Below are positions 1 to 64,000 of a DNA stretch of 64,000 nt, one piece after another. The stretch is from Pseudomonas flavescens (GTDB lineage: Bacteria > Pseudomonadota > Gammaproteobacteria > Pseudomonadales > Pseudomonadaceae), in the NCBI RefSeq assembly GCF_013408425.1, contig NZ_JACBYV010000001.1, forward strand, positions 4,526,001-4,590,000, in the 5' to 3' direction. Below the pieces are notes generated by a model. The model ran no database searches. It was not told the origin of the DNA and was given only the letters and a program-made list of their open reading frames with translations. Every line of letters starts with the position of its first letter. The first letter of the stretch is position 1. A program made the translations under genes and the position numbers.

Positions 1-441
1 GTGAGCCAGGAAGGTACCGCTGAAGCTGGCGATCAGCGCCACCGCCAGTACGGCTGCCAACCCGTAGGCACCACGCCCGCCGCGTGCGCCTGCCGCTTTC
101 TTCAGGGTCGGGTAGATCAGCGCGACGACCAGGCCCATCACGCCAAAGGTGAACAGGCGAGAGAACAATGGCCAGAACACCAGGCCGACATCGACCAGCG
201 CCCAGATCACGGTACCGAGCAGCGCCAGGGCGAACAGCCAGGCGCCGGTGGGCTTGCGAGCGGCGATCAGCACACCACTGGCCAGCACGGCCAGGCCCAT
301 GCTCAGGAAGTACAAGCTGCCGCCGAGACTGGCCAGATAACCACCACCGCCCAGCAAGGCAAGGCCGACCAGGGCGATCAAGACGCCGACGATCAGCAAT
401 AGTGCACGCGTGCCGCGCTGGGCACCTTTACCCTCATTCAT
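1..441 (-). CDS. gcd: Membrane-bound PQQ-dependent dehydrogenase (glucose/quinate/shikimate family), N-terminal part only
   Basis: The gene reads from ATG at 441 off the left edge, so only 147 codons are visible. The protein begins MNEGKGAQRGTRALLLIVGV and is almost entirely hydrophobic, with about five membrane helices. It contains GGGGYLASLGGSLYFL, a signature of the membrane anchor of PQQ glucose, quinate and shikimate dehydrogenases. The family oxidises its substrate in the periplasm with a beta-propeller quinoprotein domain and passes electrons to ubiquinone through the anchor; that catalytic part lies outside the window. Glucose dehydrogenase is the usual Pseudomonas member, but quinate dehydrogenase cannot be excluded from the anchor alone. 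It is divergent from the AraC regulator at 653. Confidence 0.7.
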   Translation of the reverse strand, partial: MNEGKGAQRGTRALLLIVGVLIALVGLALLGGGGYLASLGGSLYFLSMGLAVLASGVLIAARKPTGAWLFALALLGTVIWALVDVGLVFWPLFSRLFTFGVMGLVVALIYPTLKKAAGARGGRGAYGLAAVLAVALIASFSGTFLAH

Positions 442-528
442 CGTTTTATCCTGTTTTGTCACGAACACAGAAACACAGCATCGACGCCACCACCCCTGAG
501 GATAGTCGCCAATACTGTTTGTAATAAT

Positions 529-542
529 TGGTATGCGTACCA
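529..542. promoter_or_regulatory. Operator-like inverted repeat between gcd-like gene and AraC regulator
   Basis: TGGTATGCGTACCA has 5-bp arms (TGGTA/TACCA) around TGCG. It lies in the 211-bp divergent intergenic region, 111 bp from the regulator start and 88 bp from the dehydrogenase start. The site is seen directly; the protein that binds it is unknown. Confidence 0.35.
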
Positions 543-652
543 GTGTGCACCGAAACGGGACGCGTCGCACCCGAAAATTAACCAAACGGTACATTTTCCT
601 GCGTCAATCCGACGCGGTAGGCTCAGCGCCACCTGATCAGCCGCCACCCGCC

Positions 653-1402
653 ATGCAAACTCTGCTGCCCACCGCCCTACATCAAGATTTGCCTGCGCTG
701 ATCACCAGCCTGCGGCAGATCGAGCCGCTGCTCGACGCCCTGCCCGAGGTGGTGTTTTTCATCAAGGACAGCCAAGCCCGCTACGCGCTGGTGAACCAGA
801 CGCTGACGCAGCGGCTGGGCTTCAAGAGCAAGGCCAGGCTGCTCGGGATGACCGCCGAACAGGTGTTCCCGGCCAGCTTCGGCCCCTCCTACACGGCGCA
901 GGATCGCCGGGTACTCAAGGACGGCAGCCAACTCGCCGACCAGTTGGAGCTGCATCTCTATTACGGCAATCAGCCCGTCTGGTGCCTTACCCACAAACTG
1001 GCACTGCGTAACCACGCGGGCGAGATCATCGGCGTGGCGGGTATTTCCCGGGATGTGCAACTGCCGCAATCGAGCCACCCGGCCTACCCGAAACTGGCGG
1101 CGGTGGACGCCCATATCCGCGAGCATTTCGCCCGGCCGATCAGCCTGGCCGAGCTCACCGGCCTGGCAGGCCTGTCGGTGGCGCAGCTGGAGCGCCACTG
1201 CAAGCGCATCTTCCAGCTCACTCCGCGGCAGATGATCCACAAGGCACGCCTCGGTGAGGCCAGCCGCCTGCTGCTGCAGGACCTGCCGATCACCGAGATC
1301 GCCCTGCGCTGCGGTTACACCGATCACAGCGCCTTCAGCCGCCAGTTCAGGTCGCTGACCGGGCTGACACCCAGCCAGTTCCGGGACTCGCACAGGGACT
1401 GA
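653..1402 (+). CDS. lhpR: AraC-family regulator with N-terminal PAS domain, probable hydroxyproline regulator LhpR
   Basis: The protein has 249 residues from ATG 653; the open frame extends upstream to 533 but this ATG fits the domain start. Residues about 25-130 form a PAS-like sensor (EVVFFIKDSQARYALVNQTL). Residues about 145-245 are a double helix-turn-helix of AraC type, with the second helix region in ITEIALRCGYTDHSAFSRQF and the terminal motif GLTPSQFRDS. The gene sits directly upstream of, and codirectional with, the hydroxyproline-type transporter and enzyme genes. LhpR of P. aeruginosa is an AraC-type activator of hydroxyproline catabolism, and this context fits. The effector is inferred. 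It may act at the palindromes near 1577 and 7796, although perfect palindromes are more typical of GntR-type dimers. Confidence 0.7.
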   Translation: MQTLLPTALHQDLPALITSLRQIEPLLDALPEVVFFIKDSQARYALVNQTLTQRLGFKSKARLLGMTAEQVFPASFGPSYTAQDRRVLKDGSQLADQLELHLYYGNQPVWCLTHKLALRNHAGEIIGVAGISRDVQLPQSSHPAYPKLAAVDAHIREHFARPISLAELTGLAGLSVAQLERHCKRIFQLTPRQMIHKARLGEASRLLLQDLPITEIALRCGYTDHSAFSRQFRSLTGLTPSQFRDSHRD

Positions 1403-1567
1403 TACCGGCGCTGTTCCGAAACGGGGCGCTCGACGCTACACATCGCTCCCTTATGTAACACCCCGCCTGCACTGAACGCCGCACCCTCCCCTCTATTTTC
1501 CGCCAATCCCTCGGCCCGTGGGCCGCTCAGCGACGAGCCAAAGAACAGGCACAGCCATTGCATATCA

Positions 1568-1585
1568 AATATCGTATACGAAATT
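1568..1585. promoter_or_regulatory. Palindromic operator upstream of the ABC transporter operon
   Basis: The perfect 10-bp palindrome TCGTATACGA (1572-1581) is extended by AAT/ATT arms with one mismatched pair. It lies about 40 bp upstream of the binding-protein start. The same 10-mer recurs at 7791-7800, upstream of the deaminase gene, so the two transcription units probably share a regulator. Confidence 0.6.
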
Positions 1586-1621
1586 TCCTATAACCAGCGT
1601 CTGCACAGTTTCGAGGCCCCT

Positions 1622-2440
1622 ATGAAGAACCCCGCTTTTGCCGTAGCCCTCAGCGCAGTACTCAGCACCACACTGATCGGCACCGCACACGCCGACAAGC
1701 TCGACTCGATCATCGAATCCGGCAAGCTGCGCTGCGCGGTGACCCTGGATTTCCCACCCATGGGCTCGCGTGACGACAAGAACCAGCCGGTCGGCTTCGA
1801 CGTCGACTACTGCAATGACCTGGCGAAAGTGCTCGGCGTCGATGCCGAAGTGGTGGAGACACCGTTCCCGGATCGCATCCCGGCGCTGGTTTCCGGCCGC
1901 GCCGACGTGATCGTAGCCTCCACCTCCGACACCCTGGAGCGTGCCAAGACCGTTGGCCTGACCGTGCCCTACTTCGCCTTCCAGATGGTCGTGCTGACCC
2001 GCGACGACACCGGCATCAACAGCTATGCCGACCTCAAGGGCAAGCCTGTGGGTAACACCAGCGGCACCTACGAAGCCATCGCTCTCGAGAAGGACGTGAA
2101 GGCGTGGGGCGACGGTACATTCCGCGCCTACCAGTCGCAGAACGACACCATCCTCGCCGTCGCCCAGGGCCATATCGCTGCCACCGTAGTGACCAACACC
2201 GTGGCCGCCGCCACCCTCAAGTCCGGCAAGTACAAGGGCCTGAAAGTGGTCGGCGATGCGCCCTACGTCGTCGACTACGTGTCCCTGGCGGCCAAGCGTG
2301 ACGAGTACGGCCTGATCAACTACCTCAACCTGTTCGTCAACCAGCAGGTGCGCAGCGGCCGTTACGACGAGCTGTGGAAGAAGTGGGTCGGCGACGAAAT
2401 CAAGCCGGCCAACCTGACCGTGCCGGGCGTGTACTACTGA
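1622..2440 (+). CDS. Polar amino acid ABC transporter, periplasmic binding protein
   Basis: The protein has 272 residues. It begins with a signal peptide (MKNPAFAVALSAVLSTTLIG, probable cleavage after TAHA near residue 24). A type 3 solute-binding fold follows: SGKLRCAVTLDFPPMGSRD near the mature N-terminus, VGFDVDYCNDLAKVLG, and GRADVIVASTSDTLERA. This family captures polar or cyclic amino acids in the periplasm and delivers them to two permeases and an ATPase, all encoded just downstream (4381-6424). The aconitase X gene is inserted between the binding protein and the permeases. That arrangement and the downstream enzymes suggest hydroxyproline isomers as ligands; the ligand is inferred. 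Confidence 0.85.
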   Translation: MKNPAFAVALSAVLSTTLIGTAHADKLDSIIESGKLRCAVTLDFPPMGSRDDKNQPVGFDVDYCNDLAKVLGVDAEVVETPFPDRIPALVSGRADVIVASTSDTLERAKTVGLTVPYFAFQMVVLTRDDTGINSYADLKGKPVGNTSGTYEAIALEKDVKAWGDGTFRAYQSQNDTILAVAQGHIAATVVTNTVAAATLKSGKYKGLKVVGDAPYVVDYVSLAAKRDEYGLINYLNLFVNQQVRSGRYDELWKKWVGDEIKPANLTVPGVYY

Positions 2441-2576
2441 TCAACGGCCATTCCTAGGGTGGGTCGAGGCGCAGCGCCTGACCCGCGCGGCCCGCCCCAC
2501 CCGACCAGCAACACCCACGATTTCATGCTCGCGCGCCCCATGGCGCCGGGCTTTTCATTCACGCCTGGAGCCATCG

Positions 2577-4388
2577 ATGCCAACAGTCGCTGACCATCCC
2601 TCGCCCCACATGCCAGCCTGCGCCATTCAGGGCCGCAGCCTGGTCGCCGGGTGCGCCGAGGGTGAGTTGCTGTTCGCCGAGATGGGCCTGAGTTTCTGGG
2701 GCGGCGTCGACCCGTTCACGGGCGAGGTGATCGACCGTCACCACCCGCTCAGTGGCGAGAACCTGGCGGGCCGCGTACTGGCGATTCCCAGTGGTCGCGG
2801 CTCCTGCACCGGCAGCAGCGTGATGATGGAGCTGCTCAGTGGCGAGCATGCCCCTACCGCGCTGGTGCTGGCCGAGGCCGACGAGATCCTTACCCTGGGT
2901 GTGCTGGTGGCCGAACTGCTGTTCCAGCGCTCCATCGCCGTGCTGTGCATCGGCCATGAAGCCTTCACCCGCTTGCGCGGCCAGGCTTACGCCCGACTCG
3001 ATGGAGAACGGCTGCACCTTTATCCACAACCCCCTGCCGATGCGCGGCCGACAGGTGTGGCTTCGATACATCAGCAGCCGCTGTTCGCCAGCGCCCTGCA
3101 ATTGAGCGAAAGCGACCGTGCCCTGCTAGATGGCAGCCATGGCAAGGCGGCACAGGTGGCCATGCAGTTGGTGCTGCGCATGGCCGAACTGCAGGGCGCC
3201 AGCGAATTGCTGGATGTCACCCAGGCGCATATCGACGGTTGCATCTATACCGGCCCGGCCAGCCTGCGCTTCGCCGAGCAACTGGTGGCCTGGGAGGCCA
3301 AGGTAAGGGTTCCCACCACCCTCAATTCAATCTCCGTGGACCAGCGTCGCTGGCGTGCACTGGGCATCGACGCCGCATTCGGCGAACCAGCCAGTGCACT
3401 CGGTGACGCCTACATGGCCATGGGCGCCCAGCTCAGTTTCACCTGTGCGCCCTACCTGCTGGACAGCGCACCCGCCAGAGGCGAGCAGATCGTCTGGGCG
3501 GAATCCAATGCGGTGGTCTACGCCAACAGCGTGCTTGGGGCACGCACCCTCAAATATCCCGATTACCTGGATATCTGCATCGCCCTCACCGGCCGTGCGC
3601 CCAGGGTCGGCTGTCACCTCGACGAGCACCGCATGGCCAGCCTGCAGATACAACTGCCAGAGCTCGCCGAGCTGGACGATGCCTTCTACCCGCTGCTCGG
3701 CTACCACGTCGGCCTGCTCTGCGGCAGCGGCATTCCGCTGGTACGCGGCCTGGAACAGGCTCAGCCGAGCCTGGACGATCTCAAGGCCTTTGGCGCCGCC
3801 TTCGCCACCAGCTCGGCAGCACCACTGTTCCATATCGCCGGGGTGACGCCGGAAGCCAGGCACCCGGAGAACGTTATCCACAGCGCCGAATCGACGCCCA
3901 CCGAGCCGGTCACCCTCGCCGATCTACGGCGCAGCTGGGACGAACTCAACAGCGCTGATGAAGCCGAGGTAGGCCTGATCGCGCTCGGTAATCCGCACTT
4001 CTCGCTCAGCGAATTCGCCCACCTCGCGCACCTGTGCGCGGGCCGCAGCAAGAGTGCTCAGGTAAGCCTGGTGATCACCTGCGGTCGAGCGATTCTTGAG
4101 CAGGCCCGCGCGGCCGGCTACCTGAGCGTGCTGGAAGCATTCGGTGCGACGCTGGTGACCGACACCTGCTGGTGCATGCTCGGCGAGCCGGTGGTGCCGA
4201 CCCGTTGCCGCACCCTGATGACCAACTCGGGCAAATACGCCCATTACGCGCCCGGGCTGGTCGGCCGTTCGGTGCACTTCGCCAGCTTGGCCGAGTGCGT
4301 CGACGCCGCCTGTTCGGGCCAGGCCAGCGGCCGTCTGCCGCGCTGGCTGCAACCGGCTTCCCCTGTGGAGAACCCCACGCATGTTTGA
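2577..4388 (+). CDS. Aconitase X, single-chain type (probable cis-3-hydroxy-L-proline dehydratase)
   Basis: The protein has 603 residues. The N-terminal part (about 1-150) is the AcnX swivel domain, formerly DUF126, recognisable by LSGENLAGRVLAIPSGRGSC. The rest is the catalytic domain, formerly DUF521 (DGCIYTGPASLRFAEQL, TTLNSISVDQRRW, CWCMLGEPVVPTRCRTLMTN). Many organisms encode the two domains as separate genes; here they are fused with the swivel first. Characterised single-chain AcnX enzymes dehydrate cis-3-hydroxy-L-proline to 1-pyrroline-2-carboxylate, which fits this neighbourhood. The stop overlaps the first permease start by 8 bp (4381-4388), implying translational coupling. The substrate is inferred from family and context. 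Confidence 0.85.
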   Translation: MPTVADHPSPHMPACAIQGRSLVAGCAEGELLFAEMGLSFWGGVDPFTGEVIDRHHPLSGENLAGRVLAIPSGRGSCTGSSVMMELLSGEHAPTALVLAEADEILTLGVLVAELLFQRSIAVLCIGHEAFTRLRGQAYARLDGERLHLYPQPPADARPTGVASIHQQPLFASALQLSESDRALLDGSHGKAAQVAMQLVLRMAELQGASELLDVTQAHIDGCIYTGPASLRFAEQLVAWEAKVRVPTTLNSISVDQRRWRALGIDAAFGEPASALGDAYMAMGAQLSFTCAPYLLDSAPARGEQIVWAESNAVVYANSVLGARTLKYPDYLDICIALTGRAPRVGCHLDEHRMASLQIQLPELAELDDAFYPLLGYHVGLLCGSGIPLVRGLEQAQPSLDDLKAFGAAFATSSAAPLFHIAGVTPEARHPENVIHSAESTPTEPVTLADLRRSWDELNSADEAEVGLIALGNPHFSLSEFAHLAHLCAGRSKSAQVSLVITCGRAILEQARAAGYLSVLEAFGATLVTDTCWCMLGEPVVPTRCRTLMTNSGKYAHYAPGLVGRSVHFASLAECVDAACSGQASGRLPRWLQPASPVENPTHV

Positions 4389-5046
4389 TTACACCTTCCA
4401 TTGGCGCCAGGCATTCAAGGCTCTGCCCGACATGCTCGCCGGCGCCTGGGTGACCTTCGAAACGGCCGCCCTGTCGATGATCTTCGGCGTGTTCATCGCC
4501 CTCGCCCTGACGGTGATGCGTGAGCTGAAGAACCCCGTGGCCCGCGGCTTCGCCAATGGCTGGGTATCCATCGCGCGCAACACGCCGTCGCTGTTCCAGA
4601 TCTACATCCTGTACTTCGGCCTGGGCTCGATGGGCTGGCACGTCAGCTCCTGGGTCGCCCTGCTGGCCGGCATCACCTTCAACAACGCCGGCTACCTGGC
4701 GGAAAACTTCCGTGGTGGCCTCAAGGCGGTACCCGACACTCAGGTGCGTGCTGCCCGCTCGCTGGGCATGAGCGCCTTTCAGGCCTATCGGATGATCGTC
4801 GTGCCGCAGCTGCTGCGCATCGTCTTCTACCCACTGACCAACCAGATGGTCTGGGCCGTGCTGATGACCTCGCTGGGGGTGATCGTCGGCCTCAACAACG
4901 ACCTTACCGGCGTCACCCAGGACTACAACGTCAAGACCTTCCGCACCTTCGAGTTCTTCGCCATCGCGGCGGTGCTGTATTACCTGATCGCCAAGGCGAT
5001 CGTAGCGGTTGCCCGGCTGCTGGCCTGGCGCCTGTTCCGTTACTGA
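4381..5046 (+). CDS. Polar amino acid ABC transporter permease 1
   Basis: The protein has 221 residues with about five membrane helices. It carries the HisM/GlnP-family cytoplasmic EAA-like loop (GLKAVPDTQVRAARSLGMSA followed by FQAYRMIVVPQ), the contact site for the ATPase. The start is ATG 4381, inside the last codons of the aconitase X gene, and a second permease follows 12 bp after the stop. The two permeases would form the heterodimeric inner-membrane channel of the transporter whose binding protein is at 1622. Confidence 0.88.
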   Translation: MFDYTFHWRQAFKALPDMLAGAWVTFETAALSMIFGVFIALALTVMRELKNPVARGFANGWVSIARNTPSLFQIYILYFGLGSMGWHVSSWVALLAGITFNNAGYLAENFRGGLKAVPDTQVRAARSLGMSAFQAYRMIVVPQLLRIVFYPLTNQMVWAVLMTSLGVIVGLNNDLTGVTQDYNVKTFRTFEFFAIAAVLYYLIAKAIVAVARLLAWRLFRY

Positions 5047-5058
5047 GGAAGCACGCAC

Positions 5059-5709
5059 ATGTTCGATACCAGCTTCACCTGGAACGATTTCCTCTACCTG
5101 CTCGACGGTGCCTGGGTCACCCTGCAGCTGACCTTCTGGGCCATCCTGCTGGGCTCCTTCGCCGGCCTGCTGTTCGGTCTGTTGCGTGCCCTGCTGCCCC
5201 GCGCCACCCTGCCGCTGGCCTGGGTACTCGACGTGTTTCGCAGCGTGCCACTGCTCATCCAGTTCGTGCTGTTCAACTCGTTCAAGAGCATCGCCGGCAT
5301 CGATATCAGTGCCTTCGCGGTGGGCTGCATCGTGCTGGGCATCTACGCCGCCGCCTACTTCACCGAGATCGTGCGGGCCGGTGTGCTGTCGGTGCCGTTC
5401 ACCCTGCGCCGCGCCAGCCGCTCGCTGGGCATGAGCTATGTGCAGGACCTGCGCTACATCGTCCTGCCGATGGCCACGCGGGTGGCCTTCCCCGGCTGGC
5501 TGAACCTGGTGCTCAGCGTGATGAAGGACACCGCGCTGGTCATGTGGATCGGCATCGTCGAGCTGCTGCGCGCTTCGCAAACCATCGTTACACGCATTCA
5601 GGAGCCGCTGCTGGTGCTGTGCATCGCCGGCCTCATCTACTACGTCATGAGCCTGGTGGTCGCCCAACTGGGCGCCCGTCTGGAAAGAAGGTGGCAGGAA
5701 AATGATTGA
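5059..5709 (+). CDS. Polar amino acid ABC transporter permease 2
   Basis: The protein has 216 residues and is the partner of the preceding permease. It has the same topology and an ATPase-contact loop (GVLSVPFTLRRASRSLGMSY then VQDLRYIVLP). DVFRSVPLLIQFVLFN in the first half is typical of the HisMQ/GlnP group. It overlaps the ATPase gene by 8 bp (5702-5709), as expected for a coupled transporter operon. Substrate is inferred from the neighbouring catabolic genes. Confidence 0.88.
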   Translation: MFDTSFTWNDFLYLLDGAWVTLQLTFWAILLGSFAGLLFGLLRALLPRATLPLAWVLDVFRSVPLLIQFVLFNSFKSIAGIDISAFAVGCIVLGIYAAAYFTEIVRAGVLSVPFTLRRASRSLGMSYVQDLRYIVLPMATRVAFPGWLNLVLSVMKDTALVMWIGIVELLRASQTIVTRIQEPLLVLCIAGLIYYVMSLVVAQLGARLERRWQEND

Positions 5710-6424
5710 GATCGACAACGTATACAAATCCTTCGGCGACCTCGAAGTGATCAAGGGCGTCAGCCTGACCGTGAACAAGGGTGAAGTGGTATCGATCATC
5801 GGCGGCTCCGGCTCCGGCAAATCGACCCTGCTGATGTGCATCAACGGCCTGGAGTCGATCAAGAGCGGCAGCATCCGCGTCGACGGCACCGAAGTGCACG
5901 CCCCGGGCACCGACATCAACAAGCTGCGGCAGAAGATCGGCATCGTGTTCCAGCAGTGGAACGCCTTCCCGCACCTCACGGTGCTGGAAAACGTCATGCT
6001 GGCGCCGCGCAAGGTACTCGGCCTGAGCAAGCAGGAAGCCGAGGCCATCGCCGTGCAGCAACTGACCCACGTGGGCCTGGGCGAGAAGCTCAAGGTGTTC
6101 CCCGGCAAACTGTCCGGCGGCCAGCAGCAGCGCATGGCGATCGCCCGCGCCCTGGCCATGAGCCCCGACTACATGCTGTTCGACGAGGCCACCAGCGCCC
6201 TCGACCCGCAGCTGGTCGGTGAAGTGCTCGACACCATGCGCATGCTCGCCGAAGACGGCATGACCATGGTGCTGGTGACCCACGAGATTCGCTTCGCCCG
6301 AGACGTGTCCGACCGTGTGGCGTTCTTCCGCAACGGCCTGGTGCACGAGATCGGCGCGCCCGAGCAGGTGCTCGGCAACCCGCAACGACCGGAAACCGCC
6401 GACTTCCTCAAGTCGGTTCACTAA
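5702..6424 (+). CDS. Polar amino acid ABC transporter ATP-binding protein
   Basis: The protein has 240 residues and a complete nucleotide-binding domain: Walker [10 protein letters not shown] near residue 35, Q-loop ([15 protein letters not shown]), ABC signature LSGGQQQR, Walker [14 protein letters not shown], and the switch His in LVTHE. It energises uptake through the two permeases immediately upstream. It is the usual GlnQ/HisP-like size, with no extra regulatory domain. The proline-racemase-family gene follows after 13 bp. Confidence 0.92.
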
Positions 6425-6437
6425 AGAGGACTGCCCC

Positions 6438-7475
6438 GTGCGCTCCAGCAAAGTCATTCATGTGGTCAGCTGCCATGCCGAAGGTGAGGTCGGCGACGTC
6501 ATCGTCGGCGGCGTCGCGCCACCACCTGGCGATACCCTGTGGCAGCAGTCGCGCTGGATCGAACAGGACGACTTCCTGCGTAACTTCGTGCTCAACGAAC
6601 CGCGCGGTGGCGTGTTCCGTCACGTCAACCTGCTGGTGCCGGCGAAGAACCCCAAGGCGCAGATGGGCTGGATCATCATGGAGCCGGCCGATGTGCCGCC
6701 GATGTCCGGCTCCAACTCGCTGTGCGTGGCCACCGTGCTGCTCGACAGCGGCATCCTGCCGATGACCGAGCCGCAGACCTTCTTGACCCTGGAAGCGCCA
6801 GGCGGCCTGGTGGAAGTGATCGCCGACTGTCGCGACGGCAAGGCCGAGCGGGTCGAAGTGAAGAACGTACCCTCGTTCGCCGACAAGCTCGACGCCTGGA
6901 TCGAGGTCGAAGGCCTGGGTTCGCTGCAGGTCGATACCGCCTACGGCGGCGACAGCTTCGTCATCGCCGATGCGCGCCACCTGGGGTTTGCCATCCAGGC
7001 CGATGAAGCAGCCGATCTGGTCGCCGTGGGCCTGCGCATCACCAAGGCCGCCAACGAGCAGCTCGGCTTCCAGCATCCGCTGAACCCGGACTGGAGCCAT
7101 ATCTCCTTCTGCCAGATCGCCGCTCCGGTGGTTCACGAGAACGGCATCGCCACGGGCGCCAATGCGGTGGTCATCCGCCCCGGCAAGATCGACCGCTCAC
7201 CCTGCGGCACCGGGTGCTCGGCACGCATGGCGGTGCTGCATGCCAAAGGTCAGCTGGCGGTGGGCGAACGCTTCATCGGTCGCTCGATCATCGGTTCCGA
7301 ATTTCACTGCCGCATCGACTCGCTGACCGACGTGGCCGGCCGTGCGGCGATCTACCCCTGCCTATCCGGCCGGGCGTGGATCACCGGCACTCACCAGCAC
7401 CTGCTCGACCCGAGCGATCCCTGGCCAACGGGCTATCGCCTGTCGGATACCTGGCCGGTGGAGCTGAAGCTGTAA
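6438..7475 (+). CDS. Proline racemase superfamily enzyme (hydroxyproline 2-epimerase or trans-3-hydroxyproline dehydratase)
   Basis: The protein has 345 residues from GTG 6438, preceded by AAAGAGGA; the frame is open upstream but [20 protein letters not shown] is the family N-terminus. The two active-site motifs are [11 protein letters not shown] with Ser90 where classical members have Cys, and [14 protein letters not shown] with Cys256. Classical proline racemases and many 4-hydroxyproline 2-epimerases use a Cys/Cys pair, whereas trans-3-hydroxyproline dehydratases replace the second Cys with Thr. A Ser/Cys pair is compatible with epimerase chemistry, but overall sequence and placement next to the transporter resemble the Pseudomonas transporter-linked homologue. 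I therefore leave the exact reaction open. Confidence 0.82.
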
Positions 7476-7568
7476 GGACCCGTTCATGAGAACCTGTTCA
7501 TGATTTTTTCAGCCCAGGCTCGTCGATTTTGGCAGCTCAGTGGCGAAAGCGTCCATCGGCGCAGTATC

Positions 7569-7620
7569 TGTGGGAGCGGGCCATGCCCGCGAAAAATCAC
7601 GGGCATGGCCCGTTCCCACA
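7569..7620. repeat. REP-like palindrome
   Basis: Two 21-bp arms (7569-7589 and 7600-7620; core GTGGGAGCGGGCCATGCCCG) form an inverted repeat with one mismatch and a 10-bp spacer. The GTGGGAGCGGGC core recurs at 10832. This is the style of Pseudomonas REP elements, which lie between genes and can act as transcript-end hairpins. Confidence 0.75.
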
Positions 7621-7788
7621 ATGGACCAGCGAAGGACGCTTCTGCCTTGTAGCTGCCGCTTCAGGTAAACAAAGATCGTGAACAGGCTCCAAGACCTGTT
7701 GAAAACTTGAAACTGCCGGTTCGCCGGCGCAACGAACCGGGCGCCATGCCCAACAACGGAAAACGGACGGCCTGCTACGGCCATCTGC

Positions 7789-7802
7789 TTTCGTATACGA
7801 AA
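7789..7802. promoter_or_regulatory. Palindromic operator upstream of the deaminase gene
   Basis: TTTCGTATACGAAA is a perfect 14-bp palindrome ending 29 bp before the start codon. Its 10-bp core TCGTATACGA is identical to the site at 1572-1581, in front of the transporter operon. Confidence 0.6.
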
Positions 7803-7831
7803 TACTTTTACCCTGCCCAGGAGGCAACACC

Positions 7832-8779
7832 ATGAGCAGCAACATCTTCACCGGCACCATTCCCGCCCTGATGACCCCCTGCACCGCCGACCGCAAGCCG
7901 GACTTCGACGCCCTGGTGCGCAAGGGCAAGCAGCTGATCGAGACCGGCATGAGCGCGGTGGTCTACTGCGGTTCCATGGGCGACTGGCCGTTGCTCACCG
8001 AAGCCCAGCGCCAGGAAGGGGTGGCACGCCTGGTCGCTGCCGGCATCCCGACCATCGTCGGCACCGGTGCGGTGAACAGCCGCGAGGCGGTTTCCCACGC
8101 CGCCCACGCCGCCAAGGTTGGCGCCCACGGCCTGATGGTCATCCCGCGCGTGTTGTCCCGTGGCGCTTCACCGGCCGCTCAGGAAGCGCACTTCGCCGCC
8201 ATTCTCGAAGCCGCGCCAGAGCTTCCGGCGGTGATCTACAACAGCCCGTACTACGGCTTCGCGACCCGCGCCGAGCTGTTCTTCAAGCTGCGTCGCAGGT
8301 ACGCCAACCTGATCGGCTTCAAGGAATTCGGCGGCGCCGCCGACATGCGCTACGCCGCCGAGCACATCACCTCGCAGGATGAGGACGTGATTCTCATGGC
8401 CGGCGTCGACACCCAGGTGGTGCACGGCTTCGTCAATTGCGGCGCGACTGGCGCCATCACCGGTATCGGCAACGCCCTGCCGCGCGAAGTGCTGCAACTG
8501 GTCGAGCTGAGCAAGAAGGCCGCCAAGGGCGACGCCGTTGCCCGCCGCCTTGCCCTGGAGCTGTCCGAGGCGCTGAACGTGCTGTCGTCCTTCGACGAAG
8601 GCACCGACCTGGTTCTCTACTACAAGCACCTGATGGTACTGGGCGGCGACCAGGAATACGCCCTGCACTTCTACGAAACCGATGCCCTCAGCGACGCCCA
8701 GCGTAACTATGCGGAGACGCAGTACAGGCTGTTCCGCCAGTGGTACGCCAACTGGTCGGCCGAAAACAACGCCGCCTGA
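7832..8779 (+). CDS. DapA-family enzyme, probable 1-pyrroline-4-hydroxy-2-carboxylate deaminase
   Basis: The protein has 315 residues with the dihydrodipicolinate synthase/N-acetylneuraminate lyase barrel. The Schiff-base lysine is Lys164 in LIGFKEFGG, and the family tyrosine is Tyr136 in VIYNSPYYG. GTIPALMTPCTADRKPDFDA is the usual N-terminal substrate-loop region. In hydroxyproline degradation this family deaminates and dehydrates 1-pyrroline-4-hydroxy-2-carboxylate to 2-oxoglutarate semialdehyde. The next gene is the matching semialdehyde dehydrogenase, which supports that role over lysine synthesis. An SD (CAGGAGG) lies just upstream, and the operator at 7789 suggests independent regulation. 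Confidence 0.82.
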   Translation: MSSNIFTGTIPALMTPCTADRKPDFDALVRKGKQLIETGMSAVVYCGSMGDWPLLTEAQRQEGVARLVAAGIPTIVGTGAVNSREAVSHAAHAAKVGAHGLMVIPRVLSRGASPAAQEAHFAAILEAAPELPAVIYNSPYYGFATRAELFFKLRRRYANLIGFKEFGGAADMRYAAEHITSQDEDVILMAGVDTQVVHGFVNCGATGAITGIGNALPREVLQLVELSKKAAKGDAVARRLALELSEALNVLSSFDEGTDLVLYYKHLMVLGGDQEYALHFYETDALSDAQRNYAETQYRLFRQWYANWSAENNAA

Positions 8780-9095
8780 TCGCTGCAAGTCGGCCGGGTG
8801 CCTCCAGCGCATCCGGCCGAGCGGGCTCGTGTCCATCGACCGCTTGCCGATTTCGCCGAACAGATTCGTTTGCCTGCCGGCAGCCGCTATCCCGTTCGCG
8901 CGTCTTTACCGTTCACCGGTCAGGCCCTGACACTGCCGAGTTTGACGCCCTGCCAACGCCTGCGCCTCCGATCGCGATACCGGAATTGAGCGACTCGGTG
9001 CAGTGCACAGACATGGCAGACTTGCGCAACTTATCAGACATCGTACAATCAAAGCCTTTCCGTACGTGTTCATACGTCACCAACAGGAGCTAACA
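8780..9095. other. Intergenic region before the aldehyde dehydrogenase gene
   Basis: No convincing gene lies in these 316 bp. A GC-rich hairpin (CGGCCGG at 8791-8797, CCGGCCG at 8813-8819) follows the deaminase stop but lacks a T-run. Further on, ATCGTACAAT near 9045 loosely resembles the TCGTATACGA operators. The dehydrogenase has a good SD (AGGAG) 8 bp before its ATG. Confidence 0.5.
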
Positions 9096-10676
9096 ATGCC
9101 CGCTACCATCGGCCACAACATCATCGGCGGCGCGTACAGCGCAGCCGGCTCCGTAGTCCACAAGAGTCACGACGCCACCACTGGCGAAGCCCTTTCCTAC
9201 GACTTCATCCAGGCCACTCCTGAAGAAGTCGATGCCGCTGCCAAAGCCGCCGCTGCCGCCTACCCCGCTTACCGCAGCCTGTCCGCGGCCAAGCGCGCCG
9301 ATTTCCTCGACGCCATCGCCGACGAGCTGGATGCCCTGGGTGACGACTTCGTTGCCACCGTTACCCGCGAAACCGCCCTGCCGACCGCCCGGATCCAGGG
9401 CGAGCGTGGCCGTACCAGCGGCCAGATGCGCCTGTTCGCCAAAGTGCTGCGTCGCGGCGATTTCTACGGCGCGCGTATCGACCGCGCCCTGCCGGATCGC
9501 CAGCCGCTACCGCGCCCGGATCTGCGCCAGTACCGCATCGGCCTCGGCCCGGTTGCCGTGTTCGGCGCCAGCAACTTCCCGCTGGCCTTCTCCACCGCTG
9601 GCGGTGACACCGCTTCCGCGCTGGCCGCTGGCTGCCCGGTGGTATTCAAGGCCCACAGCGGCCACATGGCTACCGCTGCATTCGTGGGCGAAGCCATCCT
9701 GCGCGCTGCCGAGAAAACCGGCGCGCCGAAGGGCGTGTTCAACATGATCTACGGCAGCGGCGTCGGTGAGACTCTGGTCAAGCACCCGGCCATCCAGGCC
9801 GTTGGCTTCACCGGTTCGCTGAAAGGCGGTCGCGCCCTGTGCGACATGGCTGCAGCGCGCCCGCAACCGATCCCGGTGTTCGCCGAGATGAGCAGCATCA
9901 ACCCGGTCATCCTGCTGCCGGAAGCCATCAAGGCCCGTGGCGAGAAGATCGCTGGCGAGCTGGCAGGTTCGGTGGTCATGGGCTGCGGTCAGTTCTGCAC
10001 CAACCCTGGCCTGGTGATCGGTGTTCGTTCGCCTGAGTTCAGCGCCTTCCTGGAAAGCTTCACCGCCAAGATGGCCGAGCAGCAGCCGCAGACCATGCTC
10101 AACGCCGGCACCCTGAAGAGCTACGTGAAAGGCCTGGAAGCGCTCAACGCACATTCCGGCATCACGCACCTGACCGGTGCCAAGCAGGAAGGCAACCAGG
10201 CTCGCCCGCAACTGTTCAAGGCCGACGTCAGCCTGCTGCTGAACGGCGACGAGCTGCTGCAGGAAGAAGTCTTCGGTCCGACCACCATCGTCGTCGAAGT
10301 GGCTGACAAAGCCGAGCTGCTGGCGGCCATCAATGGCCTGCATGGTCAGCTGACCGCCACCCTGCTCACCGAGCCGGGCGATCTGGCCGGTAGCGAAGAG
10401 CTGTTCGCGCTGCTCGAGCAGAAAGTCGGCCGCGTGCTGTTCAACGGCTACCCGACTGGCGTGGAAGTCTGCGACTCCATGGTCCACGGCGGCCCGTACC
10501 CGGCGACTTCCGACGCCCGTGGTACGTCGGTCGGCACCCTGGCCATCGATCGCTTCCTGCGCCCGGTTTGCTACCAGAACTGCCCGGATGCGCTGCTGCC
10601 CGACGCCCTGAAGAACACCAACCCGCTGGGCATCGCCCGTCTGGTCGATGGCGCCAGCAGCCGCGACGCGCTGTAA
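9096..10676 (+). CDS. 2-oxoglutarate semialdehyde (2,5-dioxovalerate) dehydrogenase, NAD(P)+-dependent
   Basis: The protein has 526 residues from ATG 9096, preceded by AGGAG; the frame continues upstream without a better start. It is an aldehyde dehydrogenase with general base Glu264 (VFAEMSSINP) and catalytic nucleophile Cys301 (GCGQFCTNPG). FGASNFPLAFSTAGGDTASA is the cofactor-binding region characteristic of the long, about 525-residue, ketoglutarate semialdehyde dehydrogenase group. It would complete the route from hydroxyproline to 2-oxoglutarate. A clean intrinsic terminator follows at 10724. Confidence 0.88.
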   Translation: MPATIGHNIIGGAYSAAGSVVHKSHDATTGEALSYDFIQATPEEVDAAAKAAAAAYPAYRSLSAAKRADFLDAIADELDALGDDFVATVTRETALPTARIQGERGRTSGQMRLFAKVLRRGDFYGARIDRALPDRQPLPRPDLRQYRIGLGPVAVFGASNFPLAFSTAGGDTASALAAGCPVVFKAHSGHMATAAFVGEAILRAAEKTGAPKGVFNMIYGSGVGETLVKHPAIQAVGFTGSLKGGRALCDMAAARPQPIPVFAEMSSINPVILLPEAIKARGEKIAGELAGSVVMGCGQFCTNPGLVIGVRSPEFSAFLESFTAKMAEQQPQTMLNAGTLKSYVKGLEALNAHSGITHLTGAKQEGNQARPQLFKADVSLLLNGDELLQEEVFGPTTIVVEVADKAELLAAINGLHGQLTATLLTEPGDLAGSEELFALLEQKVGRVLFNGYPTGVEVCDSMVHGGPYPATSDARGTSVGTLAIDRFLRPVCYQNCPDALLPDALKNTNPLGIARLVDGASSRDAL

Positions 10677-10723
10677 GAAACGGCTCGGCGCTCCGGCGCC
10701 GGCCCGCTCTGCGCCGTAAAGAG

Positions 10724-10750
10724 AAAGCCGACCTCAGGGTCGGCTTTTTT
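10724..10750 (+). terminator. Rho-independent terminator after the aldehyde dehydrogenase
   Basis: A perfect 10-bp stem (AAAGCCGACC, loop TCAG, GGTCGGCTTT) runs into six T residues, 47 bp after the dehydrogenase stop. Confidence 0.92.
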
Positions 10751-10830
10751 GTGGATGGTGGATTGGCGTTGTACCCGTGTGCCGCCGCGCTCGAACCGGG
10801 CTATGGCAGAGGGCATTTGCGCGGATCTAC

Positions 10831-10859
10831 TGTGGGAGCGGGCATGGCCCGCTCCCACG
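10831..10859. repeat. REP-like palindrome
   Basis: TGTGGGAGCGGGC and GCCCGCTCCCACG face each other across ATG. It shares its core with the palindrome at 7569. Confidence 0.7.
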
Positions 10860-10885
10860 AACGTGCGATGCGCACCGATCAACTC

Positions 10886-10915
10886 GTAGGGTGGATAACG
10901 CGAAGCTTATCCACC
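10886..10915. repeat. GTAGGGTGG-type inverted repeat
   Basis: GTAGGGTGGATAA is followed by TTATCCACC (arms 10890-10898 and 10907-10915). It is the first of several GTAGGGTGG palindromes in the window; others are near 19562 and 26539. The 430 bp between the dehydrogenase and the next transporter (10677-11106) otherwise hold only the terminator and a REP palindrome. Confidence 0.6.
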
Positions 10916-11106
10916 AGCGATCGCGCCGTGCGCGCAGTCAACTGCCAGCCTCGAGGCGCTTGCGCGAAAACCCTGTCGCTCACGACTACCCCCAGGTCGC
11001 ACTCGAATCCCGCCACGGCGGGCGAGCCACGTAAGTTATCCACAGATGGACGCAAAGGCCCGGGCCAGGCGCGTTCGCATGTTGGAGCAACTGCGCGGAG
11101 GCAGCC

Positions 11107-12423
11107 ATGAGCGTGACCACTTATCCACAACAGGCGACGCACGTCGATCTTGGCATTCTGCGCAAGGTGATCGCCGCCTCGGCCATCGGCAACTTCGTCG
11201 AATGGTTCGACTTCGCCGTCTACGGCTTCCTGGCCGTCACCATCGCCGCGCTGTTCTTCCCTCAGGGTGATCCGGCCCTGGCGTTGCTGCAGACCTTCGC
11301 GGTATTCGCCGTGTCGTTCGCACTGCGCCCGCTGGGCGGCATCGTGTTCGGCATCCTGGGAGACCGCATCGGCCGCAAGCGCGTGCTGTCGATCACCGTG
11401 CTGCTGATGGCCGGCGCCACCACCCTGATCGGCCTACTGCCCACCTATGCCAGCATCGGCCTGGTCGCGCCGCTGCTGCTGGCCCTGGCGCGCTGCCTGC
11501 AGGGCTTCTCTGCGGGCGGCGAGTACGCGGGCGCCTGCGCCTTCGTCATGGAGCACGCGCCAACCGAACAGAAGGCCCGTTATGGCAGCTTCGTACCCGT
11601 CTCCACCTTCGCGGCCTTCGCCTGTGCGGCGGGCCTGGTGTTCGGCCTGGGCCTGTGGCTGGACGAAACGCAGATGCAGGCCTGGGGCTGGCGCGTACCC
11701 TTCCTGATCGCCGCACCGCTGGGCCTGGTGGGTTTGTACATGCGCCTGCGCCTGGATGAATCGCCCGCATTCCAGGCCCTGGCCGCGCAAGCGCACCCGG
11801 AGCACTCGCCACTGCGCGAAACCTTGCGTGAGCACGGCGCCACCGTGCTGTGCCTGTCAGCCTTCATCTCCGCCACGGCGCTGTCGTTCTACATGTTCAC
11901 CACCTACCTGACCACCTACATGCAGGTGGTCGGCGGCGCGGCGAGGCCCACGGCACTGCTCGCCAGCCTCATGGCACTGCTGTTCGCCACCTTGCTGTGC
12001 CCCTTCGTGGGCCGCTATTCGGATCGCGTGGGCCGCCGCCGAACCATCCTCACCGCTGGCGTGGCATTGATCGTCGCGGTCTATCCGGCCTTCACCCTGG
12101 CTGCCTCGGGCAGCCTGCTGGCCTCGGCCCTCGGCGCCATGCTGCTGGCCGTCGGCGCGGTGATCTGCGGGGTGGTAACCGCCGTGCTGCTCTCCGAACA
12201 ATTCCCCACCCGCGTGCGTTACACCGCCTCGGCCTTCACCTACAACCTGGCCTACACGGTGTTCGGCGGCACCGCACCACTGGTCGCCACCTGGCTGATC
12301 GAGGTGACCGGCAACCGCATGTCGCCGGCCTTCTACCTGATCGCCATCGCCCTGCTGGCTCTGGTAGGCGGCCTGTCGCTACCGGAGTCGTCGAAGCGTT
12401 CGCTGGAAGACCCGATGTCGTAA
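11107..12423 (+). CDS. MFS transporter of the metabolite:H+ symporter (ProP/MHS) type
   Basis: The protein has 438 residues and about twelve membrane helices. GNFVEWFDFAVYGFLA is the typical start of metabolite:H+ symporters. The MFS loop signature GILGDRIGRKRVL follows helix 2, and GFSAGGEYAGACAFVMEHAP in helix 4-5 is characteristic of the ProP/ShiA/KgtP group. Family substrates include proline, betaine, 2-oxoglutarate and shikimate. Placement just after the hydroxyproline genes makes proline-like substrates or 2-oxoglutarate plausible, but this is inference. An independent promoter is likely, because a terminator and repeats precede it. Confidence 0.85.
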   Translation: MSVTTYPQQATHVDLGILRKVIAASAIGNFVEWFDFAVYGFLAVTIAALFFPQGDPALALLQTFAVFAVSFALRPLGGIVFGILGDRIGRKRVLSITVLLMAGATTLIGLLPTYASIGLVAPLLLALARCLQGFSAGGEYAGACAFVMEHAPTEQKARYGSFVPVSTFAAFACAAGLVFGLGLWLDETQMQAWGWRVPFLIAAPLGLVGLYMRLRLDESPAFQALAAQAHPEHSPLRETLREHGATVLCLSAFISATALSFYMFTTYLTTYMQVVGGAARPTALLASLMALLFATLLCPFVGRYSDRVGRRRTILTAGVALIVAVYPAFTLAASGSLLASALGAMLLAVGAVICGVVTAVLLSEQFPTRVRYTASAFTYNLAYTVFGGTAPLVATWLIEVTGNRMSPAFYLIAIALLALVGGLSLPESSKRSLEDPMS

Positions 12424-12468
12424 GGCAGCGTTATGATGGGCGCCCTCCTCGTTCCAATGGGTGCCCCC

Positions 12469-13227
12469 ATGCGACTCGATCCCGTACATGAACCCGACGG
12501 CCGCCTGCTCGGCCAATGCTTCCGGCTGCACCAGCCGGCCTCGCTGGAAGAGCTACTGAGCGCCTATGACGATGTGCCCGACGGACATCGCCATCTGTTC
12601 ACCCTGGATGACCTGGGTCAAGCGCTCTACACCGCGATGCATGCGAGCAACCGCCATGATCTGGACAGCGGCGACTGGCTGCAGGAGGCGGGGATCGCCG
12701 CGAGCTGGCTGGAAGATGGCTATCCACGGGACGACCTGTCGCTGCAGCAGCGACTGCACATCCGTCGCCAGGGGTTTGAACGCACGATGCAGGAAACCTC
12801 CTTCGACGACCTGTTCGCCAAGGATCTGCGTGTGGATGAAGACAGCCTCGCCGACCTGGTGGCTGCCAATACCGACCTGGTCTCGGTGCTTGATGATGAA
12901 TGCTATCTGCTGCGGATTCCCGTACAGCGCGCCTGCGAGGCCATCTACGGCTTCGCCAATGGCTACTTTTCCAGCGACCTGTCGCCTCAGGAGAATTTCC
13001 GCCTGGCCGAGCATCTGGAAAACCACTACGGCTATGCCCTGTTCGGCATCGGCGCCAGCCTCATCGCCTTTCGTCGCTCACGGGCCCTGGATCAGGCGCA
13101 GACCGCCAGCCTGCTCGATCTGCTGAGCCGCCTGTATGCCCGCGAGGACAATGGGGCGCAGGTTCGGGCACTGTTCGCGGACAGTATCGAGAACCGCGAG
13201 CTGCTGGTGCTGCGCTACACCGAATGA
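12469..13227 (+). CDS. Uncharacterised soluble protein
   Basis: The protein has 252 residues from ATG 12469 (MRLDPVHEPDGRLLGQCFRL); an in-frame ATG at 12433 would add twelve residues with poorer character. It is acidic and rich in charged helices, without signal peptide or membrane segments, and I recognise no catalytic motif. HHH-type or metal motifs are absent. It stands alone between the MFS transporter and the LRR kinase and is convergent with the kinase (10 bp between stops). Codon use looks like that of the neighbours, so it is probably a native core gene of unknown role. Confidence 0.7.
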   Translation: MRLDPVHEPDGRLLGQCFRLHQPASLEELLSAYDDVPDGHRHLFTLDDLGQALYTAMHASNRHDLDSGDWLQEAGIAASWLEDGYPRDDLSLQQRLHIRRQGFERTMQETSFDDLFAKDLRVDEDSLADLVAANTDLVSVLDDECYLLRIPVQRACEAIYGFANGYFSSDLSPQENFRLAEHLENHYGYALFGIGASLIAFRRSRALDQAQTASLLDLLSRLYAREDNGAQVRALFADSIENRELLVLRYTE

Positions 13228-13237
13228 CCGGGTGAAA

Positions 13238-14605
13238 TCAGATCGGCAGCAGATCCGTCTCGACGCCAGCGCTCGACTCATCGCGGTTGCCCGATTGCAT
13301 GGCCAACAGACGCGCCAGCGTCGTATCGATTTCGATGAAGTCGGGTCGGGCACTGACCTGCGGTTGCTGGCAACGCATCACCAGCTCTTCCAGCAGCGCC
13401 GCGTAGAGCGCGGGCACTTCGCTTCGGGTGAGCAACTCTTCGAGCAGAATGCCAAAGGCGCGCACCTCGATGCGCTGCACGGCTGCGTGTTGCCAGGGGG
13501 CCGCCGGGGGCTGGAACGACGCGGCACCGAAGTCACCGAGCAGCACCTCGCCAGCGTCATCGAGCAGGATGTTGTGGCCGTAGAGGTCGCCGTGGGAAAT
13601 GCCCTGCGCATGCAGGTGACGCAACGCCGAGGCGATGCCGCAGACCACTCGCAACGCCTGAGCGAAGGGCGCCCGCCAGGCTGACGGATAGGTGTCACGG
13701 CTGCAGCTCTCCAGGCTCGGCGGCCCGGCCAGGGTGCTGAACCGCGGATCGACGAGGCCCAGTAGCAGCCCCTGCTCGCCTTCGGGTGCCGCAGCGAGAC
13801 GCCCGAGTACGTCGATCAGATTCGGGTGGCGCCCGGCGGCGAGGCAGGCGCGCATTTCGCTGTCCGGGGTACCGTCGCTGGTCATCTGGCCCTTGAACAG
13901 TTTGAGCGCCACAGCCTCGCACGCGCCATCCGGCCGCTGCCAGCGGGCATGGTGAATGATGCCGGACGCGCCCTGACCCAGCACCTCACCCACCTGCAAC
14001 TCCTGCCACGGCACCTCGGGTGCCAGGGACTCGAATGCCGCACTGCTGTCGAAAGGATTACCGGCGTAGGCCAGCCAGGCCAGGCGGGGCAGATCCAGCA
14101 GCGCATCCGGCAAGCCGGGTAGTCGATTGGCGGCGATGCGCAGCAACTCCAGCTTCTCCAGGCGCGCCAGGCTGGCGGGCAATGCACTCAGGCGATTGCC
14201 GGCGAGCATCAGTTTCTGCAGTTCGACGCAGTCGCCGAGGGCTTCAGGCAGACTCTCCAGGCAGTTGTCGGTCAGGATCAGCCAGCGCAGGTGCGGAGGT
14301 AGGGCCTTCTCGGACAACTCACGAATACGGTTGGACTTGAAACCCACCATGCGCAACGACAGGCAGCGACCCACCGACTCCGGCACATGCTCGAAGCGAT
14401 TGTTGGAGCAGAACAACACCTGCAGACGATGCAGCCGGTGCAGGTCGTGGGGCAAATCGCTCAGCAGGTTGCCGCTCAGGTTGAGCACTTCGAGGCTGTC
14501 GGCCAGCGTGTAGATTTCCTCGGGAAACCGCTCCAGCGCGGCGCACAGGTCGAGACGGGTGATGCCATGGAGCTGGCCGGCACGCAATTGATCGAGGGTA
14601 TGCAT
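13238..14605 (-). CDS. Leucine-rich-repeat protein kinase
   Basis: The protein has 455 residues. Residues about 15-185 hold roughly seven leucine-rich repeats of the LxxLxLxxNxLxxLP type (for example LEVLNLSGNLLSDLPHDL). Residues about 203-435 are a Hanks-type protein kinase with a complete active site: glycine loop GQGASG (210-215), ATP lysine Lys235 in VALKLFK, Glu250 in the C-helix region, catalytic loop HGDLYGHN with Asp340 and Asn345, and DFG at 358-360. HGD replaces HRD, so it is not an RD kinase. No membrane segment is seen, so it is probably cytoplasmic. Substrate and signal are unknown. Confidence 0.85.
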   Translation of the reverse strand: MHTLDQLRAGQLHGITRLDLCAALERFPEEIYTLADSLEVLNLSGNLLSDLPHDLHRLHRLQVLFCSNNRFEHVPESVGRCLSLRMVGFKSNRIRELSEKALPPHLRWLILTDNCLESLPEALGDCVELQKLMLAGNRLSALPASLARLEKLELLRIAANRLPGLPDALLDLPRLAWLAYAGNPFDSSAAFESLAPEVPWQELQVGEVLGQGASGIIHHARWQRPDGACEAVALKLFKGQMTSDGTPDSEMRACLAAGRHPNLIDVLGRLAAAPEGEQGLLLGLVDPRFSTLAGPPSLESCSRDTYPSAWRAPFAQALRVVCGIASALRHLHAQGISHGDLYGHNILLDDAGEVLLGDFGAASFQPPAAPWQHAAVQRIEVRAFGILLEELLTRSEVPALYAALLEELVMRCQQPQVSARPDFIEIDTTLARLLAMQSGNRDESSAGVETDLLPI

Positions 14606-14763
14606 GCTGGCGCAGGCTCGGGCAGGAAGGAGCCTGCCATTCTAAGCGATCATGGCCCTTGGCCACCCAGTGCCCAGAAGAAAAATTTCCCGTTTGCCGA
14701 ACAGTTGTCCAAAGGCATGCATCGCGACAGGTCAGCGGCGGGGTCAGCGCCGTATCACGGGCC

Positions 14764-15031
14764 TAGGGCCTGTTAACACTACCGCACGACCGCGCCGGAG
14801 CCCGTTTTGCCGCGAGGCAAGGCACGAGCCGCGAAGTTTAGCGGGCTAAATGAGCCGGCGAGAAACGCCGTATCGCGGCAAAACGGGCCCGGCCCTGTGG
14901 GTTGCGCGAAAAATCTCGCCATGCGTTGTTGGAGGACTTGGCAAGGGAACAACCATTCCCTGCGTCCTCCGCCTAGCCTGGCGAGATTTTGCGCAGCAAC
15001 GCGGCTTGCGCGGTAGCGTTAACAGGCCCTA
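14764..15031. mobile_element. 268-bp inverted-repeat element (MITE-like), probable TA target
   Basis: The ends form a 22-bp inverted repeat (14764-14785 and 15010-15031; outer TAGGGCCTGTTAAC) with one mismatch. Inside are two more long palindromes: CCCGTTTTGCCGCG/CGCGGCAAAACGGG (about 14801-14890) and GCGCGAAAAATCTCGCC/GGCGAGATTTTGCGC (about 14901-14995). It has no coding capacity of its own. Both ends carry TA, as expected for a TA target duplication. It overlaps the 3' end of the VWA gene and supplies its stop codon. The 158 bp to its left, up to the kinase start, hold nothing I recognise. Confidence 0.7.
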
Positions 15032-15656
15032 ACGAGTCGATGTGCCGGTACTCGGCGCCCAGCTCATCTGCCAGTTGCGCAGCGCGGCCCAGACGGATCG
15101 GCGCGCATTCGATATCCACCAGTGTCGCCGGACAGGGGCTGGGCGGCAGGGCTGGCCATTCCCGCAAGCGCCCGTCGGTGACCACCAGCAGGCGTTGCTC
15201 CTCACCCGGCTTGAGACGCTGACGCCGCTGCAGCCAGCCATGGGCGTCCTGCAATGCCGGGATCAACGGGCTGCCGCCACCGGCCCCGAGCTCCACCAGC
15301 CATTGTTGCAGAGCGCCGCACGCCTTCTGGCCCTGCCAGTGCCATTGCGGTCGTGTTCCCTGGGCGTCCAGCACGGCGATCCGCGCACGCTCGCGGTAGG
15401 CCCGCTCGAAGACTTCGGCGAGCAACCCCTTAGCCTTGCCCAGCGCACCGTGACGCCGGGTCGAGGCCGAAGCATCGACGACAATCAGCCATAGCTGTGT
15501 CGGTGCGCTGCTTCGGGACCAATGCTGCAAATCCGCACGACGCTTCGGCTTGCCTTGCAACAAGGTGGCAAGCCAGTCGATGGCGCCGCTGGCACCACGC
15601 TGCCTGGCACCACGGCGGCCCTGTGCCTGTTTGCCGGGGGCCGGCTTCGCATCCAT
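14973..15656 (-). CDS. VWA-domain protein, ChlD-like partner of the metal chelatase AAA protein
   Basis: The protein has 227 residues from ATG 15656, 26 bp after the AAA gene stop. The N-terminal basic stretch is followed by a von Willebrand A domain with the MIDAS motif DASAS in LWLIVVDASASTRRHGAL. LLVVTDGRLREWP follows. With the AAA protein it resembles the ChlI/ChlD pair that drives metal chelatases; in Pseudomonas this pair accompanies CobN and probably serves cobalt insertion. The last residues after RHIDSL (GPVNATAQAALLRKISPG) are encoded by the inverted-repeat element. Removing the element and one TA gives RHIDSLGP and a stop, so the native tail was probably 16 residues shorter. Confidence 0.8.
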   Translation of the reverse strand: MDAKPAPGKQAQGRRGARQRGASGAIDWLATLLQGKPKRRADLQHWSRSSAPTQLWLIVVDASASTRRHGALGKAKGLLAEVFERAYRERARIAVLDAQGTRPQWHWQGQKACGALQQWLVELGAGGGSPLIPALQDAHGWLQRRQRLKPGEEQRLLVVTDGRLREWPALPPSPCPATLVDIECAPIRLGRAAQLADELGAEYRHIDSLGPVNATAQAALLRKISPG

Positions 15657-15682
15657 CCCCGCTCTGGCACGCGGGGGGATGC

Positions 15683-16690
15683 CTAGGGCTTTTTTGCCCA
15701 GCGCGGCGGTTCACGGCGCTCGCCGGCGGTCTGCGCTTGCGGCGGCAACTCGCCCCACTGACCGTCGCCCGCTGCGGGCTGCTCGCTCGGCGCCTGGGCG
15801 GGAGGGCTGGCCGGCGGCTGAGCCTGCTGCCGGGGGGGCGTGTGCCGACGGCGATGGCGCAGCACGAAGTCCTCGACCGCATCGATATCCACAGGCTCGA
15901 TACCCGTCGCGCCACGCCAGGCCGCATGGGCACGGGCCGCGCGCAACCAGACCAGATCGGCACGCAAGCCATCGACACCGGCCTCGAAACAGCGCTCGGT
16001 GATCGCCTCCAATGCCTGATCGTCGAGCGCGATGCGCGCTACCTGAGCACGGGCCTGTTCACACCGCTCGGCCAGTGCCGCCTGCTGCTCGGCCCACTGC
16101 GCGATGAACGCCTGGGGGTCGGCATCGAAAGCCAGGCGGCGGCGGACGATGTCGGCCCGCGCCCCCGGTTGCGGCTGGCCATCCAGCGCCAGGTTGAGGC
16201 CGAAGCGGTCGAGCAGTTGCGGGCGCAGCTCGCCCTCTTCGGCGTTCATGGTGCCGATCAGGATGAAGCGCGCACTGTGGCGATGAGAGATACCGTCACG
16301 CTCGACATGATTGACGCCACTGGCTGCCGCATCGAGCAGCAGATCGACCAGATGATCGGGCAGCAGATTGACTTCATCCACATACAGCACCCCACCATCG
16401 GCCTTGCTCAGCAGGCCGGGCGAGAACTGCGCGCGGCTTTCGCCAAGGGCAGCGTCCAGATCGAGCGTACCGACAATGCGCTCCTCGCTGGCACCCAGCG
16501 GCAGGGTAACGAACACGCCGCTCTCCAGCAGCTCGGCCAGGCCGCGGGCCAGGGTCGATTTGGCCATGCCCCGCGGGCCTTCGATCAGCACCCCGCCGAT
16601 TGCCGGATCGACCGCCACCAGGCACAGCGCCAACTTCAGCGAGTCGGCACCGACCACGGCGGCAAGGGGGAAGTGGGCGTTATCGGTCAT
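15683..16690 (-). CDS. ChlI/BchI-like AAA+ ATPase, probable cobaltochelatase subunit
   Basis: The protein has 335 residues. Walker A is GPRGMAKST (38-46), a variant usual in this chelatase-like group, and Walker B lies in [20 protein letters not shown]. Sensor and arginine-finger regions follow ([22 protein letters not shown]). The last 60 residues are Pro/Gln/Ala-rich. Magnesium chelatase I subunits power metal insertion by the large subunit. Here the genome neighbourhood (CobN at 19672) indicates cobalt insertion into hydrogenobyrinate diamide, replacing the CobS/CobT pair. It is transcribed with the VWA gene and divergently from the LOG gene at 16813. Confidence 0.85.
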
Positions 16691-16812
16691 GGCGCAATCC
16701 GGCTGAGCAAAGCCGCCATTGTAGCAGCGGGCGGTCGAATCCCACCCCGCTGTTCTGCTATGGTCGGCGGTTTCGCGATGCTGTCGCGTGCGATTTATCC
16801 AGGGAGACTCAG

Positions 16813-17391
16813 ATGCGCCTGTGCATTTTCTGCGGTTCCAATGCGGGCACCAATCCCGTCTATATCGAGGCGGCTACCCGCCTCGGCCAAACGCTGGCCA
16901 AAGCCGGCATCGGCCTGGTGTATGGCGGCGCGTCCGTCGGTCTGATGGGCGCCGTGGCCGACGCGGCGCTGGAGGCCGGTGGCGAGGTGATCGGCGTGAT
17001 TCCGCGTTCGCTGTGGGAAAAGGAAGTGGCCCACACCGGCCTCGATGACCTGCGAATCGTCGACTCCATGCATCAGCGCAAAGCGCTGATGGCCGAATTG
17101 TCCGATGGTTTCATCGCCCTGCCGGGCGGCGTCGGCACCCTCGAAGAACTGTTCGAGGTATGGACCTGGGCACAACTGGGCCACCACCGCAAACCCTGCG
17201 CACTGCTCAACATCAATGGCTACTACGACCGCCTCAGCGCCTTCCTCGACCACATGGTCGACGAAGCCTTCGTCAAGGCGCCGCACCGCGAGATGCTGAT
17301 CGTCGAACAGGACATCGACGCACTGCTGAAGGCGATCAACGGCTATGAAGCGCCGCAGGTGGGCAAATGGATCGGCCGGCAGGAAACCTGA
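16813..17391 (+). CDS. LOG-family protein (cytokinin riboside 5'-monophosphate phosphoribohydrolase type)
   Basis: The protein has 192 residues. It begins [17 protein letters not shown] and carries [19 protein letters not shown] and the family signature [18 protein letters not shown], with the catalytic Arg/Glu region around SMHQRKALM. The family was long annotated as lysine decarboxylase but hydrolyses nucleoside 5'-monophosphates to base and ribose phosphate. The gene overlaps the following Nudix gene by one base in ATGA, so the two are co-translated. Both are nucleotide hydrolases, so a shared role in nucleotide clean-up is plausible. Confidence 0.88.
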
Positions 17392-17819
17392 TGAACGAGC
17401 AACCACGCCTGGGTTGTGGGGCGGCCATCGTGCAGGACGGGCGCCTGCTGCTGGTGCGCCGCCTGCGTGAGCCGGAGGCCGGCTGCTGGGGGTTGCCCGG
17501 CGGCAAGGTGGACTGGCTGGAGCCGGTCGAGCAGGCGGTACGCCGCGAGATCGAGGAAGAACTCGCCATCCGCCTGACGTCACTGAGGCTGCTCTGCGTG
17601 GTCGATCAGATCGATGCGCAGCGCGGCGAACACTGGCTGGCGCCGGTCTATCTGGCCGATACCTTCGAGGGTGACGTACGCAACGTAGAGCCCGACAAAC
17701 ACGACGACATCGGCTGGTTCGCACTGGACAGTCTGCCCGAGCCGCTGACCGTGGCGACCCGCCGTGCATTGCCCGCGCTCAGCGAACGGCGCTTGCAATC
17801 GACCACCGCGATGAATTAA
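17391..17819 (+). CDS. Nudix hydrolase
   Basis: The protein has 142 residues. The Nudix box runs from GGKVDWLEPVEQAVRREI into EEELAI, matching G-x5-E-x7-REUXEE; the usual Gly near the end is replaced by Ala. This family cleaves nucleoside diphosphate derivatives using metal bound by the REUXEE glutamates. GCGAAIVQDGRLLLVRRLRE is the usual first strand pair. Substrate cannot be read from sequence. Its start overlaps the LOG stop (ATGA). The aromatic leader region starts 28 bp downstream. Confidence 0.87.
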   Translation: MNEQPRLGCGAAIVQDGRLLLVRRLREPEAGCWGLPGGKVDWLEPVEQAVRREIEEELAIRLTSLRLLCVVDQIDAQRGEHWLAPVYLADTFEGDVRNVEPDKHDDIGWFALDSLPEPLTVATRRALPALSERRLQSTTAMN

Positions 17820-17846
17820 CGTCGAGCCCATTCAACGGAGCCGCAC

Positions 17847-17978
17847 ATGTCCACTTCCCCGATTCTGAACGCCACCCGCCTCGATGCAGCCTGCATCGTG
17901 ATCGCGCGTGCCCAGGCATCCGTGGTCGCAGCGGCCTCGTATTTTTATGGGTATTGGTTTAGCCACAGGCGCGCCTGA
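17847..17978 (+). CDS. Leader peptide 1 of the DAHP synthase gene (43 aa, aromatic-rich)
   Basis: A small ORF with SD CGGAG encodes 43 residues ending SYFYGYWFSHRRA. Six of seven consecutive residues (YFYGYWF) are aromatic: three Tyr, two Phe and one Trp. It ends 52 bp before a strong intrinsic terminator, and the next full gene is a DAHP synthase, the first enzyme of aromatic synthesis. This is the layout of ribosome-mediated attenuation: stalling at the aromatic codons when charged tRNAs are scarce would favour read-through. No protein function is expected for the peptide. The arrangement is seen in the sequence; the mechanism is inferred by analogy with trp and phe leaders. Confidence 0.8.
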   Translation: MSTSPILNATRLDAACIVIARAQASVVAAASYFYGYWFSHRRA

Positions 17979-18030
17979 TACCCCACAGGCGCCCTAGCAA
18001 CTCAGGGTCGCCACCAGACAGTTTCTCGAA

Positions 18031-18068
18031 ACCCCCGGTCGGCCTCCCGACCGGGGGTTTTGTTTTTT
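18031..18068 (+). terminator. Intrinsic terminator (attenuator) upstream of DAHP synthase
   Basis: A perfect 12-bp GC-rich stem (ACCCCCGGTCGG, loop CCTC, CCGACCGGGGGT) is followed by TTTGTTTTTT. It lies between leader peptide 1 and the DAHP synthase. GGTCG at 18006-18010 could pair with CGACC in the right arm (18048-18052) as a weak alternative. A simple terminator for the Nudix gene is the other reading, but the aromatic leader favours attenuation. Confidence 0.85.
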
Positions 18069-18101
18069 CCGGCACATCGATTGTTCACAGAGGATTTCAC
18101 C

Positions 18102-18206
18102 ATGACCGCCTACACCACCTACCAAAACGATTACCGCTACAGCTGGCGATTTACCGGCGCTCACGCCGCTCAACCACTCAATCGAACATCCCATCGAGCC
18201 AGATAG
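18102..18206 (+). CDS. Leader peptide 2 (34 aa, tyrosine-rich) between attenuator and DAHP synthase
   Basis: ATG 18102 is preceded by AGAGGA, a good SD. The peptide starts MTAYTTYQNDYRYSWRF: four Tyr, one Trp and one Phe in 17 residues, ending at TAG 18204. It lies after the attenuator and 43 bp before the DAHP synthase start. A GC-rich segment with partial self-complementarity (CGCGCGG/CCGCG) follows but no T-run, so any control here would be translational. It may be a second sensor of Tyr or Trp supply or simply a remnant. No homologue is known to me. Confidence 0.6.
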   Translation: MTAYTTYQNDYRYSWRFTGAHAAQPLNRTSHRAR

Positions 18207-18249
18207 TGCGCCGCGCGCGGTAACGTCCGCGCCGGCCGAGGAAACCACC

Positions 18250-19338
18250 ATGTCCGTAGCCGTCAATTCCCGCTCCACCGCCAAACCCGCCGATCTGCAT
18301 CTGGTCGACACCAAGACCCGCCGCCAGACCTCGCCGTTGCCCAGCGCCACCCAGTTGCGCGAAGAGCTGCCACTCTGCGCTGCGCTCGCGCGCCAGGTGC
18401 AGCAACAGCGCCACTCGATCCGCGCCATCCTCGATGGTCACGACCCACGTCTGCTGGTAGTGGTCGGCCCCTGCTCCCTGCACGACGACGCCGCCGTACT
18501 CGAATACGCCGAGCGCTTGGCCGCCCTCAGCCAACGAGTGGGTGATCGTCTGCTACTGGTGATGCGCGCCTACGTCGAAAAACCGCGCACCACGGTGGGC
18601 TGGAAGGGGCTGGTCTACGACCCGGCGCTGGATGGCAGCGGCGACATGGCCGAAGGCCTGCGCCGCTCGCGAAAATTGATGCTGCGCATGCTCGAGCTTG
18701 GCCTGCCACTGGCCAGCGAGATTCTGCAGCCGCTGGTGGCTGGGTACTTCGACGACCTGCTCGGCTGGGCGGCGATTGGCGCACGCACCAGTGAATCCCA
18801 GGTGCACCGCGAGCTGGTCAGCGGTCTGGAGATGCCGGTGGGCTTCAAGAACGGCACCGACGGCAGCCTCGGCATCGCCTGCGACGCCATGCGCTCGGCG
18901 GCCCATGCGCACCAGCACTTCGGCGTCGATGGCCACGGCCGGCCAGCGCTGGTGCAGACCCACGGCAACCCGGACACCCATCTGGTGCTGCGCGGCGGCC
19001 ACGGCGCGCCGAACTACGACGCTGCCAGCATCGCCATTGCCCGCGCCGAGCTGGAGCGCCAGGGCATCGCGCCACGGATCATGGTCGACTGCAGCCACGC
19101 CAACAGCGGCAAGAACCCGCTGCGCCAGCCCGACGTGCTGCGCAGCGTGCTCGACCAGCGCCTGGCCGGCGACGGCGCCCTGCGTGCGGTGATGATCGAA
19201 AGCCACCTGCTCGATGGCGCTCAGAGCCTCGGTGGCGAGCTGCGCTACGGTGTATCGATCACCGACGGCTGCCTCGGCTGGACCGGCACCGAGCGCATGC
19301 TGATCGACGCCGCCGTGCGCATGCGTCATCTGGTCTAA
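18250..19338 (+). CDS. Class I (AroFGH-type) 3-deoxy-7-phosphoheptulonate synthase
   Basis: The protein has 362 residues from ATG 18250 with SD GAGGAAA. Family motifs are VVVGPCSLHD, the PEP/E4P site VMRAYVEKPRTTVGWKGLV, GFKNGTDGS, and the metal-site region MVDCSHANSGK. The enzyme condenses phosphoenolpyruvate with erythrose 4-phosphate to begin the shikimate pathway, and is usually feedback-inhibited by Tyr, Phe or Trp; which one applies cannot be read here. In Pseudomonas a DAHP synthase lies in this position next to cobN. The upstream leaders indicate control by aromatic amino acid supply. Confidence 0.92.
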   Translation: MSVAVNSRSTAKPADLHLVDTKTRRQTSPLPSATQLREELPLCAALARQVQQQRHSIRAILDGHDPRLLVVVGPCSLHDDAAVLEYAERLAALSQRVGDRLLLVMRAYVEKPRTTVGWKGLVYDPALDGSGDMAEGLRRSRKLMLRMLELGLPLASEILQPLVAGYFDDLLGWAAIGARTSESQVHRELVSGLEMPVGFKNGTDGSLGIACDAMRSAAHAHQHFGVDGHGRPALVQTHGNPDTHLVLRGGHGAPNYDAASIAIARAELERQGIAPRIMVDCSHANSGKNPLRQPDVLRSVLDQRLAGDGALRAVMIESHLLDGAQSLGGELRYGVSITDGCLGWTGTERMLIDAAVRMRHLV

Positions 19339-19671
19339 CGCCAGGCGCAGCGATACCCAGGACACTCTCCCGGGTGTCGCTGCACTCGACCCGAGCGAAT
19401 GACGGCTCATCGATCAGGCCCTCTGAAACGCCCAGCCCTGCGTCGTCCACCCTTGCGATCGTGAAGCGGTGGACGGATCGGGCTGCGTAGGTGAAGCGTC
19501 GTCCACCCTACGCCTGAAGGCAGCTTCGAGGCGATAGCAGCCGTTCGTAGTCGGGGGCCAATTGGTGGGCTAAAGCCCACCCTACAGCCGCGCATCTAGC
19601 CGTAGGGTGGGCTTTAGCCCACCAAATCGAAGGTCCGCTTTCGCCACTTTTCAGCCAACGCGCCAAAAACC
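19339..19671. other. Repeat-bearing intergenic region between DAHP synthase and cobN
   Basis: These 333 bp separate convergent genes and contain no supported gene. Copies of a CCACCCT/AGGGTGG motif occur at about 19446-19512, followed by the strong hairpin at 19562-19625. The region probably serves as a bidirectional transcript end. Confidence 0.55.
19562..19625. repeat. 24-bp perfect inverted repeat of the GTAGGGTGG family
   Basis: The arms (19562-19585 and 19602-19625) match perfectly across a 16-bp loop. Each arm is itself nearly palindromic (GTGGGCTAAAGCCCAC), so several alternative folds exist. The element lies between the 3' ends of the DAHP synthase gene and cobN. Confidence 0.8.
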
Positions 19672-22600
19672 TCAGCGTTCTTCACTGTCGAGGAGCAGGT
19701 TTTCGAGGGCTTCGCGATAGTCGCCCGGCTCCTGCCACATGCCGCGCTGCTGGGCTTCGAGCAGACGTTCGATGATGTCCTGCAGGGCACCGGGGTTGTG
19801 CTGCTGGATGAAGTCGCGGGTGTCTCTGTCCATCAGGTAGGCGTCGGTGAGCAGGGCGTACTGATGGTCATCGACCAGCTCGCTGGTGGCGTCGAAGGCG
19901 AACAGGTAGTCGATGGTCGCGGCCAGCTCGAACGCACCTTTGTAGCCGTGGCGCTTCATGCCTTCGATCCACTTCGGGTTGGCCGCACGGGCGCGCACCA
20001 CGCGGGCCAGCTCCTGCTTGAGGGTGCGGATGCGCGGCGTATCGGGCTGGCTGTTGTCGCCGTGGTAGCTGGCTACCTTGGCCCCCCGCAGGGTTTCCAC
20101 CGCCGCCAGCATGCCGCCCTGAAACTGGTAATAGTCGTTGGAGTCGAGGATGTCGTGCTCGCGGTTGTCCTGGTTGTGCAGCACCGCCTGCAGATGCTCC
20201 AGGCGCTCGGCGAACTGGCCCCGTGCGGGCGTACCTTCGCTGCCTTTGCCGTAGGCGTAGCCGCCCCAGTTCAGGTACACCTCGGCAAGATCCGCGCGGC
20301 TCTCCCAGAGGCGCTCTTCGATGGCGTTCTGCACGCCAGCACCATAGGCGCCGGGCTTGGAGCCGAAGATCCGCCAGCCGGCCTGACGCCGTGCCTCGAG
20401 CTCGTCCAGCCCACCATCCTGCAGCGCCAGGGCTTCCTGCCAGACCCGCGCTGACAGCGGGTTCATGTCCGGCGACTCGTCCAGATCGGCGACCGCCTGC
20501 ACGGCGTCATCGAACAGGCGGATCAGGTTGGCGAAGGCATCACGGAAGAAGCCGGAGACCCTCAGGGTCACGTCGACACGCGGACGCCCGAGCTGCTCGA
20601 GGGGCAGCACGTCGAAGCGCTCGACCCGCTGGCTACCCGCCTGCCATACCGGGCGCACGCCCATCAGGGCCATGGCCTGGGCGATATCATCGCCACCGGT
20701 ACGCATGGTCGCGGTGCCCCACACCGACAGGCCGAGCTGGCGCAAGTGGTCGCCTTCGTCCTGCAGGTGACGTTCGAGCAGGCGGTCGGCTGCCTGCACA
20801 CCGAGGCGCCAGGCCGTGGGCGTAGGCAGGTTGCGCACGTCCACGGAATAGAAATTACGCCCGGTGGGTAGCACGTCGAGGCGCCCACGACTCGGCGCGC
20901 CGCTGGGGCCGGAGGGCACGAAGCGGCCATCGAGGGCATCGAGCAGGCCATGCATCTCGGCATCGCCACAGGCGTCCAGCAGCGGCGCGATATGGCTGCG
21001 CAGGGTGTGCAGCACTGCGTCACTGCTCGGGCCAGCGGACCGCTCACCCTCGATCAGCCGTAACCCCAGCAGCTCCAGGCGCTCCCGGGTATCGCCCAGA
21101 GTGCGCCAGGGCTCATCGCTCAGATCAGCCAAAATTTTCGGGCGCGGGCCCGTCCACGGCGCGGCCATGTCGCAATCGAGGGGGTCGAAGTCCAGCGCCA
21201 GGTCATGGGCCAGGGCACGCAGCAGGCTGGCATTGCCGCCCTGGCCATCGCCGCGAGGGATGCGCAGCAGGGCCAGCAGGGTGTCGCGGCGCAGCGTGCC
21301 GGCCGGTGATTCGCCGAACACATGCAGGCCATCGCGAATCTGCGACTCCTTGAGGTCGCACAGGTAGGCGTCGAGCTGCGGCAACCAGCTGGCGGGGTCG
21401 TCATTGAGCTGCAAGCCCAGCTCACGATCGAGGCTGGCCTCGCGGACCTTCTGCAGAATCTCGCCGCGCAGCTCACCGGCGCGGCGCAGATCGAGCTGGC
21501 TGGCGTCGTAGTACTCATCGGCCAGACGCTCCAGATCGCGCAGCGGACCGTAACTCTCGGCGCGCGTCAACGGCGGCATCAGGTGGTCGATGATCACCGC
21601 CTGTGTGCGGCGCTTGGCCTGGGCACCTTCGCCAGGATCGTTGACGATGAAGGGGTAGATGTTCGGCAGGGCACCGAGGATCGCCGTCGGCCAGCAGCTT
21701 TCGGACAGGCCGACGCTCTTGCCCGGCAGCCACTCCAGGTTGCCGTGCTTGCCGACATGGATCACCGCCTGGGCGGCGAACACCTGGCGCATCCAGCAAT
21801 AGAAGGCCAGGTAGCCATGCGGTGGCACAAGATCGGGGTCGTGATAAACCGCCGCCGCATCCACCTGATAACCCCGCGCCGGCTGGATGCCGACGAAGGT
21901 CAGGCCGAAGCGCAGGCCGGCGATCATCAGCCGACCCTCGCGGAACATCGGGTCGTTTTCCGGTGCGCCCCAGCGCTCCAGCACCGCCTGGCGATTGGCC
22001 TCGGGCAAGGCTGCGAAGAACGTCTGGTAGGCGTCCAGGGCCAGGCTTTGCGCACAGGGCCGCAGGTCGAGGTTGTCGAGATCGTTGGTCACGCCACCGA
22101 GCAACTGATGGATCAGCGCGGTGCCGCTGTCCGGCAAGGACTCTACCGGGTACCCCCGCTGCTGCAAGGCCTGGAGGATATTCAGGGCCGCCGCCGGGGT
22201 ATCCAGGCCGACGCCGTTGCCGATGCGCCCGTCGCGGGTTGGGTAGTTGGCCAGCACCAGGGCGACACGCTTGTGCGCAGCCGGCGTGCGCTGCAACTCG
22301 CACCAGCGCCGCGCCAGTTCGGCGACGAAATCCATGCCAGGCAAGTGCGCGCGGTAGCAGACCACATCGCTCTGGCTGCGATCGCTGCGCCAGGCCAGGC
22401 CCTTGAAACTGATCGGCCGGGTGATCAGTCGGCCGTCCAGCTCCGGCAGCGCGATATGCATGGCCAGGTCACGGGGGCCAAGGCCCTGAGCGTTACCTTG
22501 CCACTGCTCTTCGCTGTCCAGCGCGCAAAGCGCCTGCAGCACCGGCACATCACGGCGGAACGGCCGCGCCTGGGGCGATTCCGGGTTGGATTGTGCGAAA

Positions 22601-23400
22601 CCGGTGGTGTTGAGGATCACGCTCACGCCAGCTTCGTCCAGCCAATCCTCGACCTGCGCCAGGCAGGCAGCCTCCTTGAGGCTGGCCACGGCGATGGGCA
22701 ATGGATTGAGGCCCTGGGCCTGCAGCCGCTGGCAGAAGGTGTCGACGAAGGCGGTGTTGGCGGCCTGCACATGGGTGCGGTAGAACAGCAGCGCGGCAAC
22801 GGGCGCATCCGGCTGCCAGCTGGCACGCCAATCCTGCAGCGACGCATTGCCCAGGTGCGGGTGATACAGGCCGACCCGCGGTAGCGCTCGAGGAGGCTGG
22901 CTGCCGTAATGCCCGCCAAGATAGCGATCAGCGATGCAATGGAAAAACTGCCGCGCGTTATCCACACCACCCTGACGCAGGTATTGCCAGAGCCGCTCGG
23001 CGTCTTCGCCGGCGACATTGCCCAAGCCGGTCAATTCCGGATCGGGGCTGTCGTCGCCAGGCACGAGAATCAGCGTCTTGCCCTGCCCCGCCAGCTCCAC
23101 CAGCCGCTGGATGCCATAGCGCCAGTAACTGACACCGCCGTGCACGGAAATCAGAATGACCTTGGCATGCTGCAGGACCTTCTCGACGTAGAAGTCCACC
23201 GAGGCGTTGTTACTCAGCTGCGCCGGGCTGGCCAGGCGCAGGCTGGGGTAATCCTCGGGCAGATGACGGGCGACCTCGGCCAGCAGCGACAGGTGCGAAT
23301 CACCGGTGCACAGCACCACCAGCTCGGCGGGGGTCTGGCCGAGGTCGGCGATGCTGTCGGCCGGCAGCGACTGGCCGGGCTGGGTGCGCAGGAGGTGCAT
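19672..23400 (-). CDS. cobN: Cobaltochelatase large subunit CobN
   Basis: The protein has 1242 residues, the usual length for CobN. Motifs include ISVHGGVSYWRYG near residue 100, VLANYPTRDGRIGNGVGLDT, HVGKHGNLEWLPGKSVGLSE in the centre, and NWGGYAYGKGSEG with LDSNDYYQFQGG in the C-terminal third. CobN holds the tetrapyrrole and inserts Co2+ into hydrogenobyrinic acid a,c-diamide in aerobic cobalamin synthesis; the AAA and VWA proteins at 14973-16690 would supply the motor. It lies 72 bp downstream of cobW, with a REP-like palindrome between, and is probably co-transcribed with cobW from the minus-strand riboswitch promoter. Confidence 0.95.
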   Translation of the reverse strand: MHLLRTQPGQSLPADSIADLGQTPAELVVLCTGDSHLSLLAEVARHLPEDYPSLRLASPAQLSNNASVDFYVEKVLQHAKVILISVHGGVSYWRYGIQRLVELAGQGKTLILVPGDDSPDPELTGLGNVAGEDAERLWQYLRQGGVDNARQFFHCIADRYLGGHYGSQPPRALPRVGLYHPHLGNASLQDWRASWQPDAPVAALLFYRTHVQAANTAFVDTFCQRLQAQGLNPLPIAVASLKEAACLAQVEDWLDEAGVSVILNTTGFAQSNPESPQARPFRRDVPVLQALCALDSEEQWQGNAQGLGPRDLAMHIALPELDGRLITRPISFKGLAWRSDRSQSDVVCYRAHLPGMDFVAELARRWCELQRTPAAHKRVALVLANYPTRDGRIGNGVGLDTPAAALNILQALQQRGYPVESLPDSGTALIHQLLGGVTNDLDNLDLRPCAQSLALDAYQTFFAALPEANRQAVLERWGAPENDPMFREGRLMIAGLRFGLTFVGIQPARGYQVDAAAVYHDPDLVPPHGYLAFYCWMRQVFAAQAVIHVGKHGNLEWLPGKSVGLSESCWPTAILGALPNIYPFIVNDPGEGAQAKRRTQAVIIDHLMPPLTRAESYGPLRDLERLADEYYDASQLDLRRAGELRGEILQKVREASLDRELGLQLNDDPASWLPQLDAYLCDLKESQIRDGLHVFGESPAGTLRRDTLLALLRIPRGDGQGGNASLLRALAHDLALDFDPLDCDMAAPWTGPRPKILADLSDEPWRTLGDTRERLELLGLRLIEGERSAGPSSDAVLHTLRSHIAPLLDACGDAEMHGLLDALDGRFVPSGPSGAPSRGRLDVLPTGRNFYSVDVRNLPTPTAWRLGVQAADRLLERHLQDEGDHLRQLGLSVWGTATMRTGGDDIAQAMALMGVRPVWQAGSQRVERFDVLPLEQLGRPRVDVTLRVSGFFRDAFANLIRLFDDAVQAVADLDESPDMNPLSARVWQEALALQDGGLDELEARRQAGWRIFGSKPGAYGAGVQNAIEERLWESRADLAEVYLNWGGYAYGKGSEGTPARGQFAERLEHLQAVLHNQDNREHDILDSNDYYQFQGGMLAAVETLRGAKVASYHGDNSQPDTPRIRTLKQELARVVRARAANPKWIEGMKRHGYKGAFELAATIDYLFAFDATSELVDDHQYALLTDAYLMDRDTRDFIQQHNPGALQDIIERLLEAQQRGMWQEPGDYREALENLLLDSEER

Positions 23401-23415
23401 ATTCTCGCCTAAGGC

Positions 23416-23467
23416 ATCGCCCGCAAGCGGGCTCCTACGCGAACCGCAGGAGCCCCTTGCGGGCGAT
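23416..23467. repeat. REP-like palindrome between cobW and cobN
   Basis: ATCGCCCGCAAGCGGGCTCC and its near-perfect complement (one base deleted) face each other across about 11 bp. GCCCGCAAGCGGGCTCC is a typical Pseudomonas REP core. It may lower cobN expression relative to cobW or protect the cobW transcript end. Confidence 0.75.
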
Positions 23468-23472
23468 CATGG

Positions 23473-24522
23473 TTATACCAGCGCAGCTTTCAGCTCAGCC
23501 GCGATGGCCGTGTGGTCGAGCTCCTGGCCGATCACGATCAGGCGGGTAACCCGCGCTTCATCGGCCTTCCAGGCGCGGTCGAAATGCTTGTCGAAACGCA
23601 GGCCGACCCCTTGCAGAAGCAGACGCATGGGTTTGTTCGGCACGGCGACGAAACCCTTGATGCGCAGGATGCCGTGTTTGCCGACCACATCCTTCAGCGC
23701 GGCCAGCAGGCGGGCTTCATCGGCTTCCGGTAGTTCCACGTGGAACGAGTCGAACTCGTCGTGATCGTGGTCGTCGCCTTCATCGTCATGGTGGGTGCGA
23801 CGACCTTCGATATGCAACTCGGTCTCGCTGTTCAGGCCCAGCAGCACATTGAGCGGCAACGAGCCGCCATGGGCCTCCACCACCTTGACCGCTGGCGGCA
23901 GCTCTTCGCCGACTTCGGCGCGCACCGCTGCCAGGGTCTCGGCATCGAGCAGATCGGCCTTGTTGAGGATCACCAGATCGGCGCTCGCCAGCTGGTCGGC
24001 GAACAGTTCGTGCAGGGGCGACTCATGATCGAGGTTGGGATCGAGCTTACGCTGGGCATCGACCTGATCGGGGAAGGCAGCGAAGGTGCCGGCAGCCACC
24101 GCCGGGCTGTCGACCACGGTGATCACCGCATCGACGGTGCAGGCGTTGCGGATTTCCGGCCAGTTGAAGGCCTGGACCAGCGGCTTGGGCAGGGCCAGGC
24201 CGCTGGTTTCGATCAGGATATGGTCGAGGTCGCCGCGACGCTCCACCAGTTCGCGCATCACCGGGAAGAACTCTTCCTGCACGGTGCAGCACAGACAGCC
24301 GTTGGCCAGTTCGAAAACCCGACCGTTGGCTTCTTCCTCGGTGCAGCCGATGGTGCATTGCTTGAGGATCTCACCGTCGATACCCAGTTCACCGAACTCG
24401 TTGACGATCACCGCAATGCGACGGCCCTCGGCGTTTTCAAGCATGTGCCGCAGCAAGGTGGTCTTACCAGCACCGAGAAAGCCGGTGACGATGGTGACGG
24501 GTAGTTTGGCGAGCGTTTTCAT
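23473..24522 (-). CDS. cobW: CobW, cobalamin-pathway GTP-binding metallochaperone
   Basis: The protein has 349 residues of the COG0523 G3E GTPase family. Walker A is GFLGAGKTTLL near residue 14, the metal-binding motif is GCLCC (CxCC), and NKAD is the guanine-specificity motif. A His/Asp-rich loop (THHDDEGDDHDHDE) lies between the GTPase and C-terminal domains. CobW is thought to deliver Co2+ to the chelatase CobN, encoded immediately downstream. A cobalamin riboswitch precedes it on the same strand (24632-24790), so expression should fall when B12 is plentiful. Confidence 0.95.
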   Translation of the reverse strand: MKTLAKLPVTIVTGFLGAGKTTLLRHMLENAEGRRIAVIVNEFGELGIDGEILKQCTIGCTEEEANGRVFELANGCLCCTVQEEFFPVMRELVERRGDLDHILIETSGLALPKPLVQAFNWPEIRNACTVDAVITVVDSPAVAAGTFAAFPDQVDAQRKLDPNLDHESPLHELFADQLASADLVILNKADLLDAETLAAVRAEVGEELPPAVKVVEAHGGSLPLNVLLGLNSETELHIEGRRTHHDDEGDDHDHDEFDSFHVELPEADEARLLAALKDVVGKHGILRIKGFVAVPNKPMRLLLQGVGLRFDKHFDRAWKADEARVTRLIVIGQELDHTAIAAELKAALV

Positions 24523-24631
24523 GATTGGCCCTGCGTCTGAATGAACGGCGAGCGGGCAATAGGATGGCAGGCGCCAGCCGAGGCTGGCGAAGGCATCACC
24601 GGATCACCCCGCCCGGTTGTCGAAAGCGTTA

Positions 24632-24790
24632 TCGAGGCAGGTCTCCTGGCTCACAGGTCATGGCGCGTAGCCGGCCTTCCCGGTTTCCCAGTGGCGATTG
24701 GCGATGCGCTCGCTGCTTACAGTTGCGGGGGCAGCCACGGCTTGCCGTGTTCCCTCTTAGCTCCATACCTATCGATGGAGAACCTCGAAG
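24632..24790 (-). promoter_or_regulatory. Cobalamin riboswitch controlling cobW-cobN
   Basis: Read on the minus strand, the region shows the conserved core in order: AAGAGGGAA, GCTGCCCCCGCAACTGTAAG, the B12 box GCCACTGGG, GGGAAGGCCGGC, and GTGAGCCAGGAGACCTGCC closing the domain. It ends about 110 nt before the cobW start. Confidence 0.92.
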
Positions 24791-24837
24791 AGCACAAGGC
24801 TACGCAGAGCCTGCGACACGGTCAATCGCTAGGGTCC

Positions 24838-24873
24838 GTGGACGTTTCAACGCGGTCGTGCTGAAACGTCCAC
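24838..24873. repeat. 12-bp inverted repeat between the two riboswitches
   Basis: GTGGACGTTTCA and TGAAACGTCCAC are perfect complements around a 12-bp loop. It lies in the short stretch that must contain both divergent promoters, so it may be an operator or a small repeat element. Confidence 0.6.
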
Positions 24874-24934
24874 AGAGCCTGAATCTGCAACATATTGACG
24901 CACTTGCCGCTTCGTGGTGTTCTTGCGCGGTTGT

Positions 24935-25110
24935 TTCAGGTGTCTCACGCCGCCGTGCGTGAGGTGAAACGGGAAGCCGGTTCGAGTCCGGCGCTGCCCC
25001 CGCAACGGTAAGCGAATGTCAGGATCGTCGTGGCCACTGTGCGAAAGCATGGGAAGGCCGATCCTTATCACTGCCCAGTGATCATCGTGAGCCCGGAGAC
25101 CGGCCTGAAT
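24935..25110 (+). promoter_or_regulatory. Cobalamin riboswitch controlling cbtB-cbtA
   Basis: The plus strand shows GAAACGGGAAGCCGG, GCTGCCCCCGCAACGGTAAG, the B12 box GCCACTGTG, GGGAAGGCCG and the closing GAGCCCGGAGACCGGCC. It ends about 110 nt before cbtB. The 700-bp gap between cobW and cbtB is occupied by the two riboswitches and their promoters. Confidence 0.93.
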
Positions 25111-25194
25111 CCTCTGTTTGGCAACCCGCGGTGGGCGGGCACGCGCCGATAGCTGCCCGTTATGCGGGCGGGCTCGCTGCGTCCCTGCTGTGCC

Positions 25195-25217
25195 GTTCAC
25201 CTCATAGTGAAGGTTCA
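25195..25217 (+). promoter_or_regulatory. Possible SD-sequestering hairpin before cbtB
   Basis: GTTCACCT faces AGTGAAGGTTCAC, so the SD-like AAGG just before ATG 25223 can be paired (TTCAC with GTGAA, or ACCT with AGGT). No T-run terminator is obvious between riboswitch and start, which favours translational control. Confidence 0.4.
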
Positions 25218-25222
25218 CGACC

Positions 25223-25408
25223 ATGTCCAGCAGCGCCATCTCGCACTCCAGCGCACCTGCACTTCCCCTGTCACAGCGTATTCTGCTTGCCGTTGGCAGC
25301 TGCGTGCTGGGCGCCGTGCTGATCTTCTTCGCCGGCTTCTCCCACGTCGAAGCCTTGCACAATGCGGCCCACGATACCCGGCATAGCGCCGCGTTCCCGT
25401 GCCACTGA
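25223..25408 (+). CDS. cbtB: CbtB, small subunit of putative B12-regulated cobalt transporter
   Basis: The protein has 61 residues: one hydrophobic helix (RILLAVGSCVLGAVLIFFAG) and a His-rich C-terminus (HNAAHDTRHSAAFPCH) likely to bind metal. This size, single helix and terminal histidines are diagnostic of CbtB. It pairs with CbtA, whose gene starts 10 bp downstream, and both lie behind a cobalamin riboswitch. The pair was proposed as a cobalt transporter from its riboswitch control and cobalamin gene context. Confidence 0.9.
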   Translation: MSSSAISHSSAPALPLSQRILLAVGSCVLGAVLIFFAGFSHVEALHNAAHDTRHSAAFPCH

Positions 25409-25418
25409 GGACGCCAGG

Positions 25419-26138
25419 ATGATCAAGCGCATCGCCCAGACCGCAGGCTTCGCCGGCCTGCTCGCTGCCATCGTGCTGACCTTGCTGCAGAGCCTGTGGA
25501 TAACCCCGCTGATCCTGCATGCCGAGACGTTCGAAGTCGTCGAGCCCGCGGCCAGCATCGAACACAACCACGACACCGCAAGCGCCGCTCACGATCATGG
25601 CGCCGCTGGCGCTCACAGCCATGACGGTGAAGCATGGGCACCGGAAGATGGCTGGCAACGGCTGTTATCCACAGGCTTGAGCAACCTGGTGGTAGGTGTG
25701 GGCTTCGCGCTGATGCTCGCCGGCCTGTTCACCCTGCGCGCCCCCGAGAGAACCTGGCAGGGCCTGCTCTGGGGCCTGGCCGGTTTCGCCACTTTCGTGC
25801 TCGCGCCCTCGAGCGGCTTGCCGCCGGAGCTGCCAGGTACCGCTGCGGCCGAATTGCTGCTGCGCCAGTACTGGTGGATCGGTACCGCAGCTTCGACCGC
25901 TGCAGGCCTGGCGCTGCTGGCATTTGGCGGCAACTGGCTGCTGCGCATACTTGGCCTGGTGATTCTGGCGCTGCCCCATGTGATCGGCGCACCGCAGCCT
26001 GAGGTGCATGAAAGCCTGGCACCCGAAGCGCTGGAGCACGAATTCATCCTTGCCTCGCTGCTCACCAACGCTGCGTTCTGGGCTGCTCTGGGGCTGGCTG
26101 CCGCCTGGTTCCATGGCCGCACTCGACACGCAGAATGA
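25419..26138 (+). CDS. cbtA: CbtA, membrane subunit of putative B12-regulated cobalt transporter
   Basis: The protein has 239 residues from ATG 25419, preceded by CCAGG; an upstream in-frame ATG at 25362 lies inside cbtB. It has about five membrane helices and a His-rich loop after the first (EHNHDTASAAHDHGAAGAHSHDG), as expected for a metal carrier. LPHVIGAPQPEVHESLAPEA is a conserved CbtA loop. With CbtB it would take up Co2+ for the chelatase. The stop overlaps the cobE start by 4 bp (26135-26138). Confidence 0.92.
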   Translation: MIKRIAQTAGFAGLLAAIVLTLLQSLWITPLILHAETFEVVEPAASIEHNHDTASAAHDHGAAGAHSHDGEAWAPEDGWQRLLSTGLSNLVVGVGFALMLAGLFTLRAPERTWQGLLWGLAGFATFVLAPSSGLPPELPGTAAAELLLRQYWWIGTAASTAAGLALLAFGGNWLLRILGLVILALPHVIGAPQPEVHESLAPEALEHEFILASLLTNAAFWAALGLAAAWFHGRTRHAE

Positions 26139-26542
26139 ACGAGCGCTCGACCCTCGTCGCCGGCCTGGGTTGCCGGCGCGGGTGTTCGCTGAGCGAGCTG
26201 CTGGCCTTGCTCGACGATACGCTGGCCGAGCATGGCTCGAGCACTGCCGAGCTGACGGCGCTGGCCAGCAGCGACCACAAGGCTGACGAGCCCGGGTTGC
26301 TGCAGTTGGCCGAGCATCTGGGCCTGCCCATCAGCTTCCTGCCCACCGATGCGCTGACGGGTTACCATGAGCGCCTGAGCCAGACCTCGGCCATCGCCCT
26401 GCATGTCACTGGCAGCCCGAGCGTTGCCGAAGCCAGCGCCCTGGCCTTGGTCGAGCGCTTGAGCAATCGCCCCGCTCGCCTGTGGATAACCAAGCGCAAG
26501 AGCGCCAACGCCACACTGGCCGTTGCCCGCAGCGATCCGTAG
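26135..26542 (+). CDS. cobE: CobE, cobalamin biosynthesis protein (CbiG C-terminal-like)
   Basis: The protein has 135 residues. LVAGLGCRRGCSLSELLALL at the N-terminus and LASSDHKADEPGLLQLAEHL are hallmarks of the CbiG C-terminal/CobE family, which assists ring contraction steps in precorrin processing. It overlaps cbtA by 4 bp and so belongs to the same operon. The stop codon TAG lies in the GTAGGGTGG end of a repeat element (26539-26656), so the last residues (ARSDP) may have been altered by that insertion. Confidence 0.88.
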   Translation: MNERSTLVAGLGCRRGCSLSELLALLDDTLAEHGSSTAELTALASSDHKADEPGLLQLAEHLGLPISFLPTDALTGYHERLSQTSAIALHVTGSPSVAEASALALVERLSNRPARLWITKRKSANATLAVARSDP

Positions 26543-26656
26543 GGTGGATCGGGACGCGTAGTCCACGCTTTCTCGATCCGCCGGATGGCGATCCCCCGCC
26601 GAATGACCGGATAAGCCGAACAACACGGTGGAAGAGAAAAGCGTCTTCCACCCTAC
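26539..26656. repeat. 118-bp GTAGGGTGG-flanked repeat between cobE and cobM
   Basis: GTAGGGTGGA at the left end and TCCACCCTAC at the right end are perfect inverted 10-mers. An inner hairpin GGTGGAAGA/TCTTCCACC lies at the right. It fills the cobE-cobM gap exactly. Confidence 0.65.
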
Positions 26657-26669
26657 ACCCAGGATTCGC

Positions 26670-27443
26670 ATGACCGTCTACTTCATCGGCGCCGGCCCCG
26701 GCGACCCCGAACTGATCACCGTGAAGGGCCAGCGCCTGATTCGCTCCTGCCCGGTAATTCTCTACGCCGGTTCCCTGGTGCCGGAAGCGTTGCTCGACGG
26801 CCATCAGGCCAGCCTGGTGGTGAACACCGCCGAATTGCATCTCGATGAAATCGTCGCCCTGCTGCAGGCGGCCCATGCACGCGGCGAAGACGTGGCACGG
26901 GTGCATTCGGGAGACCCATCGCTGTACGGCGCCATCGGTGAGCAGATTCGTCACCTGCGCGCCCTGAGCATTCCCTTCGAGATCATCCCCGGCGTCACGG
27001 CCACGGCAGCCTGCGCCGCGCTGCTGGAAAGCGAGCTGACGCTGCCGGCCGTTTCCCAGACGGTGATCCTCACCCGCTATGCCAGCAAATCACCAATGCC
27101 CGAAGGCGAGCAGTTGCACGATCTGGCGCGGCACGGTGCGACCATGGCGATCCACCTGGGTGTTCAGCATCTGCCGAAGATCGTCGGCGACCTGTTGCCT
27201 CACTATGGGGCCAGTTGCCCGATCGCGGTGGTGCATCGCGCCAGCTGGCCGGATCAGGACTGGGTGCTCGGCACCCTCGCCGATATCGAGGCCAAGGTCA
27301 GCGCCAAGGGCTTTCGTCGCACCGCGCTGATTCTGGTCGGCAGGGTGCTGGGCGCCGACGACTTCGCCGACTCGGCGCTGTACAACGAGCGCCATCGCCA
27401 CCTGTTCAGGGCTGGCGTTGCAGACGATACAGACTCTCGCTGA
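26670..27443 (+). CDS. cobM: Precorrin-4 C11-methyltransferase CobM
   Basis: The protein has 257 residues from ATG 26670; an in-frame ATG at 26628 would put the repeat element into the protein. SAM-dependent tetrapyrrole methylase motifs are VYFIGAGPGDPELITVKG, VARVHSGDPSLYGAIGEQ and IPFEIIPGVTATAACAA. CobM transfers a methyl group to C-11 of precorrin-4 in aerobic cobalamin synthesis. It is the last gene of the cbtB-cbtA-cobE-cobM run. Its 3' end overlaps the convergent small gene at 27406 by 38 bp. Confidence 0.94.
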   Translation: MTVYFIGAGPGDPELITVKGQRLIRSCPVILYAGSLVPEALLDGHQASLVVNTAELHLDEIVALLQAAHARGEDVARVHSGDPSLYGAIGEQIRHLRALSIPFEIIPGVTATAACAALLESELTLPAVSQTVILTRYASKSPMPEGEQLHDLARHGATMAIHLGVQHLPKIVGDLLPHYGASCPIAVVHRASWPDQDWVLGTLADIEAKVSAKGFRRTALILVGRVLGADDFADSALYNERHRHLFRAGVADDTDSR

Positions 27444-27720
27444 CCTTGCCGCGATTGTCGGCGATGACGATCTGCGCGCCCTGGCGGGCGAGACGAGCGT
27501 TGAGATCGCTGGCGTACAGGCGCTGCAGGAAGCTCGGGTAATCAGGCTCGTTACGGGTGGCCGTTTGATCGATCAGCCAGGCATGCAGCGCGGGCAGACG
27601 GAAACTCCAGCAGCCCTCCCGGCAGTCGAAGCCGGCGTCGCGCAGTTGCCCGATCAGCGCCTGATCGCCACTCAGCACGCCGTCGCAACAGCGATACAAC
27701 GCATCCACCCAGTCACTCAT
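27406..27720 (-). CDS. Uncharacterised 104-residue protein downstream of pprA
   Basis: The protein has 104 residues from ATG 27720, starting MSDWVDALYRCCDGVLSGDQ. It is soluble, contains Cys residues at 11, 12 and about 34/38, and shows no motif I recognise. It begins one base after the pprA stop, so it is almost certainly co-expressed with that sensor kinase. The 3' end overlaps cobM on the other strand by 38 bp. A role tied to PprA signalling is possible but is inferred only from coupling. Confidence 0.65.
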   Translation of the reverse strand: MSDWVDALYRCCDGVLSGDQALIGQLRDAGFDCREGCWSFRLPALHAWLIDQTATRNEPDYPSFLQRLYASDLNARLARQGAQIVIADNRGKVSESLYRLQRQP

Positions 27721-27721
27721 G

Positions 27722-30445
27722 TCAGGTGACGACCACCGGCAGCTCGATACGGAAGCAGGCACCACCCTCCTGGTTGCTCACGCTGAGCTTGCCACCCATC
27801 TGGTTGACCAGCCCGTAGCTGACCGACAGCCCCAGCCCGGTGCCCTTGCCCACTGGCTTGGTGGTGAAGAACGGATCGAAGACCCGATCCAGCAGCAGTG
27901 GGTCGATACCGCCCGCATTGTCCTGAACCTGCACGACCACCTTGTCCTCGCTGAGCTCGCTGCGCAGGAGGATGCGCGGCTCCAGTTCGGGCTGCTTTTC
28001 CCGTGCGCTGAGCAGCGCATCCTTGGCGTTGACCAGCAGGTTGATGATGACCTGCTCGAGCTGGTCGGCATGACCACGCACTTGTGGAGAACCGCAGAGG
28101 TCGAGGGTCAGGTCGATATCGCGTGCGATTTCGCCTTCGCGAATCAGCGTCAGGGCGCCCTCGATGGCCTCGTCGGGGCTGAACAGATCGTCCTCGACCT
28201 CGGAGCGCCGCCCGAAGATGCGCATGTGGTTGACGATCTTCGCCGCCCGGGTGATCTGCTGTTCGATACGCCCCAGTTTGTTCTTCAGGTAATCAGGGTT
28301 GGCCGAACCGTTTTCCACACCCTTCAGGGTGTTGGTCAGGGCGATGCGCATGACGTTCAGCGGCTGGTTGATCTCGTGGGCCAGCCCGGTGGCCATCTCG
28401 CCCAGCACCGCCATCTTGGCGCTCTGATTGAGCATCTGCCGGGCCTTCTGCAGTTCCGTGTCGTCACGCCCGACAGCCTGCACCTCGAGCAGCTTGCCGT
28501 GCTCGTCGAACACGGCACGCTCGGCCAGCACCCACCAGATATGTTCGCGCCCCGGCAAATCCATGCGCACCAGTGCCGTGGAAACCGGCTCGGCGGGCGT
28601 CAGCTGCCGATGGCGCTCGCGAAACTGGGTCAGTTCCTGGGCCGACAGATAGGTCGCCAGGCTGGTGCCCGGCAGGTTTTCCTGGCGGATGCCCAGATAC
28701 TGCGCCAACGGTCGGTTGGCGTAGACCAGGGTGAGATCGGGTCGGTAGCGGCAGATGATCGCCGGCGAGTCTTCCACCAGGATTCGATAGCGCTCCTCGC
28801 TCTCGCGAATCCGCTCGGCGGCCTGGGCAGCCTCGGTCACGTCCAGGCAGAGGCCGACCGCTTCCACGGGAATACCGCGCTCATCACGCAGCAGTTTGGC
28901 TTCGTCCTGCAGCCAGTGGTAGCGGCCATCGCGGTCGATCAGCCGATAGCGAGAGCTGGCGGCGCCCTGGCTGAGCAGCGTGCGGGTGTGGGCGAAATAG
29001 ATGTCCCGGTCATCGGGGTGGATGAAGTCGGCCATGCTGCGCTGCACGAAATCCTCCAGTGTCCAGCCCAGCAACGCGCTGCTGCTATCGCTGCAGAACA
29101 CCGGCACGAAGACGCCCTCTTCGTAGCGATTCACGTAGATCAGCGCTGGCGCGCTGGCGACCAGACTCTTCAGGCGAGTGGTCGCCGCATCCGCCTCCAC
29201 CTCCTTGAGTTTCATGTCGTTGATGTCCAGCACCGCGCCGACGATGCGCCGCTGGCCGTTGGCATTGAGAATCCGCGTATGGATGCGGAACCAGCACAGC
29301 TCCCCGGCGGCGTCACGCAGACGCACCACCTGTTCGAAGGCGCGACCGCTCATCTCGGCATCCCCCAGGCGGATGCGGAACTCGTCGCGGTCCGCCGGGT
29401 TGAGCAGCTCCAGCCAGTCGGCCAGGGCCACCGCTGCGCGTGGGTCGAAACCGAAGCGCTGCATCAGGCTGGGGGCCAGGAGAAACGCGCCACTGCGCGG
29501 CATGTATTCCCACCAGCCGGTGCCGAGCAGATTCTGCAGGATATCCACACGCTCGCCATGCACCCGGCGACCCTGCTCGTCGAGGCGTTGCAGCAGGGGC
29601 GCTGCGACATGGGCAAAGAGGTCCAGCCAGTCACGGGTGTTGAGCTCGGGCATGCTCTGGTGGGCGATGTAGGGCGAGCACAGCAGCCAGGCCCGGATCC
29701 CCTGGTGATCGGCATAGGGCACCAGCCAGACGGAGTCCGCGGCGTGCCATTCGGTGACATCCGCACCACCGCGCAACCACTGGACGGGCTGGTCCCCAGC
29801 GTACTGCTGCAGCTCACGGGGCAGGTGCTGGCCATCGTCCCAGAACACCGGCGTCAGCGCGTCGCGGTAATGACCGACGATCTGCCAGCCGCCCCGCTGC
29901 GCATCCGGCAGGGCCAGCGCCGTGCAGGCCAGTCGCAACGCCTGGGCCATCGCGCCCAGCCACTCGTGGGCATGCCGCGGAAACTCGACCCGGTCGGCCC
30001 CCCGTATGCTCTGCGCCACGGCGCTGATTTGCGAGAACACCTGCAGGCGCTGTTCGCAGGCCTGCAAGCGGGCCAGAAAGTCGCCGATCTCGAAGGCCTG
30101 CAGGGACCAGCCCTGCACTTCGGCCTTCAACCAGCCGCGGGTATGCAGGATGCTGCCGTCACGGGTGACGAAGGAAAGATCGAGCATCTGCTGCACGAAG
30201 GCCGCCAGATCCGTCACCAGATAGCGGCTCTGGCCGTGCAGCAACTGCTCCAGCGGCAGCACCTGGGAAACCGCGATCGGCAGGCGGTACGAAAGGCTGC
30301 CGGACACCTCGAACACCCGCCCGAGGGCGTCGATGGAAAGATTCAGACACGGGCTGTTGGCGGAAACCGCTACGGGTGCAACTGTCGCCTCCGGCGCCGC
30401 CTGCGCTTCGGGGTCACGCTTGAACCAATCCTTGAACACTTGCAT
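27722..30445 (-). CDS. pprA: PprA-like multi-PAS sensor histidine kinase
   Basis: The protein has 907 residues from ATG 30445, behind an AGGTGG SD; GTG 30457 is an alternative. Several PAS/PAC modules occupy about residues 300-670 (for example LLVNAKDALL lies far beyond them in the ATPase domain). The HisKA H-box is GLAHEINQPLNVMRIAL, and the ATPase domain shows DNAGGI and GKGTGLGLSVSYGLVNQMGG. No membrane segment or receiver domain is evident, so it is a cytoplasmic orthodox kinase. In P. aeruginosa PprA activates PprB, which controls Flp pili and adhesion; pprB lies at 31206 across the divergent region, with fppA between. Confidence 0.88.
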   Translation of the reverse strand: MQVFKDWFKRDPEAQAAPEATVAPVAVSANSPCLNLSIDALGRVFEVSGSLSYRLPIAVSQVLPLEQLLHGQSRYLVTDLAAFVQQMLDLSFVTRDGSILHTRGWLKAEVQGWSLQAFEIGDFLARLQACEQRLQVFSQISAVAQSIRGADRVEFPRHAHEWLGAMAQALRLACTALALPDAQRGGWQIVGHYRDALTPVFWDDGQHLPRELQQYAGDQPVQWLRGGADVTEWHAADSVWLVPYADHQGIRAWLLCSPYIAHQSMPELNTRDWLDLFAHVAAPLLQRLDEQGRRVHGERVDILQNLLGTGWWEYMPRSGAFLLAPSLMQRFGFDPRAAVALADWLELLNPADRDEFRIRLGDAEMSGRAFEQVVRLRDAAGELCWFRIHTRILNANGQRRIVGAVLDINDMKLKEVEADAATTRLKSLVASAPALIYVNRYEEGVFVPVFCSDSSSALLGWTLEDFVQRSMADFIHPDDRDIYFAHTRTLLSQGAASSRYRLIDRDGRYHWLQDEAKLLRDERGIPVEAVGLCLDVTEAAQAAERIRESEERYRILVEDSPAIICRYRPDLTLVYANRPLAQYLGIRQENLPGTSLATYLSAQELTQFRERHRQLTPAEPVSTALVRMDLPGREHIWWVLAERAVFDEHGKLLEVQAVGRDDTELQKARQMLNQSAKMAVLGEMATGLAHEINQPLNVMRIALTNTLKGVENGSANPDYLKNKLGRIEQQITRAAKIVNHMRIFGRRSEVEDDLFSPDEAIEGALTLIREGEIARDIDLTLDLCGSPQVRGHADQLEQVIINLLVNAKDALLSAREKQPELEPRILLRSELSEDKVVVQVQDNAGGIDPLLLDRVFDPFFTTKPVGKGTGLGLSVSYGLVNQMGGKLSVSNQEGGACFRIELPVVVT

Positions 30446-30548
30446 TGTCCGGCCCACCTACCATGATTAGCGCCGCAGACGGATCGAAATATCTGTCGAC
30501 ATGATCGGGCTGCATCGCCCTTCCTGAACCCGGACACCCAGCGCATCC

Positions 30549-31022
30549 ATGGCCTATATCGTATTGCTCTGCTGGCTCGGCGCCTGCGCATTCCAGGACG
30601 CTCAGCACCGCAAGATCGCCAACCTGCTGACCCTGGGCGGCCTCTGCGTCGCCCTGGCCTACTTGCTGTGGTCAGGCAACAGCCTGACCGGCGCCAGCCC
30701 GCCAGCGGTGGCACTGGCGATCGCTATCGCATGCCTGTTGTCGCTGCCCGGCTACCTGAGCCGGCAAATGGGTTCGGCCGACGTGAAACTGCTCGTGGCC
30801 CTCGGTGCTTCCAGCGATGCCGCACATCTCCTGTTCAGCGTGATTGCTGCCGCGCTCGTACAGATCACATGGGTCACGCTGGTGCGCATCTGGCCTGGCA
30901 TCCGTCAGGCCCTTCCACAACGCCTGGTGGCGCTTAGAACGACCAGTGCCAAAGCGCCGCCCTATGCACCCTTTCTGTGCTTGGGATTCGCACTTACAAC
31001 CTTGTGGTTCATAGCCAAATAA
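30549..31022 (+). CDS. fppA: Prepilin peptidase of the Flp pilus (FppA/TadV/CpaA type)
   Basis: The protein has 157 residues, the short form lacking the N-methylase domain of PilD. It has about four helices. The two catalytic aspartates of the GxGD-type protease are Asp17 (AFQDAQHRKI) and Asp78 (MGSADVKLLVALG). It cleaves the leader of the Flp prepilin (40693) and possibly pseudopilins at the inner membrane. It is divergent from pprA and upstream of pprB. Confidence 0.9.
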   Translation: MAYIVLLCWLGACAFQDAQHRKIANLLTLGGLCVALAYLLWSGNSLTGASPPAVALAIAIACLLSLPGYLSRQMGSADVKLLVALGASSDAAHLLFSVIAAALVQITWVTLVRIWPGIRQALPQRLVALRTTSAKAPPYAPFLCLGFALTTLWFIAK

Positions 31023-31205
31023 CAGGTGCCATAAAACTGGCAACTTATAGTCGAACCTAAAGACAAATACCGATCTGCCCATGGCAACACAACAACTGAT
31101 AACCCCTTCTAATCACACGCTGCTCGACTGCATAACTTTGACTATAACTTAAGGCATAGCTATTCTCGTTTTTCAATATCAACCGTCTCCCCATAGAGTC
31201 TTGGC
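31023..31205. promoter_or_regulatory. AT-rich region upstream of pprB with an AACTTATAG motif
   Basis: The 183 bp between fppA and pprB are AT-rich. GCAACTTATAGTCGAACC begins at 31041 and closely matches GAAACTTATAGCGAACCC at 40435 in the rcpC-flp gap. The repetition across this locus suggests a shared regulatory site. Confidence 0.5.
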
Positions 31206-31922
31206 ATGGAAATCCCTTTGCGGATAATGATAGTCGACGACGAACCGATCATTGTCGAGGAACTCGCGGAGTTTCTCGAGCAACTCGGTTACGGCGTTAC
31301 GGCATGCCATTGTGCAGAGGATGCATTGCTGGCATTCCAGCAGGACGAGCAGATTGGCATCGTGCTCAGCGACATGCACATGCCAGGGCTCACCGGGGTT
31401 CAGCTGGTCGGCGAACTGGCACGTATCGCCCGCCCGGGTCGACTCTACGAAACCGCTATATTCACCGGCAGCACGGACAAGCAGGACGTCATCCTGGCCT
31501 TGCGGGCGGGCGTTTCCGACTACTACCAGAAGCCGGTGGACCTGCAGGAGTTGCAGGCCAGCGTGACGCGTTTGTACGAGCGCGTCGAACAGCGAACCAA
31601 GGAACAGCAGATTCGTCAGCGCATTCAGGATCTGGCGGCATCGCTGCACGAGATGCACAGCGACCTGCTACCTGCCACACCGATAAAGAACGTCGCGCAA
31701 ATGACCGCTTCGGTGGATATCATTCCCGAGCCCTTCGACAAGCTGTCGAGAAGGCAATTGGCAGTCGCTCAGTTGATCGCCAAAGGGATGACCAATTACC
31801 AGATATCCTGTGAATTGGGTATTACCGAAAATACCGTGAAACTTTATGTGTCCCAGATATTGAGACTGACGCGGGTGCACAACCGTACACAATTGGCGTT
31901 GTCATATCCTTCACACGGGTAA
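31206..31922 (+). CDS. pprB: PprB-like response regulator (receiver plus LuxR-type HTH)
   Basis: The protein has 238 residues. The receiver domain carries acidic residues Asp11-Asp12, phospho-acceptor Asp56 (IVLSDMHMPG) and Lys109 (YYQKPVDL). A C-terminal LuxR-type HTH starts near residue 175 (KLSRRQLAVAQLIAKGMTNY, then GITENTVKLYVSQILR). It is somewhat shorter than the P. aeruginosa protein. PprB there activates the tad/rcp/flp genes, the CupE pilus and the BapA adhesin. The Tad operon on the other strand begins beyond the DUF3613 gene. Confidence 0.9.
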   Translation: MEIPLRIMIVDDEPIIVEELAEFLEQLGYGVTACHCAEDALLAFQQDEQIGIVLSDMHMPGLTGVQLVGELARIARPGRLYETAIFTGSTDKQDVILALRAGVSDYYQKPVDLQELQASVTRLYERVEQRTKEQQIRQRIQDLAASLHEMHSDLLPATPIKNVAQMTASVDIIPEPFDKLSRRQLAVAQLIAKGMTNYQISCELGITENTVKLYVSQILRLTRVHNRTQLALSYPSHG

Positions 31923-32044
31923 ATTTTGTAAAAGCGCGGTATAGCATTGCGTTGAAACTTATACAGACGCGTCACGTGTGACGTTTATTTATACGGATAA
32001 TAAGTCCGTAACACGCCGTCGATACACTATTCGGCCAATATCCT

Positions 32045-32323
32045 TTACTCGCCCAGTTTCCCACCCGCATCCTGCTCGAAGAATTCCGGGATGGGATGCT
32101 TGTGGCTATCCAGCCAACGCTGCAGCGCCAACTCCCGTTCTGCGGGTGTCGATGTCTGAGGATGAGACGACGCCAGGCGTCCCTCGCGCTGCAGGCGCAG
32201 CCAATGGCCCGTCTGCGTCTCCACCTCGCCGCCAACCAGGCCACCCGAACCACCCTCGCCCGCCGCCTGGCCAACCAGCGGCAGGCAGGCCAGCAGCGCA
32301 ACGCCAACGATCATCCCCTTCAT
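32045..32323 (-). CDS. DUF3613-family small secreted protein of the tad locus
   Basis: The protein has 92 residues from ATG 32323 with a signal peptide (MKGMIVGVALLACLPLVGQA). The mature part contains QTGHWLRLQREGRLASSHPQ and the pattern AERELALQRWLDSHKHPIPE, typical of DUF3613 proteins found at the distal end of Pseudomonas tad operons. It is probably periplasmic; its role in the pilus machine is unknown. It is the last gene of the minus-strand operon, 36 bp after tadD, and is convergent with pprB. The 122-bp gap to pprB holds two short inverted repeats (CGTCAC/GTGACG and TACGGA/TCCGTA). Confidence 0.8.
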   Translation of the reverse strand: MKGMIVGVALLACLPLVGQAAGEGGSGGLVGGEVETQTGHWLRLQREGRLASSHPQTSTPAERELALQRWLDSHKHPIPEFFEQDAGGKLGE

Positions 32324-32359
32324 GGTGTGCTCTCCTTCTATAGCTGCTGCGCCGTCCAA

Positions 32360-33865
32360 TCAGCGCTGATTGGCCACCGCATTGCCCTGCAGATCGCCAA
32401 CGGGCTCGACGCGGATGAAGCCGCCATCGTCAGGCACGATCAGACGGCCAGGGCGCATTTCGATCTTTGCCCGCGCCTGACTGGCAGGCGTGGCGGCTGG
32501 TATGGAGCCTGGCGCAGACGCGATGCTCCTGCTCGCCGGCGCAGCCGAGGCGACAGACGCCACCGGAGCCGGCACCGCTGGCGCGGCAGCCACTGCAGGC
32601 GCCGCTGGCTGGACTACCGCCGGAGCGGCAATCCGAGGTGTCGCCACCGGGGTCGGCGCCACACTCGCGGCTGGCGCCTGGGCCACGGTCGCAGGGGCAG
32701 CGGCCGGCGCAGGGGCGGCTACAGCAGGCGCTGCCGGCTGGTTGACCGCTACCGGAGCAGCGGCTACCTGGCGGCTCGGCGCTACGCTAGCCACGGCGGT
32801 ACGCGTGACGGCAGGGGCCGGCGCAGCGGCCACGACCACCGGAGCAACGGCTGGCGCTGGGGCTGCTGGCGGCCTCGCGGCGCTGGCAACGGAAAGCGGC
32901 ACGACCGGGGCCGGACGGAAATTGGACAGTTGCGGTGCCGGAACAGCTGGAGCGGGACGCGCCGGGCTCTCTGCCGCACGAGCCACCGCGGGCTGAGCAA
33001 CCGGCTGTGGCGCTACCGGCTTATCGGCAGGTTTCGCGACAGGTGCGGCAACGACAGGGGCCACCGCCTGTTGCGCCGGTGCGGGCCGCGTCTCGGCGGG
33101 CTTAGGTGCCGGGGTCTCGGCAGCAGGCGATCGCTGCTGAGCGCCGCTGGCTGGCGTCGGGGTGCCGGGCTTTGCCGCAGCGGCACCGGCTACACCGATC
33201 TGGCTGCGCAATGTCTGGGCACGCTGCTCCGCCGTGCGAAACTCACTGGCGGAGAAGCCCATGCGTTGGGCCAGCGCACTGGCCTGCGGCAGGTTGCCCT
33301 GGAAGATCAGCAGGGTCAGCAGGTTGAGTGCCGGCTGTTTCTCCGTCTCATTGAGCTCCAGTGCGGTCAGCAGCTCGAAGCGCGCTTCATCCATGCGACC
33401 GAGGTTCATGTACACCACACCCAGGTCGTTGCGGATGGTATCGCTGGTCGGGTCCAGATTGGCCGCCAGGCGCAGATGCTCGAGCGCTTCCTGGTAACGG
33501 CCCTGAGCGCTGGCGAGCTGGCCGAGGCCGTGTTCACCCTGAGCCTTGAGGCAGGTACCGAGCAGGCTGGTATAAAGCGCCTGGGCTTCCGGGCGGTTCA
33601 GCGAGCGCAGAATGCGCGCCTTGTACAGGTTCGCCTGGGGCAGTCCGCCGGGCAGGCGCTCCAGATTGGCCAATGCAGCGTGCAGCCGCCCTTCATCGGC
33701 GGTTTTCTGAGCCAGATTGAGGGCCAGCTCCTGGTCCTGGGACAACGGCGCACAGGTCATCGGGATCGCCGCGCCCCTGCTCATCAACCAGGGGGACTGG
33801 GCCGGGCTGCTCGCGCAACCAGCCAACAATCCCACCACCCCAACCACGGTCACTACACGCTTCAT
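32360..33865 (-). CDS. tadD: TadD, TPR lipoprotein of the Tad secretion system, with long Ala/Pro tail
   Basis: The protein has 501 residues. The signal peptide ends in the lipobox LLAGC (Cys17). Residues about 40-225 hold tetratricopeptide repeats (ALEHLRLAANLDPTSDTIRN, MNLGRMDEARFELLTALELN). From about 225 to 465 the chain is almost only Ala, Pro, Val and Thr, ending in a short ordered tail (RPGRLIVPDDGGFIRVEP). TadD is thought to act as a pilotin for the secretin RcpA. TadD proteins are usually the TPR part alone, so the tail is unusual. The start overlaps the tadC stop (ATGA). Confidence 0.85.
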   Translation of the reverse strand: MKRVVTVVGVVGLLAGCASSPAQSPWLMSRGAAIPMTCAPLSQDQELALNLAQKTADEGRLHAALANLERLPGGLPQANLYKARILRSLNRPEAQALYTSLLGTCLKAQGEHGLGQLASAQGRYQEALEHLRLAANLDPTSDTIRNDLGVVYMNLGRMDEARFELLTALELNETEKQPALNLLTLLIFQGNLPQASALAQRMGFSASEFRTAEQRAQTLRSQIGVAGAAAAKPGTPTPASGAQQRSPAAETPAPKPAETRPAPAQQAVAPVVAAPVAKPADKPVAPQPVAQPAVARAAESPARPAPAVPAPQLSNFRPAPVVPLSVASAARPPAAPAPAVAPVVVAAAPAPAVTRTAVASVAPSRQVAAAPVAVNQPAAPAVAAPAPAAAPATVAQAPAASVAPTPVATPRIAAPAVVQPAAPAVAAAPAVPAPVASVASAAPASRSIASAPGSIPAATPASQARAKIEMRPGRLIVPDDGGFIRVEPVGDLQGNAVANQR

Positions 33866-34752
33866 TTCAACTCCCCAAGAGCCCCGACGATCGCGATAAA
33901 TCCGGGCCCTGCCAATACGATCAACAATGCCGGGAACAGGAAGATCATCATGATCACGGACATCTTCCCGGACAATTTGGAAACTCTTTCTTCGAGAGCC
34001 GTATGATGCCGATCATCGATCAGCTCCTTGAGCCGCAGCAGCGAGGCCATGGCCCCGCCGCCCTGGACGATAAGCTGTTCAAGGATCACTACGCAATCGG
34101 TGACCTCGTAGACTTCCAGCAGGGCCGCCATGTCACGTAATTCGCGGCCCAGTTCGAGCCCTGCATCGACCCGCGCCAGCACCTGACGCAGCTCTGCACT
34201 GAGGTTCGGCAGGATGCCCTCGGACTCCTTGGCGAGCACCCGCAGCCCCTGCTCCACGGTCATGCCGACATCGAACAGGATGCGCAGCAGGGGAATGAAC
34301 GTGGTCACCTCTTCGGCCAATTGTTCCTGCCGACGCCTGGCCGCCATGGCCAGCCAGCGCTTGGGGATCAGGTAACCGATACCGAGCGCGAACACCGGCG
34401 CCAGCCAGATCGGTTGCGGTGCCTTGTTCAAGAGTAGCTCGACGATCACCACCAATAGCAACAATACGATGGGCGTGCCCAACTGGATGGCCGAGAACAT
34501 CGATTGCTGATTGCGCTTGCGCCAGCCCAGGCGATTGAGCAACTGCACCGTTTCGCTATCCATGCTCAGGGTACGCCGCCCCAGGGAACTGCCGCCGATG
34601 CCGCGCATCACGCCGCCACCGGACACCCGCGAGACTGTGCCCATGCGCTGGCTGAATTGCCGGCGGGCACGCAGATCGCCATAGGCCAGGTAGATGAACA
34701 GCACTGCGAGCAGCAGTTGCAGCAATGCGCTGAGCAGGAGAAGACCACCCAT
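33862..34752 (-). CDS. tadC: TadC, inner-membrane platform protein of the Tad pilus
   Basis: The protein has 296 residues from ATG 34752; the longer frame starts inside tadB. It has an N-terminal helix (MGGLLLLSALLQLLLAVLFI), a second pair near residue 100, the T2SSF domain (EEVTTFIPLLRILFDVGMTV then EQGLRVLAKE), and a C-terminal helix pair. TadB and TadC form the membrane platform on which the ATPase TadA acts to assemble Flp pilin. It overlaps tadB by one base and tadD by four. Confidence 0.9.
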   Translation of the reverse strand: MGGLLLLSALLQLLLAVLFIYLAYGDLRARRQFSQRMGTVSRVSGGGVMRGIGGSSLGRRTLSMDSETVQLLNRLGWRKRNQQSMFSAIQLGTPIVLLLLVVIVELLLNKAPQPIWLAPVFALGIGYLIPKRWLAMAARRRQEQLAEEVTTFIPLLRILFDVGMTVEQGLRVLAKESEGILPNLSAELRQVLARVDAGLELGRELRDMAALLEVYEVTDCVVILEQLIVQGGGAMASLLRLKELIDDRHHTALEERVSKLSGKMSVIMMIFLFPALLIVLAGPGFIAIVGALGELK

Positions 34753-35633
34753 CACAAACTCCTCAGCATGCGCCACAGCGAGAAGCTGCCGAGGGCCTGC
34801 AGCACGAACGCCAGCAGCAGCACCATACGCCCCGTGGACTCCTGCCACATGCCCAGCATGAATTGCGGGTTGGTGACGAAGATATAGCAGGCCAGCGCCA
34901 GCGGCAGGCCGCCCATCACATAGGCGCTGATGCGGGTTTCGCCGGTCAGCGCGCGCAGTTTGCGAGCGCTCTGTTCGCGCTCGCGGATCAGCCGGATCAG
35001 GTTGTTCAGCAGCTCGGTGCTGTTGCCGCCATAACGCTGATTGACCCTGACCCCGAGCGCCAGCACCTGGAATTCTTCACGCTCGTAGAGGTCGGCGAAA
35101 TCCTGCAGGGCATCGCCCAGGCCCATACCGCGCAGCACGTTACGGCGAGTGCGCGCCATCGCCCCACGCAGTGGCTCGGGGGCGGTCTCCATGGCCAGCA
35201 TCAGCGCGTCACCCAGCGCACGCCCGGACTTCAGGCTGCGGATCACATGGTCGAGAAAGACCGGCAGTTGCTCGATCATGCGCAACAGCCGACGGCGATA
35301 CCGCAAGGCGATGAACAGACGCCCCAGCAGCAGCGGTAACAGCAACATGATCAGCAGGCCGAGCCAATGACCGACGATAAGGCCCATCAGCGCGCCAAGC
35401 AGCCAGATGAACAACCAGAGACCAAGACCCTGACGCGGCTTGCTGAAACCGGCACGCAGGAACAACTTATCCACATGCCCGATGGACACCATCCCCAGCG
35501 GCTCCGGCTGATCCATCAGCAAGCGCTGGATTACCTGCTCGGAGGCGGCCTGCTCACGGCTTCTGCGCAGCATCAGCAGGCCTGCCCCGAGCAAGATCAG
35601 GCAGATCACCCCCAGCAGCATCGATGCGTTCAT
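34752..35633 (-). CDS. tadB: TadB, inner-membrane platform protein of the Tad pilus
   Basis: The protein has 293 residues. After an N-terminal helix and a central hydrophobic pair (LWLFIWLLGALMGLIVGHWL), it carries a T2SSF domain (EQLPVFLDHVIRSLKSGRAL) and two C-terminal helices. It is paralogous to TadC and lies between tadA and tadC, as in other tad operons. Its stop overlaps the tadC start. Confidence 0.9.
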   Translation of the reverse strand: MNASMLLGVICLILLGAGLLMLRRSREQAASEQVIQRLLMDQPEPLGMVSIGHVDKLFLRAGFSKPRQGLGLWLFIWLLGALMGLIVGHWLGLLIMLLLPLLLGRLFIALRYRRRLLRMIEQLPVFLDHVIRSLKSGRALGDALMLAMETAPEPLRGAMARTRRNVLRGMGLGDALQDFADLYEREEFQVLALGVRVNQRYGGNSTELLNNLIRLIREREQSARKLRALTGETRISAYVMGGLPLALACYIFVTNPQFMLGMWQESTGRMVLLLAFVLQALGSFSLWRMLRSL

Positions 35634-35664
35634 TCAAGCTCTCCTTGGCACCTGGGCCGCCCGC

Positions 35665-36906
35665 TCAGTCGCGGCGCATCTTGTGCCCAGCCGGGTTCGG
35701 CGCATCCCGGCAGAACGTGCCGGTACCACTGCGATCGAGCCGGAACAGGGTGTTGGTGACGTACTGATCCTCGCGCAGGCCGAGCACCTCGACCACCTCA
35801 CTGACGCAACGACGGCCATCCGGCAGACGGGTCAGCTGGATCACCACGTCCAGCGCCGCGCAGATCATCTGCCGCAGGGTGCGCTCGGCCATCGTGGCAC
35901 CGGAGAAACCCACCAGGGTCTCCAGACGCAGCAGGGCATCCTGAGCATTGTTGGCGTGCACGGTGCTCATCGAACCATCGTGACCGGTGTTCATCGCGGT
36001 CAGCACGTCGAGCACTTCGACGCCGCGAATCTCGCCGAGCACGATGCGATCCGGGCGCATGCGCAGGGCGTTGCGCACCAGCTCCCGGGCGCCCACCTCA
36101 CCGTAACCCTCGGCATTCGGCGGCCGGGTTTCCAGACGCACCACGTGGTCATGATTGAGCCCCAGCTCGGCGGTGTCTTCGATGGTGACGATCCGCTCGC
36201 GTGGGTCGATCATCTGGCTGAGCATGTTCAGCAAGGTGGTCTTGCCGGTACCGGTGCCGCCGCTGACCATGATGTTGCAGCGGCGCCTGACCATCAGCTC
36301 CAGGCAACTGAGCATGGCCTGATCCAGCGAGTTGCTGGCCAGCAGGTCGGCGCTGCGCAGCATGTCCTTGCGGAACTTGCGCACCGAGATGCAGGGGCCG
36401 TCCAGGGCCACCGGCGGGATGATCGCGTTGATACGGCTGCCATCTGGCATGCGCGCATCGACCATCGGCGAGGATTCGTCGAGCCGCCTGCCCACCGGGG
36501 CCAGGATGCGCTGGATTACCCGCAGCACGTGCTGATCGTCGATGAAACGCAGGTCACTGAGCTGCAGCACACCGCCGCGCTCGATGAACACCCGGTGTGG
36601 CCCGTTGACCAGAATCTCGGTCACGCCTTCGTCCTTGAGGAGGATCTCCAGCGGGCCGAAACCGGTCAGTTCGTCCACCAGCTCCTCGGCGAGACGATCC
36701 ACCTCATAGCGGGAGATGGCGATCTGCCGACGACTGACATAGTCGCTGACCTGCTCGCTGACGAAGCTCGCCAGCGAGGTGCGGGTACCCTCCAGAAGGT
36801 TTTCGCCCTTCTCTTCCAGGGCGTCGATCAGGTAACGGTGCAGCACCGGCTTGAGATCCTGCACACCGATTCGCGCACCATCGCCACCGAACGGACCAAT
36901 CGTCAT
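35665..36906 (-). CDS. tadA: TadA, secretion ATPase of the Tad pilus
   Basis: The protein has 413 residues from ATG 36906. It is a type II/IV secretion ATPase of the CpaF family: Walker A GGTGTGKT (216-223), Asp box IVTIEDTAEL, Walker B in RIVLGEIRGVEVLDVL, and the His box STVHANNAQDAL. It powers polymerisation of Flp pilin through TadB/TadC. The start overlaps the tadZ stop in ATGA. Confidence 0.94.
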   Translation of the reverse strand: MTIGPFGGDGARIGVQDLKPVLHRYLIDALEEKGENLLEGTRTSLASFVSEQVSDYVSRRQIAISRYEVDRLAEELVDELTGFGPLEILLKDEGVTEILVNGPHRVFIERGGVLQLSDLRFIDDQHVLRVIQRILAPVGRRLDESSPMVDARMPDGSRINAIIPPVALDGPCISVRKFRKDMLRSADLLASNSLDQAMLSCLELMVRRRCNIMVSGGTGTGKTTLLNMLSQMIDPRERIVTIEDTAELGLNHDHVVRLETRPPNAEGYGEVGARELVRNALRMRPDRIVLGEIRGVEVLDVLTAMNTGHDGSMSTVHANNAQDALLRLETLVGFSGATMAERTLRQMICAALDVVIQLTRLPDGRRCVSEVVEVLGLREDQYVTNTLFRLDRSGTGTFCRDAPNPAGHKMRRD

Positions 36907-38072
36907 GAGCCGACCCTCAACATGCGTTGCCACCAGCGCCCGGAGCCACCCTGCTTGTGCTCGACCACGCCGTTGGCGAGCGCCAGCAGCCCCTGGGTGA
37001 GGCCATCACGGGGGGCGAACTCGTACAGGGGCACGCCCTGATTCTTGGCCTTGAGGCGAGTGACCGGGCTCAACGGCAGGCCAGCTTCCAGGGGCAGCGC
37101 AAAGGTTCTGCTCAACTCCTGCAGGCCAGGCGCCACGCTTGGTTGATAGCGGTCGACCAGCAGCCGTGCATGGTCGAGCTTGATGCCCTTGCCACGCCAG
37201 AGCGCCAGCAGAGCCAGGTTGCGGCGGCAGTTGGGCACGCTCTGATCGATGCACCAGAACAGGCGCTGGGCGTGGGTGGCGAAGGAGCGCAGGCCATCGC
37301 AGTCCGGCTGACCGCAGAGGTTCACTACCACGTGCTGGAAATGCTGACGCAAACTGCCCAGCAGCAGGAACAGCTCGCCAAGGCTGAACCGCTCCAGCGC
37401 ATCGTCATCCGGCCCGTGGGGCAGCACGCGCAGGCCATCGGGATGCCGGGCGAAGGCGCTTTCGATCAGGTTCGAATCGAGACGACGAATATTGCGCAGC
37501 GCATCGCCAAAACAGAACGATGATTCCAGCCCGAACAGCTCCAGGCTCTCTCCTCTCGGCACCCCGAGGTCGATGAACAACGTGCGCTGGCCGCGAGCCT
37601 GAACCTGTAGCGCCAGGTGCACGGCCAGCAGCGCGGCGTCGGCATCCGGTTGCAGGCCACACAACAGCGTCAGTTCGCCCTGGTCGCGGGACGGCGGCAA
37701 TTGCGGCAGGCGCTGCGTCAGACGGCGAACCAGCCCCAGCACTTCACTGCTGCGTGAACCGTAGGCGATGAAATCCCGGGCTCCGGCTCGCATGGCGTTG
37801 AGTACCAGCTGGTTGTCCAGACCATCGCCCAGGGCCACCACCACGACCATCGGCCGCGCGTCGAGCAGCGATTCGATCAGCGCGCTCTGGGCCGTCTGCC
37901 CTTCACGACTGAGGCCGACGAACACCAGGCAACTGCCGGTCATGTCCATCAACCCGAGCACTTCGTCGAGCGTCTCGCCGACATTGAGCACCTGCCCCTG
38001 ACCAGCCAGGGCGGCCTGCAGCCATTCGAGGTCCTGCTTGCGGCGGGTCTGTGCGAGAAAAATCTGTTCCAT
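36903..38072 (-). CDS. tadZ: TadZ/CpaE-like pilus localisation protein
   Basis: The protein has 389 residues from ATG 38072, with SD GGGAG; GTG 38078 is an alternative. The N-terminal part resembles an atypical receiver domain (MTGSCLVFVGLSREGQTAQS), followed by a MinD/ParA-like domain starting near LTLLCGLQPDADAALLAVHL. The normal Walker A lysines are absent in this stretch, so nucleotide binding may be lost or altered. TadZ proteins position the Tad apparatus in the cell. It lies between rcpA and tadA. Confidence 0.85.
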   Translation of the reverse strand: MEQIFLAQTRRKQDLEWLQAALAGQGQVLNVGETLDEVLGLMDMTGSCLVFVGLSREGQTAQSALIESLLDARPMVVVVALGDGLDNQLVLNAMRAGARDFIAYGSRSSEVLGLVRRLTQRLPQLPPSRDQGELTLLCGLQPDADAALLAVHLALQVQARGQRTLFIDLGVPRGESLELFGLESSFCFGDALRNIRRLDSNLIESAFARHPDGLRVLPHGPDDDALERFSLGELFLLLGSLRQHFQHVVVNLCGQPDCDGLRSFATHAQRLFWCIDQSVPNCRRNLALLALWRGKGIKLDHARLLVDRYQPSVAPGLQELSRTFALPLEAGLPLSPVTRLKAKNQGVPLYEFAPRDGLTQGLLALANGVVEHKQGGSGRWWQRMLRVGS

Positions 38073-38081
38073 GCCCACTCC

Positions 38082-39329
38082 CTAACGCGACAAGCCGTCA
38101 GCCCGGTGAAAGTCGCCGTTCTCGAGGAACAGTTGCCGGAACACGCCCGGGTCGTAGTTACGCAATTGCTCGCCCGGCAATTCCGGTAGCTCGGCGTCGG
38201 CCGCCATCGGTTGCACCAGACGCGGCGTGACCACCATCAGCAATTCACGCTCCTCGCGCTCGATTCGCGAGGAGCGAAAGAACGCGCCGAGCACTGGCAC
38301 GTCACCAAGGAAAGGCAACTTATCCACAGTCGAGGAACTGTTGGTGGAGATCAGCCCGCTGATGATGAAGCTCTCGCCATCGGCCAGGGAAACGCTGGTG
38401 TCGGTGCGCCGTACGTTCAGCGCAGGCACCTGCGTACCGGCGATGGTAATGCCGGCGGTGAAGTCCAGTTCGCTGACTTCGGGGGCGACCTTGAGGCTGA
38501 TACGGTTGCGGCCGACCACGGTCGGCGTGAGCGTCAGGCGTACGCCGAACTCCTTGTACTCGATGGAGAGCGAATCGCTGCCGCTGCTGGGCACCGGTAT
38601 GGGAAATTCGCCGCCAGCGAGAAAACTCGCGCTCTGGCCATTGAGAGACACCAGGCTCGGGCGAGCCAGGGTGTAAGCGAAGCCGCTGTTCTCCAACGCA
38701 TCCAACCCCAGCAGAAATTTGCTGCTGCCACCGCCCCAAACGATATTGAAGCCATCGCGCGAGAGCGGGAAAGCAGCCCCAGGCCCCACTCCACCAACCC
38801 CACCTACGGGCACCGTCGCCGGCCCGGTACCGGGGGCGCCGATCAGAAAGTTGTTCGAGGCCGTGCCAAAGATACGCAGCCCGACTTCACGCAGCTTGCT
38901 GCGCCTGACCTCGACGAAGCGGATATCGGTCTGCACCTGGCTCGGCACCATGTCGTCATCGTGACGCACAACCGGCTCGGCGACCGCAGCGGTCGCCGCG
39001 CCCTGCACGGCCACCATGCTCTGCCTGGGTTCGAGGTCGCAACGTGTCCATACCATCAGGCTGGTAGTGCCGCCACGCTTGCCCAGTAGCAGAAAGCTGT
39101 CCTTGCCATTGAGGCTCACATCGGCGACCTCCGGATCGGCGATGGCCAGGCGCGTGATCGGGACCGCAAAGCGCAGCTCGCGCTGCATGCCCTGTGTCAC
39201 CTCGAGCACCGCCGGCACCGGCTCGAGGCCCGCACAGGAAGCGAATGCCCCGGATGGCAGGCCCAGCAGCGCGCCCACCAGGCATAACGCCAGGTGCGAG
39301 CGGCACGGACTACGGTTGGCATCGTTCAT
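38082..39329 (-). CDS. rcpA: RcpA, outer-membrane secretin of the Tad pilus
   Basis: The protein has 415 residues with a signal peptide (cleavage about FAS near residue 31). The BON/N-domain region contains LAIADPEVADVSLNGKDSFL, and the secretin domain includes GGEFPIPVPSSG, VRLTLTPTVVGRNRISLKV and the terminal motif VPVLGAFFRSSRIEREEREL. It forms the outer-membrane pore for the Flp fibre. It precedes tadZ by 9 bp and follows rcpC by 18 bp. Confidence 0.93.
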   Translation of the reverse strand: MNDANRSPCRSHLALCLVGALLGLPSGAFASCAGLEPVPAVLEVTQGMQRELRFAVPITRLAIADPEVADVSLNGKDSFLLLGKRGGTTSLMVWTRCDLEPRQSMVAVQGAATAAVAEPVVRHDDDMVPSQVQTDIRFVEVRRSKLREVGLRIFGTASNNFLIGAPGTGPATVPVGGVGGVGPGAAFPLSRDGFNIVWGGGSSKFLLGLDALENSGFAYTLARPSLVSLNGQSASFLAGGEFPIPVPSSGSDSLSIEYKEFGVRLTLTPTVVGRNRISLKVAPEVSELDFTAGITIAGTQVPALNVRRTDTSVSLADGESFIISGLISTNSSSTVDKLPFLGDVPVLGAFFRSSRIEREERELLMVVTPRLVQPMAADAELPELPGEQLRNYDPGVFRQLFLENGDFHRADGLSR

Positions 39330-39347
39330 GGGTCGAGTCCTTGCCCG

Positions 39348-40298
39348 TCAGGGAGTTTGCCGAGTGGCATCATTGCCGCGATACACCGGAATGCCGGCAG
39401 GCGCGGAGGCACGCTGTACCGCCACCCCAGGCTGCGGTTGAGGCGTCGTGCCACGTAGCGCCAGTTTCTCGAACTGGAACAGTTGCCGTTGCGCCTCGGC
39501 GATTGCCGCCTTCGGCTCATCACCCGCGTAGTAACCGGCGAGCAGTTTTTCATCCGCGCTGCGCACGGCCAGGCGCAGGCTGCCGACCTGAGTGGCCAGC
39601 ATGAAGCGTGTCAGCAGCGCCTCGGGAACGGCCAGAACGGCGGTGGTGGGTGAACGACGCCGGCGGCGCTCTTCATCGTCGTCCACCGGCGGTTGCGCCG
39701 CCTCCCCCTGATTGGTGGCCCCCAGTACGCCCCCTACGCTAAGCAGCCGCAGCGCCGGGATCAGCACCTGAGCGGTCTGGTCCTGATTGTTCTCGTCCTG
39801 GCGCAGATACAGCAGCACGTCCACGTAATCGCCGGGGCTCAGATGCCCACCGCCACCGATGACTTCATCCACCGCCACGGCAATGGCCCGTTCCTGAGGG
39901 CGAATCATGCGGGCCAGCGGCCCGCCCATCTCGAACGTGGCCTGATTCAAGACCGTACCGGCCGTGGTGTGTCGCCACAACGTACGCCCCAGCAACGCCT
40001 CCGGCTTGGCGAAACTTCCCGGCGGCGCGATGCGCAGACGTTCCACGGCGAGATCGTCGCGGGTGATCGGGGTCATTGGCTGTACATCACGAGCCAGCAC
40101 CACGACGCTGCTGCGCTGCTGATCGTCGACCTGGGTCTGCAGTTGGCTCCTGACCTCGGTCGGAACGGGCGCGGTTGAAGCCTCTGGCGCGGGCGCTGGC
40201 TGCACGGGGCCTCGGCTCAGGCTCAGCCCCCAATACCCGGTGATTACGGCACCGACCAGCAGCACGCCGGCCAGCACCAGCGTCAATCGGCTATTCAT
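39348..40298 (-). CDS. rcpC: RcpC/CpaB, Flp pilus assembly protein
   Basis: The protein has 316 residues from ATG 40298. An N-terminal anchor (LTLVLAGVLLVGAVITGYWG) is followed by an SAF domain (VVVLARDVQPMTPITRDDLA) and the CpaB core (LSPGDYVDVLLYLRQDENNQ). A basic, acidic-flanked linker (DDDEERRRRRSP) is odd but internal. CpaB/RcpC proteins link the secretin to the periplasm and may bind peptidoglycan or the pilus. It is the first gene of the minus-strand operon. Confidence 0.9.
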   Translation of the reverse strand: MNSRLTLVLAGVLLVGAVITGYWGLSLSRGPVQPAPAPEASTAPVPTEVRSQLQTQVDDQQRSSVVVLARDVQPMTPITRDDLAVERLRIAPPGSFAKPEALLGRTLWRHTTAGTVLNQATFEMGGPLARMIRPQERAIAVAVDEVIGGGGHLSPGDYVDVLLYLRQDENNQDQTAQVLIPALRLLSVGGVLGATNQGEAAQPPVDDDEERRRRRSPTTAVLAVPEALLTRFMLATQVGSLRLAVRSADEKLLAGYYAGDEPKAAIAEAQRQLFQFEKLALRGTTPQPQPGVAVQRASAPAGIPVYRGNDATRQTP

Positions 40299-40692
40299 GA
40301 CAGCACACTCCTTGTAGCCATAGAACTGCAAGACCTCGGCACAACGCGATGTTCATGCTGGATAACGATAGGCGGGGAAATCGAACCGTGTTGAATATCG
40401 GCAACTCGGCTTTCCACTTTAATAAGATTTTCCGGAAACTTATAGCGAACCCAACTATCAATAGATCATGCCGTTCGTCGCTGCATAGTAGTCAGAGCAC
40501 TGACGCTTATACAATAGCGCTTCATGACTATGATCTTAAGCCTTGAATTCATTAGGACTTATACTTGTAATTAATACTTTCTATATAATACCAAGGTGAG
40601 TTTGCGAACTGCCGCACGCCATTTCTACACTTCCCCTTGCAAGCCCCATGAACAGGCGTCCCTGCCTGCATGGCTACAGAGGAAGTACCAAC
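40299..40692. promoter_or_regulatory. AT-rich divergent promoter region between rcpC and flp
   Basis: These 394 bp contain no supported gene and are markedly AT-rich compared with the coding DNA. Three CTTATA motifs occur: AACTTATAG at 40437-40445, GCTTATACA near 40505, and ACTTATACTTG near 40557. The first closely matches the site upstream of pprB. A good flp SD region lies at the right end (AGAGGAAG before ATG 40693). Confidence 0.6.
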
Positions 40693-40926
40693 ATGTTAAA
40701 ACTCATTATCCTTCGTGAAAGAGTCCGCGAGTTCTTCGCTAACGAAGACGGCGCGTCGGCTATTGAATATTCGATCATTGCGGCCTTGATCGCGGTAGTT
40801 ATCGTCAGCGGTGCTACAGCGCTGGGCACCGATATAAATGCGGTGTTTACATCGATAGCGAATACCTTGCCGGGTGCAACGGGGACCGGCACGGGTGGCG
40901 GTGCCGCTGCTGGTGGTGGCGGCTAA
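40693..40926 (+). CDS. flp: Flp-type (type IVb) pilin prepeptide
   Basis: The protein has 77 residues from ATG 40693. The prepilin site is NEDGASAIEYSIIAALIAVV: cleavage after the Gly would leave Glu5 and Tyr6 of the mature pilin, the G/xxxxEY pattern of Flp pilins. One helix follows and the protein ends in a Gly/Ala/Thr-rich tail (GTGTGGGAAAGGGG). FppA (30549) would process it and TadABC assemble it. It is divergent from the tad operon. Confidence 0.95.
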   Translation: MLKLIILRERVREFFANEDGASAIEYSIIAALIAVVIVSGATALGTDINAVFTSIANTLPGATGTGTGGGAAAGGGG

Positions 40927-40954
40927 TATTCATCATTCATTGTGAGTAGCCGAT

Positions 40955-41344
40955 ATGCGCCAACATATTTTACTCGTAGATGATGAGACCGAAGCCCTCG
41001 AAGAACTCGGTGAGTTGCTCGAGGGTGAGGGTTTCCACTGTCATTGCGCCAACAGCGTCAGCGCCGCGATGCTGTGCCTGGCCACCTGGCCCGCCATCGC
41101 ACTGGTGATCACCGATCTGCGCATGCCCGAGGAAAGCGGCCTGCGTCTGATCCAGAATCTGCGTGCCAATCCGCACTATGCGACCTTGCCGGTGATCGTC
41201 ATGTCGGGCCATGCCGACATGAACGATGTGATTGGCCTGCTGCCACTGCAGGTGGTCGACTTCCTGCCCAAACCCATCTATCAGGAGCGCTTGATCGAAG
41301 TGCTCAATCAGCGTTTCCCGGTCTCCCAGGCCGTCAATTCCTGA
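40955..41344 (+). CDS. Receiver-only response regulator next to flp
   Basis: The protein has 129 residues consisting of one receiver domain: acidic pocket Asp9-Asp10-Glu11, phospho-acceptor Asp54 (LVITDLRMPEESG), a Ser in VMSGHAD and Lys106 (FLPKPIY). There is no output domain. It starts 28 bp after flp and is probably co-transcribed. PprA or another kinase could phosphorylate it; it might act on the pilus machine or as a phosphate sink. Partner and role are inferred. Confidence 0.85.
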   Translation: MRQHILLVDDETEALEELGELLEGEGFHCHCANSVSAAMLCLATWPAIALVITDLRMPEESGLRLIQNLRANPHYATLPVIVMSGHADMNDVIGLLPLQVVDFLPKPIYQERLIEVLNQRFPVSQAVNS

Positions 41345-41413
41345 GCGCCACAGAAAGATCTTTAGCTTTCAGCAACCATGCCCCGCCCTATCGCCTCTTC
41401 TCGGTGGCACCGC

Positions 41414-42778
41414 TCACTCCCGCGTCCGTAGCGACTCGCCTGACGAATCTGCCGGCTCTGCGGGTGCCAGCCCCAGCGTTCGATAGATCTCCACCCATCG
41501 CAACGCCACATCGGTGAAGGCACGCTGCTGTTCGAGCTGGGTGTCGAACTGGGTACGCTCGGCATCCAGCACCTCGATGAGGGACACGGTACCGGCGTCG
41601 TATTGCCGTTGCGCCAGCGCCGTGGCGTTGGCAGCGGAGCGACCGGCATTGTCCAGCAGACGCTGACGATCGAGCCCCTGCACATAGGCACTGATCGCAC
41701 TGCGGGTTTCTCGCAGCGCCTGAATCAGGCTCGCCTGATAGCCCAGCCAGGCCTGCTCGCGCAGCGCGTCGCCGGCTTCGATACCGGCGGTAATCCGGCC
41801 GAAGTCGAACAGCGGTTGCAATGCCTGCCCGCTGAGGGTCCAGGCGGGCACGCCGATCCCCTGCTCGAAACCCACCAGGGCACCCAGGGTCAGCTGTGGA
41901 TAACGCAACGCCTTGGCCGCATCCAGACTGCTGTCGGCGGCCAGCAGGCGCAGTTCGGCGGCGCGCACGTCAGCGCGAGCACGCAGGCTGCTGGCGGGTA
42001 GTTCGAGCAGCGGCAGCAGGCGCTCGTCACGGGGCGCCTGCGCAGTCGCCTGTTCGGCCAGCAGCGCGTCGATGCGCGGTTGCTCGGCGTTGAGCAGATA
42101 GGCCAGCGAGTAGCGCGCCGCGTCAGCACGCTGCCGCGCTTCGGGGATGGCCGCCCGGGTTACCGCGAGCTGGGTATCGAGGCGCTCGACATCGAAACCA
42201 CTGGCTGTGCCCTGATCGAAGCGTACCCGGGTGATACGGGCGATCTGCGCCTGGCTGTCGGCGGCACGCCCAGCGATCTCTGCCTCACGCTCGGCCAGGC
42301 GATAGTTCAAATAAGTACCTGCCACCTCGGCAATCAGGCTGACGCGCAGCGCCTGATAGTCTGCAGCCGCCGCCTGCAGATTGGCATCGGCAGCCCGTTG
42401 CAAGGCGCTCAGGCGCCCGAACAGGTCGGCCTCCCAGCTCAGGTCGAGACCGTAGAAATAGTCCTCGTCATGGCCATCGCTGGCACTGCGACCCTTTTCG
42501 TGGCTGCCGGTGATGCTCAGGTTCGGATAACGGTTGCCGGTCGCCTGACGACGCAGCGCACGCTGCTCGCGGATACGCTGTGTTGCGGTCGCCAGATCCA
42601 GGTTGTCGCGCAGCGCCAGTGCGATCAGTTGATCGAGGGCAGGGTCCTGCAGGCTTTGCCACCAGGCTTGCGGCAGGGCTGCCACGGCCTGCGCCGGCAA
42701 TTGCGCAGGCGGCAACGGCTCGCGGCTGCTACAGGCCAGCAGTGAGAAACAGACGAGGATCAGCAGCAGCGGCTTCAT
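41414..42778 (-). CDS. RND efflux outer-membrane lipoprotein (OprM/NodT family)
   Basis: The protein has 454 residues, with signal and lipobox (FSLLACSSREPLPP, Cys near residue 16). Two OEP repeats are present, with alternating coiled helices and barrel strands (NLDLATATQRIREQRALRRQ; SLIEVLDAERTQFDTQLEQQ). It provides the outer-membrane exit duct for the pump encoded just upstream, overlapping the RND gene by 4 bp (42775-42778). Confidence 0.9.
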   Translation of the reverse strand: MKPLLLILVCFSLLACSSREPLPPAQLPAQAVAALPQAWWQSLQDPALDQLIALALRDNLDLATATQRIREQRALRRQATGNRYPNLSITGSHEKGRSASDGHDEDYFYGLDLSWEADLFGRLSALQRAADANLQAAAADYQALRVSLIAEVAGTYLNYRLAEREAEIAGRAADSQAQIARITRVRFDQGTASGFDVERLDTQLAVTRAAIPEARQRADAARYSLAYLLNAEQPRIDALLAEQATAQAPRDERLLPLLELPASSLRARADVRAAELRLLAADSSLDAAKALRYPQLTLGALVGFEQGIGVPAWTLSGQALQPLFDFGRITAGIEAGDALREQAWLGYQASLIQALRETRSAISAYVQGLDRQRLLDNAGRSAANATALAQRQYDAGTVSLIEVLDAERTQFDTQLEQQRAFTDVALRWVEIYRTLGLAPAEPADSSGESLRTRE

Positions 42779-45700
42779 GGCGCGAGCTCCTGATGTCGGG
42801 CAACCGGCCCACGGCGTCTGGCCAGGTGGCGATCCATCATCAGGTAAACCACTGGCGTGGTCAGCAGCGTCAGCACCTGGCTGAACAGCAGGCCACCCAC
42901 CACGGCAACGCCCAGCGGTTCACGCAACTCGGCACCGGTGCCGAACGCCAGCATCAGCGGCACCGCTCCGAACATGGCGGCCAGGGTGGTCATCAGGATG
43001 GGCCGGAAGCGCGTCATGCAGGCCTGATGGATCGCCTCCCGCGGCGCCATGCCCTGACGCTGGGCCTGGAGTGCGAAATCGACCAGCAGGATGCCGTTCT
43101 TCTTGACGATACCGATCAGCAGAATCAGGCCGATCAGCGCCATGATGGAAAAATCCAGGCCCCACAACCAGAGCAGCAACAAGGCACCGATGCCCGCTGA
43201 AGGAATGGTCGACAGGATGGTCAAGGGGTGCACCAGGCTCTCGTAGAGCACCCCGAGGATGATGTACACCGCGATCAGCGCCGCGAGGATCAGCCAGGGC
43301 TGCGAGGCCAGGGTCTGCTGGAATGCCTGGGCGGCACCGCTGAAGCGCCCGCCGATGCTGGCCGGCATGCCGATGTCCTGCTCGATCTGACGCAATACCG
43401 CCACCGCGTCGCCCAAGGCCACGCCGGGCGCCAGGTTGAACGACAGGTTGGCCGACGGCAGCATGCCGCTGTGGTTGATGCTCACCGGCGCCGGCTTGGC
43501 CGGCAATATCCGCACGAAGGTGCTCAGCGGCACCAGTTGCCCGGTTGCCGGCGAACGCAGCTGGAACAGCTCCAGGCTCTGCACCCGCTGGCGCTGGCTG
43601 CTGCTCAGCTCAAGCACCACCTGATACTGGTTGGACGCGGTCTGGATCTCGTTGATTCGGCGCTGCCCGAACGCGTCGTACAGCGCTTCATCGACATCCG
43701 CTGCCGAGAAGCCATAGCGCGAGGCCGCCTCGCGGTCGATCTGCACCGGCGTTACCGAGGCGTCGAACTGCAGGTCGTTGTTGACGTCGCGAAACAGCGC
43801 ATGGCCCTGCAGCCTTTCGGTCAGGCGTGGCGTCCAGGTGGCCAGCTCCTCCAGCGAGCGGCTGCGCAACACGTACTGATACTGGGCCCGCGATGCCCGC
43901 GAACCGAGGTTGATGTCCTGAGCGGCGCGCAGGGTCACGCGCAGATCGGGGATGGCGGCGAACTGCGGACGCAGCCGGTCGATGATCTGTTCGACACTGA
44001 CGTCACGGTCGTCCGGGTCGCTGAGCACCACGGCGAGGCCGCCGACGCTGTAGCTGCCGTCGTTACCGATATCGGTATTGAAGGCGACGATGTCGGGGTC
44101 GTTGCGCAGGATGTCCACCAGTTGCCGGTTCTTGGTACGCATCGCCTCGTAGGAAATGTCCGCCGAAGCCTGCACCGTGCCATTCATGAAGCCGGTGTCC
44201 TGCAGCGGAAAGAAGCCCTTGGGCATCAGCGCGAAACCACCCACGCTGATGGCGATGCAGGCGAAGAACACCGTGAGGATGCTGCGCGGGTGATCCAGTG
44301 CCCAGACCAGCACGCGCTCGTAACCGCCGAGCACGCGGCGCATGGTCGGCCCCGGGCCGCCATGGTTGGCCAGCGGGCGCATGCACAACGCGGCCAGGGC
44401 GGGCGCCAGGGTCAGGCAGATGACCACGGAAATCATGATCGCCGAGGTGGCCGCCAGGGCGAATTCGCGAAACAGCCGGCCCACATAGCCACTCATGAAG
44501 AACAGCGGAATGAACACCGCCACCAGCGACAGGCTGATGGACACCACGGTGAAGCCGATCTCGCGCACCCCGTCGAGGGCCGCCTGGACCCGGCCGACGC
44601 CGCGCTCCAGATGCCGGTGGATGTTCTCCACCACGACGATGGCGTCATCGACGATGAAACCCACGGCGACGATGATCGCCACCAGCGTCAGGTTGTTCAG
44701 CGACAACCCGAACGCCAGCATGGCCGCGCAGGAGCCGATCACCGAGGTCGCCAGCACGGCGAACACCACCAGGGTCGCCGACCACTGGCGCAGGAACAGC
44801 GCCATGATGCCGATCACCAGGGCCACGGCGATCAACAAGGTCAGCTCGGCCTCGTGCAGCGACGCACGGATGGTTCGGGTGCGATCGTTGAGCACCTTGA
44901 CCTCGAGATCCGCCGGCAGGCCGGCAGTCAGCTCCGGTAGCGCTGCCGTCACCGCATCGGCGGTGGCGACGATGTTGGCACCCGGCTGACGGCGCACGAC
45001 CACCGCGACACCTGGTTTGCCATCCGGCGAGGCCTGGGTGTAGGCGTTTTCCGCGCCGGCTACCACGCTCGCCACATCGCCCAGGCGCACCGCGGCGCCG
45101 TTGCGGTAGGCGACGATCAGCTCGGCGTAATCGCCGGCCTCGAACAACTGGCCATTGCTGTCCAGGGTCGACAACCGATGTTCGCCGACCAGCGCCCCGG
45201 TAGGCCGATTGCCGCTGGCACGCTGCACCGCCGCGCGTATGTCGGCCAGGGTGACGCCGGCCGCCACCAGCCGCTCCGGCCGTGCCTGGATGCGGATCGC
45301 AGGACGCTGCAGGCCGTTGAGGCGGATCATCCCCACACCTTCGATCTGGCTCAGTTGGCGGGCGATGGCCGACTCGGCCAGATCGCTGACTTCGTAGGGC
45401 GAGAGCGTATCGGAGGTGACCGAAAGGATCAGGATCGGCGTGTCTGCCGGGTTGATCTTGCGCCACACCGGTAACTCCGGCAGTTGGCTGGGCAAGCGTG
45501 ACGAAGCGGCGTTGATCGCGGCCTGGACCTCCTGGGCAGCGGCGTCGATGTCCTTGTCGAGATTGAACTGCAGGATCAGCTCGACACGGCCCAGCGAGCT
45601 GGTCGAGGTCATGTCGTCGACGCCAGGGATGGCGCTGAGCTGCACTTCCAGTGGCGTGGCCACCGAGGAAGCCATGGTTTCAGCGCTGGCACCGGGCATC

Positions 45701-45858
45701 TGCGCGGAGATCTCGATGGTCGGCGCATCCACCTCCGGCAGTGGCGCCAGGGGCAGGCGAACGAAGGCGATGATGCCACCGAGAATCAGCGCCAGGGACA
45801 GCAGAATCATGCCGACCGGATGAGCGATGCACAGCGCGTAGAACCCGCGCGGCTGCAT
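42775..45858 (-). CDS. RND multidrug efflux permease (HAE1 family)
   Basis: The protein has 1027 residues from ATG 45858; a TTG lies one codon before. Features are the N-terminal helix (HPVGMILLSLALILGGIIAF), the porter-domain PLEVQLSAIPGVDDMTSTSS, and the proton-relay helix GFIVDDAIVVVENIHRHLER. The C-terminal half repeats the pattern (LIGIVKKNGILLVDFALQAQ). It resembles the MdtB/MdtC branch, but only one permease is encoded, so it should be a homotrimer. Substrates cannot be deduced. It is coupled to both neighbours by short overlaps. Confidence 0.93.
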   Translation of the reverse strand: MQPRGFYALCIAHPVGMILLSLALILGGIIAFVRLPLAPLPEVDAPTIEISAQMPGASAETMASSVATPLEVQLSAIPGVDDMTSTSSLGRVELILQFNLDKDIDAAAQEVQAAINAASSRLPSQLPELPVWRKINPADTPILILSVTSDTLSPYEVSDLAESAIARQLSQIEGVGMIRLNGLQRPAIRIQARPERLVAAGVTLADIRAAVQRASGNRPTGALVGEHRLSTLDSNGQLFEAGDYAELIVAYRNGAAVRLGDVASVVAGAENAYTQASPDGKPGVAVVVRRQPGANIVATADAVTAALPELTAGLPADLEVKVLNDRTRTIRASLHEAELTLLIAVALVIGIMALFLRQWSATLVVFAVLATSVIGSCAAMLAFGLSLNNLTLVAIIVAVGFIVDDAIVVVENIHRHLERGVGRVQAALDGVREIGFTVVSISLSLVAVFIPLFFMSGYVGRLFREFALAATSAIMISVVICLTLAPALAALCMRPLANHGGPGPTMRRVLGGYERVLVWALDHPRSILTVFFACIAISVGGFALMPKGFFPLQDTGFMNGTVQASADISYEAMRTKNRQLVDILRNDPDIVAFNTDIGNDGSYSVGGLAVVLSDPDDRDVSVEQIIDRLRPQFAAIPDLRVTLRAAQDINLGSRASRAQYQYVLRSRSLEELATWTPRLTERLQGHALFRDVNNDLQFDASVTPVQIDREAASRYGFSAADVDEALYDAFGQRRINEIQTASNQYQVVLELSSSQRQRVQSLELFQLRSPATGQLVPLSTFVRILPAKPAPVSINHSGMLPSANLSFNLAPGVALGDAVAVLRQIEQDIGMPASIGGRFSGAAQAFQQTLASQPWLILAALIAVYIILGVLYESLVHPLTILSTIPSAGIGALLLLWLWGLDFSIMALIGLILLIGIVKKNGILLVDFALQAQRQGMAPREAIHQACMTRFRPILMTTLAAMFGAVPLMLAFGTGAELREPLGVAVVGGLLFSQVLTLLTTPVVYLMMDRHLARRRGPVARHQELAP

Positions 45859-46994
45859 CAAGGTACATCTCCAGACGCGACAGGCGCCGGCTCGACGCGC
45901 CTGACGGTAACGCCCGGGCGCAGCCGCGACTGGCCATCGGTGACGATCCGATCACCTGCAGCCAGTCCTTCGACCACCGCGCGCTGCTCGTCTTCGTGCA
46001 GCACCTTCACCGCTGCCGGTTGCACCTTGTCACCCTGCAAACGCCACACGAAGGTGCCCTCGGTACGCTGACGGATCGCCTCCAGCGGGACCGACAACGC
46101 CTGGGCGAGCAGATCGGTCTGCAGGGTGACCACCACAGACTGATCCGGCCACAGCTGCTCACTGGCGTTATCGAAGCGGGCCTTGAAGCGCAGCGTGCCG
46201 GTATCCAGCGCGACACGGTTGTCGATCAGCGCCAGTTGGCCGGTACCGAGCAGCGTGCCGCCCTCCTCGCGAAATGCCTGAACCGGGGTTCTGTCCGCCG
46301 CGGCGAGCAGGCGCTGCAGCTCCGGCAGGCGCCGCTGCGGCAGGGTCGCCTCGATATCGATGGGGTTGGTCTGCACCACCGAGAACAGGCTGGCTGTGTC
46401 ATTGGCCCTGAGCAGGCTGCCGACATCCACGTTGCGGATGCCCAGGCGACCATCGATGGGCGACTGGATGCGTGTATAGGAAAGCTGCACCTGAGCGGCA
46501 GTCACCGCCGCCTCGCGGGTCGCCAGCGTGGCCTGCAGGCGCGCGACCAGAGCCTTCTGCTGATCCAGGGTCTGCGCTGGCGAGGCACGCTCGCGAACCA
46601 GATTCTGGTAGCGCTGCAGATCGAGACGGGCGATATCCAGCTCCGCACGGGTCACCCCGCGCTCGGCCTCCGCCTGCTGCAAGGCGGCGCGCAGGCTGCG
46701 ATCATCGAGGCGCGCCAGCAGCTCGCCCCTGCGCACCTGCTGCCCTTCGGCAACCGGCAGTTCGACCAGGGTGGCATCGACCTGGGCACGAATTTCCACG
46801 CTGTTCAGCGCCCGCACACGGCCCAGCGTTCGCAGCAGCACCGGGATGTCGGCCGGGGTCACTTCGTGGACCACCACCGGCACTGCGCCGGGGGCCTGAT
46901 CGGTAATGGCCGTGGTCGGGCGCAGCCACCACCCGATCAGGGCGCCCAGCAGCAGGACGGAAACCACGAGCAACGATGTTCGGGACAGGAGCAT
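45858..46994 (-). CDS. RND efflux periplasmic adaptor (membrane fusion protein)
   Basis: The protein has 378 residues. A single N-terminal helix (LLVVSVLLLGALIGWWL) anchors it. The lipoyl halves (IRAQVDATLVELPVAEGQQV and LSYTRIQSPIDGRLGIRNVD) flank a helical hairpin, and a beta-barrel and membrane-proximal domain follow. It links the permease to the outer-membrane protein. It is the first gene of the three-gene operon; no adjacent regulator is seen, since the upstream neighbour is the divergent helicase gene. Confidence 0.9.
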   Translation of the reverse strand: MLLSRTSLLVVSVLLLGALIGWWLRPTTAITDQAPGAVPVVVHEVTPADIPVLLRTLGRVRALNSVEIRAQVDATLVELPVAEGQQVRRGELLARLDDRSLRAALQQAEAERGVTRAELDIARLDLQRYQNLVRERASPAQTLDQQKALVARLQATLATREAAVTAAQVQLSYTRIQSPIDGRLGIRNVDVGSLLRANDTASLFSVVQTNPIDIEATLPQRRLPELQRLLAAADRTPVQAFREEGGTLLGTGQLALIDNRVALDTGTLRFKARFDNASEQLWPDQSVVVTLQTDLLAQALSVPLEAIRQRTEGTFVWRLQGDKVQPAAVKVLHEDEQRAVVEGLAAGDRIVTDGQSRLRPGVTVRRVEPAPVASGDVP

Positions 46995-47205
46995 GCCGTT
47001 TCTTCACAGTCAGGGAGCGGGGAGCCGGCGGCACAGGCAGATCCGCTCAGGATCAAACGTTTTAACGGATTTCTCCGGCAATATCCCTATCGCTTGCCGA
47101 ATTTACATAACCGCGAGTTACAGCGCCTGCATGCGCATCGGTGACACCAGCGCGGCCACGGCTGTAGAGTCGCCGCCTGACCATACCGGCCGCGACGGAA
47201 ACACG

Positions 47206-49920
47206 ATGCAGGAACACGACGTACGGATCGCCCAACTGCTGACCTTCTATCGCAGCGCCTACCTGGCCGACAGCCGTGACCTGAACCTCGACAATCTGGT
47301 CGCTCTGCCCGCCGAGCGCCGTGCCTGGCTGGACGGCCGCGAAGAGCTGGCCAGCGGCGCCCTGCCGCTGCTGGCACTGCCGCCGGGTATCGGCGCCGAG
47401 CTGGAGCGTCAGCAGCAGCTTTATCAGCGCGAGCTGCAACTGATCTACGGCGTACTGCCGGTATGCGGTCGGCTGAGCACGGGCACAGGGCCGGCCACCG
47501 CGTTCTGCGCTCCGCTGGTGTACTACGAGGCCAACCTGAGCAACGGCAGCGAAGGCGATGCGCACCTGCTGGCCATCGATACCGCGCAGCCTCTGGCGAA
47601 CTGGCGGCTGCTGCGCCAGCTGCTGGCCGACGACGACAGCGGCTCGCTCGATGACCTGCCACTGGCCGATGCACCACTCGATGCTCACGGGCTCGGCGAT
47701 CTGCTCGGCTGGATCAGCCGCCGCACCCGGGTTGCCGATGTGCTCGCCGCCAGTGGCTTTCCAGCCCTGGAGGACCAGCAGGCGGTGGACAAGGCGCTGC
47801 GTCGTCGCAGCCTGTCACTGCGCTCGGCGGCCATGGTCGCGCTGGTCCCGCGGGGCAGCGGCAGCCGTGGCATCGTCCACGAGTTGCAGCAATTGCAGGA
47901 GGGCAAGGACTGGTCTGCGCCATTGCGCCAACTGCTCGGGGCACCGGTGCCCAGCGCAAGCCAGGGCGCCAGCAGCCCTTACGCATTGCCGGCCCAGCTC
48001 AGCAACGCACAGAGCCAGGCCCTGGCCAACGCGGCTCGCTATCCGCTGAGCCAGGTATCCGGCCCACCCGGAACCGGCAAGAGTTACACCCTGGCTGCAC
48101 TGGCCCTGGATCGTTATCTGCACGGTGAAACGGTATTGCTGGTCAGTCGCAGCGAGCAGGCGGTGCGGGTCATCGGGCAGAAGCTGCGTGAAGACTTCGG
48201 CCTGCGTGATGCGGTACTCGAGGGCGATGGCCGCAGCCTTCAGCAAAACCTGCGCGAGCGTCTGAGCAGCCTTTTGCAGGGCGAACTGACGCCAATCGAT
48301 CAGGATGCGGAACGCCAACAGGAGCAGGCGCTGCGGCGCCTGATCGACGAAGAACGCCGTCTGGCAGCGGCGCTCGGCAAGCGTGGTGACCAGGCGCTGC
48401 GCTGGAGCCGGCTGATTCTGCGTGCCGATCGCGGCGCCCTGGGGTTCTGGCGTCGCCACCTGCTGTTGCCCTGGGTGCGTCGGCGCGTGCGTGACAGCGT
48501 ACGGCCCTGGCTACTGCTCGATGAACTGCGCGAATGTCAGCAGCGCCGCGAGCGCCTCAGCCGCGATTACCTCAATACCCGCCGCACCTCGCGCCTGCAG
48601 CGTCTGCTGGCAACCGATCGGCAGTTGTTCGTGCAGTACAACCAGGCGATTCGCGCACGCCAGTCGCAACGCCAGCTGGCGCTGTTCGAGGACATCGATC
48701 CACAGCGGCTGCTGGCTGCCTTCCCTATCTGGGTGGTGACGCTGGATGAATTGCACCGCCTGCTGCCCCTGAAGGCCGGCCTGTTCGACGTGATGGTCAT
48801 GGACGAAGCCACCCAGTGCGATATCGCCTCGGCGCTGCCGGCCTTCCAGCGCTGCCGTCGAGCGGTGATCACCGGGGACGCCAGGCAGTTGCGGCACCTG
48901 TCGTTCCTCTCGCGCAATCGTGAAACGCAACTGCTGCAGCGCTGCGGGTTGCCGGTCGACCAGCGCGAGCGCTGGAGCTACCGCGACAACAGTGTGCTGG
49001 ATCTGGTTGGCCTGCACCTCCCCGAGCAGGCCGCGCTGACCTTTCTCGACGAGCACTTCCGCAGTCGCCCGGCACTGATCCGGTTCAGCAACCAGCGCTT
49101 CTACGACAGCCGCCTGCGGGTGATGAAGGAGCGCCCGGGGCTGAGCCACTGCGACAGTCTGCAACTGCAGCGCCTGCCTGGCGAACGCGGGCACAACGGC
49201 GTCAACGAACAGGAAGTGCAGCGCGTGCTGCAACTGATCGACGAACACATGAGCCGCTACGCCGACAGCCCGGTCAAACCGGCGATTGGCGTACTGTCGC
49301 CGTTTCGCGATCAGGTCGAGGCGATCCGTCAGGGTATCGCCGGCCTCGACCTGCAGCGCCTGCGCGACTTTCGCCTGCTGGTGGATACGCCCTACGGTTT
49401 TCAGGGCGAGGAACGCGACCTGATGATCATCAGCTTCGCCATCGATGCCAGCTCCAGCCAGGCCGCGGCCTATCTGAACCGCCAGGACATGTTCAACGTC
49501 GCCATCACCCGTGCCCGGGAGCGCCAGGTGCTGCTGTTCAGCGGCGACGAGCGTCAGTTACCGAGCGAACACCTGCTGCGCCGCTATCTGGAAAGCCTGG
49601 CCGATCAGGCGGTGGCGCCGCATGGCCAGCCCGACCAGGACGACTTCCAACGCGCCCTGTGCACGGCGCTGCAGGCGCAGGGCGTCTCCACCTGGACGCG
49701 TTATCCCCTGGCCGGCCTGCTTCTCGACGTATTCTGCCAGCGCGGCGACAAGTGCCTGGCCATCGACCTGATCGGCTTTCCGGGCGAAGGCGAGGGCTTC
49801 CTCGAGCTCGAGCGCTACCGTGTGCTGGCGCGCGCAGGCCTGGAAATCGTGCCACTGAGCTATGGCCTGTGGCGCCAGGAACCGGAGCTGGCCCTGCAGG
49901 CGCTGTTGCAGCGCCTCTAG
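47206..49920 (+). CDS. Large SF1 (DNA2/NAM7-type) helicase with nuclease-like C-terminus
   Basis: The protein has 904 residues from ATG 47206. Walker A is GPPGTGKS (286-293), the DEAD-box equivalent is MDEAT (Asp533), and motif III is VITGDARQL. Motifs IV-VI follow (IGVLSPFRDQVEAI, GFQGEERDLMIIS, NVAITRARERQVLL). Residues about 800-895 resemble the small endonuclease-like domain often fused to such helicases (RYPLAGLLLDVFCQRGDKCL then AIDLIG). Its acidic residues Asp841 and Asp854 remain, but the last active-site position is Ile. The first 280 residues are unassigned. Roles in RNA/DNA processing or phage defence are possible. Confidence 0.82.
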   Translation: MQEHDVRIAQLLTFYRSAYLADSRDLNLDNLVALPAERRAWLDGREELASGALPLLALPPGIGAELERQQQLYQRELQLIYGVLPVCGRLSTGTGPATAFCAPLVYYEANLSNGSEGDAHLLAIDTAQPLANWRLLRQLLADDDSGSLDDLPLADAPLDAHGLGDLLGWISRRTRVADVLAASGFPALEDQQAVDKALRRRSLSLRSAAMVALVPRGSGSRGIVHELQQLQEGKDWSAPLRQLLGAPVPSASQGASSPYALPAQLSNAQSQALANAARYPLSQVSGPPGTGKSYTLAALALDRYLHGETVLLVSRSEQAVRVIGQKLREDFGLRDAVLEGDGRSLQQNLRERLSSLLQGELTPIDQDAERQQEQALRRLIDEERRLAAALGKRGDQALRWSRLILRADRGALGFWRRHLLLPWVRRRVRDSVRPWLLLDELRECQQRRERLSRDYLNTRRTSRLQRLLATDRQLFVQYNQAIRARQSQRQLALFEDIDPQRLLAAFPIWVVTLDELHRLLPLKAGLFDVMVMDEATQCDIASALPAFQRCRRAVITGDARQLRHLSFLSRNRETQLLQRCGLPVDQRERWSYRDNSVLDLVGLHLPEQAALTFLDEHFRSRPALIRFSNQRFYDSRLRVMKERPGLSHCDSLQLQRLPGERGHNGVNEQEVQRVLQLIDEHMSRYADSPVKPAIGVLSPFRDQVEAIRQGIAGLDLQRLRDFRLLVDTPYGFQGEERDLMIISFAIDASSSQAAAYLNRQDMFNVAITRARERQVLLFSGDERQLPSEHLLRRYLESLADQAVAPHGQPDQDDFQRALCTALQAQGVSTWTRYPLAGLLLDVFCQRGDKCLAIDLIGFPGEGEGFLELERYRVLARAGLEIVPLSYGLWRQEPELALQALLQRL

Positions 49921-49926
49921 GCGGAA

Positions 49927-52113
49927 TCAGAAGCTGCTGCCCAGATTCAGGTACAGCGCCTTTTCGTTCTGGTCATTCAGCCCGTAGCTGAAGTTGAGCG
50001 GCCCCAGCGGCGTTTCGTAGCCGAGGAAAACGCTTGCCGCATTGATGTAGCCGCTGTCGAAGGCATTGTCGTTGTTCCACACCCGGCCGCGCTCCAGGGA
50101 GGCACCGAGGTAGATCGGGAAGTCCAGCGGCAGGAACGAGCGCGGCGTCATGCGCCGGTAGTACACCGCCCGTGCCAGGCTGATGTTCTGCCCCGCCAGG
50201 GCATCCTGACGGAAACCGGACAACTGCTGGGCGCCGCCCAGCTGAAAGCTCGAGGTGACCACCTCGGCGTCGTCCAGCGTGCGCCCGTAGCGGCCACCAA
50301 GCAGCAGGCTATGTGGCCCCTGGCTGAAGGCCTTGTCCAGTTTCAACTCCCATTGCCGATAGCGGTCGTCGGCACCGAGGCTGGCATCGTACTGGCGCAG
50401 GTGCAGGCCGATCTCTTCGCCGTCGTGGGGGAAGTCGACGTTGTCGAGGGTGTCGAAGGAGTACTGCATTTCGTAGTAGCCCTCGGTGAAGCTGAACTCC
50501 GGCTGATCGCGCTCGCCGATACGTACCTCCGCTTCCCCCCAGGCCTGGCCGATACCGAAACGGATCTCGCCGTTGTTGGCGATCTGCCGGCCCACATTGA
50601 GCCCGTAGCCGTAGCGTTGCACCCGGTATTCGGCGATCGGGTCATTGTCGAGCACGGCGTCGACGTTCCACGCTTCGGCATACAGGTTGGGCGCCACGAA
50701 CCAGCGCGAACCGACGTCCAGCGGTTGGTAGAACTCGCTGTAAAGCTCCTGGCGATCGCCCAGTTGCACCCGGGTCAGCCATTCGGCACCCAGCCGGTTG
50801 ATGCCGTTCTTGCGGAAGCTGGCGCCCAGATTGAAGACGCTGTCGCCATTGAAGTCGTCGGAGAGATTCAGGCCCAGGCGCAGGTAATCGGTGCCAGTGC
50901 GTTTCTCCCGCGCATCGATCACCAGGGTGTTTTCTCCCTCGTGGCTGACCACCCGGTACTGCACCCGCTCGAAGTAATCGAGACCGTACAGCGTGCCCAT
51001 GTCACGCTGCAGCCCGGCCATGTCCAGAGGCTCGCCGAGGGGCTGGCGGATGTAGTTGCGGATCACCTCGTCGCCGACCTTGGAATCGTTATCCACCTGG
51101 ATCGCGTTGATCACCGGGGTGCGCCGCTCGGCACTGCGCGCCAGCGTAAGGGCCGGGTTGCCGCCACTGCGTCGCACCAGCGGTGTCAGGCGTGGCTGCA
51201 ACGCCTTTGCAGCCTGGTAGCCGGCTTCGATCAGTTCCTCGCCGCGGCCGAAATCGGTCACCCCGAAGGGCGCCATGTTCGGCTGCACCAGAACGTCGGT
51301 GGCCTGCAGCGTCGCCAACTGCTCTTCGGAATTGCGCCGGGTCATCATGGTGATCGACTGGTTGAGCACGTCGACCACGGTGAGCAGCTCTTTACGCGGC
51401 TTCAGCGGGGTGCCGATGTCCACCACGATGACCCGATCCACGCCCATGTCGCGGGCCACGTCCACGGGAATGTTGTCGACCATGCCGCCGTCGACCAGCA
51501 GGCGACCGTCCAGCTCGACCGGCGCGAAGACCGCCGGGATCGACATGCTGGCGCGGATCACCTGGGGCAGGTGACCGCTGCGAAAGACCACCTTCTGGTC
51601 GTTGGCGATGTCGGTGGCCACGGCACGAAAGGGAATGGGCAGGCGATCAAAGTCGCGCACGTCGCTGCTGCGCACCAGCAGGCGCTCGAGCAGCAGCGCC
51701 AGGTTCTGGCCCTGGATGACGCCCAGCGGCAGGCCCAGGCTGCCGTCGTCACGGAAGCTGAGACGCTGCTTGATGAGAAAGTCGCGGTCGTCCTGCTTGC
51801 GGCGGAAGGGCATATCGGTGCGCGGCGGATCGTCGGACAGCACCTGCCGCCAATCCATGTTCAGCGCCACGTCTTCCAGCTCGGCGATGCTGTAGCCCGA
51901 CGCGTACAACCCACCGATCACCGCGCCCATGCTGGTGCCGGCGATGGCATCGATCTGCACGCCCTGCTCTTCCAGCGCCTTGAGCACACCGATATGGGCC
52001 AGCCCGCGCGCGGCACCACCGGACAGCACCAGGCCGACCTTGGGCTGCGCACTTTGCGCGACGGCGAACAGCGGGAAGAACAGGAGCAGCAGAACGAGCA
52101 GACGACGACGCAT
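49927..52113 (-). CDS. plpD: PlpD-like patatin phospholipase, type Vd autotransporter
   Basis: The protein has 728 residues. A signal peptide (MRRRLLVLLLLFFPLFAVAQ) precedes a patatin domain with oxyanion loop SGGAARG, nucleophile Ser61 (GTSMG) and Asp208 of the DGG dyad motif. A POTRA domain follows (about 330-410, INAIQVDNDSKVGDEVIRNY) and then a BamA-like barrel ending in Phe (YLNLGSSF). Type Vd proteins translocate their own lipase through the fused barrel. Active-site residues are intact. It is downstream of the 62-residue gene and convergent with the helicase gene. Confidence 0.92.
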   Translation of the reverse strand: MRRRLLVLLLLFFPLFAVAQSAQPKVGLVLSGGAARGLAHIGVLKALEEQGVQIDAIAGTSMGAVIGGLYASGYSIAELEDVALNMDWRQVLSDDPPRTDMPFRRKQDDRDFLIKQRLSFRDDGSLGLPLGVIQGQNLALLLERLLVRSSDVRDFDRLPIPFRAVATDIANDQKVVFRSGHLPQVIRASMSIPAVFAPVELDGRLLVDGGMVDNIPVDVARDMGVDRVIVVDIGTPLKPRKELLTVVDVLNQSITMMTRRNSEEQLATLQATDVLVQPNMAPFGVTDFGRGEELIEAGYQAAKALQPRLTPLVRRSGGNPALTLARSAERRTPVINAIQVDNDSKVGDEVIRNYIRQPLGEPLDMAGLQRDMGTLYGLDYFERVQYRVVSHEGENTLVIDAREKRTGTDYLRLGLNLSDDFNGDSVFNLGASFRKNGINRLGAEWLTRVQLGDRQELYSEFYQPLDVGSRWFVAPNLYAEAWNVDAVLDNDPIAEYRVQRYGYGLNVGRQIANNGEIRFGIGQAWGEAEVRIGERDQPEFSFTEGYYEMQYSFDTLDNVDFPHDGEEIGLHLRQYDASLGADDRYRQWELKLDKAFSQGPHSLLLGGRYGRTLDDAEVVTSSFQLGGAQQLSGFRQDALAGQNISLARAVYYRRMTPRSFLPLDFPIYLGASLERGRVWNNDNAFDSGYINAASVFLGYETPLGPLNFSYGLNDQNEKALYLNLGSSF

Positions 52114-52208
52114 GGCACATCCCTGGCGGTGGGCGATCAGGACAAGGGCGCCATTATAGGAGCCTGATCAACAAGATGTGCGGCACACGACGCGGCTGTT
52201 CAGCTCAC

Positions 52209-52397
52209 TCAGTGCAAGCGGTGCGATTCACCGGAGAACGGGTCGTGGAAACTGGCGATCTCGGACTGCAGCCGACGGTTCTCGCCATACGCCTCGATGG
52301 CGCGGCGGTAGCGCATGCGCTGCTCGTCGAGCAGCTTGCGCCGGGCTTTCACCACACTCTGTTCATGCTGTTGCGCTTCATCCACATGGCGAGCCAT
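52209..52397 (-). CDS. Uncharacterised 62-residue charged protein
   Basis: The protein starts MARHVDEAQQHEQSVVKARR and ends SGESHRLH. It is strongly charged and predicted helical through about residue 50, with no signal or membrane segment. The SD is GGAGACC-like, close to a small hairpin GGTCTCC/GGAGACC (52402-52428) between hexR and this gene. It lies 95 bp upstream of plpD on the same strand. I recognise no family. Confidence 0.6.
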   Translation of the reverse strand: MARHVDEAQQHEQSVVKARRKLLDEQRMRYRRAIEAYGENRRLQSEIASFHDPFSGESHRLH

Positions 52398-52483
52398 GGC
52401 AGGTCTCCAGGTTGAATAACGGGAGACCAGATTCAGCCAGTGCCATGACAGTTTGAGGGCAATGCGGTGACGCTGAGGTGAAC

Positions 52484-53356
52484 TCAGGCGCCTTCTTCGT
52501 GATTCTTTATCGACTTCGCCGACAGCCGCAGACTGCGCAGGCTGCGCTTGACGCTCTTGAGGTGGTTGACCAGGCTCGGACCGCGGGCCATGGCCACGCC
52601 CATGGCGAGCACGTCGATCACCACCAGATGGGCGATGCGCGAGGCCAGCGGCGTGTAGATCTCGGTGTCTTCCTGCACATCGATGGCCAGGTTCACGGTA
52701 GCCAGATCAGCCAGCGGCGTCTGCCCCGGGCACAGGGCGATCAGCGAGGCACCGGCTTCACGCACCACGTTGGCAGTGGTCAGCAGATCCTTGGAGCGCC
52801 CGGACTGGGAGATGCACACCGCGACATCCGACGGCTTGAGGGTAATCGCCGACATCGCCTGCATATGCGGGTCGGAGTACGCCGCCGCATTGAGCAACAG
52901 GCGGAAGAACTTATGCTGGGCATCGGCCGCCACGGCACCGGACGCGCCAAAACCGTAGAACTCGATGCGCTGCGCCTGGGAGCACAGCCCGATGGCCTTC
53001 TCCAGTGCCACCGGATCGAGCTTCTCGCGCACCTCGATCAGGGTATGCAGCGTGGTGTCGAAGATCTTCATGCTGAAGTCGGCGACCGAATCGTCTTCAT
53101 GGATGGCGAACTGACCGAAACTCGCACCAGCCGCCAGGCTCTGCGCCAGCTTGAGCTTGAGATCCTGAAAACCGCTGCAGCCGATGGCGCGGCAGAAGCG
53201 CACGATGGTTGGTTCGCTGATGCCCACGGAATGCGCCAGCTCCGCCATGGAACTGTGCATCACCGCCGCAGGATCGAGTAGCACATGATCGGCCACCTTG
53301 AGTTCCGACTTGCGCAGGAGGTGGCGTGACTGGGCAATGTGCTGCAACAAATTCAC
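52484..53356 (-). CDS. hexR: HexR, RpiR-family repressor of central carbon metabolism
   Basis: The protein has 290 residues from GTG 53356 (VNLLQHIAQSRHLLRKSELK), the conserved HexR start; the frame extends to 53413. An RpiR-type HTH (MAELAHSVGISEPTIVRFCR) is followed by a SIS sugar-phosphate domain (IEFYGFGASGAVAADAQHKF, VAVCISQSGRSKDLL). HexR represses zwf and Entner-Doudoroff genes and is released by 2-keto-3-deoxy-6-phosphogluconate. It is divergent from zwf with its operator between. Confidence 0.95.
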   Translation of the reverse strand: MNLLQHIAQSRHLLRKSELKVADHVLLDPAAVMHSSMAELAHSVGISEPTIVRFCRAIGCSGFQDLKLKLAQSLAAGASFGQFAIHEDDSVADFSMKIFDTTLHTLIEVREKLDPVALEKAIGLCSQAQRIEFYGFGASGAVAADAQHKFFRLLLNAAAYSDPHMQAMSAITLKPSDVAVCISQSGRSKDLLTTANVVREAGASLIALCPGQTPLADLATVNLAIDVQEDTEIYTPLASRIAHLVVIDVLAMGVAMARGPSLVNHLKSVKRSLRSLRLSAKSIKNHEEGA

Positions 53357-53453
53357 TGGCAGAGACTCGACTGAAAAGTGATGAAGACGCCGGCTGGACT
53401 TTAGAGGTGTCACGACTCGGTTATGATCGAGATGCGCCGGGGGTGTAGTGTGC

Positions 53454-53470
53454 TTGTAGTTATACTACAA
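53454..53470. promoter_or_regulatory. HexR operator upstream of zwf
   Basis: TTGTAGTTATACTACAA is an inverted repeat of 7-bp arms around TAT, with the TTGT...ACAA ends expected for HexR. It lies about 40 bp upstream of the zwf start and 98 bp from hexR. Confidence 0.85.
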
Positions 53471-53510
53471 GGCTGACGCCCTCGCACGGACAAACCGATT
53501 CGGAGTTCCC

Positions 53511-54956
53511 ATGCTGAGCAATTCCTGTGACATGCTGGTTTTCGGCGGCACTGGCGATCTGGCCCTGCACAAACTGCTGCCTGCGCTTTATTACCTGCAT
53601 CGCGACGGTCGCCTGCATCGCGACACCCGTATTCTCGCCCTGGCCCGCAGCAATCACGCGCGCGCGGCCTACCAGGCCCTCGCCGAGCGCCACTGCCGCG
53701 TACAGGTGGCACGCGCCGACTTCGATGAGCAAACCTGGCAAGCGTTCGCCGAGCGTCTCGACTACTTCGTCATGGACGCCTCGCAAAGCGCCGACTTCGG
53801 CCGCCTGGCCAAGTACCTGGGCAATGATCGGGAACGGGTGAGGGTCTACTACCTGGCCACCGCGCCCAATCTGTTCGAAGACATCGCCTCGCACCTCAAG
53901 GTTGCAGGCCTGGCCGGCCCCCGCGCACGCATCGTGCTGGAAAAGCCCATCGGCCATTCACTGCAATCGGCCCTGGAGATCAACACGGGAATCGGGGCGG
54001 TTTTCGACGAACCCCAGGTGTTTCGCATCGACCACTACCTGGGCAAGGAAACCGTGCAGAACCTGATGGCGCTGCGCTTCGCCAACGCCCTGTTCGAGCC
54101 CGTGTGGCGCGCCGGGCACATCGACCACGTGCAGATCAGCGTCTGCGAGACCCTGGGCGTGGAAAACCGCGGCGCCTATTACGACCAGGCCGGGGCGATG
54201 CGCGACATGGTGCAGAACCATCTGCTGCAGCTGCTTTGCCTGGTGGCCATGGAAGCCCCGGTGCGCTTCGACGCCGAGTCGGTGCGCAACGAGAAGGTGA
54301 AGATTCTCGAAGCATTGAAGCCCATCACCGGCCTCGACGTGCGCGACAAGACCGTACGCGGCCAGTACGCCGCCGGCAGGATCGGCGGCCAGGAAGTGCC
54401 TGCCTATTACTTCGAGAAGAACGTCGACAACGACAGCGACACCGAAACCTTCGTCGCCGTGCAGGCCGAGATCAACAACTGGCGCTGGGCAGGCGTGCCC
54501 TTCTACCTGCGCACCGGCAAGCGGCTGGCGCGCAAGACGTCGGAAATCCTCATCCAGTTCAAGCCGGTCCCCCACCAGTTGTTCGGTAATGGCGAAGCCA
54601 ACCAGTTGCTGATCCGCCTGCAGCCCGAGGAACGCATCAGCCTGCAGCTGATGGCCAAGAACCCCGGCAAGGGCATGCACCTGAAACCGGTCGAGCTGGA
54701 CCTCAACCTGGCCGATGCCTTCAACAAACAACGACGCTGGGATGCGTACGAGCGCCTGTTGCTGGATGTCATCGAAGGTGATTCGACGCTGTTCATGCGC
54801 CGTGACGAAGTGGAAGCCGCCTGGCAATGGATCGATCCGATCATCAAGGGCTGGAATCAGCATTATCAGAGCCCACGCCCTTATCCTGCCGGCAGTAACG
54901 GGCCAGAACAATTGCAGCACTTGCTGGAGCGGCATGGCCGCGAATGGATCGAATGA
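53511..54956 (+). CDS. zwf: Glucose-6-phosphate 1-dehydrogenase
   Basis: The protein has 481 residues. The dinucleotide site is FGGTGDLALHKLLPAL and the substrate site is RIDHYLGKE. FYLRTGKRLARKTSEI is the conserved C-terminal element. It oxidises glucose 6-phosphate to 6-phosphogluconolactone with NAD(P)+, feeding the Entner-Doudoroff route. In most Pseudomonas pgl and eda follow; here a 501-bp AT-rich gap and an adhesin gene follow instead. Confidence 0.96.
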   Translation: MLSNSCDMLVFGGTGDLALHKLLPALYYLHRDGRLHRDTRILALARSNHARAAYQALAERHCRVQVARADFDEQTWQAFAERLDYFVMDASQSADFGRLAKYLGNDRERVRVYYLATAPNLFEDIASHLKVAGLAGPRARIVLEKPIGHSLQSALEINTGIGAVFDEPQVFRIDHYLGKETVQNLMALRFANALFEPVWRAGHIDHVQISVCETLGVENRGAYYDQAGAMRDMVQNHLLQLLCLVAMEAPVRFDAESVRNEKVKILEALKPITGLDVRDKTVRGQYAAGRIGGQEVPAYYFEKNVDNDSDTETFVAVQAEINNWRWAGVPFYLRTGKRLARKTSEILIQFKPVPHQLFGNGEANQLLIRLQPEERISLQLMAKNPGKGMHLKPVELDLNLADAFNKQRRWDAYERLLLDVIEGDSTLFMRRDEVEAAWQWIDPIIKGWNQHYQSPRPYPAGSNGPEQLQHLLERHGREWIE

Positions 54957-55457
54957 TCGAGAACGGCCAGTTATCGATCATTCATTAACCGTTGGTAAGC
55001 AAAGTTGTAACTCCGAATACCGATACTGCCTGTAAGCCATTGGCCATTATATTGCGCCGTCTCAGTCCATCCCCGATCAAAACAATTGAACCTTATATAA
55101 ATGCCGCTGTTGCAGCGGCATAGTTCAGAAATGACTCTTTTTCAAAAGAAAACTGCATATTCATTTCTCGACTAAAAATTTCGCCAATAGAAATTTAAAA
55201 AATAAACAACCAAAACATATACTTGGGATTTTCATTATAAAAATCTGGCATTAATCCGTTGGTATTAAATAGCTTTAGGGCCTAAAAATACCGGAACACT
55301 ATTCCAAAAAAGTATCACTTCTCTCTACATGCTTGCGATTCGACCGCTAGGTTTAAGTAGCGGTCGTCTTATCTGGTGCAACTGAAGTACGGGTTACTCC
55401 CGAAGTGAAGTCAGGAATTCGATGGAAGTCGAAAGTTAAGGATTGGGAGAAATCTTC
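54957..55457. promoter_or_regulatory. AT-rich leader region of the giant adhesin gene
   Basis: About 500 bp without a gene, clearly AT-rich between 55000 and 55330. It has two hairpins: ATGCCGCTG/CAGCGGCAT (55101-55121) and CGACCGCTA/TAGCGGTCG (55341-55366). TATATAA near 55094 and CATATACTTGG near 55218 resemble promoter-type elements but none is decisive. The gene has an SD GGGAGA before ATG 55458. Long AT-rich leaders are usual in silenced, tightly controlled surface genes. Confidence 0.55.
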
Positions 55458-58400
55458 ATGGCTGTACAGGCTAAGGTCGCCCCTATTGACCAGCAAGTCG
55501 CTCAAGCAACCGAGCGCACTGTCAGCAACACGTTACCGCTAAGTCAGAGCAGCAACGTCGCACTGAATATCGCTCCGGAATCCGTCGCCAGTTACAGCCG
55601 TGAAGGCATGGATCTGGTCGTGCAGATGCAGGATGGGGAAGTACTGCGGATCAGTAATTTCTATTCACCCGTCGAACAGCCAAGCCAGCTGTTCCTGGTG
55701 GGTGAGGAAGAGCAACTGATCGCGGTAGACCTCTCGCAAGCCGCCTCCGACGGCATCCTCGCCGCGTCCTATGCATCGGAAACCACCCTGTCCGGATTCA
55801 CCTCGCTGACGTCCGCGGCGGCAACCACCGGCGGCGCCCTGGGTCTGGGCACCGCTGCGCTCATCGGTGGCGTGGCGATCGCCGGTGGTGTGGTGGTGGC
55901 CGATGAGATCAGCAGCAGAGACAGCAACAACGACAACGGCGGCGCAACCCCGGTCGCCCCATCCGCTGCGAGCAGCCTGCAGGTCAGTGCGGACGGCCGC
56001 CTGCTGACCGGCAGCGCCGAAGCTGGCACGACCGTGCGAGTGGATGTGAACGGCGATGGCAACGTCGACTACACCGCCACGGTGGATAACGACGGGCGCT
56101 TCGTGGTGTCGTTCGTACCGCCGCTGACCAACGGCGAGGCGGTCAGCGTGGTGGTGGTCAATGCGGCGGGCGCTACCAGCCCCGCAGCGCAGGTGGCCGC
56201 ACCCGACATCAGCGCACCGGACCCGGCCAGCCAGTTGCAGGTGTCTGCCGAAGGGGATGTGCTGACTGGGCTCGCCGAGCCTGGCGCGCGCGTCGAGATC
56301 GATCTGAATGGTGACGGCATCGCCGACAGCTTCGCCATCGCCGGGCCCGACGGGCGCTTCACGTTCACCCTGAACCCACCGCTGGTAGCTGGCGAGACCA
56401 TCGCGGTATGGGTCATCGATGGCGCGGGCAATCAGGGCCAGACGGCGACCATCGCCGCGCCGAACGTGCTGGCACCTGAAGCCCCGACGGTCGAGCCAAG
56501 CAATGGTGCTCAACTGACAGGCACCGCGCCGCCGGACGCGACAGTGGAGTTCACCAACCCAGATGGCTCGTTGCTCGGCCAGACCACTGCCGATGCCAAT
56601 GGCAACTGGACGTTCACTCCGAACGTCCCCTGGGCGGACGGTGCCCTAGTCGACATGTCGGTGATCAACGTGCAGGGCATTCGCTCACCGATCATCCGTA
56701 TCGTGATCGATCGGAGCCCTCCCGACGCGCCCACCGTAGAGGTCAGCAATGGCACCTTGCTGAGCGGCACGGCGGAAGCCAACAGCACCATCACCCTGAC
56801 CATCGGCAGCAACCCAGCGGTAACGGTCACCACCGACGCCAGTGGGCTCTGGTACTACAGCCCGGCTGTGGCGCTGGCCGATGGAACGCTAGTCAGCGTG
56901 GTCGCAACCGACCGGGCTGGCAACAGCAGCCCGCCCACCGCCCTGACCATCGATGCCAGCCCGCCGCTGGCGCCACAGATCGGCAACAGCAACGGCGTGG
57001 TTTTCAGCGGCACGGCCGAGGCCGGCAGCACCCTGATACTGAGCGCCGCTGGCGCCGTGATTGGCCAGACCCTGGTAGACGCCAACGGCAACTGGAGCTT
57101 CACCGCCAGCCCACCTGTCGCCAATGGCATCCTGGTCAGCGCTGCGGCACGCGATGCCGCAGGCAATACCGGCCCTGCCGACTCGGTGACCGTCGACGAC
57201 GCACTGCCCAATGCCCCGGTCATCACCGCGAGCAACGGTACGGTCATTGCCGGCACCGCTGATGCCGGCAGCATCATCATCGTCAGAGACGCCAATGGCG
57301 GCCTTATCGGCCAGACCACAGCCAATGGCAGCGGCGCCTGGTCGATCACGCCAGCGGTGCCTCTGGCCAATGGCTCGGTGATCAACGCCATCGCCCAGAA
57401 CGCCCAGGGCGACAGCGCCAGCACCACCATCGCCGTCGATGCCGCGCCGCCCCAAGCGCCCGTGGTGCAGCCCAGCAACGGCGAAGTGCTGACGGGGACG
57501 GCCGAAGCCGGCGCAAAGATCATCCTGATCTACAGCAATGGCCAACTGATCGGGCAGACCTCTGCCGATGCGGACGGTAACTGGAGTTTCATCCCCACCA
57601 CGCCACTGAGCGACGGGACCAGCATCGAGGTGACGGCGCGTGACGCCGTCGGCAATACCAGCCTTCCAGCCACCGTGGTCATCGACCGCGATCCGCCGAC
57701 CATTCCGACGCTCGATGCAACCGATGGCATCACTATCAGCGGCTCCGCCGAAGCCGGCAGCACGGTGACCGTCAGCGGCCCGGGCGGGGTGATCATCGGA
57801 GCAACCATCGCCGACGCCAACGGCAACTGGAGCATCACGCCAACCCAACCCCTCGGCCATGACACCCCGATCAGCGTGAGCGCCCGTGACCAGGCCGGCA
57901 ACGTCAGCGTACCGGCCACCGGCGTGGTGGACGCAGAAGCGCCACAAGCGCCCACGCTCGCACCTTCGCGAGGCAACGCACTGAGTGGCACCGCCGAACC
58001 CGGCAGTACGGTCATCATCACCATCGGCAACGAGCCCGCCGTGCAGGTGAGCGTGGGCAACGATGGAAACTGGACTTACCTGCCAGGCCAACCCATTGCC
58101 AATGGCACCCCGGTCACGGTGGTGGCACAGGACCCCAGCGGCAATAGCAGTACACCGGTCAGTGGCAGTGTCGACAGCCAGCCTCCGGCAGCGCCCGTGG
58201 TGCACCCCAGCAACGGCGACATTCTGAGCGGCACCGCCGAGCCGGGCAGCACCGTGACCGTCACCACCCCAGGCAACCCCGAGCAGACGGCGACAACCGA
58301 TGCCAATGGCAACTGGACGGTCACCCCGACCAGCCCATTGCCCAATGGCGCATCGGTGGCAGTGACCGCCACCGATGCGGCGGGCAATCAGAGCACCGCT

Positions 58401-61400
58401 GGCGGAACCATCATCGATATCGCGCTGCCGGCACGCCCAACCATCGCCCCCAGCAACGGCAGCGCGCTCAGCGGTACCGCAACGGCCGGGGCGACCGTGG
58501 TGCTGACTGGCGCAGGCGGTGTCGCCATCGGCCAGACCAGCGCCGATGCGAACGGGGTCTGGAACTTCAGCCCGGCCGCGCCACTGGCCAACGGCACCAG
58601 CGTCAGCGCTACGGTCAACGCCAATGGCGTGAGCAGCGCACCGGCGATCACCGTGATCGACAGCATCGCGCCGGCCACGCCGACCATCCAGCCAAGCGAC
58701 GGCAGCCTGCTGACCGGAACCGCCGAAGCCGGTAGCACGCTGATTCTGACCGGCCCGGGTGGCACCAGCATCGGCCAGGCCACTGCCAATGATCAGGGCG
58801 TGTGGACATTCCAACCGGGTACGGCACTGGCCAACGGCACGCTGGTGAGCGTTGTCGCTCGTGATGCCGCCGGTAACCAGAGCGCAGCAGCCACGACCAC
58901 CACCGATGGCGTCGCCCCGCAGACGCCCACCCTGTTGCCCAGCAGCGGCACCCTGTTGAGCGGAACCGCGGAAGCAGGCAGTACGCTGATCGTCAGCGAC
59001 GCCAATGGTCGGGTCATTGGTCGAGCCACCGCCGATGCGAATGGCAACTGGACTCTGGCGCCGTCCCCCGCGTTGGCCGACAACGCGCAGATCAGCGTGG
59101 TCGCGCGCGATGCGGCCGGCAATACCAGTCCATCGGCAAGCGTGATCATCGATGCGAGCGCACCCGCCGCTCCGCTTCTCGATCCAAGCAATGGCCGTGT
59201 ACTGAGCGGTAGCGCAGAGCCAGGCAGCACCCTGACCATCAGGGATCTGGCCGGCAACCTGATAGCCGAAACGGTGGTGGGCGCAAATGGCACCTGGAGC
59301 ATCCCCCTCGCCACGCCGATACCCAACGCCGCGCAGATCCGGGTCATCGCCACGGACGCCAGCGGCAACGCCAGCCCGGCCGCGTCGCTGACGATCGATA
59401 GCGTCGCCCCCGCAGCCCCCACCGTCGCCCTGAGCAATGGCAGTGAAATCAGCGGCAGCGCCGAGCCGGGAAGTACCGTGATCCTCACCGGAGCTGGCGG
59501 CGCCAGCATCGGCCAGGTCACTGCAGACGCCAATGGCAACTGGACCTTCATACCCACCGGCGCAATCGGCAATGGCACCCAGGTCAGCGTGGTCGCCCGC
59601 GATGCCGCCGGCAACACCAGTGCGGCCAGCAGCGTCACCATCGACAGCCAGGCACCGAACGCACCGAGCGTGGGGCCCAGCAACGGCACACTGCTCAGCG
59701 GCACCGGCGAAGCGGGGACCCTTCTGATCATCAGCGTCGGCGGCGCCGTCATCGGTCAGACCCTGGTCGCCGCTGACGGCACCTGGAGCTTCACGCCGCC
59801 CGCTGCATTGCCCGATGGCACCGCGATCAGCATCGTCGCGCGGGATGCCACCGGCAACCAGAGCGCCTCGGTGGGTGTCACAATCGATGCTCTGACCCCC
59901 GCCACCCCGGTGATTCAACCCAGCAACGGCAGCTTCCTCAGCGGTAGCGCTGAAGCGGGCAGTACCGTCCTCATCACCGGGCCGGGTGGCGTCGTCATCG
60001 GCCAGACCATCGCAGACGGCAACAATACTTGGGCATTCACGCCAACCAACCCGTTGCTCGACGGCACTCAGGTCACCGTGGTCGCCCGTGACAGTGCCGG
60101 CAACACCAGCGCTCCTGCTGCCGTGATCGTCGATGCGGTCGTCCCGGCAACACCCACCCTGGCCCCGAGCGATGGCAAGACCCTGCTCAGCGGTACTGCC
60201 GAACCCGGAACCACACTGTTGCTCACCATCGGCACCGCGCCAGCGATTGAAGTCGGTGTCGACTCGAACGGCGTCTGGACCTATCCCCTGAGCGCCCCGC
60301 TGGCAGACCTGACCCCCGTTCGCGCGGTGGCTCGCGATGCTTCCGGCAATTTCAGCCCTGTAGCAACCATCGAGATCGATGCCGCGGCACCCGGTTCACC
60401 GGTGATCGTGGTGGGTACCAGCACGTTGCTGAGCGGCACTGCCGAAGCCGGCAGCACGGTCAGCATCAAGCTGCTGGTCAACGGCCAGCAGACCGAAATC
60501 GGCAGCGTGGTGGCCGATGCCCAAGGCAACTGGTCGTTCTCGCCCACACCGCCCAACACCCTGATCGACGGAAACCAGATTCAGGTCACGGCGACCGATG
60601 CAGCAGGCAACATCAGCCAGCCCTCCGCCATCGTCACCATCGATACCAATGCGCCCCTGCAACCCAGCATCGACGCCAGCAATGGCAGTAGCTTCAGTGG
60701 TATCGCCGAAGCCGGCAGCATCGTCATCATCACCGGCCCCGGCGGTGTGCTCATCGGCCAGGCCACCGCGGACGTCGACGGCGGCTGGACGTTCAGCCCG
60801 GCCAATCCGCTTCTCGATGGCACGCCAGTCACCGTGGTCGCCCGTGATGCCAGCGGTAACACCAGCCCATCGGCAACCGTCACCGTCGATGCCATCGCGC
60901 CGGGCGCACCGACGATTTCTCCCAGCGACGGCAGGACCACCCTCAGCGGCACCGCCGAGCCGGGCAGCACGCTGCTGCTCGGCATCGGAGGGGCTGCCGC
61001 GATTGAAATACCCGTAGACCAAGGCGGCAACTGGTCCTATGCACTGAATCCTGCGCTGGGTAATGGCATCACCATCACCGTGAGCGCTCGCGATGCAGCC
61101 GGCAATACCGGTCCGGCAGCATCCACCACCATCGACAACCTGGCGCCCGATGCTCCTGATCTGTATCCAAGCAACGGGCTGGAACTGAGCGGTACGGGCG
61201 AACCCGGCACCACGATCACCGTAACCAGCCCGGCGGATCTCAATCTGCAAGCGACGGTCGACGCCAATGGCAACTGGACGATCCCGCTGGGCACGCCACT
61301 GCCCGACAACACCTCGGTTTCGGTCATCGCCACCGATGCGGCAGGCAACCAGAGCGGTCCTGCAACGATCAGCGTGGAAGCCGACCTGCCAGCACGGCCT

Positions 61401-64000
61401 ACCATCGATCCGAGTAACGGCCTGCAACTGAGCGGAACGGCCCCACTGGGCACCACGGTAATACTCACCGCTGCCGATGGCACCTCCATCGGCCAGGCCA
61501 GCGTGAACGCTCAAGGTGAATGGAGCTTCACTCCCCCCGCGGCGCTGCCCAACGGCGCCGTGGTCACCGCAGTCGCCAACGATGGCGTGAACGACAGCGC
61601 GCCTGCCACGAGCATCATCGATAGCATCGCCCCGGCAGCGCCGACGATCGACCCGAGCAATGGCAGCCTGCTCAGCGGCACCGCCGAAGCCGGCAGTACC
61701 GTGATCCTCAGCGGCAGTGGCGGTATCGGCATTGGCCAGGTCATCGCCGATGCGAATGGAAACTGGACATTCACGCCGGGCGCGGCGCTGAGCAACGGCA
61801 CCCTGGTGACCGCCGTAGCCCGCGACGCCGCTGGCAACACCAGCGCTTCGGCCAGCACCACCATCGACAACGTCGCCCCCGATGCGCCTACCCTCGATCC
61901 GAGCAATGGAACCCTGCTCTCGGGTACCGCGCAGGCCGGTATCAGCCTGATTGTCACCGATGCCAACGGTCGGGTGATCGGCCAGACCACCGCCGATGCG
62001 AATGGCAACTGGTCCCTGAGCCCTTCCCCGGCGCTGGCCAATGCCAGCGTGGTCACGGTGGTGGCCCGTGACGTCGCCGGCAACATCAGCGCCCCGGCCA
62101 GCACGGCCGTGGATGCCGTGGCACCCGGCGTCCCAACCCTGCAATCGAGCAATGGCATTACGTTCAGTGGCAGCGCCGAGGCTGGCAGCACGGTCATCAT
62201 CACCGGTGCCGCTGGTGCCGTCATCGGCCAGGTCGTTGCCGACGCCCAGGGCAACTGGACATTCACGCCGCCCACGGCAATCGCCAACGGCACAGTGGTG
62301 ACCGTGGTCGCCCGGGACGCCGCCGGCAATACCAGCGGGGCGATCACCAGCACCATCGACGCGGTCGCGCCCAATCCCCCCACCATCGGCGCCAGCAACG
62401 GCACGCAGCTGAGTGGCACCGCCGAAGCGGGAGCCACGGTGATTCTCACTGGCTCGGGTGGCGTCGCCATCGGCCAGGTCATTGCCGACGCCAACGGCAA
62501 CTGGGCGTTCACGCCGGGCAGTGCATTGGCCAACGGCACCGTGGTCACGGCGGTGGCTCGCGATGCCGCCGGCAATACCAGCGGTCAGGCAGCCACCATC
62601 ATCGATGCGCTGGCACCGGCCACACCGACGATCGATGCCAGCAATGGCACGCAGCTTGGCGGTAGCGCCGAAGCAGGCAGCACGGTGGTGGTCACGGATG
62701 CCAACGGGCGCATCATCGGCCAGGCCACCGCAACGGCCGATGGAACCTGGACACTCACGCCCTCGCCTGCACTGCCCAATGGCGCGCTGATCAGCGCAGT
62801 CGCCCGGGATGCCGTGGGCAATACCAGCGCCGCAGTCAGCACCACCATCGACAGTGTCGCCCCGGTTGCACCCACCATTTCGCCCAGCAACGGCATCGAG
62901 CTCAGTGGCACCGCGGAAGCCGGCAGCACGGTGATCATCACCGGCCCGGGCGGCAGCATCATCGGCCAGACCTCGGCGAACGCGGGCGGCACCTGGAGTT
63001 TCACACCCACGACGGCGGTGCCGAACGGCACTCAGGTCAGCGTGGTGTCCCGGGATGCGGCGGGCAATACCAGCCCATCGGCGAGCACGGTCATCGACTC
63101 GCAGGTGCCGGATCACCCCACCGTGAATCCGAGCAATGGCGTGCTGCTGAGCGGTACTGCCGAAGCCAACAGCACGGTGATCATCACCGGCCCGGGCGGC
63201 GCCGCAATCGGCACCACCACGGCCAATGCCAGTGGCAACTGGAGCTTCACGCCCGCCTCGGCGCTGGCCAACGGCACGTTGGTCACTGTGGTGGCCCGCG
63301 ACGCACTGGGCAACCAGAGCGCCCCAGCCAGCACGCTGATCGACAGCATCGCGCCCTCCGCGCCTCTGATCAGTCCAAGCAATGGTCTGGTCATCAGCGG
63401 CAGCGCCGAAGCCGGTAGCACGGTGACCGTACGGGTGGCCGGCAACAGCATCGGTACCGCTCTGGCGGACGCCAACGGCAACTGGTCACTGACCCCGGGC
63501 ACGGCGCTGAGCAATGCCACGCAGATCAGTGCCACGGCCACCGACGTGGCAGGCAACGTCAGCACCGCCGCCACTGCGACGGTCGATGCACAGGCACCCG
63601 GAGCGCCAACCATCGGTGCCAGCAACGGCGTCATCCTGAGCGGGACGGCAGAGGCCGGCAGTACGGTGATCATCACCGGCGCTGGCGGCGTCGCCATTGG
63701 TCAGGCGCAGGTCGACGCTGCGGGCAACTGGTCGTTCATCCCCCCCGTGGCACTCACCAACACCACCCAGGTCACCGTGGTGGCGCGCGATGCGGCGGGC
63801 AACACCGGGCCATCCGCGAGCCTGGTGATCGATACCGTGGCGCCCGTCGTGCCGACCGTGCAACCGAGCAATGGCGTGTCGCTGACCGGTACTGCCGAGG
63901 CCGGCAGTACCGTGATCCTCACCGGCCCTGGTGGGGTGGTCATCGGTCAGACCATCGCGGGGCCAGGCGGGGCCTGGAGCTTCAGCCCACAAACGCCGCT
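55458..64000 (+). CDS. Giant BapA-type surface adhesin with tandem Ig-like repeats, 3' end outside window
   Basis: Open from ATG 55458 to the right edge: 2847 codons without a stop. The N-terminal 150 residues resemble the prefix domain of BapA/LapF-type adhesins, with no Sec signal but a Gly/Ala-rich hydrophobic stretch at 124-147 (ALIGGVAIAGGVVVA). From about residue 172 follow about 33 Ig-like repeats of about 82 residues, each with a core like SNGTLLSGTAEAGSTVIITG, then DANGNWSFTP and VVARDAAGNTSA. Such proteins are exported by type I systems using a C-terminal signal, which would lie beyond the window. In P. aeruginosa the BapA adhesin is controlled by PprB. The antisense frames of up to 1009 codons are shadows of the repeats. 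Confidence 0.93.
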   Translation, partial: MAVQAKVAPIDQQVAQATERTVSNTLPLSQSSNVALNIAPESVASYSREGMDLVVQMQDGEVLRISNFYSPVEQPSQLFLVGEEEQLIAVDLSQAASDGILAASYASETTLSGFTSLTSAAATTGGALGLGTAALIGGVAIAGGVVVADEISSRDSNNDNGGATPVAPSAASSLQVSADGRLLTGSAEAGTTVRVDVNGDGNVDYTATVDNDGRFVVSFVPPLTNGEAVSVVVVNAAGATSPAAQVAAPDISAPDPASQLQVSAEGDVLTGLAEPGARVEIDLNGDGIADSFAIAGPDGRFTFTLNPPLVAGETIAVWVIDGAGNQGQTATIAAPNVLAPEAPTVEPSNGAQLTGTAPPDATVEFTNPDGSLLGQTTADANGNWTFTPNVPWADGALVDMSVINVQGIRSPIIRIVIDRSPPDAPTVEVSNGTLLSGTAEANSTITLTIGSNPAVTVTTDASGLWYYSPAVALADGTLVSVVATDRAGNSSPPTALTIDASPPLAPQIGNSNGVVFSGTAEAGSTLILSAAGAVIGQTLVDANGNWSFTASPPVANGILVSAAARDAAGNTGPADSVTVDDALPNAPVITASNGTVIAGTADAGSIIIVRDANGGLIGQTTANGSGAWSITPAVPLANGSVINAIAQNAQGDSASTTIAVDAAPPQAPVVQPSNGEVLTGTAEAGAKIILIYSNGQLIGQTSADADGNWSFIPTTPLSDGTSIEVTARDAVGNTSLPATVVIDRDPPTIPTLDATDGITISGSAEAGSTVTVSGPGGVIIGATIADANGNWSITPTQPLGHDTPISVSARDQAGNVSVPATGVVDAEAPQAPTLAPSRGNALSGTAEPGSTVIITIGNEPAVQVSVGNDGNWTYLPGQPIANGTPVTVVAQDPSGNSSTPVSGSVDSQPPAAPVVHPSNGDILSGTAEPGSTVTVTTPGNPEQTATTDANGNWTVTPTSPLPNGASVAVTATDAAGNQSTAGGTIIDIALPARPTIAPSNGSALSGTATAGATVVLTGAGGVAIGQTSADANGVWNFSPAAPLANGTSVSATVNANGVSSAPAITVIDSIAPATPTIQPSDGSLLTGTAEAGSTLILTGPGGTSIGQATANDQGVWTFQPGTALANGTLVSVVARDAAGNQSAAATTTTDGVAPQTPTLLPSSGTLLSGTAEAGSTLIVSDANGRVIGRATADANGNWTLAPSPALADNAQISVVARDAAGNTSPSASVIIDASAPAAPLLDPSNGRVLSGSAEPGSTLTIRDLAGNLIAETVVGANGTWSIPLATPIPNAAQIRVIATDASGNASPAASLTIDSVAPAAPTVALSNGSEISGSAEPGSTVILTGAGGASIGQVTADANGNWTFIPTGAIGNGTQVSVVARDAAGNTSAASSVTIDSQAPNAPSVGPSNGTLLSGTGEAGTLLIISVGGAVIGQTLVAADGTWSFTPPAALPDGTAISIVARDATGNQSASVGVTIDALTPATPVIQPSNGSFLSGSAEAGSTVLITGPGGVVIGQTIADGNNTWAFTPTNPLLDGTQVTVVARDSAGNTSAPAAVIVDAVVPATPTLAPSDGKTLLSGTAEPGTTLLLTIGTAPAIEVGVDSNGVWTYPLSAPLADLTPVRAVARDASGNFSPVATIEIDAAAPGSPVIVVGTSTLLSGTAEAGSTVSIKLLVNGQQTEIGSVVADAQGNWSFSPTPPNTLIDGNQIQVTATDAAGNISQPSAIVTIDTNAPLQPSIDASNGSSFSGIAEAGSIVIITGPGGVLIGQATADVDGGWTFSPANPLLDGTPVTVVARDASGNTSPSATVTVDAIAPGAPTISPSDGRTTLSGTAEPGSTLLLGIGGAAAIEIPVDQGGNWSYALNPALGNGITITVSARDAAGNTGPAASTTIDNLAPDAPDLYPSNGLELSGTGEPGTTITVTSPADLNLQATVDANGNWTIPLGTPLPDNTSVSVIATDAAGNQSGPATISVEADLPARPTIDPSNGLQLSGTAPLGTTVILTAADGTSIGQASVNAQGEWSFTPPAALPNGAVVTAVANDGVNDSAPATSIIDSIAPAAPTIDPSNGSLLSGTAEAGSTVILSGSGGIGIGQVIADANGNWTFTPGAALSNGTLVTAVARDAAGNTSASASTTIDNVAPDAPTLDPSNGTLLSGTAQAGISLIVTDANGRVIGQTTADANGNWSLSPSPALANASVVTVVARDVAGNISAPASTAVDAVAPGVPTLQSSNGITFSGSAEAGSTVIITGAAGAVIGQVVADAQGNWTFTPPTAIANGTVVTVVARDAAGNTSGAITSTIDAVAPNPPTIGASNGTQLSGTAEAGATVILTGSGGVAIGQVIADANGNWAFTPGSALANGTVVTAVARDAAGNTSGQAATIIDALAPATPTIDASNGTQLGGSAEAGSTVVVTDANGRIIGQATATADGTWTLTPSPALPNGALISAVARDAVGNTSAAVSTTIDSVAPVAPTISPSNGIELSGTAEAGSTVIITGPGGSIIGQTSANAGGTWSFTPTTAVPNGTQVSVVSRDAAGNTSPSASTVIDSQVPDHPTVNPSNGVLLSGTAEANSTVIITGPGGAAIGTTTANASGNWSFTPASALANGTLVTVVARDALGNQSAPASTLIDSIAPSAPLISPSNGLVISGSAEAGSTVTVRVAGNSIGTALADANGNWSLTPGTALSNATQISATATDVAGNVSTAATATVDAQAPGAPTIGASNGVILSGTAEAGSTVIITGAGGVAIGQAQVDAAGNWSFIPPVALTNTTQVTVVARDAAGNTGPSASLVIDTVAPVVPTVQPSNGVSLTGTAEAGSTVILTGPGGVVIGQTIAGPGGAWSFSPQTP
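55980..64000 (+). repeat. Tandem ~240-246-bp coding repeats of the adhesin
   Basis: Recurring CCAGCAATGGC-type segments are spaced about 240-246 bp, for example near 61650, 61896, 62142, 62388, 62634, 62880, 63126, 63372, 63618 and 63864. The right half is more regular (246 bp exactly) than the left, where units vary. The array continues past the window. Confidence 0.9.

Follow-up and report, generated by a model that had tools for sequence, protein, structure and literature searches.

What controls a gene whose product opens the aromatic pathway when that gene is preceded by a short open reading frame rich in aromatic codons and by a strong terminator? This question is raised by a stretch of 64,000 nucleotides from Pseudomonas flavescens, called the window here, in which all features of the leader lie on the plus strand. 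The 43-codon leader ORF 1 (uORF1, 17847-17978, from the ORF list) is preceded by a Shine-Dalgarno-like CGGAG at 17836-17840, and a GGAG-type site lies 5′ of its ATG in most relatives. An earlier note on this DNA had reported such an ORF ahead of a gene for the first enzyme of the aromatic pathway, and both are present. The next large gene on the leader's strand (aroF, 18250-19338, 362 aa) matches PF00793 with 242 bits and TIGR00034 with 425 bits in family profile searches, i.e. it encodes a type I DAHP synthase, and has a Shine-Dalgarno sequence GAGG at 18238-18241. Some details needed correction. The aromatic cluster YFYGYWF is encoded at 17940-17960 (TAT TTT TAT GGG TAT TGG TTT), but uORF1 does not literally end in it because five further codons (SHRRA) come after. 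The hairpin indeed belongs to a strong terminator, but its stem comprises 13 rather than 12 bp and begins 51 rather than 52 bases past the stop codon. A second aromatic-rich leader ORF, uORF2 (18102-18206), was overlooked. On the minus strand the region is flanked by a putative cobN-like gene (19672-23400) and a putative magnesium-chelatase-like ATPase gene (15683-16690). No sigma-70-like promoter was found at 17600-18260 of the window.

In the histidine operon leader, six RNA segments pair either as A:B, C:D and E:F or as B:C and D:E, and the product codons lie in segment A. The E. coli trp and pheA leaders have four segments and respond to one amino acid each, ribosome stalling on the product codons controlling an intrinsic terminator. 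We propose, with a probability of roughly 0.85, that uORF1 and the RNA down to the terminator form a six-segment, histidine-operon-like transcription attenuator through which charged Tyr, Phe and Trp tRNA would set DAHP synthase expression. The stalling-controlled terminator would be common to all of these leaders, and the six-segment pairing scheme with product codons in segment A would be shared with the histidine leader (RF00514). In contrast to the latter, the present leader carries aromatic codons and precedes a DAHP synthase gene, and its His_leader score in the window (17000-19500) is only 24 bits, below the gathering cut-off of 49. Unlike the trp and pheA leaders, it combines Tyr, Phe and Trp codons and precedes the gene for the entry step of the common pathway.

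The RNA of the window has already been described, though not as a leader, since cmscan finds the Rfam family P15 (RF00627) at 17936-18057 with 105.7 bits, above the gathering cut-off of 70. This match covers neither the uORF1 start nor uORF2 because it begins within uORF1 and stops in the terminator; P15 and our own covariance model R1 also match the other strand, over the palindromic terminator. Rfam types P15 as a gene, a Pseudomonas sRNA, and not as a leader, and it has been counted among the sRNAs detected by Livny et al. (PMC2375449). Premature 3′ ends have been mapped in P. aeruginosa (PMC8297930), and the name P15 is absent from the main text of that report. In the open-licence literature searched we found no description of P15 as the leader of a DAHP synthase gene. 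The statement of the earlier note that no description was known nevertheless finds no support, in view of the P15 entry and of a Corynebacterium glutamicum DAHP synthase gene preceded by a putative leader that contains Phe-Tyr-Phe (PMC4046766). We think that P15 is a known RNA under the wrong label, namely an attenuator of the histidine type that would respond to Tyr, Phe and Trp alike. P15 has also been said to share synteny with a Listeria TPP riboswitch and perhaps to be a riboswitch itself (PMC2527527). A metabolite riboswitch that needs no translation is very improbable: within 17000-19500 Rfam gave nine matches at E up to 5, none of them to the TPP riboswitch or another riboswitch family, and the conserved start, ribosome site and aromatic codons favour translation.

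The distribution of the RNA follows the gene. P15 was above its cut-off in 55 of the 95 genomes first searched, all of them within the 59 genomes of the genus (the window's genome included). In an overlapping set of 398 genus genomes, 361 had a match and 360 exceeded the cut-off. A DAHP synthase gene lies 3′ of the leader in all 56 loci of the first comparison, i.e. 55 from the genus and L055, a weak P15 match from another family. Of the 37 genus genomes without P15, 20 were checked. In 19 of these the DAHP synthase found is just a paralog with 49-54% identity, which in G159 is split into two pieces; in the twentieth, G242, a 66% ortholog begins at base 2 of its contig. Our own RNA model gave matches in seven of the 20 genomes, all at 25-32 bits, to which we give no weight because this range is mostly background. 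The window's genome contains one other DAHP synthase-like gene (L106), in whose ORF list no aromatic leader ORF was seen by eye, and a third PF00793 match (L107). At an E-value of up to 0.001, R1 had matches in 92 of the 390 genomes searched in the order, a good many of which were background, and its score was not decisive: L153 is false at 38.7 bits, while L154 at 37.2 and L156 at 31.1 bits are real. Among 38 more distant loci inspected (one from the same genus, five from sister genera, the rest from families f43, f36 and f16), DAHP synthase is downstream in 37, the false L153 being the exception.

This linkage bears on two other readings. That the hairpin just ends the message of an upstream Nudix gene and the ORF is due to chance was the refuting alternative named in the earlier note, and in the window the Nudix ORF does stop 27 bases 5′ of uORF1. 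The idea deserves hardly any credence: within upstream flanks of 1500-2000 bases a Nudix gene is 5′ of the leader in one of the 56 loci, the window alone, whereas leader and DAHP synthase are together in 56/56. A trans-acting small RNA with an incidental or secondary aromatic ORF would agree with the Rfam entry and with the sRNA count cited above. It is improbable. Termination within a leader produces just such a short RNA, the linkage of the ORF and its aromatic codons to DAHP synthase is kept from locus to locus, and absence of the RNA goes with absence of the gene in the genomes examined. P15 may in addition act in trans.

The control codons of uORF1 are conserved, as the earlier note had suggested checking. 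The first sets comprised 86 loci (the window, 54 genus loci and L055, then 30 more divergent genus loci, 29 of them readable), and Tyr-Trp-Phe/Tyr codons were found in 85; the remaining stretch, L074, is cut at a contig end and unreadable. At the nucleotide level, TAT TGG TTT AGC hardly varies. The reading frame of uORF1 gives a pN/pS of 0.87-0.94 over the variable part, the two alternative frames 1.10-1.25 and 0.81-0.91. With so little residue selection in frame, and other frames alike, the variable part alone is no proof that uORF1 is read. In seven loci (L022, L030, L033, L040, L044, L048 and L049) uORF1 stops three codons early and the RNA is kept; an early stop likewise occurs in five of the 30 more divergent loci. 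Since the tail can be cut with the RNA kept, and residue selection is low, this points to uORF1 acting through its codons and RNA and not as an arrest peptide.

Folding and comparison of the Pseudomonas leaders outline the six segments. Segment A (GGGUAUUGG, 17949-17957) contains the Gly-Tyr-Trp codons and pairs in the termination fold with 17974-17983 (89.3% of cells paired). Segment B (17968-17983), assigned by folding, spans the uORF1 tail codons, the stop and the next bases. Segment C (17986-17994) has B as its partner in antitermination or D in termination, according to folding and the Halomonadaceae pairing described below. Segment D (GGGUCGCC, 18005-18012) would pair with C or, with weak support, with the terminator 5′ arm. 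Arms E and F form the 13-bp stem (18030-18059) of the intrinsic terminator, which extends with its U tract over 18030-18068. The stem has a free energy of −27 kcal/mol (z −5.1), a stability reached by none of 200 shuffled sequences, and it shows two-sided changes among relatives.

Covariation and switch folding were evaluated on 25 dereplicated rows of 85; one comparison omitted L027, L051 and L055, and six rows of the window's clade were treated separately. The termination fold A:B, C:D and E:F is paired in 94.7% of cells, with five pairs changed on both sides. On four measures none of 500 shuffles did as well, and on the fifth one did; slid versions of the fold reach at most 56.3% paired. 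The antitermination fold B:C and D:E showed no covariation at fixed Pseudomonas columns (184/500 shuffles as high), and its register shifts among the Pseudomonas rows. Folded singly, the B:C hairpin is stable in all 25 rows, including those with a weak helix A:B (L055, L082-L085); its free energy is −11.3 to −19.3 kcal/mol and its z score −2.1 to −5.2.

Simulated ribosomes shift the predicted pairing in the direction expected of an attenuator. The mean probability that the terminator 5′ arm is paired upstream is 0.54 with a ribosome stalled on the control codons and 0.19 with a ribosome at the stop (25 rows). The mean difference of 0.35 compares with 0.01 in shuffled controls, and 24 of the 25 rows lie above their control mean. 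In the window itself the contrast is small (0.50 versus 0.37; control 0.02 ± 0.13), L069 shows no difference, and several others stay within about one to two control standard deviations. A second folding series with different ribosome positions covered 84 of the 86 loci, L026 and L074 being lost by the search pattern. Here, the arm was paired upstream with a probability above 0.3 in 84/84 loci with the A site on Tyr, in 79/84 on Trp and in 30/84 at the stop. With no ribosome it was still so paired in 69/84, its partners then being for the most part bases some 40 positions 5′ of the control codons. Folding thus supports the contrast between stall and stop, and not termination in the absence of translation. 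Direct pairing of the control codons with the terminator arm was considered and dropped, as by eye and by folding the stalled states mainly use other upstream segments.

Evidence of covariation in the B:C helix came from a second family. A search pattern derived from the uORF1 of family f36 retrieved 105 loci, 97 of them Halomonadaceae by name and eight chance matches without leader or gene. Of the former, 72 were examined fully and 25 only for the presence of leader, uORF2 and gene. Family f36 corresponds to the Halomonadaceae, contigs of G685 and G629 having the peptides of named Litchfieldella and Chromohalobacter contigs; this set therefore overlaps the distant loci above, some contigs being the same (e.g. 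L139 = L186 and L140 = L178). A DAHP synthase gene is downstream in 64/72 and 25/25 of these loci, respectively. Removal of near-identical or cut leaders left 43 of 72 for alignment. Segments B (GGYGUGCC) and C (mostly GGCACRCC) sit on either side of the uORF1 stop and are paired in 341 of 341 cells; none of 500 shuffles matched the paired cells, the changed cells or the score. One column pair covaries (U-A in 24, C-G in 18 and U-G in one of the 43 leaders), and it is the only one of the helix to do so, 410/500 shuffles doing as well when the number of changed pairs is the measure. Segment C can also pair with D (98.0% of cells, no two-sided change). The conservation of mutually exclusive hairpins, a check proposed in the earlier note, is accordingly borne out for B:C versus C:D by the single covarying pair in Halomonadaceae, but not by fixed-column covariation in Pseudomonas. 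Pairing of D with the terminator arm E is the weakest step of the switch: it is seen in folding, weakly in the window, and is paired in 87.1% of Halomonadaceae cells, and it covaries in neither group. At three Halomonadaceae loci no Rfam family attained its cut-off.

The leader hence unites a short ORF with a ribosome site, a cluster of product codons, a terminator ahead of the gene and the alternative helices B:C and C:D. From these sequences, their conservation and covariation and the linkage to the gene we infer how stalling and read-through might operate. When aromatic amino acids are plentiful, the ribosome would reach the uORF1 stop and cover B; with C then paired to D, the E:F terminator would fold and transcription would stop early, releasing P15 as a short RNA. 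Under a shortage of charged aromatic tRNA, the ribosome would stall on YFYGYWF and cover A, B:C would pair, D would be free to hold the terminator 5′ arm and RNA polymerase would read through. The earlier suggestion of attenuation by a mixed Tyr/Phe/Trp leader appears well supported at the sequence level, given the conservation of codons, terminator and exclusive helices and the linkage of the leader to the gene.

What is the second ORF for? In the window, uORF2 has 34 codons (MTAYTTYQNDYRYSWRFTGAHAAQPLNRTSHRAR) and lies 3′ of the terminator; the ORF list gives it an upstream TTG start, and the ATG at 18102 has its own Shine-Dalgarno sequence GAGGA at 18090-18094, with a similar site in most relatives. 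The Trp-Arg-Phe codons occupy 18144-18153 (TGG CGA TTT A). A counterpart of uORF2 with Trp-Arg-Phe stands between terminator and DAHP synthase in 56/56 and 29/30 loci of the first sets, and these codons begin TGGCGATTTA in 85/85 first-set loci and in all 25 more distant loci that have them; the ten bases are invariant in alignments of 62 and 71 rows. Among the 38 distant loci, 25 have a second ORF with Trp-Arg-Phe, five have one without it, and none was found in seven (L125-L127, L132, L135, L137 and L152). In Halomonadaceae the ten bases occur in 68/72 and 24/25 loci, i.e. 92 of 97. Three of the misses (L159, L172 and L183) lie at the end of the available stretch, and L235 and L253 truly lack uORF2, their DAHP synthase gene being at about +136. 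A layout of uORF1, terminator and DAHP synthase with no second leader ORF seen is shared by L125-L127, L132, L135 and L137 (f43) and by L235 and L253 (Vreelandella).

The N-terminal part of uORF2 looks translated in frame: in 38 sequences its pN/pS is 0.47, as against 1.19 and 0.74 when the other frames are read. The C-terminal part does not look so (0.89 versus 0.97 and 0.64). A protein search with the uORF2 peptide of a relative returned 86 matches, the named ones all hypothetical or uncharacterised, and uORF2 has no Pfam or NCBIfam match up to E 1. At the ends of their aromatic runs, uORF1 (17955-17963) and uORF2 (18144-18155) share UGG and UUU codons and, in most relatives, also AGC; the two may stem from one duplicated leader. 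Irregular layouts were seen in a few loci. L051 and L072 have about 135-138 extra bases between terminator and uORF2, with uORF2 and its ribosome site intact, and in L027 a shift of frame close to the end of uORF2 carries it on to 83 codons, reaching into the DAHP synthase gene.

The layouts downstream of uORF2 suggest translational coupling. When the nearest ATG is taken as the DAHP synthase start, it overlaps the uORF2 stop (ATGA) in 16 of 68 Halomonadaceae loci, follows 2-9 bases past it in 47 and lies further away in five. In Pseudomonas, a hairpin separates the uORF2 stop from the ribosome site of DAHP synthase (18207-18237 in the window, z −2.3); among 27 dereplicated loci, 19 gave z below −1.5. 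In L082-L085 the ribosome site seems to lie in the loop of a short hairpin and not behind one (by eye; L082 and L084 folded). We infer from the two layouts, the overlap and the hairpin, that uORF2 would couple translation of the enzyme to the leader. That it does nothing else, ribosomes ending uORF2 reinitiating at DAHP synthase while a downstream RNA fold and the CGA codon set their flow, has slightly less than an even chance. Both layouts agree with it, yet such coupling would cut expression under severe aromatic starvation, opposing the logic of uORF1 in its sign, and it leaves the aromatic nature of the codons unexplained.

The fold in question follows the Trp-Arg-Phe codons, where the bases of the main Pseudomonas clade and the Halomonadaceae align gap-free over 66 columns. 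The alignment of 71 rows comprised 57 distinct regular sequences from 68 Halomonadaceae loci and 14 chosen from Pseudomonas. Two crossing helices (columns 18-25:41-48 and 34-39:58-63, with loops of 8, 1 and 9) are paired in 97.4% of cells, and 27 cells are changed on both sides compared with 9.1 ± 2.0 after shuffling; none of 500 shuffles did as well on any of five measures. Column pair 18:48 alone shows five pair types. Sliding the knot by +3 gives 31 changed cells, but merely 47.7% are paired. The second helix taken by itself is weaker (5/500 shuffles for changed cells). In an earlier, mostly Pseudomonas set of 62 rows, drawn from 64 distinct rows with L007 and L015 excluded, there was support for the first helix but no two-sided change in the second. 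Two crossing helices with covariation, as in an H-type pseudoknot, are thus found in the uORF2 of relatives, where they might form together as a pseudoknot or exclude one another. The knot is absent from the shorter uORF2 of the window's clade and of L115-L119.

Could uORF2 be a second attenuator, acting on translation? A ribosome held on Trp-Arg-Phe would leave the pseudoknot folded and so lock its ACCUCC region away from the ribosome site of DAHP synthase. The invariant TGGCGATTTA and the covarying knot fit this idea. Folding of loci with a clear ribosome site (58 of 68 Halomonadaceae and 67 Pseudomonas) gave a divided answer: in Halomonadaceae the site pairs with the ACCUCC region with a mean probability of 0.27, and a locked knot makes it accessible in 25 and closes it in four of the 58, whereas in Pseudomonas the mean probability is 0.02 and locking frees five and closes 14 of the 67. 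Moreover, the position of the ribosome along uORF2 hardly alters the predicted access to the site (0.39 to 0.30, 83 loci), and the window's clade has no knot. Such an attenuator is rather less likely than coupling alone. As simple devices, an access switch set by ribosome position had no clear effect, and anti-Shine-Dalgarno masking found some support in Halomonadaceae and none in Pseudomonas. For frameshifting at the knot, no slippery site was seen by eye and the distance from the uORF2 stop to the ATG keeps no single frame. Tentatively, with odds a little poorer than those given to coupling alone, we consider aromatic control in two stages: the histidine-type attenuator of uORF1, followed by a checkpoint at the level of translation in uORF2, in which Trp-Arg-Phe abuts a ribosome-sensed pseudoknot that sets enzyme translation. 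This arrangement may predate the split between Pseudomonadaceae and Halomonadaceae.

Leaders of a similar kind have been proposed elsewhere. Corynebacterium glutamicum aroF likewise has a putative leader peptide, with Phe-Tyr-Phe, before DAHP synthase (PMC4046766). It belongs to another phylum, and neither a second ORF nor a Trp codon is described in the available part of that report. A mixed aromatic DAHP synthase leader having been proposed there, the kind is known and the variant presented here is new. Two tandem leader peptides before one gene also occur at ermB (PMC8274638), which differs in that the control is translational, is induced by an antibiotic and concerns a resistance gene.

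In summary, a testable function is offered for an RNA that Rfam lists among the small RNAs. To the inventory of this locus we add a second leader ORF, listed in databases as a hypothetical protein where it is named at all, together with an RNA fold conserved in many relatives. If our reading of the first leader is true, P15 levels in RNA studies might gauge aromatic supply or translation and not a trans-acting regulator. The finding suggests a way in which most of the genus Pseudomonas, and a second family, could monitor Tyr, Phe and Trp together where the pathway begins.
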